Source of the DNA: a virus
Direction: 5' to 3' (one strand)
Virus record (IMG/VR): IMGVR_UViG_3300022929_000247
Coordinates: 1 to 22,195 of that record
DNA length: 22,195 bases
Shown here: in pieces, positions 1 to 22,195 of the stretch
Layout: every line of letters starts with the position of its first letter
How positions within the stretch are numbered: the stretch's first letter is position 1
Notes under the pieces: generated by a model
Seen by the model: the letters and a program-made list of their open reading frames with translations, nothing else
What the model was told of the DNA's origin: nothing
Databases searched by the model: none
Made by a program: the position numbers and the translations under genes

Positions 1-185
1 ATTTCTCCACTTCTAAGTCCGGCGATCACTTCTTGATAACCTCCCGAATCTTTGCTTGTTGCCTCCGGGGCATCCATAGACAACGAAAGAGATGCACTCG
101 TTGAGTGACCGATAGTTGCCAAAGTACCGCCATCAGCGATGAATTTTAATAATAAATTTGTTCCGTTGTAAACAGTAGATGCCAT
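1..185 (-). CDS. Major tail (tube) protein, N-terminal fragment
   Basis: The reading frame starts with ATG at 185 and runs off the left edge, so only about 61 residues are visible. The peptide begins MASTVYNGTNLLLKF and continues with a Ser/Leu-rich stretch (STSASLSLSMDAPEATSKDSGG) ending in EVIAGLRSGE. This pattern (YNGTNLLL near the start, then SLSLS followed by a KDSGG-type turn) matches the start of TP901-1-type major tail proteins, which polymerise into the tube of long non-contractile tails. A tube gene fits its position after the connector and tail-completion genes. A short leader at 186-249 carries an exact TAnnTTTG box and separates it from the LamG gene. The family call rests on the N-terminus only. 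Confidence 0.7.
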   Translation of the reverse strand, partial: MASTVYNGTNLLLKFIADGGTLATIGHSTSASLSLSMDAPEATSKDSGGYQEVIAGLRSGE

Positions 186-201
186 AATTCTTTATTTTTT
201 A

Positions 202-209
202 CAAATATA
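202..209 (-). promoter_or_regulatory. Candidate -7 promoter box (TATATTTG) before tail-tube gene
   Basis: Minus strand reads TATATTTG, an exact match to the Bacteroidota -7 consensus TAnnTTTG, followed by TAAAAAATAAAGAATT and the ATG of the tail-tube gene. A TTTC lies 17 bases upstream as a weak -33 candidate. The leader is almost the same as the one before the fibre gene at 3756. Assignment as a promoter is inference. Confidence 0.5.
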
Positions 210-249
210 ATACTTTTTAATTTTCTGAAATATCTTCAAATCTTCCATC

Positions 250-2592
250 TTATTTAAATGCCATATATAAATAGGTTTCTCCATTTTGATTAACCATATG
301 ACTATTTGTATTGTCTATGGCAAACCCTGTTGATGTTAAAGTAAGTCCTGACAAACTCCCACTATAAACATCTTCATCATCTGCTGTACTTGGGTAGAGA
401 TAACTTCTATTTCCTGTTCCGCTTGGTCTTTTATTGTCAAAGATTCCCCAAGGGTCTGACTGTGTAATATTTTTAATTATTACCATTGATGGCTCAAATC
501 CTATATTTTCAGTAACTCCTGAAGTTGCACCTGTATAAGTTCCTATCTTACTATATCCGCTTACTGAATGGAAACAGTAGGCGACCCCTTTATCGGGACA
601 ACTTGTGCCTAAAGTAAATACACTATCTGTTGGTTGCGTGTTGTTCCAAACGCTTGAAACAGCTAAAAAAGCATCGCTTCTCTGTAAAGCCAATCTTCCT
701 AAATGACCATTACCGCCATTAGCAGCTTGTGCCAATACTTGCCAATAGTTTCCGCTACTTGTTCTTGACTTCCAAATAATTAATTCAGGTGCTTGGCTTA
801 GTCCGTGGGAAACTGTTCTAACTCCTGCATCGGCATCCATAGTAACAATACTAAACCCTGCTTCTGTATTAGCACTAACTTGAACGTTTGTGGCAGTACC
901 ACTTCCTGCAACTGCATCGCCTCCGCCTTTCCAAACCCAAGCTACAAAGTCTTGACTACTTTGATTTATATCACCTGCTTCTGATGGAGCTATAAAACCA
1001 TTAGCTTCAAAAGAGGTAATTCTTTGACCACTTGCTGTAGCTTCTGCATCAGTTCCATTTGCCTTTAAAGAACCTGCACTCGCACCTCTAACGGAATCAA
1101 AAAGTCTGTTATTACTTGCAAAAGTTCTACCCTTAACCCATAAAAGGTCAGGCTGAAAACCTACGTTTGAAACATAGGGTGAATTCCCCTCATACAACAC
1201 CGCCTTAAAGTTAGATGTATCTACTTCAGGTTTTTCGTTGTATAGTTCTGTTACTTGGCTATCTGTAAGGGCGGTGTCGTATATTCTTACTTGGTCTATT
1301 TTACCATCAAATTCTGTATTAGTAGATGATGAGTAACTTCCAATCACTCCAATTTGAATACCCGCAGTGCTTGTCCCTGCCGCAACAGATTGTGAATTTG
1401 TTTCTTTATCACCGTTTATAAATACTTTTAAATCAGAGTTATTTGTAAAAACTACGCAAAAGTGATACCAATTTCCATATTCATAAGTAGCAGTAGTAGA
1501 AAAGTCTATTCCACCTACACTACTATAAAAATTGAATTTCATATTATTAAACATAGCCATATACCACCCTCCGCTTAATGAATAATTACCAATGGGTACG
1601 TGATAATTATCAGATGCAGCATCAACATTTACCCAACAAGAAATTGTGAAACTTGTGCCAATATCTGAAGATGTAATAGGTGTTGATATTTTGCCATTAG
1701 TGCCATTAAACACCGCAGCTTGACCGAATCGCCCAAATCTGTACTCAATGTTCGTGTCAGTTCCATCGTTACCTCCTGTGGAAAAGTCCTCACTACTGTT
1801 GTCCAATTTGTAATAAGCTACAGGTGTAGTCCCTGCAGGATAGTTTACTATGTCTGTGGTAGATGTATATACACAAGCGGTTTCTAAGTAAAGAGTAGAT
1901 ACTTCGGTAGAGTTTAATGCTTTATTGAATATGCGGACTTGGTCTATATCTCCATCAAAATTTTGTGAATCATTATAATATGCACCTATGAAAATATCAT
2001 AGGTTGAATCTCCTGAAGTCCAACCGCTTGTTAATCCACTTCCAGAAACTACTTCAGAATCATTATCAACATATAAATAAGAATTTGTGCCTGATGATGT
2101 TAAATCCCAAGTTGCAACTATATTGTGATAATTACCATCAGCATAAGAAGAAGATGTAGTTATGTCTAAAGCATTTGGCGCACCACCACCATCGTTTATT
2201 TGAAGCCTTATTTGACCACTTGTATTTAATAGAATATTAACTCCTTTATTTGAAGAGCCATATCCTGAAGCTAAAATAACTTCTGTGCCACTTGGATTTG
2301 CGTCTGCCTTAAACCAAAAAGAATGACTCCCAACATTTTGAGTTTTTAAATTGGTATCTATATTACTACTACTCCCATTAAACCTTGCACCATAGTTTAT
2401 CTGTCCGCCTACTCCGAAGGTAACGTCAGTAGGTGTGCCTGAATAGTCAGTACCATCAGGGGCAGTACTTGCATCATAATCAAGATTATATAATGCTACA
2501 CCACTTGAATCGCCAAATGGATCTGTGGAATCAGTAGTACAAGCTGCCGCAGCAGCCGCACCTGTATTAATTAATCTTTTGCCTAAACTCAT
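250..2592 (-). CDS. Tail-associated adhesin with two LamG domains and a tandem C-terminal beta domain
   Basis: This is a 780-residue virion protein likely to act in host-surface recognition. The N-terminus (MSLGKRLINTG plus an alanine run and CTTDSTDPFG) is a linker type seen in phage tail proteins, not a signal peptide. Two concanavalin A-like LamG/laminin-G domains follow at about residues 31-237 and 255-455; each ends with the signature FDGxIDQVRI(F/Y)xxAL followed by LY. LamG folds bind glycans or proteins. The C-terminal third (about 460-780) holds two related halves, each with GFxPxLLWVK/GFEPSMVIIK-type strands and a later FD motif, resembling a jelly-roll domain common in marine phage tail proteins (DUF7483-like; recalled, not searched). 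It ends TYLYMAFK. Its start overlaps the preceding stop as ATGA, so translation is probably coupled. It lies just before the tail-tube gene. Confidence 0.75.
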   Translation of the reverse strand: MSLGKRLINTGAAAAAACTTDSTDPFGDSSGVALYNLDYDASTAPDGTDYSGTPTDVTFGVGGQINYGARFNGSSSNIDTNLKTQNVGSHSFWFKADANPSGTEVILASGYGSSNKGVNILLNTSGQIRLQINDGGGAPNALDITTSSSYADGNYHNIVATWDLTSSGTNSYLYVDNDSEVVSGSGLTSGWTSGDSTYDIFIGAYYNDSQNFDGDIDQVRIFNKALNSTEVSTLYLETACVYTSTTDIVNYPAGTTPVAYYKLDNSSEDFSTGGNDGTDTNIEYRFGRFGQAAVFNGTNGKISTPITSSDIGTSFTISCWVNVDAASDNYHVPIGNYSLSGGWYMAMFNNMKFNFYSSVGGIDFSTTATYEYGNWYHFCVVFTNNSDLKVFINGDKETNSQSVAAGTSTAGIQIGVIGSYSSSTNTEFDGKIDQVRIYDTALTDSQVTELYNEKPEVDTSNFKAVLYEGNSPYVSNVGFQPDLLWVKGRTFASNNRLFDSVRGASAGSLKANGTDAEATASGQRITSFEANGFIAPSEAGDINQSSQDFVAWVWKGGGDAVAGSGTATNVQVSANTEAGFSIVTMDADAGVRTVSHGLSQAPELIIWKSRTSSGNYWQVLAQAANGGNGHLGRLALQRSDAFLAVSSVWNNTQPTDSVFTLGTSCPDKGVAYCFHSVSGYSKIGTYTGATSGVTENIGFEPSMVIIKNITQSDPWGIFDNKRPSGTGNRSYLYPSTADDEDVYSGSLSGLTLTSTGFAIDNTNSHMVNQNGETYLYMAFK

Positions 2593-3149
2593 ACTATTTC
2601 ATCTTCAGATGGTGGGAAAAATCTTTTGTCATATTGCAACAAGTCAGCATAGGATGTCAACGCATTAACCTCCGATTCTTTTCTGTCAAGTTCTGTCAAT
2701 ATGCCCGACCTTTCCGTTTGTGTATCTGAATCAATATCGATGTCCCTTTCGAATTTCCTTACGACTTGCCAATCACTTGGTTGTAATAATTGATTTGCTT
2801 TTTGTTTTAGTTCAGACAAAATAGTTAATTGTAAATCTGAAACTTTATATCTTTTTTCTGTTTCACCGGTTGGTTCTCCATCTTCTCCAATAATATCAAC
2901 CTCTTGGTCAAAATCAATATCGGTAACAACATTAGTAAAAACATTATTTTCAGAATCAAATTCAATCCCACCCTTTGTTTGGGTCAATGGATTAAATGAT
3001 GATTTTACAACATCATAAAAACCCTCCGCCTCAATAGTTTCAGCATCGGCATTTCTAAAGTTTAAAATAACAGTTCCATCATCCTTGGTATATTCAGATG
3101 GTAGAGATTTATAAATTTTTATTTGACCGTTTTCAGTTCTTGCTTTCAT
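2589..3149 (-). CDS. Hypothetical virion or tail-fibre accessory protein (possible fibre chaperone)
   Basis: A 186-residue acidic protein. I place the start at the internal ATG (MKARTENGQIK) one base after the stop of the fibre gene; the longer frame reaching 3218 would overlap that gene by 68 bases and adds a low-quality His/Gln-rich leader. The N-terminal half looks beta-rich (GQIKIYKSLP, GGIEFDSENNV, VVTDIDFDQEV). The C-terminal half is helical, with LQPSDWQVVRKFERD near residues 122-136 and a closing YDKRFFPPSED. An SDW motif before charged helices recalls the C-terminus of tail-fibre assembly proteins (DUF4376/Caudo_TAP type), and its place between a fibre-like gene and an adhesin gene fits a chaperone. 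The similarity is weak, so the function remains open. Confidence 0.6.
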   Translation of the reverse strand: MKARTENGQIKIYKSLPSEYTKDDGTVILNFRNADAETIEAEGFYDVVKSSFNPLTQTKGGIEFDSENNVFTNVVTDIDFDQEVDIIGEDGEPTGETEKRYKVSDLQLTILSELKQKANQLLQPSDWQVVRKFERDIDIDSDTQTERSGILTELDRKESEVNALTSYADLLQYDKRFFPPSEDEIV

Positions 3150-3150
3150 A

Positions 3151-3756
3151 TTATTGTGGTTGTGCCGATGAATAAGTGGCAATTGAATAGTGATATATTT
3201 TTGAACCGGATGTATCATCGGTGCAGACTATTTGAATCAAATTTGTTGCTGACCCATCGTATGTGGTTGAACCTACCCGATTAAAAGTTGACCCGGTTTC
3301 TGCAAATGTTAGGGCATAATTTCCCGTAATAATTAAATCAATCACTTGACCTTGCACGGCATTTGAAAAGGTTAATGTTGCTGCTGCTGATGCGGTTGCC
3401 GTAAATGTACAAGCATTACTAAAATTTAATGCAAAAGATGTCCCACTTCCAAGTGCCGAAAGTTCAGAATATCGATCCTCTAATTTTGCAAAGGTTACCG
3501 AATCATCTGCCAAAAAACTTGTTCCCAAAGTTGTCCCGACCGTACCATCTGCCAAAAGGATTTGACTCGATGTTCCACTTGTTTTTACAAACGATGTTGC
3601 CTCCAATCTTCCGGTGGTGTCAACTTGTATGTTTAAGTCATTTCCAACCCCATCAGTCAGTTCCTTTGTTGAACCGGATGCGGCGGCATTATCAGTCAAT
3701 TTGATAAGACCTTGATAAGTATCTTTTATTTTTAATCCCGATAGCGTAGTACCCAT
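3151..3756 (-). CDS. Tail-fibre-like structural protein
   Basis: A 201-residue protein of low charge, rich in Thr, Ser, Ala and Gly, as in fibre and collar proteins. The N-terminal third (MGTTLSGLKIKDTYQGLIKLTDNAA) is a pattern seen in phage proteins whose C-terminal half is a beta-sandwich. A middle segment has SFLADDSVTFAKLEDRY, a repeat type typical of trimeric fibre shafts. The last third (ACTFTATASAAATLTF, NYALTFAETG, ATNLIQIVCTD) has alternating hydrophobic strands. It follows the tryptophan-repeat gene after a short leader with two TAAATTTG boxes and is followed by the possible chaperone gene with a one-base gap. No enzyme motif is visible. Confidence 0.65.
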   Translation of the reverse strand: MGTTLSGLKIKDTYQGLIKLTDNAAASGSTKELTDGVGNDLNIQVDTTGRLEATSFVKTSGTSSQILLADGTVGTTLGTSFLADDSVTFAKLEDRYSELSALGSGTSFALNFSNACTFTATASAAATLTFSNAVQGQVIDLIITGNYALTFAETGSTFNRVGSTTYDGSATNLIQIVCTDDTSGSKIYHYSIATYSSAQPQ

Positions 3757-3769
3757 AATTTATTTTTTA

Positions 3770-3786
3770 CAAATTTAACAAATTTA
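3770..3786 (-). promoter_or_regulatory. Two overlapping TAnnTTTG boxes before the fibre gene
   Basis: The minus strand holds TAAATTTG twice (3786-3779 and 3777-3770), both exact matches to the Bacteroidota -7 consensus. The downstream leader TAAAAAATAAATT then meets the ATG at 3756. Sixteen bases (TTTATTTTTTACAAAT on the plus strand, 3759-3774) are identical to the tail-tube leader at 191-206. No good -33 box was found, so the promoter role is inference. Confidence 0.4.
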
Positions 3787-4038
3787 TATTTCATCCCATA
3801 ATTCAGTTTCCGCATTCCAATTTTTAGTCAACACCTCCCAAGTTTCCGGCAATCTTTCGTTGTATGTATTCCACACTTCATTGATAGAATCCCAAGTAAG
3901 TGGGATGACATAATTATAGGATTGCCATCTGTCCTCTGTATTATTCCATAAATCCTCAAGGTTGTCCTGAAGATATTTTTTAATTATTTTCTTGGTTTTC
4001 TTAGACCTTGAAATTACGTTAAAAGAAAGACCAAGCAT
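3784..4038 (-). CDS. Small protein with three 18-residue tryptophan repeats
   Basis: An 84-residue protein. After a basic N-terminus (RSKKTKKIIKKY, residues 11-22) come three tandem 18-residue units starting at Trp31, Trp49 and Trp67. Tryptophans fall at 31, 38, 49, 56, 67, 74 and 81, a strict spacing of 7, 11, 7, 11, 7, 7. Units share W-x6-W and a Pro-x-Thr end (VIPLT, RLPET). The repeat tract is acidic, so the protein is strongly bipolar in charge. It is separated from the preceding gene by no bases (TAAATG) and sits among small virion-associated genes. No family is recognised; a repeat this regular suggests a structural or binding role. Confidence 0.7.
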   Translation of the reverse strand: MLGLSFNVISRSKKTKKIIKKYLQDNLEDLWNNTEDRWQSYNYVIPLTWDSINEVWNTYNERLPETWEVLTKNWNAETELWDEI

Positions 4039-4332
4039 TTATTTTGGTTTACGCAAATAGCAGATTATTTGACCGTGTGTGATTGATATATCAGTAAAAT
4101 TACCATAAATGATGTGACCCTCTTTAATCGAAAAACTTGTAAATCCATCATCCCCTCCGGGGGTGTCGTTTGTAAGTGTAATGGTGGAATTTTCGGTACA
4201 TTCTATTGAACAGAAATATTCACCACTTGGCGTTGATGCATTTCCGTGGGTGTAATCCAAAAGGCGAAATCCATAATCGCCGAATGACATTCGATAAAAA
4301 TTATTTGAGGAGTACAAGTCACGAGTTGCCAT
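4039..4332 (-). CDS. Small hypothetical virion-associated protein
   Basis: A 97-residue, probably all-beta protein starting MATRDLYSSNNFYRM. The centre (GEYFCSIECTENSTITLTND) and the end (GHIIYGNFTDISITHGQIICYL) show alternating hydrophobic strands with Gly turns, as in small phage structural or decoration proteins. The ATG at 4332 lies two bases after the stop of the small basic gene, and its stop abuts the ATG of the tryptophan-repeat gene. Placement in a run of fibre and tail genes suggests a virion component, possibly a head or tail decoration. No named family is recognised. Confidence 0.65.
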   Translation of the reverse strand: MATRDLYSSNNFYRMSFGDYGFRLLDYTHGNASTPSGEYFCSIECTENSTITLTNDTPGGDDGFTSFSIKEGHIIYGNFTDISITHGQIICYLRKPK

Positions 4333-4334
4333 AT

Positions 4335-4463
4335 TTATCTTCTTTTACCTTGACCACGAGATTTCTTTTTCCAACCTTTTTGGTTTATTGATGCATTCTT
4401 TGAATGAACACCGGGGCGTTTTCTTTTCGTGGCTTTTACAAAATTAGTAATATTTTTCGCCAT
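4335..4463 (-). CDS. Small, very basic 42-aa protein
   Basis: A short ORF starting MAKNITNFVKATKRKRPGVH and ending SRGQGKRR. About a third of its residues are Lys or Arg. The RPGVHSKNAS segment recalls short basic proteins annotated only as hypothetical in phages of Bacteroidota (recollection, not searched). The start overlaps the upstream holin stop as TAATG, which argues that it is translated by coupling. Nucleic-acid binding is a plausible guess from charge alone. Its first 29 bases recur almost exactly at 15663-15691, with both differences at synonymous third positions. Confidence 0.65.
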   Translation of the reverse strand: MAKNITNFVKATKRKRPGVHSKNASINQKGWKKKSRGQGKRR

Positions 4464-4464
4464 T
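4436..4464 (-). repeat. 29-bp near-repeat, copy A (start of the small basic gene)
   Basis: Covers the ATG and first nine codons of the basic gene (peptide MAKNITNFV). The plus strand begins TTACAAAATTAGT and ends GCCATT. It matches 15663-15691 at 27 of 29 positions. Confidence 0.8.
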
Positions 4465-4873
4465 ACTTATGGAGTTTATTTCCAAACACCTTCTCGACCC
4501 CACGACTGCCGAAATAACCTCCAAGAATAACTTGCATTAAGCCGGTGATTGTTGTTAGGTCATATTCCATATACCATCCAACGATGTAAGAAATTGTAAA
4601 AAAACACAAAGTCAAAGGGCGGACATTTTGTGCCAACCATCCACTTTTTGCATCAGCGACCCACCTTCGGGTCACCCCATCCATTTCGGCTCGTTCTAAT
4701 CTTAGCTTTTCTAAGGCAACTTCCTTATCCTCCGCCGACATATCTGAGCCACCAATTATTGCCTCAATGACATTCCCCACCGGAGTATCTTGTGCAATCG
4801 CACCGACTACCTTTGGAATCTTTTGCAGTAGAAAAGAACCTACTGCCGTATCTTTAAATTTCTTTTTAGGCAT
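4463..4873 (-). CDS. Holin of the 3TM / GTA-holin type
   Basis: A 136-residue protein with the features of the 3TM holin family (Pfam GTA_holin_3TM). A charged N-terminal region (EDKEVALEKLRLERAEMDGVTRRW) is followed by AKSGWLAQNVRPLTL at about residues 76-90. Two hydrophobic segments then come at about 88-103 (LCFFTISYIVGWY) and 107-125 (ITGLMQVILGGYFG), ending with the family's YFGSRGVEKV. Holins form inner-membrane lesions that start lysis. The endolysin gene lies directly upstream and the basic gene overlaps its stop by TAATG, so the lysis cluster is coupled. The start is the ATG giving MPKKKFKDT. Confidence 0.85.
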   Translation of the reverse strand: MPKKKFKDTAVGSFLLQKIPKVVGAIAQDTPVGNVIEAIIGGSDMSAEDKEVALEKLRLERAEMDGVTRRWVADAKSGWLAQNVRPLTLCFFTISYIVGWYMEYDLTTITGLMQVILGGYFGSRGVEKVFGNKLHK

Positions 4874-4891
4874 ATTGTACTCCCTACTGTA

Positions 4892-5272
4892 TTAGCTATA
4901 TAACCATAAAACGTTGGGGTCTTTGACACCATCGGGAAAGTCAGTTCCATCCGAGTCAACGTGGATGAAAGTTTTGGCAACCCCAAACCGGTTAAATCCG
5001 GCTTGTTGTAAAGCCGACAAAATAATCCCTCTTTCCCTTGAATTTCTAATTGCGATGTCAACCGCTTTTCCAACAATATGGCTCGAATTCGGTTTTCCTC
5101 CAACCTCTTGATTGTGTTCGATTGTTCGCCACCCGGAATTGATTTTAAAAGGGATGCCGGCGATTTCACGAGCATTGTCGAGCATTGCCAAAAAATCAGC
5201 ATCCATATACCTCCCACTATCGTGGACATCCGGCGAATCAAATTCCTCATATTTAAAAAACCTTAAAGCCAT
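4892..5272 (-). CDS. Endolysin, peptidase M15 family (peptidoglycan L,D/D,D-peptidase type)
   Basis: A compact 126-residue zinc peptidase. It begins FFKYEEFDSPD, a common N-terminus of M15 phage endolysins, and then shows FKINSGWRT, the metal-binding SSHIVGKAVDI (His65 and Asp72 as ligands) and FIHVDSDG (His104), which completes the M15 zinc site. Such enzymes cut peptide cross-links in peptidoglycan to release progeny. There is no signal peptide, so export depends on a holin. Its ATG overlaps the stop of the upstream membrane-protein gene as TAATG, and the 3TM holin follows 18 bases downstream. Whether the cut is L,D or D,D cannot be decided from sequence. Confidence 0.88.
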   Translation of the reverse strand: MALRFFKYEEFDSPDVHDSGRYMDADFLAMLDNAREIAGIPFKINSGWRTIEHNQEVGGKPNSSHIVGKAVDIAIRNSRERGIILSALQQAGFNRFGVAKTFIHVDSDGTDFPDGVKDPNVLWLYS

Positions 5273-5652
5273 TATTCCTCACTTTTACAATCTTCGTTTC
5301 CACAATCATCCTTTCCGCTTTTTCTAAGCATCAAGCGGGTGATCGTGTCATCTTGTAATTTGATAAGCATACCCTCAAGACCATCTTTTTGAGTGACAAG
5401 CATATCAACTTTCATCTCCAAAGATGATATTTTTTTCTTGGCATCATTTAGTTCATTGGGTTTTGAACCGGTGATGGATGAAATAATCATTGAAAGGGAT
5501 GCGGCGATCATTCCGGTCAGAGTCAAAATCGGATCACGGTTGTCCTCCGGAATCTTGTATTGTGTAAGGTAATACATAATCAAGATAATAAGACCGAAAA
5601 CCAAAAGCGAACCGCTAAAGTGCAAAATTTCTTTTCCTAAGTTTTTACTCAT
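5272..5652 (-). CDS. Membrane protein with coiled coil, lysis-cluster component
   Basis: A 126-residue protein with two hydrophobic segments at about residues 12-30 ([19 protein letters not shown]) and 43-60 ([18 protein letters not shown]). A probable coiled coil follows (about 65-103, [20 protein letters not shown]), then an acidic tail with two cysteines (DDCGNEDC). The topology could fit an auxiliary holin or a spanin-like partner, but no known family is recognised. It starts inside an ATGA overlap with the 47-aa gene and ends in a TAATG overlap with the endolysin gene, so it is tightly coupled to lysis. The role is inferred from context. Confidence 0.7.
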
Positions 5653-5792
5653 TTCTTCAATTTTTGGGTTATATTAATTACTGTATAAATTAGCGTTGCC
5701 ACTAAAACTAATGTTTGTAAAATCGGATTTACATCCGATAGCGATAAAAAAATCGCCCCCATATTGATTCCGTATATTTTAAGATCACCCAT
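5649..5792 (-). CDS. 47-aa single-pass membrane protein
   Basis: A small ORF starting [13 protein letters not shown] hydrophobic segment covers about residues 25-42 ([17 protein letters not shown]) and the tail is TQKLKK. Both ends are coupled: TAATG with the preceding tail-completion gene and ATGA with the next membrane-protein gene. This tight fit, with no other coding use for the 140 bases, supports a real gene. The size, single helix and basic C-terminus resemble small holin or anti-holin proteins; this is inference. Confidence 0.65.
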
Positions 5793-6229
5793 TATATTTT
5801 TTCTATTTTATTTGATATTTCGACAATGGCTCGGAAATAAGTTTTATCCTCCAAATCATCCTCGAAATATGTCACGCCTCCATTTGTGCAAGTTATTACC
5901 TTAAAGCCATCGCTTGATAAATCATAGTAGCCACTCGACCTTGTGCGGACTAAATTTAAAATACTACTCACGATTTGATTTGATTGCAATTCACCTCCTG
6001 AATCAGAATCAAACGCCGTTACAACTTCCAATCTTGTAACGCATTCCGAAATAAAACTTGTGGCATTGAAATCGCTTTCGTTATTACTTACAGAAAACAC
6101 CCTTATATACGGCTCAGATGCATCAGATGGCACTCTATTATAAACCGGTACATAACTGCCACCAATCGAAATTGCATCCGTTAAACGGCTTAAAATGGCT
6201 TTTCTAATAAAGTGTAATGCCTCGTTCAT
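5792..6229 (-). CDS. Tail-completion / tail-terminator protein (DUF3168-like)
   Basis: A 145-residue protein that fits the SPP1 gp17 / lambda gpU-like tail-terminator fold (DUF3168 type). An N-terminal helix (EALHFIRKAILSRLTDAI) leads to VPVYNRVPSDASEPYIRV, then beta strands (ISECVTRLEVVTAFDS) and a central helix (NQIVSSILNLVRTR). The protein caps the tail tube and joins it to the head. Position supports this: it follows the HK97 gp10-like gene with an ATGA overlap, the standard order in siphovirus connector modules. Its stop overlaps the ATG of the 47-aa gene (TAATG). Confidence 0.75.
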   Translation of the reverse strand: MNEALHFIRKAILSRLTDAISIGGSYVPVYNRVPSDASEPYIRVFSVSNNESDFNATSFISECVTRLEVVTAFDSDSGGELQSNQIVSSILNLVRTRSSGYYDLSSDGFKVITCTNGGVTYFEDDLEDKTYFRAIVEISNKIEKI

Positions 6230-6672
6230 CGTGTTAAATTATTTAATCTTCTGTCAAGTCTGTCCATTAGGCTTTTGAGTTCCACACTAATCGATGAAAA
6301 GAAAAATGGTCTTGCATTTAAATTCGTTTTCTTCTTTAATGGATTTGCCTTGAATTGTTCGGCATAGGATTTCGGAATACCGAGTTCTAACATATCATCG
6401 AATTTCATATTCCCATCCCTTGTTCCAAATTCAACAAATGGCGAATAAAAAGTTTTTGAAAACACCCTTGCCATTTTGCCCATTCTACCGTATCCAATTT
6501 GTTTCTTTAAATCAGACTTATCATATACAACCGTTTTTTTCATCCTCGCCGCCGAGAAAGAGGCAGTATCGCCAATCTCTTTTGAAAGTCCCTCCTTGGA
6601 AAAACTTTTTAGTTGATTGAGTTTTCTGTTCAAATCATTTAAATCGCTCTGTTTGATTTTAACACTAATCAA
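6226..6672 (-). CDS. HK97 gp10-like head-tail joining protein
   Basis: A 148-residue basic protein matching the HK97 gp10 family. It starts MISVKIKQSDLNDLNRKLNQL and has a helix with AARMKKTV, then the family-typical FYSPFVEFGTRDGNMKF and a late ARPFFFSSI. These proteins act at the neck, between head completion and tail terminator. It overlaps the upstream head-closure gene by 8 bases and the tail-completion gene by ATGA, giving the conserved order connector, closure, gp10, terminator. High confidence from motif and synteny together. Confidence 0.85.
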   Translation of the reverse strand: MISVKIKQSDLNDLNRKLNQLKSFSKEGLSKEIGDTASFSAARMKKTVVYDKSDLKKQIGYGRMGKMARVFSKTFYSPFVEFGTRDGNMKFDDMLELGIPKSYAEQFKANPLKKKTNLNARPFFFSSISVELKSLMDRLDRRLNNLTR

Positions 6673-6991
6673 TTTTTGTGGCTTTTATGGTTGTATAATA
6701 TTTATATCCGGATTCAAATTTGCCATTGATACGGTATTCCCCGGAAACGTTTTCGATTTTTAAAAGGTCGGTGTTTAAGATCGTGTCGGCGGTTTTTTTA
6801 CGAACAATAAGTTCAATATCAACCTCACGCCTACGCTTTCCATTCTCTTGGCTTATGTCACCGCTTGTTTCTCTTTTGAATGCCCATATAGTCGATGCAG
6901 TTGCCGTTGTGGAAGTGTAACCCCCATAAGTGTCGGCAGTCTTTGTCAATCGCCTTACTTCAACCCTTGTATCAAGTTTTCCGGCATCCAT
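6665..6991 (-). CDS. Head-closure / head-tail adaptor protein (Phage_H_T_join, SPP1 gp16-like)
   Basis: A 108-residue beta-barrel protein. The N-terminus (MDAGKLDTRVEVRRLTKTADTYGGYT) is the family pattern: an early basic strand, then DxYGG, then a Trp (TIWAFKRETSGD). The end (SGEYRINGKFESGYKYYTTIKA) is the usual closing strand. These proteins seal the portal channel after DNA packaging and receive the tail. It starts in a TAATG overlap with the connector gene and overlaps the gp10-like gene by 8 bases. Confidence 0.85.
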   Translation of the reverse strand: MDAGKLDTRVEVRRLTKTADTYGGYTSTTATASTIWAFKRETSGDISQENGKRRREVDIELIVRKKTADTILNTDLLKIENVSGEYRINGKFESGYKYYTTIKATKID

Positions 6992-7548
6992 TAAATAAAC
7001 AAGGTTTTATATGATGACAATAAATTCCTTGTGCTTGTTTTTATTTCTTGCACAATTGTTCCGGTCACAAAATCAGACCGATTGTCATAATAAGTCGTAA
7101 CCATTTGCAACAACGCTTGTTTGAGAAATGAATCATCAAGACCGGTGGTCACATAAGTGATTTTGACTTCTTTTGCCGGTAGTTCATTCAGTTCAATTAT
7201 TTCATTATCCAAACCTTTTGCTGAATATGTGGCGGCAGTTCCATCAACTGTTGCCGATGAAATAGATGCAACCGGGGCGAAAGGTAATGCGATTCTCGTG
7301 TTGGCGAATGGCAAATAGTAAGTTCTATTTTTTGCCACAATATCTTTTGAGATATAATTTTCCGCCACGATTCTCGCTTGGGTGATCATCTGACCAATAA
7401 TCGTATCATCTGCCGTGGTGTCAATTCTTGCAAAATCCTTGACATTTGCCGCAGTAATGATTTCACTTCCGGTTGTGGAATTGATTTTCATTTGCGGTTG
7501 AAACGTAATTGGCGGATCGCTGAAATAAGTGTTTTTGGTGTAAGGCAT
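6991..7548 (-). CDS. Head-tail connector protein (HK97 gp6 / SPP1 gp15-like)
   Basis: A 185-residue protein of the gp6-like connector family, which forms a ring under the portal. Visible features are the helical start of the core (VKDFARIDTTADDTIIGQMI), the next helix (ARIVAENYISKDI), and a beta insertion (RTYYLPFANTRIALPFAPVASISSATV). A final helix (FLKQALLQMVTTYYDNR) follows. This helix-beta-helix layout is diagnostic. It follows the 69-aa gene directly (TAAATG) and overlaps the adaptor gene by TAATG. It is the first well-identified gene after the terminator at 7781-7814. Confidence 0.85.
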   Translation of the reverse strand: MPYTKNTYFSDPPITFQPQMKINSTTGSEIITAANVKDFARIDTTADDTIIGQMITQARIVAENYISKDIVAKNRTYYLPFANTRIALPFAPVASISSATVDGTAATYSAKGLDNEIIELNELPAKEVKITYVTTGLDDSFLKQALLQMVTTYYDNRSDFVTGTIVQEIKTSTRNLLSSYKTLFI

Positions 7549-7758
7549 TTACTTGGCTTTTTTAGTGGTTCGTTTTCTCGCCACTTTGTTTTCCTTCGTT
7601 TCTTTTACTTTTTTTTCCTCTTTTACCTTTTCGACAAATTCAACGCCGATTCCTTTTTTGATGTAATCCGATGCGACCTTATTATCGACATCGTAAACCT
7701 TTTCTTCCCAACGCCATCCTTCAGAGGATAAAACGCTTTTTTTCATTAATATTTTCAT
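7549..7758 (-). CDS. Small hypothetical protein with Lys-rich tail
   Basis: A 69-residue protein with an N-terminal half carrying SSEGWRWEEKVYDVDNKVA and a middle IKKGIGVEFVEK. The last 28 residues are almost all Lys, Glu, Arg and Thr, ending RKRTTKKAK. It is the first gene after a strong terminator, with an exact TATCTTTG box and a 15-base leader before the ATG at 7758. Short proteins with Lys/Glu tails often precede head-tail connector genes in siphoviruses, but their role is mostly unknown. The tail could be disordered or bind DNA. Confidence 0.65.
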   Translation of the reverse strand: MKILMKKSVLSSEGWRWEEKVYDVDNKVASDYIKKGIGVEFVEKVKEEKKVKETKENKVARKRTTKKAK

Positions 7759-7773
7759 AATATGTTATTTGCA

Positions 7774-7781
7774 CAAAGATA
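7774..7781 (-). promoter_or_regulatory. Candidate -7 promoter box (TATCTTTG) for the connector operon
   Basis: Minus strand TATCTTTG is an exact TAnnTTTG match whose first T is the last base of the terminator T-run. A TTTA in the terminator loop lies 18 bases upstream, one mismatch from the -33 TTTG. A terminator and a promoter would therefore share sequence, restarting transcription for the connector genes. Inference from consensus and position. Confidence 0.5.
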
Positions 7782-7814
7782 AAAAAAAAGGGTAACACTT
7801 AAATGCTACCCTTT
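7781..7814 (-). terminator. Strong intrinsic terminator after the nuclease gene
   Basis: On the minus strand the stem GGGTAGCA pairs with TGTTACCC (8 pairs, one G-U) around loop TTTAAG, flanked by AAA/TTT, and is followed by a run of nine T. This is a textbook rho-independent terminator for minus-strand transcripts, 45 bases past the stop of the nuclease gene. Confidence 0.85.
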
Positions 7815-7858
7815 CAAACCAAACTTATTAATATAATTCATAAAACAAAAAAAATGAA

Positions 7859-8254
7859 TTATTGATGGGATTGAGAGTCCCTCGTAAATACAAAGTTATT
7901 AAAATTCTTTGAATATTTACCAACAAGCGACAATCTTACCGATTGCATATTGCCATTATTTTTAAATATAAAAAAACCATCGTATAAAGTGACATACACG
8001 GCGAAATAGTCAACACTCCCTTTGTCATAAATCCTTTTGTTGTTCTGTAATGGAACGTGTATTGTCGTTAGGTTTTCTTTTTCGGGAGTTCTAATCGTGG
8101 ATTTAATTTGGATTTTAAACAAGTCAACGCCGTTGTCAACAATACAATCATATATTGATGCCGGGCAAAGTGGCATTGATATTTGATAGCCTCTTTTGAT
8201 GCACTCGGTTGCAAAAAGGTATTCAGAAAAACACCCTCTTTGATTATTATTCAA
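7859..8254 (-). CDS. PD-(D/E)XK endonuclease (PDDEXK_5 / Holliday-resolvase-like), TTG start
   Basis: A 131-residue nuclease-like protein. The fold signature is Glu11 in GCFSEYLFATECIKRGY, Asp36 in SIYDCIVDNG, and QIK (residues 49-51) in LFKIQIKST, followed by VDYFAVYV at 81-88. This order matches free-standing PD-(D/E)XK enzymes related to group I intron endonucleases and archaeal resolvases. The start must be TTG at 8254: an in-frame stop lies four codons upstream and the first ATG would remove the Glu11 helix. The gene sits alone between two strong terminators, inside the head-tail region. Possible roles are homing-type cutting, resolvase in packaging, or host or rival DNA attack; the sequence does not decide. 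Confidence 0.75.
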   Translation of the reverse strand: MNNNQRGCFSEYLFATECIKRGYQISMPLCPASIYDCIVDNGVDLFKIQIKSTIRTPEKENLTTIHVPLQNNKRIYDKGSVDYFAVYVTLYDGFFIFKNNGNMQSVRLSLVGKYSKNFNNFVFTRDSQSHQ

Positions 8255-8269
8255 TTTATTGGTTTAATG

Positions 8270-8277
8270 TAAAGGTA
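8270..8277 (-). promoter_or_regulatory. Weak -7-like box (TACCTTTA) before the nuclease gene
   Basis: Minus strand TACCTTTA matches TAnnTTTG at all but the last base. It lies just after the upstream terminator and 15 bases before the TTG start. It is the only space available for a dedicated promoter. No convincing -33 box was found. Confidence 0.25.
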
Positions 8278-8278
8278 T

Positions 8279-8312
8279 AAAAAAATGCCCACCAAGTGAA
8301 TGGCGGACATTT
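8279..8312 (-). terminator. Strong intrinsic terminator before the nuclease gene
   Basis: On the minus strand AATGTCCGCCA pairs with TGGTGGGCATT (11 pairs, two G-U) around loop TTCACT, followed by seven T. It ends transcripts of the upstream small genes 25 bases before the nuclease start. Confidence 0.85.
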
Positions 8313-8336
8313 CCCAACAATTATCAAACAAAAAAA

Positions 8337-8459
8337 CTATCTTAATTTATTTACTAATTTATTAAATTTTTTGATATTAACAATTTTTTGATTTATGTTG
8401 ATGTGCCGGTGGATATGCATATCCTTTTCCTTACTTAGGAAATTATCTTTTTCAGCCAT
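8337..8459 (-). CDS. 40-aa basic small ORF
   Basis: Starts MAEKDNFLSKEKDMHIHRH and ends NKLVNKLR. It has many Lys, Asn and Ile residues, with a His cluster at 15-19. It overlaps the end of the membrane-protein gene by 25 bases in another frame and stops 25 bases before a strong terminator, so it could be the last gene of that small unit. No family is recognised, and chance ORFs of this size are common in AT-rich DNA. Confidence 0.4.
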   Translation of the reverse strand: MAEKDNFLSKEKDMHIHRHININQKIVNIKKFNKLVNKLR

Positions 8460-8695
8460 ATTACAATATCTAATAAAAATATTTCAATGTGAAAATTATT
8501 CCACCAATCAATGATGGTTTCAATGTGCAATAAAAAATTAGTGAATGCCCATACTGATATAAAAAACGCCGCCAATAATATTGCAAAGGATTTCAATGCC
8601 TCAATGATATTCTTGCGATTTTCCTCGTTGGTAATTCTTTTCACCATTATATATTCCGGTGAATCTTGTATTCTGTAATCATTTTGATTTCTCAT
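8435..8695 (-). CDS. Small membrane protein in accessory block
   Basis: An 86-residue protein. A charged N-terminus (MRNQNDYRIQDSPEYIMVKRITNEENRK) precedes a clear transmembrane helix at about residues 31-53 (ALKSFAILLAAFFISVWAF). A second hydrophobic, tryptophan-containing stretch covers 60-82. An internal Met18 is an alternative start. It is not like the structural proteins around it and lies between the capsid gene and the connectors, inside the block bounded by terminators. Small membrane proteins at such sites are often superinfection-exclusion morons; this is context-based inference only. Confidence 0.6.
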   Translation of the reverse strand: MRNQNDYRIQDSPEYIMVKRITNEENRKNIIEALKSFAILLAAFFISVWAFTNFLLHIETIIDWWNNFHIEIFLLDIVIWLKKIIS

Positions 8696-8718
8696 AATTT
8701 AAATATTGGTTATACAAA

Positions 8719-8736
8719 GGGGGTGTTGCCACCCCC
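8719..8736 (-). terminator. GC-rich hairpin after the 45-aa ORF (possible weak terminator)
   Basis: A perfect 7-bp stem GGGGGTG/CACCCCC with loop of four bases. On the minus strand it is followed by only TTTG, so termination would be weak. It starts 8 bases past the stop of the 45-aa ORF. It could instead be an RNA stability or processing element. Confidence 0.5.
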
Positions 8737-8744
8737 GGTTGGTT

Positions 8745-8882
8745 TTATTTGTTATAGGTCGATGCTTTAAAAATCTCATTAACAGTTAAAGCGGCTTTTT
8801 TAGAATCTCCAAACCTTGTAGTATATACTCCGATTAAATTGGCTCTTAAATTAATTTTTCTGTGTACGTTTACTGATTTCAT
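8745..8882 (-). CDS. 45-aa hypothetical protein downstream of the capsid gene
   Basis: A small ORF starting MKSVNVHRKINLRANLIGV and continuing TRFGDSKKAAL before NEIFKASTYNK. It has mixed charge and no membrane segment. It is bounded upstream by the capsid terminator and downstream by the GC-rich hairpin, which fits a discrete transcript. A 101-base AT-rich leader (8883-8983) with a TATATTTA box at 8924-8931 could hold its promoter. The A-rich sequence before the ATG (AAAACAAAATT) suits Bacteroidota initiation. No family is recognised. Confidence 0.55.
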   Translation of the reverse strand: MKSVNVHRKINLRANLIGVYTTRFGDSKKAALTVNEIFKASTYNK

Positions 8883-8983
8883 AATTTTGTTTTTAAGTTG
8901 TTTTTAAATTGTTAATTATGGTGTAAATATATATAATTTATTTTAGAATATAAAAAATATTTTACATTTATTTTCTTAAACCC

Positions 8984-9013
8984 AAAAAGGGCAGTCGATA
9001 TGACCACCCTTTT
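8984..9013 (-). terminator. Terminator of the major capsid gene
   Basis: On the minus strand AAAAGGGTGGTC pairs with GACTGCCCTTTT (12 pairs including two G-U) around loop ATATC, then another T. It lies 22 bases after the capsid stop and ends the head operon. Confidence 0.8.
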
Positions 9014-9035
9014 CAAGTCAAAACTAATCGTTAGA

Positions 9036-10250
9036 TTAAGGAGTTTCAAGTGCCGCTTTAGCAGTTGAGAACGTACCTTGTACGATAGCATTTGGAGAAT
9101 AGTTTGTAAGTGCCACACGCTCTTGCGCTCTAACAGTAACAAATCCATCTCTGAAGTTTGTAGAATCTTCTCTTGAAAATTCGATACCAAGTCCATCACG
9201 CACCCATAGTTGAGATGCTTGTGCCAAGTTCCCAACAAGGAATTTCCCGGCAGTAACGGCGGTGTTCAATGTGATTGGCACACCATTGATTGCGGGTTGA
9301 ATACCTTGAATGATTTGATTTTTCAAATATTCGTTGGCAGTTGATTTAAGCAATACGATTTTGTGGAAATCGGTAGGATTCAAAAGAATCGTGTCGGCTT
9401 GATAGTTAGCAAGTGCCAATTGGTTCAATGCAGCAATAAGAACATCAAATTCATTAGCAGATTCTACTGCATCATCAAATGCACCACCTGATGTGATAAA
9501 AGCAGTTCCATCGGTGAATAGACCATCAAGGTTTGGTGAAGAACCATCGCCATTTAGGATTTCAGTATCCTCAACAGACAATACTTTTCCGGGTACTCTT
9601 GCCGATAGGTAAGAAGATAATCCAGGAGTATCGTTCAACATCTCCTCAGTTATTCTCATAAATGTCCCGATCTTCTCAACATTCACGCTTGTGGCGGTAA
9701 TGTCAAAATCAGATTGTCCAACGGCAGAACCTTGAGCAGTTGCAGCAGCACCATCATCATAAGCAGATTCTTTAGGGAATCTAATTGTTTGTGAATCGGT
9801 GTTTCCGATAGGCAAAAGAGTTCTAATGTGAACGCTTCTTGAGGGATCAAATTTAAAGTCCTCAATTACAGTTTCTCCGGCAACAACACCCGTGTAGGCA
9901 TTAGCCATTGTCATATCACCTGCCTTGATTTCAAATCTTGCGGCGTTGGTGTTACCTTTTACAAGTGCCTCGATTGCACCATCTTTGATGGCGGCTTCGA
10001 TTTGACCTTTAAAGGTTTTGGTGTTTACACCTGAAAGCGTTTTTTTGCTTTCCATTTCGATGGCATCCATTCTCTTTGTAGCGGCTTCCATCTTTTCGTT
10101 GTAATCATTAGTCAAATTTGTGATTTCGCTTTTCAGAGATGATTCAACTTCACCTTTAGCATTTTCTTGTGCTTGGTTGAAAGCCTTTTCAATCTTTGAA
10201 TCTACGATGTCACCGATTTGATCTAATTGGTTTTTAATTTCCTCGTTCAT
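9036..10250 (-). CDS. Major capsid protein, HK97 fold
   Basis: A 404-residue capsid subunit. The N-terminal 75 or so residues are predicted coiled coil (MNEEIKNQLDQIGDIVDSKI, then KMEAATKRMDAIEME), the scaffold-like delta domain removed by the protease in HK97-type phages. The core follows with FKFDPSRSVHIRTLLP and the conserved KIGTFMRITEEMLNDTPGL, which marks the E-loop/spine region. Later elements include NGDGSSPNLDGLF and a C-terminal EFSREDSTNFRDGFVTVRAQERVALTNYSPNA, typical of this family. It follows the protease gene with a 4-base gap and ends at a strong terminator, consistent with very high late expression. Confidence 0.92.
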   Translation of the reverse strand: MNEEIKNQLDQIGDIVDSKIEKAFNQAQENAKGEVESSLKSEITNLTNDYNEKMEAATKRMDAIEMESKKTLSGVNTKTFKGQIEAAIKDGAIEALVKGNTNAARFEIKAGDMTMANAYTGVVAGETVIEDFKFDPSRSVHIRTLLPIGNTDSQTIRFPKESAYDDGAAATAQGSAVGQSDFDITATSVNVEKIGTFMRITEEMLNDTPGLSSYLSARVPGKVLSVEDTEILNGDGSSPNLDGLFTDGTAFITSGGAFDDAVESANEFDVLIAALNQLALANYQADTILLNPTDFHKIVLLKSTANEYLKNQIIQGIQPAINGVPITLNTAVTAGKFLVGNLAQASQLWVRDGLGIEFSREDSTNFRDGFVTVRAQERVALTNYSPNAIVQGTFSTAKAALETP

Positions 10251-10254
10251 TTTA

Positions 10255-10947
10255 TTATTTTTTTAGAACGTTAGACAAATAGTTTAAAATCTCGGTTGAA
10301 TCCCCTTTCACGACTTCCGGCTTCGTAACCTCAATGTCAGTTGGCGAAGTGGTCATATTCATAAAAATAGATTTCAATTTTAATATCTCCGCCTCAAGAG
10401 TGTATCCAAGTTCATCAGATATATTCCCTTTGCGGACTAATTTTGCAATATTATCATATCGCTTAATTACTTTATTTGGATCAACGTTGCCCTTGACATC
10501 CAAAATCATTGCTTGGTCATTGGCGGCAAGTGTAACGGCAGAAACCTCGTAGAGTTTAACCTCGTTAATTTCACGCCTACCATTTACCATTTCTTTTTGA
10601 ATGGGTAGAATACCAACAGAGTTTTCGGTAATTACACCGGCTTTAATTAATTCAATGACATCCATACCCAATTGGGTTTTGGCAATCTCGGCTTCAAAGA
10701 CAAGACCTTTCTCATCTTCCTCCAAGTTGACCATTTTCCCGATAGGCTTATCCATATCGTGTTGGTAAAGGTACTTAACCCTTCTACCGTTTTCGGCAAT
10801 GGTTTTCTTGTATGCCCCGGATTTAATTATATCATTGTCAGAATCAACGTTGTTGAACACCGATGCGTAACCTTTAACGATTCCCGCTTTTTCATCGGCA
10901 TCAATTATCTCCCCCATTGGGGATTGCTTAAATATAATATTATTCAT
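10255..10947 (-). CDS. HK97-family prohead protease (U35)
   Basis: A 230-residue serine protease that cleaves the capsid scaffold domain during head maturation. Visible motifs are GYASVFNNVDSDNDII with GAY (residues 27-46), the catalytic His63 in YLYQHDMDKPIG, Ser110 in GVITENSVGI, and LYEVSAVTLAANDQA (133-146) with Glu134. The C-terminal 80 residues are a less conserved extension. It lies directly before the capsid gene as expected. A TATCTTTG box ends four bases before its ATG. Confidence 0.92.
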   Translation of the reverse strand: MNNIIFKQSPMGEIIDADEKAGIVKGYASVFNNVDSDNDIIKSGAYKKTIAENGRRVKYLYQHDMDKPIGKMVNLEEDEKGLVFEAEIAKTQLGMDVIELIKAGVITENSVGILPIQKEMVNGRREINEVKLYEVSAVTLAANDQAMILDVKGNVDPNKVIKRYDNIAKLVRKGNISDELGYTLEAEILKLKSIFMNMTTSPTDIEVTKPEVVKGDSTEILNYLSNVLKK

Positions 10948-10951
10948 ATTG

Positions 10952-10959
10952 CAAAGATA
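10952..10959 (-). promoter_or_regulatory. Candidate -7 box (TATCTTTG) before the protease gene
   Basis: Exact TAnnTTTG on the minus strand, followed by CAAT and the ATG at 10947. If it is a promoter the transcript would start at or next to the ATG, so it would be nearly leaderless; it may instead be a chance or translation signal. Confidence 0.35.
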
Positions 10960-11811
10960 TTAAATTTCATCAATAACATTTTGTGCGACCATTTCACCGG
11001 CTAATCCAAACGCCAACCCTTCAAGTTGTGTTGTGGGTTGTGCATCCGGTTTTGGTAAGTGTGCAACCGCACACCGGCAGTTGACAACATTTCTTGCTGA
11101 TCCCCTTGGATCACCCGGCATCATTAACAGTTCACCGCCTACATTGAACGGCTTGTCCATATCTACAATCTGACCGTTGGTTGATCTATGTGATGCCCGT
11201 TCACGACCATCAATGGAAGTCAGCCATTCTTTTTGCAGACCATCCGATCCAAACATATCAAGGGCAGACCTTTCCGCACCAAGATTCGCCGCATAAGTTG
11301 CCTCAGTTCGCACGATTCTTTCCGCTTGGTATTTTGACAACTTGTTAAACCTTGAACGTAAAATGCGACCCCTTTGTTCAGCACCTAACGCCATAAATTC
11401 CGGGTCTTGCATAAATCGTTGTAAGTTTTTTATTACCTCCGCCTTAGCCGTTCCTTGTAATAAAACAATCCTTTGCCCGGCAACCTTTCTTCCGGCTTCG
11501 GCAAATCCCTCACTCCATACATCATCAAACCCGGAAACATCTTGCCTTTTGGATATTAGGCGGTCAAAACTTTTGGCGTACCACTTAGCAAATCGTAAGC
11601 CGATATTGGAATATAGTTGGATGTAAAGATTTTCAAGTTCGCTTGATTTGAATAAATTATTGCCACCTCTTGGATTGTTGTCCAATAGAAAACCATCAAT
11701 GGCGGTTTTGTACTGTTCATTGTAGTATCGTTTGAATCTCGCAACCTCGGCTTTTTCTCCAATGTCGAGTTGTTGGGAAAATTCTTTTCTCCAAGTTTCC
11801 CTATCGAACAT
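10960..11811 (-). CDS. Head morphogenesis protein (Mu gpF / SPP1 gp7 family)
   Basis: A 283-residue minor head protein. The N-terminal half is helical. The conserved Mu F domain spans about 150-252 with YQAERIVRTEATYAANLGAE (RTE at 168-170), SIDGRERASHRSTNGQIV (His208), the MPGDPRG loop (231-237) and the terminal NCRCAVAHL (244-252), whose Cys pair with His may hold zinc. In SPP1 the homologue enters the procapsid with the portal and affects DNA delivery. It lies between the portal and protease genes, the usual place, with only 3 bases after the portal start side. Confidence 0.9.
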   Translation of the reverse strand: MFDRETWRKEFSQQLDIGEKAEVARFKRYYNEQYKTAIDGFLLDNNPRGGNNLFKSSELENLYIQLYSNIGLRFAKWYAKSFDRLISKRQDVSGFDDVWSEGFAEAGRKVAGQRIVLLQGTAKAEVIKNLQRFMQDPEFMALGAEQRGRILRSRFNKLSKYQAERIVRTEATYAANLGAERSALDMFGSDGLQKEWLTSIDGRERASHRSTNGQIVDMDKPFNVGGELLMMPGDPRGSARNVVNCRCAVAHLPKPDAQPTTQLEGLAFGLAGEMVAQNVIDEI

Positions 11812-11814
11812 ATT

Positions 11815-14112
11815 TTATTCGTTTTCAGAAATACGTTTTGCCCAAGATACCATTGCCGCACCACCCCAAAGGTTGTATGCAACATATCCCCGGTCTTTCC
11901 ACGGCTCATCTTTATATTGTGGATCAATCTTTGCGTTGTCTTTGTGCCTTGCTAAAAAGGAGTTGACACGCTTAACCACGCTTAAACTTAAAGGGCGGCG
12001 GTTTGCCAAATCGTTGGCTCTTTGCCAACCTATATTTGTCCCACCCTTGACAACATCACGACCATATTTCTCACGCCATTCCAACATTCGCTTGGCGTTG
12101 TTGGTTGCACCTTGTGGGTAATCGGAATAAGTTTCCGCCTTTTCTGTTTTGCCTTTTGATGATAGTGGGTGTTCCTCCGGTAGTAAATCCGTATCGTATG
12201 CCCTTCTCTTGAATTTGCCGGTTCTAAGTGCGTAAAGCAATCCATTGACCCTACCCAATGCCCATTGATCTTCACTCTGAACATTTGGTCTGACCGATGA
12301 TGGGTTTGTGCGATATGCACCAATCCCCCTTACAAATGACCTTGCCAACATTGAATATGTTGCCCTTTTCGCCGGGTTGTCACCATATTCCTCATTGTGG
12401 TCTTTTACTTTATTACGCAACGCCGTTTCCATTGCCCCACGGATTTGTGGTGCCTTTTGGATGATTTCTCCCCCATCTTGGTCGGTATCTTCATCATCAT
12501 CATATCGACTATCAAGTTCGAAATTGTAGTCAAAAGAATCGGCATCCATCTCGCCGTAAAATTCATCAAGGCGATTGTCTTTTGCCGCCTCATATTCCTC
12601 GTGGGTTTCAAATGGCATATAAACGGTATAACCATCATAAGTGTGTTCGTGGTAACCTTCACCACCCATTTCGTTTGCTCGTTGTTGTGCCTCACTAATT
12701 GTTGTAAAAATGTCGTTCATCCCCGGCACTTGTCTTTTTTCTGCCGGTTCAATTTCTATTGGTTCGGGTGTCATATCGGGCATATCGGAATCACCAAGTG
12801 GCAAAAGATTCGCCGGGATGTAGTATTCATCCATTCTTTCGTTCTCCTCATCCTTACCATAAGACATCGCCGCTCGTTTCTCGTTTGGTGTAAGCCACCA
12901 CGCTTGGGACATCTGAGCGACAACCTTATCGGTTTCCTCTTGCAGTTCCGGGATGGTGGTATAATCAAAATCAATAAACACCTTTTCGCCATACTTGGGC
13001 GATAACCAACGATTCAGTTCATCCCTTATTTTCATAAGTTCGGGGATCACCGCATTAGTGTAAAGCATTTTTCTTGCCTCTTTTATATTGTTGTACGTTG
13101 CCGATTCAACATTGTTAAGCAACACCGCCGGGACATTGTAAACATTGCAAAGGTCTTTGATGGTGGTATTGTATTGTTCAATAAGGGAAAGGTCAGCCGC
13201 ATTCAATCCAAAGTTTACCCACGATAATTTCTTGGGGGTAATGATAACATCCCCGGCATTATTTGATCCTTGGTATTGTTGTCTGAATTTCTCCTTGAGT
13301 TGTTTGGCTTGTACTTCATTCAAATCGCCTTCCTCTGACATAAGAACACCCCTTGCCGTTTGGTTTTGTAGATATTTCACCCCGGTGGTAAGTGCCTCAT
13401 TGTTGGCATCCATTGAGCGGAGTCCGGCTCGTAGTGGTGACATACCATAAAGGTTTTGCCCTGACCCATCAAAATAAGGATTGAAATCTTTTATGTGGCA
13501 AACATCATCGGCATCGATTCTGAATGTGCCATTATATTCCAAGGTGTAATGGTCAATAGGTTTCATAAACCCACCGGAATGGATTTCCATTGCTTGACTT
13601 GGTAGAACATAAAGTTCGCCATACTTGGATTGGTTTGCACCCCTCTCCGGTGTAATTCCGTAGATGTAACGGTTTCCGGTTAGCTTGCCAAACGCAATGA
13701 CCTCAGTCAAGAATGATGCGTAAGATTGTGCCGGGTTTGGTCGGTTCAACAGTTCGTGGATTTCAGTCCCCTCCAATTCGATCATTTCATTTTTTAAAAT
13801 GACTTGTGCCTTGTGGGTTGCGTTGGCATCGAATCCGTTTGATGTAAGTGCCTTATATCTTTTAAGGGAGTTTTGACTTTGCACTTCATAGACTTGGAAC
13901 GGCACGGTTGATGCCGCCTTTGTTATAAGGTTGACAATCGAATAAACGGTTGAGTTGAAACGATAACCCTTGTTGATGTAGGAATCATCGTTTTCGGCAC
14001 TCGTGATTATTGTATCGCCTAAAAAGTTATAAATCGCCCGATTAAATAGTTGATTTGTGGCTTGACTGTTTTTAGTCACGAGCCTTTTGAAATTATCGAA
14101 TAGTGATGCCAT
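11815..14112 (-). CDS. Portal protein with long C-terminal extension
   Basis: A 765-residue protein; HK97-type portals are usually 380-500 residues. Residues 1-430 are the portal: FNSTVYSIVNLITKAAS (52-68), LLNRPNPAQSYASF (121-134), GNRYIYGI (146-153), HIKDFNPYFDGSGQNLYGMSPLRAG (206-230), and YNVPAVLLNN (325-334), the family signature. A linker with GEGYHEHTYDGYTVYMP (485-500) and an acidic run (538-549) leads to two extra modules. The first is at about 575-650 (MLARSFVRGIGAY, QWALGRVNGLLYAL, DTDLLPEEHPLSS). The second is at about 664-760 (YPQGATNNAKRMLEW, IGWQRANDLANRRPLS, YNLWGGAAMVSWAKR). I recall such modules in other phage virion or protease proteins as uncharacterised domains. A TATTTTTG box and AAAAATA leader precede the ATG. 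Confidence 0.9.
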   Translation of the reverse strand: MASLFDNFKRLVTKNSQATNQLFNRAIYNFLGDTIITSAENDDSYINKGYRFNSTVYSIVNLITKAASTVPFQVYEVQSQNSLKRYKALTSNGFDANATHKAQVILKNEMIELEGTEIHELLNRPNPAQSYASFLTEVIAFGKLTGNRYIYGITPERGANQSKYGELYVLPSQAMEIHSGGFMKPIDHYTLEYNGTFRIDADDVCHIKDFNPYFDGSGQNLYGMSPLRAGLRSMDANNEALTTGVKYLQNQTARGVLMSEEGDLNEVQAKQLKEKFRQQYQGSNNAGDVIITPKKLSWVNFGLNAADLSLIEQYNTTIKDLCNVYNVPAVLLNNVESATYNNIKEARKMLYTNAVIPELMKIRDELNRWLSPKYGEKVFIDFDYTTIPELQEETDKVVAQMSQAWWLTPNEKRAAMSYGKDEENERMDEYYIPANLLPLGDSDMPDMTPEPIEIEPAEKRQVPGMNDIFTTISEAQQRANEMGGEGYHEHTYDGYTVYMPFETHEEYEAAKDNRLDEFYGEMDADSFDYNFELDSRYDDDEDTDQDGGEIIQKAPQIRGAMETALRNKVKDHNEEYGDNPAKRATYSMLARSFVRGIGAYRTNPSSVRPNVQSEDQWALGRVNGLLYALRTGKFKRRAYDTDLLPEEHPLSSKGKTEKAETYSDYPQGATNNAKRMLEWREKYGRDVVKGGTNIGWQRANDLANRRPLSLSVVKRVNSFLARHKDNAKIDPQYKDEPWKDRGYVAYNLWGGAAMVSWAKRISENE

Positions 14113-14129
14113 TAAAGTCTATATTTTTA

Positions 14130-14137
14130 CAAAAATA
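14130..14137 (-). promoter_or_regulatory. Candidate -7 box (TATTTTTG) before the portal gene
   Basis: Exact TAnnTTTG on the minus strand, starting 4 bases after the TerL stop and followed by TAAAAATATAGACTTTA and the ATG at 14112. The TTTGTAAAAA part is shared with the fibre and tail-tube leaders. Confidence 0.45.
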
Positions 14138-14141
14138 ATAA

Positions 14142-15332
14142 TTAAATAACAAAGAAATCATTTCGCTTACTATATTGGGAATAAACGCCATACCTCAAGC
14201 AGTCCATTTGGTGATTTAGGCGGTCAACCGGCTTGTTTATAATTGTACCATCTTTTAACTGTTCCCAATAGTATCCATTGTATTCTTTGAATATGTTTTT
14301 TGATTCTTGGCTTACGATGACATCAAATTCTTTTAAAAGCGAAATCCCGGCGGTGATTGACCCTTGACCTTTGATTGCCGGTTTGCATACAATACCCAAC
14401 CTTCGGAGTTCCTCCCCTGACTTTGGTTCGGCACTATCATAAAACGTTAACACTTGATCATAACCATTTGCCTTGAAATAATCAGCGATGTCACCATTGG
14501 TCATTCCGGTGTTGTATAAGATTTCGTGAACATACAATTTATCTGACTTGCGGAATATGATTGCCGCCGCCGATGGGTCGTTGCTAAATCCAAAGTCCAA
14601 TCCAATGACCGCCTCAGTATGTAAATCAAATTCCGGGAAATCTTTGTGGGGAATAAACTTCCAATTATTGAATATCTGCCGGGCGGAAAACACCGCCTTT
14701 TGACCTTCACCAAATACCCTCCAATAATCCGGATCACGCTCACGCATCCTTTCAATCTCATAAACAAGATCATCAGACAAAAACATATTGTCTTTGTAGG
14801 TTGTAATCCAAGTGTCGCAATCCTCCCTTGGGATGATGTCATCATATATCCAATGCACCGGGTCGGATGGGTTGAAATCCATAATGATATTGTCGGTGGT
14901 ACGCATATTGATTTGTCGAAAGTCCTCAAGCAACAATTCGTTTGCCTCGTTCAACACGGCAATATTTCTTTTTCGACCACGGATTTTCTGACTGTCATCA
15001 ACAGATAAAAATTCAACAAGGTGTTTGCCATATCGAAAAGTATTCTCCGCTTTATTGTGATTGCCATCGAAATACATTCCGGTCTGTTCTAATATAGAAA
15101 TAAAGTCCCTTTGAATAGAGCCTTTTAACGCCGGTAATGTTTTTCTGATAAGGGAAATGGTTAGTGGCTCTTTTGCAGTCGTTAGAATGTAAGCTACATA
15201 TTGACAGATGGCGTATGTCTTACCACTTCGTGTCCCTCCTTGTAGGACTTTGAATCTTTTATCTGAATTAATTAAATCGTAGAATTGGCGATTGCACTTT
15301 TGTTCTACTTTTCTTTGTCTGCCGGTTTCCAT
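14142..15332 (-). CDS. terL: Terminase large subunit
   Basis: A 396-residue packaging motor of the Terminase_3/PBSX type. The ATPase half has Walker A GGTRSGKT (32-39), a coupling region QKIRGRKRN (115-123) and Walker B AVLNEAN with Glu129 (125-131). The nuclease half shows the RNase H-like acidic triad: Asp246 in VIGLDFGFSNDPSAA, Asp299 in LTFYDSAEPKS and Asp377 in LNHQMDCLRYG. It drives DNA into the prohead through the portal and cuts the concatemer. The 28-base overlap with the small-subunit gene indicates coupling. Confidence 0.95.
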   Translation of the reverse strand: METGRQRKVEQKCNRQFYDLINSDKRFKVLQGGTRSGKTYAICQYVAYILTTAKEPLTISLIRKTLPALKGSIQRDFISILEQTGMYFDGNHNKAENTFRYGKHLVEFLSVDDSQKIRGRKRNIAVLNEANELLLEDFRQINMRTTDNIIMDFNPSDPVHWIYDDIIPREDCDTWITTYKDNMFLSDDLVYEIERMRERDPDYWRVFGEGQKAVFSARQIFNNWKFIPHKDFPEFDLHTEAVIGLDFGFSNDPSAAAIIFRKSDKLYVHEILYNTGMTNGDIADYFKANGYDQVLTFYDSAEPKSGEELRRLGIVCKPAIKGQGSITAGISLLKEFDVIVSQESKNIFKEYNGYYWEQLKDGTIINKPVDRLNHQMDCLRYGVYSQYSKRNDFFVI

Positions 15333-15661
15333 TCTATTAGTGTAGATTGGACATTTCCTTCGTGGGCAATTTCTTGGCGTTCAATATATCCTCGTTTTTT
15401 CCCTTTTGTTTTTAATAGAAATAAAGTTGCCGCCGGGTTGTGATTTTCAACCATCTTATGCAATGCCGATTCAGCAAAATCCAAGACAACATTTTGAACA
15501 TCATCAACATTTTCACGATATTCCTTATCTGCATCCAACCACCGGTAATGGGTAACCCTATCAATGCCAACCATCTTTGCGGCAGTTGTAACCACCCCAA
15601 GGGTTTTTTCCAATGCCTCGATCATTGCTTTCTTTTTTATAGCCGTTGCATTTTGTTTCAT
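15305..15661 (-). CDS. terS: Terminase small subunit
   Basis: A 118-residue DNA-recognition subunit. A helix-turn-helix lies at about residues 12-45 (IEALEKTLGVVTTAAKMVGIDRVTHYRWL), followed by a helical oligomerisation region (VVLDFAESALHKMVE) and NPAATLFLLKTKGKKRGY, a segment found in many terS proteins. The acidic/basic tail overlaps terL by 28 bases. Identification rests on motif, size and position. Confidence 0.85.
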   Translation of the reverse strand: MKQNATAIKKKAMIEALEKTLGVVTTAAKMVGIDRVTHYRWLDADKEYRENVDDVQNVVLDFAESALHKMVENHNPAATLFLLKTKGKKRGYIERQEIAHEGNVQSTLIEWKPADKEK

Positions 15662-15662
15662 A

Positions 15663-15691
15663 TTACAAAATTAGTGATATTTTTTGCCATT
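15663..15691 (-). repeat. 29-bp near-repeat, copy B (fossil start of the small basic gene)
   Basis: Matches 4436-4464 at 27 of 29 positions. Read from the ATG at 15690 it encodes MAKNITNFVI and then stops. Both base differences are at third codon positions of that frame and are silent. It straddles the end of the ParB-methyltransferase gene in another frame and the 9-base gap before terS. Confidence 0.8.
15666..15673 (-). promoter_or_regulatory. TAnnTTTG box (TAATTTTG) before terS
   Basis: Exact consensus match whose TAA is also the stop codon of the methyltransferase gene, followed by TAAT and the terS ATG. Because it also lies within the 29-bp repeat, it could be inherited coding sequence rather than a promoter. 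Confidence 0.3.
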
Positions 15692-16783
15692 GATTTTTAC
15701 CTTAATATTTGGATCAAGTTTTATCATTCGATCAATTATAACTTGACAATATTTTGGATCAAGTTCCATTCCGTAGCATTTGCGTTTTAATTGGTGTGAT
15801 GCAATCATTGTTGTGCCACTTCCCAAAAAAACATCTAAAACAATTTTATTTTTTTTTACTTGTGGTTTTATTAAATCAGATATAAAATTTATTGGTTTTG
15901 GGCAAGTGTGTAGTTCACGCATCCCATCACCTCTATCGGATGTATGTTCAAAAACATCCCAAGTGTATTTTTCATTTACTTTTCCATAAATAAAGATTGG
16001 TTCTGTCTTTCTTAAATGAAAAGATGAACCCCCTGATTGTTTTGTTTTATCAAACCAAGTCATTTCGTCTTTGGGTTCTTTTGACCACCAATATTTTTTA
16101 TATTTCCATCCTGTTGTAATCACGATAAGTTTATTTTGTTCTTTTAAAATATCAAACCATTGATCACAAAATTTTAAATATTCATCACCTTTTGTGTCTT
16201 TATGTGAATTATATTCATATCCTATTCCATAAGGGGGATCAGTAAAAACCATATCAGCTTCCTCATTATCCATTAACTTTGCCACTTGGTCAGCATCAGT
16301 TGAATCACCACACAAAAGTCTATGTTCACCTATCTCTATTAAATCCCCCAAAACAACATCCACTTTTAAATCATCGGGTTCCTCATAATCATCCTCCTGT
16401 GCATCAAGTTCCGGATCGGGAAAATCCGGCAAATCCATTCCCCAATCTTTTAATTTTTGTATGTCCCAATCGTTAGCAACAATATCCCAATCCCATTCGC
16501 CATATCCAAGGTTGTCTTTGATTATAAACTCCTTTTTTTGGTCATCAGTCCATCCTTTTACTTGTTGGATTGGAACCTCAAAAACACCGGCAGATTTTAA
16601 TGCCTTTAAACGCATATTTCCACCCAATACCATAAAGTTTTCATCCACAACAAGTGGTCGGACTTCAAGCATCTCGGGAAATTCTTTGATTGATTTAACT
16701 AACTTTTTGAATTTTTGGTCAGTTATAAAACGAGGATTTTCCTCATTCGGTTTGATTACCGAAATGTTTACCCTTTTTCCCAT
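15671..16783 (-). CDS. ParB-domain / N4- or N6-adenine/cytosine DNA methyltransferase fusion
   Basis: A 370-residue fusion. Residues 1-95 are a ParB/Srx-like domain (NISVIKPNEENPRF, then VLGGNMRLKALKSAG at 52-66). Residues about 140-370 are a beta-class amino-methyltransferase: DVVLGDLIE and LCGDSTD, the catalytic TDPPYGIGY (DPPY 182-185), and the SAM-binding DVFLGSGTTMIASHQLKRKCYGMELDPKYC (317-346). Such enzymes methylate adenine N6 or cytosine N4 and in phages usually guard DNA against host restriction. No cognate restriction enzyme is evident next to it. An acidic hinge (116-138) joins the domains. Confidence 0.93.
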   Translation of the reverse strand: MGKRVNISVIKPNEENPRFITDQKFKKLVKSIKEFPEMLEVRPLVVDENFMVLGGNMRLKALKSAGVFEVPIQQVKGWTDDQKKEFIIKDNLGYGEWDWDIVANDWDIQKLKDWGMDLPDFPDPELDAQEDDYEEPDDLKVDVVLGDLIEIGEHRLLCGDSTDADQVAKLMDNEEADMVFTDPPYGIGYEYNSHKDTKGDEYLKFCDQWFDILKEQNKLIVITTGWKYKKYWWSKEPKDEMTWFDKTKQSGGSSFHLRKTEPIFIYGKVNEKYTWDVFEHTSDRGDGMRELHTCPKPINFISDLIKPQVKKNKIVLDVFLGSGTTMIASHQLKRKCYGMELDPKYCQVIIDRMIKLDPNIKVKINGKKYH

Positions 16784-16791
16784 TCCCTTTT

Positions 16792-16953
16792 TTATTTATC
16801 AATGTACCAATTAATGTTGAATCCAAATATTCCAATGAACACTTGGATGGTGTGTTTAAAATCTTTTTCCTCAATTATGTCTAAAAGATCATCGTTAGAA
16901 TAATTAAAACCAACCGTGAAACCGTAAAGGGGAAAAAATTCAACTTCAAACAT
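16792..16953 (-). CDS. 53-aa hypothetical protein
   Basis: A small protein starting MFEVEFFPLYGFTVGFNYSN and ending GIFGFNINWYIDK, with many aromatic residues and a middle LLDIIEEKDFKHTIQVF. I start it at the ATG at 16953, where the overlap with the upstream stop is only 8 bases; a longer frame to 17136 would lie inside the 69-aa gene. Strands alternate hydrophobic and polar residues. It lies 8 bases upstream of the ParB-methyltransferase start and shares its transcript. No family is recognised; similar small proteins occur in phage early regions. Confidence 0.6.
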   Translation of the reverse strand: MFEVEFFPLYGFTVGFNYSNDDLLDIIEEKDFKHTIQVFIGIFGFNINWYIDK

Positions 16954-17155
16954 CCTTAAATTTTTTGTAAAGGTAAATATAAAATTCTTTCCACTTGGTG
17001 TCATATTCTTTTTTGGAATACGTTTTGCCGGATGTTTTGGCTTGTCCATTGATCTCATAAACCAAAATAAATTCATTGCCCTTTGGTTTTGGATAGCATC
17101 GTATGGAATTGTTTTCACACCAACGGAACGCATCAAAATACTCGTTTAGATTCAT
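16946..17155 (-). CDS. 69-aa hypothetical protein
   Basis: Starts MNLNEYFDAFRWCENNSIRC and has GNEFILVYEINGQ and KEYDTKWKEFYIYLYKKF later, an alpha-beta-beta-alpha-like pattern with many aromatic residues. Its ATG overlaps the methyltransferase stop as TAATG, and its end overlaps the next small gene by 8 bases, so all three are probably translated together. It does not match a family I know. Context between two DNA methyltransferases suggests, but does not show, a role in modification or anti-restriction. Confidence 0.65.
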   Translation of the reverse strand: MNLNEYFDAFRWCENNSIRCYPKPKGNEFILVYEINGQAKTSGKTYSKKEYDTKWKEFYIYLYKKFKDV

Positions 17156-17799
17156 TAAAACATCTCTAATTGCGTTTGGTTTTGTTTTCGTATAATTCCT
17201 AAAGCTGTTTCTAATATTGTTCTTCCAGCTTCATAATCTACAAGGTTTCTTCCGATTTTAATTTTACTTTGTTTCCCTTGATATTTTTTCAAATTAATGT
17301 TATGAAATTTAGATAAACTTTTAAGTTCGTTTTTTGTTTGTGATATTGCAATTCTTCTATCATTTAAATTATTTGGTAAATTAAAATTTGTCCAATATAA
17401 ATGCCTTCCTCTTTTGTGTGGAATTATAAACGGTTCATAATATGGAATAACATTTTCTACAACATATTTACCCTTAAAATGATGTTTTAAAAAAAGTATT
17501 TCTTGATATAATTTCATATCAGGATAAACTGGATTTTTACCATTTGCACCAATTCCCCAAAACCTCGCTCGGCTATGTGTCGGACAAGGCGGTGATGACC
17601 AAATAAAATCAAAATGTTTATAGTGATCTAATAAATATTGATGTGCATCAGCAACAATAACTTTGTCTTTCGGAAATCTTTCTTGATATAATTTTGCACA
17701 TTCGGGGTCTAATTCAACAGCAGTAACATCAACATTTGTTACTTCATCCCATTTAAATCTGTTACCGCCTAAACAAGCATATAAATTTAAAATTTTCAT
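17155..17799 (-). CDS. C5-cytosine DNA methyltransferase (short phage type)
   Basis: A 214-residue enzyme. SAM motif I is LNLYACLGGNRF (4-15), followed by TAVELDPECAKLY (26-38) and VIVADAHQYL. The catalytic motif IV is WSSPPCPTHSRAR, with Cys72 as the nucleophile in PPC. Motif VI is YVVENV (ENV 115-117), and KRGRHLYWTNF (129-139) is the motif VIII region. The target-recognition part is short (about 140-185), and the C-terminus GRNLVDYEAGRTILETALG resembles the closing motifs. It would methylate cytosine C5 in phage DNA, likely against host nucleases. It follows the primase-helicase gene with 2 bases between. Confidence 0.88.
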   Translation of the reverse strand: MKILNLYACLGGNRFKWDEVTNVDVTAVELDPECAKLYQERFPKDKVIVADAHQYLLDHYKHFDFIWSSPPCPTHSRARFWGIGANGKNPVYPDMKLYQEILFLKHHFKGKYVVENVIPYYEPFIIPHKRGRHLYWTNFNLPNNLNDRRIAISQTKNELKSLSKFHNINLKKYQGKQSKIKIGRNLVDYEAGRTILETALGIIRKQNQTQLEMF

Positions 17800-17801
17800 A
17801 A

Positions 17802-19475
17802 TTAAAAAGGTATTGTGTCTTTTACGACTGTTATTCTGTTTTTCTTTTCATCGATTGGTTTATATACACCCCCATTTTTAAAGTCCGGTGCAACGGTGAA
17901 ATATCCTTGTTTACCGTTTTCTTTTCTTTTTACCTTTTGGATATGTACTTGCACCGAATCCGATTCATACATTGTTCGTTCGCCAATTGACCGGTAAACC
18001 GTTAAACAATTATAAGATTTATTGAAAAAATCAGATGACCCGGATATGTCGTAGGGCGTTGGTATTTTAAAGATGCCGTTTTCAGATTCCATTTTTCTTG
18101 GGTGTGCGACCAAAAATAAATGGGTGTTTGTCTGTTGTACGAATTGGGTTATCTCAGAAAGTACCCTCCCGATATATGAATGGTCTTTTTGTGCCGAATG
18201 GTCAAGCATATTCCAAGGGTCAATTGTCAAAACGTTGACTCCTTTTTGAAATACGAGTTCCCGGAATTTATCAAGTATCGATTTCAGCGTTAGATTTTCA
18301 AGGTCTATTTTCACAAAGTAAAAATGCTCTTCAATAAAGTTTTTTGTCCGGTTTAAATCATCGGTTGTGCAATGCTTTTCGTTGAGTTTGTTTGCCAATC
18401 GTTTTATGTGGCTTTCATAGGGAAACGATTCCGGGGAAAAGTATGCAGTTCTAAATCCATATTTAAGGGCAAGATTGCAAGATATTTGATCGACAAAATC
18501 TGACTTTCCTGAATTAGGTATTCCGGTAATGGTTGACCACTCCCCAAAAGCCATTTTAAACCACTCATCCGAGTCCGCAAGTTGAATTGAGTAGTTGACT
18601 ATCCCTTTTTCATTATAGTTGATAACATCTTGCCAAATGTCATTGATGTTGATCACCCCTTCAAGTGGGAATGACTTAGTTTCTTTTAATATGGATCGTA
18701 ATGTTTCTGCACCTTTTTCGGTGAGTACCTCGTTGGCATCTTTGTACTCTCCAAAGTCAACATACTTACAACGAAATTTTCCGAATCGCCTTGCAAGTTC
18801 ATTTCTAAGTGATAAACCGGCATCATCGTTGTCGGTGCATAATACTATTTCCTTTTTTTCTGTAAAGTATTCAAAGCAGTTGTCAAGATATTCAAGGCGT
18901 TGATTTCCCTTTGATGCACCATTGGGGACACTACAAACGGAATAAATCCCCGATTCCGATAATGACAATGCATCCATTTCGCCCTCGACAATGTAAATGG
19001 TGTCCATTTCTTTGATGTTGTCAATGCCGTAAAATATCAGTTCCGCACCGCTAACCATTTTAAAGTTCTTTTCACCATCCCGGAATTTGGTGTTTATCAG
19101 TTCGCCATTTCGGTAGTAATTAAAATTAACTGCTTTCCGCCTTTTATCTACTTGTGGAAAGTATTCGGTTGATTCGCCAATTTTCCAATGGGATAGGGTA
19201 GCGGTAGAAATACCTCTTTTGTTAAACCATCCAATTGTCCGATCAGATAATTCAATTTTAGTTTCAACCGGTTTTATATATTCCTTTTTCGGCTTGAATT
19301 TTACATTGCCTGACCAATTACAATGGTGGCAATTGTAAACACCTTTTTCAATATTTACCGACAAACAAGGGTCGGATTTATTTTTTCTTTTGTGAGAACA
19401 CTTTGGACATTTTGTTTTTTGTACGTTGGCGTTTGATTTAAGTTCAATGCCAAGGCTTAGAAATTCATCAATCAT
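17802..19475 (-). CDS. T7 gp4 / Twinkle-like primase-helicase
   Basis: A 557-residue bifunctional replication protein. A zinc-binding domain lies at 23-52 (CPKC and CHHC). The TOPRIM primase/nucleotidyl-transfer region has IVEGEMDAL (162-170) and LCTDNDDAG (212-220). A RecA-like helicase core has Walker A GIPNSGKS (318-325), Walker B VLTIDPWN (415-422) and the AHPRK motif (457-461). It unwinds DNA at the fork and can prime lagging strands. The RecA core is complete; TOPRIM acidic residues are present, so primase activity is likely. It overlaps the preceding PD-(D/E)XK gene by 8 bases (ATGATTGA). Confidence 0.93.
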   Translation of the reverse strand: MIDEFLSLGIELKSNANVQKTKCPKCSHKRKNKSDPCLSVNIEKGVYNCHHCNWSGNVKFKPKKEYIKPVETKIELSDRTIGWFNKRGISTATLSHWKIGESTEYFPQVDKRRKAVNFNYYRNGELINTKFRDGEKNFKMVSGAELIFYGIDNIKEMDTIYIVEGEMDALSLSESGIYSVCSVPNGASKGNQRLEYLDNCFEYFTEKKEIVLCTDNDDAGLSLRNELARRFGKFRCKYVDFGEYKDANEVLTEKGAETLRSILKETKSFPLEGVININDIWQDVINYNEKGIVNYSIQLADSDEWFKMAFGEWSTITGIPNSGKSDFVDQISCNLALKYGFRTAYFSPESFPYESHIKRLANKLNEKHCTTDDLNRTKNFIEEHFYFVKIDLENLTLKSILDKFRELVFQKGVNVLTIDPWNMLDHSAQKDHSYIGRVLSEITQFVQQTNTHLFLVAHPRKMESENGIFKIPTPYDISGSSDFFNKSYNCLTVYRSIGERTMYESDSVQVHIQKVKRKENGKQGYFTVAPDFKNGGVYKPIDEKKNRITVVKDTIPF

Positions 19476-19911
19476 TTAATTTAAGTTTTAATAAGTTTAG
19501 TTGGTGGTGAAAATTAATAATTTCTTTTCTGATTTTTATATCTATATGCGGAAAATCTTTTGATGTTTGTTTATTCATTCTTATCCGTTCAATTTTTCCC
19601 ATTTCAAATATGTCATCAACCTTGAAAAGAAACCCATCATTTTTAACAACGATCAAAAGGTAAATTCTCAAGGGGTCTTTTGTTTTGTGTTTTAGTTTTC
19701 TAAGGTTGTCGATTTTTTGTTTTTCAATATACCATCGATCCCACATTTCAGATCGTTCTTTGATTTCAATTAGCGTTTTTACGTTGTTGGTATATCCATA
19801 CAAATCAAAAGGCGAATACTCATCTTCAGACAATTTAAAATCGCCATACTTTGAAAGTGCATCTAAACACCTTTTTTCGGTTTGTTTTGTTTTGTTTTTA
19901 TCGTAGTGCAT
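19468..19911 (-). CDS. Small PD-(D/E)XK nuclease-like protein
   Basis: A 147-residue protein with the restriction-fold core: SPFDLYGYTNNVKTLIEIKERSE carries Asp36 and Glu49-Ile-Lys51, the D-x(n)-ExK pair of this superfamily. Helices before (KQTEKRCLDALSKYG) and strands after (RIYLLIVVKNDGFLFKVDDI) fit the fold. I use the ATG at 19911; a TTG at 19929 would add six residues. It overlaps the initiator gene by 14 bases and the helicase gene by 8. Such enzymes in replication operons may process DNA ends or junctions; the exact role is unknown. The family call rests on the motif only. Confidence 0.7.
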   Translation of the reverse strand: MHYDKNKTKQTEKRCLDALSKYGDFKLSEDEYSPFDLYGYTNNVKTLIEIKERSEMWDRWYIEKQKIDNLRKLKHKTKDPLRIYLLIVVKNDGFLFKVDDIFEMGKIERIRMNKQTSKDFPHIDIKIRKEIINFHHQLNLLKLKLND

Positions 19912-20596
19912 CAAATTCCCTTCCTCCAAGTTTTTGAATTAATTGTTCTAATTTTGGCAGTCTGCCCTCTTTTGATTTTCTGAGTTCCGGAATGCTTAAA
20001 ACATTCTTTTGCCAAAACGAATCATTCCTTGCCTTGTTTACAATCCACCAAAGTTGCCGTGGGTTGCAATTATCTTTTTCATCTGCCAATCGGATAGTGT
20101 CCAACCATTTAATTTTTTGTGCCGTTGTTTTTGGTCTTGTTCTTTGAGGAAACAATTCAATTATGGCATCATAGCATTTAATATAGTTGTCCGCAAAATC
20201 AGACACTTTTTTGCTTGTTTTTGATTTGCGGTTATTAATATTTATAATATTATTACTATTTACTATACTATTATCTCGGACAATTTTGTCTATACCCTCC
20301 CGACAATTTTGTCGTGACCTCCCGACAATTTTGACTATACGTTCAATGATTTTATTTTCGGAATCTCTTTTTATGGTAACTGATATATAATTACAATTTT
20401 TAAGGTCTGTGATCCACCTTGTAATTGTCCTTTTATCTACTTTATACAATTTGGCGAAATAATCATTTAATGCCCAACATTGACCATTTTTTCCCGAAAG
20501 TGCGGTTATCTCACCGTAAAGTAATTTGGCATTTGGGGTCAATCTCTCATCATACCGGACATCTGCCGGGATGATTGCATAATAGTTTGGTTTCAT
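19898..20596 (-). CDS. Winged-helix replication initiator with embedded origin iterons
   Basis: A 232-residue protein. The N-terminus (YYAIIPADVRYDERLTPNAKLLYGEI, then LNDYFAKLYKVDKRTITRWITDLKN) is a HTH_36-type winged helix typical of phage and plasmid initiators. A low-complexity linker (88-135, with NSNNIININN) is encoded by the iterons and AT-rich tract. The C-terminus (KCYDAIIELFP, then WWIVNKARNDSFWQKNVLSIPELRK) resembles the helicase-loader end of O/DnaD-type proteins. It probably binds the iterons within its own gene and recruits the gp4-like helicase. It starts 2 bases after the preceding gene (TAAAATG). The layout parallels lambda O without clear sequence relation. Confidence 0.75.
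   Translation of the reverse strand: MKPNYYAIIPADVRYDERLTPNAKLLYGEITALSGKNGQCWALNDYFAKLYKVDKRTITRWITDLKNCNYISVTIKRDSENKIIERIVKIVGRSRQNCREGIDKIVRDNSIVNSNNIININNRKSKTSKKVSDFADNYIKCYDAIIELFPQRTRPKTTAQKIKWLDTIRLADEKDNCNPRQLWWIVNKARNDSFWQKNVLSIPELRKSKEGRLPKLEQLIQKLGGREFDALR
20228..20345. other. Probable phage replication origin: three iterons plus AT-rich tract
   Basis: Inside the initiator gene, GACAATTTTG occurs at 20279, 20302 and 20324 (spacing 23 and 22), with CTCC or TCCC before copies 2 and 3. Copies 1 and 2 form an imperfect dyad GACAA-TT-TTGTC; copy 3 ends TTGAC. An AT-only-like tract (about 20228-20275, ATTAATATTTATAATATTA) abuts the iterons and could be the unwinding element. Origin function is inferred from the lambda-like arrangement. 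Confidence 0.6.
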
Positions 20597-20597
20597 T

Positions 20598-20852
20598 TTA
20601 TTCCTCTGTTAAATCTTTAATTTGATTGCAAAATCCTCTTAGGTCAACAAAAATATCTCGAAATTGTTTTATTGTAATTTTACGGTCATCGAACAGTTCA
20701 AAAAGTATTTCCACAAGCAATTCAAATTCTGCCTCAGTCATTCTTCCAACATAATCATACCGGATGGAAATATCATCCATTGATGTATTGGTTCGCCATA
20801 CTCGTTGGTCAATCTCGTTCCAAAATACGTTTTTAAATTCGTGAATACTCAT
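20598..20852 (-). CDS. 84-aa hypothetical protein
   Basis: An acidic protein starting MSIHEFKNVFWNEIDQRVW, with helical segments MTEAEFELLVEILFELFDD and RKITIKQFRDIFVDLRGFC. The many acidic and aromatic residues and EF-like spacing are not a clear EF-hand; no metal motif is seen. The ATG overlaps the stop of the 29-aa membrane ORF as ATGA, and the initiator gene follows two bases after its stop. It probably belongs to the replication operon; no family is recognised. Confidence 0.7.
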   Translation of the reverse strand: MSIHEFKNVFWNEIDQRVWRTNTSMDDISIRYDYVGRMTEAEFELLVEILFELFDDRKITIKQFRDIFVDLRGFCNQIKDLTEE

Positions 20853-20938
20853 TTACTAAACATTAAAATTAAAACACCAATGCTCATTATTAAAGCATAT
20901 ACTCCACTAATATATTCAAATGATTCCAAAATACTCAT
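20849..20938 (-). CDS. 29-aa single-helix membrane microprotein
   Basis: MSILESFEYISGVYALIMSI continues with GVLILMFSK: one hydrophobic helix over residues 11-27. It overlaps the DnaA-C/VRR-NUC gene end by 23 bases in another frame and joins the next gene by ATGA. This coupling, with otherwise unused sequence, supports a real gene, but its size makes this tentative. Confidence 0.45.
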   Translation of the reverse strand: MSILESFEYISGVYALIMSIGVLILMFSK

Positions 20939-21566
20939 CAATTATTTGTTTACATTCATCAAAATCGTAAGAAACGACAGTTTTCCAATTCTTATTTTCA
21001 AGCGTTTTAAGACACTTTTGTTGGTTTTCGGTAGGTTTGTTTGGTTTGATCTTTAATTCGATTGCTAAGCCATTAAAATCGCCCTTAGAATCAAAACAAA
21101 GAACATCCGGGACACCGGCAACCCCTCCGAGTTTTTTAAACTTGAATCTTTCAAATGGTGTTCGTTTACCCTCATTTGGACAATGGATCACAAATGCATC
21201 CGGATATTGCATCTTGAAATACTGCATCACGGCGTTTTGAAATTGATCCTCTTTGGTGAGATACTTATTAAAATTATTCGGCATAATATTTTTTTCTATT
21301 GATTCAAATTTTTCTTTTAAAAATGGGTCTTGGTTGTACTGAAAAATGTTTTCAATTGTTTTAATGCCGTGTAAAACGGTAGCGTGATTTACTTTTACTT
21401 TTTCGCCAATAACACGATATGAAATCGGTCTAACGTGATCCCTTGACAATTTATAATAAATTGACCGGGCATCAATAAATTCTCTCAATCTTGTTTTTCT
21501 TGCAATGTCGAATCCAAAATAGTAATCGACTTCTTTTTTAATAATTTCGGGTGTAAGTGTTTCCAT
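20916..21566 (-). CDS. DnaA domain IV-like DNA-binding module fused to VRR-NUC nuclease
   Basis: A 216-residue fusion. Residues about 30-75 match the DnaA C-terminal helix-turn-helix: ARSIYYKLSRDH, SYRVIGEKVKVNHATVLHGIKTIE, where NHATVLHG corresponds to the DnaA signature DHTTVxHA. There is no AAA+ domain. Residues about 106-205 form a VRR-NUC nuclease: EDQFQNAVMQYF (Glu106), HCPNEGKRT (128-136), LGGVAGVPDVLCF with Asp154, and LAIELKIKP (Glu170, Lys172), then KPTENQQKCLKTLEN. VRR-NUC enzymes act on branched or flap DNA. The DnaA part could target it to DnaA-box-like sites or the phage origin; this is inference. It lies upstream of the initiator and next to the exonuclease. Confidence 0.8.
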   Translation of the reverse strand: METLTPEIIKKEVDYYFGFDIARKTRLREFIDARSIYYKLSRDHVRPISYRVIGEKVKVNHATVLHGIKTIENIFQYNQDPFLKEKFESIEKNIMPNNFNKYLTKEDQFQNAVMQYFKMQYPDAFVIHCPNEGKRTPFERFKFKKLGGVAGVPDVLCFDSKGDFNGLAIELKIKPNKPTENQQKCLKTLENKNWKTVVSYDFDECKQIIDEYFGII

Positions 21567-21568
21567 AT

Positions 21569-22195
21569 TTATAAAATTAAAGAACCATCCTTTGCCATTT
21601 CACTTGTTCCATAGCCATTTGCGATTCCGGTCTGTAAATATTCATCCCATTGTTCCAATGCGTTTTGATATGCCAAACGACCCTTGTCGATCATCTCATC
21701 GCTTAGCCCATAAACAACCACCGAAAATGGATGCTTGGTTTCTATTGCAATAAAACGAAATCTCTTAGGATCAAATCCTAATGCATCAGAATAAAATGCC
21801 GCTTGTAGGTGATACCCATAATTGTAGATGTCCCTTAAAAACGCCCTTGGCGAATTATCTTGACAAGTTTTGATGTCGCTGATCCAACCATCACCTTTTA
21901 CATCCGGGCGAACACGAACCGGAACACCATTATGCATTCCGTAGTGGGATAATTCAACATCCCCCTTGGTGTAAAATATAGCCAAATCATTGTCCATAAA
22001 TTGCCTTTTGATGTTCAGTATAATATTTCCCGGTTGTTCCTTGTCATTGCTGATGTATAAAAGTTCCTTCCCCTTGTGATCTTCTTGTTGTTGTTTTCTC
22101 TTTTTCATATACCCTTCCCCTCTTGGTATATAATCAACAATGGCATATTTCTTATCAAATTCCTTTGGCTCAAGTATTGCCTCGTGTACTGCCGT
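21569..22195 (-). CDS. PD-(D/E)XK exonuclease (RecE/DUF3799-like), partial
   Basis: The frame is open through the right edge, so the true start lies beyond the window; an ATG at 22108 is internal because upstream codons read TAVHEAILEPKEFDKKYA, the conserved N-terminal helix of this family. The visible 208 residues carry Asp98 in RVRPDVKG, Asp107-Ile-Lys109 in WISDIKTCQ, and YGYHLQAAFYSDAL (127-140), the Q-motif. Such enzymes chew 5' ends for phage recombination and usually pair with a single-strand annealing protein, which would lie just outside the window. The final RecB-like helix is at 165-187. Confidence 0.85.
   Translation of the reverse strand, partial: TAVHEAILEPKEFDKKYAIVDYIPRGEGYMKKRKQQQEDHKGKELLYISNDKEQPGNIILNIKRQFMDNDLAIFYTKGDVELSHYGMHNGVPVRVRPDVKGDGWISDIKTCQDNSPRAFLRDIYNYGYHLQAAFYSDALGFDPKRFRFIAIETKHPFSVVVYGLSDEMIDKGRLAYQNALEQWDEYLQTGIANGYGTSEMAKDGSLIL

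Follow-up and report, generated by a model that had tools for sequence, protein, structure and literature searches.

A slot for swappable small genes at the capsid-connector junction of an uncultured Bacteroidota-type phage lineage

Gene content of the junction

Between the major capsid protein (MCP) gene and the head-tail connector gene of the phage DNA analyzed here lie, in the order in which they are read on the - strand, a terminator, a 45-amino-acid (aa) ORF followed by a GC-rich hairpin, a gene for a small membrane protein overlapped by a 40-aa ORF, a second terminator, a PD-(D/E)XK nuclease gene and a third terminator (Table 1). An earlier note on this DNA had listed these ORFs, the three terminators, the hairpin and the nuclease, and all of them were recovered. 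The window, that is, the whole stretch under analysis, is an IMG/VR record of 22,195 bases in which almost every gene is on the - strand. It belongs to a lineage of uncultured Bacteroidota-type phages, for which the nearest named TerL proteins are those of Bacteroides phages (39%).

Relatives were collected from IMG/VR with the capsid, the connector and the nuclease as queries. The entire junction is present in 117 loci, 68 of them distinct (69 once the window is added), and the capsid identities within this set span about 50 to 99%.

Table 1. Features of the capsid-connector junction, with positions in the window
Feature	Position	Strand	Basis
MCP, upstream anchor of the junction	9036..10250	-	PF05065, 1.7e-35; phrog_10, 2.7e-44
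Terminator 1, after MCP	8986..9012	-	stem-loop AAAGGGTGGTCATATCGACTGCCCTTT plus T tract; counterpart in 68/69
Slot promoter -7 box (putative) TATATTTA	8924..8931	-	leader comparison, box statistics, consensus TAnnTTTG
Cassette ORF, 45 aa	8745..8882	-	sole structural-region gene missing from all 7 close relatives compared
Cassette 3' hairpin GGGGGTG-GCAA-CACCCCC, GNRA loop	8719..8736	-	perfect 7-bp stem, 8 nt past the stop codon
Small membrane protein, 86 aa, resident	8435..8695	-	alignment, hydropathy, homologs in two lineages, purifying selection
Resident 40-aa ORF, overlaps membrane gene	8337..8459	-	family in 32/69 junctions; dN/dS < 1
Terminator 2, before nuclease	8283..8312	-	counterpart in 67/68 relatives
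Promoter-like -7 box TACCTTTA for nuclease	8270..8277	-	box statistics
PD-(D/E)XK nuclease, 131 aa, TTG start, resident	7859..8254	-	PF11645 PDDEXK_5, 1.3e-12
Terminator 3, after nuclease	7787..7814	-	counterpart in 59/67 relatives
Promoter-like -7 box TATCTTTG for connector operon	7774..7781	-	box statistics
Small resident ORF, 69 aa, opens connector operon	7549..7758	-	91-100% identity in close relatives
Head-tail connector, downstream anchor	6991..7548	-	PF05135, 2.3e-6; phrog_442, 3e-15

Terminators and promoter-like boxes

The terminators that had drawn attention to this region are conserved across the lineage far beyond what is obtained with shuffled sequences. Among the distinct junctions, the terminator after MCP has a counterpart in 68 of 69 (5.0 in shuffles), the one before the nuclease in 67 of 68 (11.5 in shuffles) and the one after the nuclease in 59 of 67 (7.5 in shuffles). 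What the earlier note had overlooked is that each terminator is followed by a promoter-like box. Matches to the Bacteroidota -7 box (TAnnTTTR; consensus TAnnTTTG, PMC7366714) were found in the second spacer of 52 of 68 junctions and in the third spacer of 63 of 67, against 24.4 and 24.9, respectively, after shuffling; in the first spacer (P1), the enrichment is weak (57 of 69 against 39.4). These boxes are short, AT-rich motifs; we infer from the sequences that they have promoter activity. In several close relatives of the window, the slot promoter box reads TATATTTG.

Because the terminators and -7 boxes are conserved in most junctions, we consider it likely that the junction consists, throughout the lineage, of three insulated transcription units, the first of which serves as an accessory slot that exchanges small-ORF cassettes. 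Under the proposed arrangement, unit 1 would run from its promoter through one or more swappable cassettes to the resident membrane protein gene and small ORF, and end at a terminator; unit 2 would comprise a promoter, the resident I-Ssp6803I-like nuclease gene and a terminator; and unit 3 would start from the promoter that precedes the connector and tail genes. Such terminators and promoters would permit foreign genes to be swapped while expression of the capsid and connector genes stays undisturbed.

A hypervariable slot among close relatives

Comparison with related phages, which the earlier note had put forward as the check on its reading, yielded a split answer: the gene order and most of the genes are conserved in all relatives, which is half of what would refute that reading, whereas a single slot varies extremely. 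None of the seven close relatives compared has the 45-aa ORF, and different ORFs occupy its place; in the same seven phages, all other structural genes between 3151 and 15332 are present wherever the contigs cover them. Within this interval, the variation in the tail-fibre and lysis genes is allelic and does not extend to their presence. A nearly identical cassette was found in a single relative (L002), with an identical protein sequence. Close relatives thus either have no counterpart of this gene or have another gene where it would be, as in an accessory slot.

The pattern extends to 13 relatives with capsid identities of 96-99%, in which the leader, linkers and resident genes are near-uniform and the first promoter is followed by one or two ORFs that differ from phage to phage. 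Single cassettes in this group encode 45, 78, 49, 85, 55, 81 or 64 aa, and paired cassettes include the family combinations F14+F7, F25+F8, F25+F7 and F24+F8. Only 15 of the 106 junction pairs with an MCP distance below 0.05 have any cassette in common, and the 69 junctions hold about 74 cassette families. Cassettes are thus replaced, doubled or lost among near-identical phages, each amounting to one small ORF that, in about half of the cases, has its own GC-rich 3' hairpin.

The earlier note had described the whole block as a moron-like cargo site and had treated its members as being of one kind. This holds for the 45-aa ORF with its hairpin and fails for the nuclease, the membrane protein and the 40-aa ORF, which are resident: the true cargo site is narrow, comprising the ORF and its 3' hairpin between the MCP terminator and slot promoter on one side and the membrane protein gene on the other. 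In one relative (L135, 3643-4485), a C5 DNA methyltransferase gene lies amid small cassettes, within the largest variable region found (2.8 kb).

The cassette hairpin

A GC-rich hairpin follows 53 of the 111 cassette ORFs, at a median distance of 8 nt from the stop codon, but only 3 of the 187 resident ORFs; 0.8 would be expected from shuffles. Within the window, the hairpin pattern occurs once (0.02 expected). Given that 58 of the 111 cassettes have no detectable hairpin, the ORF-plus-hairpin unit is not strict. The stem varies between clades with compensating changes, and the sequence is not conserved between families. On the coding strand, the loop is GNRA in 33 of the 53 cases and TTGC in 4, which indicates a role in RNA. 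Moreover, the hairpin sequence of the window is present in at least 120 viral stretches, mostly of unrelated phages, where it is located between genes, and is therefore best read as a stable cistron-end RNA element, not as a recombination site. The hairpin would probably protect or bound each cistron. A dedicated recombination site was rejected as the main reading on the strength of this wide occurrence, the GNRA loops and the half of the cassettes that have no hairpin. As a separate observation, loops in both orientations with the stem kept (GCAA/TTGC; ATGA/TCAT) were seen among the window (8719-8736), L007, L153, L155 and L158, resembling flip-flop loop inversion.

The same slot in an unrelated lineage

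Two of the cassette families, F8 and F27, recur in other phages, close to the terminase genes. For F8, this is accounted for by a second slot, located directly downstream of TerL in another lineage (hereafter lineage B) and followed by a homolog of the membrane protein. The TerL of lineage B is about 32% identical to that of the window lineage (lineage A), and its nearest named relatives are in Flavobacterium phages (48%). In a search with the alignment of the membrane protein, the order after TerL was found to be a TATATTTAC/TATATTTG box, cassettes, hairpin and then the membrane-protein homolog; among the loci examined, 22 distinct lineage-B slots have this homolog after TerL.

Five cassette families are common to the capsid slot and slot B: F7 (93-95%), F8 (75-83%), F26 (81-84%) and two more at 55% and 49%. 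From the start codon through the hairpin, F7 is about 92% identical between the two lineages; the nucleotide match extends into the start of the membrane gene and, in the upstream direction, ends at the A-rich leader. In lineage B, two slots are empty, with gaps of 57 and 62 nt. In the one that was aligned (L384), a promoter-like box and the membrane gene are kept while the ORF and the hairpin are both missing, which assigns the hairpin to the cassette. Taken together, the extent of the F7 match and the empty slot identify the ORF plus hairpin as the exchange unit. The empty slots of lineage B also suggest that the cassette genes are dispensable for growth. Part of the cassette sharing between the lineages could go back to an older common origin of the slot and not to recent transfer. 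It is plausible, though less likely than not, that unrelated lineages have received a portable Bacteroidota-phage locus by transplantation, with a promoter, exchangeable cassettes of ORF plus hairpin and a membrane protein dedicated to marking the cargo or working with it.

The cultured Flavobacterium phage FPSV-S2 (L391, MK764443) has a run of nine small ORFs of unknown function right after TerL (1584-4865), a possible cultured counterpart of slot B.

Resident genes beside the slot

The membrane protein carries the motif EYIMVKRITxEENRKNII followed by a TM segment, as judged by alignment and hydropathy, and gave no convincing family match in Pfam or PHROG searches. For its gene, dN/dS is 0.03-0.11/0.18-0.78, and for the 40-aa ORF, 0.02-0.11/0.05-0.73; both are well below 1, pointing to purifying selection, so that both ORFs are real genes. 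Members of the 40-aa family usually sit immediately before the nuclease gene. Neither gene fits the role of cargo previously proposed for it: the 40-aa ORF is a resident under purifying selection, and the membrane protein family is found behind a cassette slot even in unrelated phages. The membrane protein is the marker gene of the slot, and since two unrelated lineages have it at a fixed place on the 3' side, it may be that it acts with the cargo or has a role of its own in infected cells, such as exclusion.

The nuclease is present in 96 of the 96 capsid loci with at least 3 kb downstream and in 114 of the 114 connector loci with at least 1.2 kb upstream, counts that include overlapping loci of the same contigs and are based on the loci retrieved with the capsid and the connector, leaving the nuclease search aside. 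As it is never missing from an informative locus, it is a resident gene of the lineage, and its earlier interpretation as cargo is ruled out. The PF11645 score is 48.4 bits against a curated cut-off of 26.1, and G7, E11, D36, Q49 and K51 are invariant in 69 of 69 sequences, with the catalytic residues E11, D36, Q49 and K51 intact. The top profile match is I-Ssp6803I (2OST, 2.5e-6), with its D and QxK residues aligned, and the AlphaFold model (pLDDT 86.8) likewise has 2OST as its top fold match (E 7.6e-8), followed by Hjc resolvases (1gef, 1e-4). In several or most close relatives, the middle of the gene (8203-7964) is 65-75% identical, compared with mostly 85-98% for its ends and neighbours, and dS is 1.1-2.1 against 0.3-0.6 in neighbouring genes. 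This central divergence and raised dS imply that nuclease alleles have been exchanged, yet the gene has not been lost; they suggest replacement of the central segment. Most likely, the nuclease would have a resident function, either in the processing of branched DNA or as a domesticated homing-type cutter.

Route of exchange and alternative explanations

Exchange of the cassettes most likely proceeds by ordinary homologous recombination or annealing. Candidate exchange points are the A-rich leader, which is conserved, the hairpin and the beginning of the membrane gene. This presumed route draws on junction sequences such as that of L064 (MCP 76%), where the linker and the first ~33 membrane-protein residues of the window clade are followed by sequence of the phage's own clade; that the crossover falls within this gene speaks for homologous recombination or annealing. 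An integron-like system, in which the hairpins would be site-specific recombination sites served by a recombinase encoded elsewhere, would match the layout of single-ORF cassettes with 3' hairpins behind one promoter, and the departure of the hairpin along with the ORF. The sequence differences among hairpin families and their absence from about half of the cassettes, the occurrence of the common hairpin between genes of many unrelated phages and the preponderance of coding-strand GNRA loops over TTGC all speak for an RNA role instead, and there is no common attC-type site per cassette. No recombinase gene is evident near the slot, no attC-type boxes were noticed by eye and, by inspection, no tyrosine recombinase (IntI) is evident among the ORFs of the window, the record being a fragment. 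We regard an integron-like system as highly improbable. Hardly better placed, and very unlikely, is a classical moron block in which the membrane protein, the nuclease and the small ORFs were each acquired independently as exclusion cargo: every unit does have its own terminator and promoter-like box, but the nuclease and the small membrane ORFs occur throughout the lineage in a fixed order, and for the nuclease the idea is already contradicted.

The nuclease itself might drive the exchange as a free-standing homing endonuclease that cuts rival junctions, whereupon repair would copy in the flank including the cassettes. I-Ssp6803I as the best profile and fold match, the location at the edge of the variable slot, as with nucleases at phage exchange boundaries (PMC10448857), and the divergent middle and high dS as a mark of allele replacement all fit this scenario. 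We nevertheless consider it unlikely. Instead of the patchy presence expected of a homing endonuclease, the gene is universal, leaving no nuclease-free allele to home into; the sharp difference in divergence between the nuclease and its own flanks argues against wide-tract co-conversion; and slot B swaps the same cassettes with no nuclease homolog detected within its ~3.5 kb flanks, so that swapping can probably do without the nuclease. Another explanation, for which we would put the chances at a little under even, is that the nuclease is a Holliday-junction resolvase-like or packaging-linked partner of the head genes and is adjacent to the slot by coincidence, which is compatible with the slot model. 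Its universal presence, invariant catalytic residues and purifying selection, as well as the fold match to Hjc, are in keeping with such a role; I-Ssp6803I is, however, closer than Hjc by both profile and fold, and a structure-specific housekeeping nuclease would not usually have alleles that diverge this fast. Homologous recombination or annealing in a slot flanked by resident genes is the explanation that we prefer.

Other variable regions

Elsewhere in the window, the putative endolysin and holin-like genes (4892-5652) show allelic swaps, being 49-58% identical in some close relatives and 91-99% in others, in surroundings that are otherwise about 90% identical. Upstream of TerL, the interval 15305-17799 has only poor matches in the close relatives used for comparison and may represent another variable region; it contains a 118-aa ORF, a ParB-like/DNA methylase fusion (15671-16783) and a second MTase-like gene. 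A search of host genomes yielded a single match, a contig labelled as part of a Woesearchaeota MAG (L332, PBPJ01000031). It carries this phage lineage, with a junction that includes the nuclease, and is probably misbinned.

Cargo and implications

Of the 58 representative cassette proteins, only 4 have a match in Pfam (one to C5 DNA methylase, one to DUF3310 and two weak ones), and Pfam, PHROGs and PADLOC together returned almost nothing for the cassettes beyond C5 methyltransferase and DUF3310. In PADLOC, the cassette of the window had no match, and among the matches listed, all were to methyltransferase models; the structure model of F8 is of too low quality for use (pLDDT 58). By analogy with comparable loci of Mu-like Pseudomonas phages, which include anti-CRISPR genes (PMC4378225), host-specific proteins for takeover or counter-defence are the probable cargo, and fast swapping between Bacteroidota-type phages is the usual behaviour of counter-defence genes.

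These observations make the upkeep of accessory genes within a conserved head operon directly testable. Cargo moves between unrelated phages as an ORF plus hairpin, into different slots, empty versions of which are preserved, and a conserved I-Ssp6803I-like nuclease is placed beside one such slot. They also provide a search rule: dozens of uncharacterized swapped genes could be located by looking immediately upstream of genes for short membrane proteins with the motif EYIMVKxxTxxxNRKNII. If the portable-locus reading is true, the membrane protein would be a guide gene to counter-defence proteins, as aca is for anti-CRISPRs.

Comparison with known systems

The slot is of a kind already known, the phage accessory hot spot; narrow full-text searches found no description of this particular one in the literature. 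In lambdoid phages, a moron is a single gene with its own promoter and terminator inserted between adjacent genes (PMC4378225). The slot resembles this arrangement in that a small extra gene, accompanied by terminators and a promoter, lies among structural genes. It differs in that the promoter, the terminator and the downstream membrane gene are resident and do not travel with the gene, only the ORF plus hairpin being swapped, and in that multi-cassette versions exist. The plasticity and anti-CRISPR loci of Mu-like Pseudomonas phages, one of which lies between the protease and major head genes and some of whose cargo is counter-defence (PMC4378225), similarly hold hypervariable short genes at fixed loci of otherwise conserved genomes. 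Here, a resident membrane protein takes the place of the associated regulator gene, the cassettes can bring their own RNA hairpin, and the same cargo is found at two unrelated slots in different phages. With integrons, the slot shares the layout in which a promoter precedes cassettes of one ORF and a 3' hairpin; here, however, no common attC-like site was found and no integrase was evident on inspection of the ORFs, and the hairpins vary and are often missing.

Phages are known to carry homing-type nuclease genes at the borders of exchanged segments (PMC10448857). The nuclease of the window likewise has a homing-endonuclease fold and adjoins an exchanged region close to the capsid genes, but it is of the PD-(D/E)XK type, is fixed in the lineage and has no homolog seen beside slot B. 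With I-Ssp6803I (2OST), a PD-(D/E)XK homing endonuclease, it has in common the fold and the catalytic D and QxK motif; it differs in being outside any intron, universal in its lineage and without a known target. Three points are new: the unit of ORF plus hairpin, the existence of empty slots, and the fact that the layout, the membrane protein and the cargo recur at an unrelated position in another lineage.
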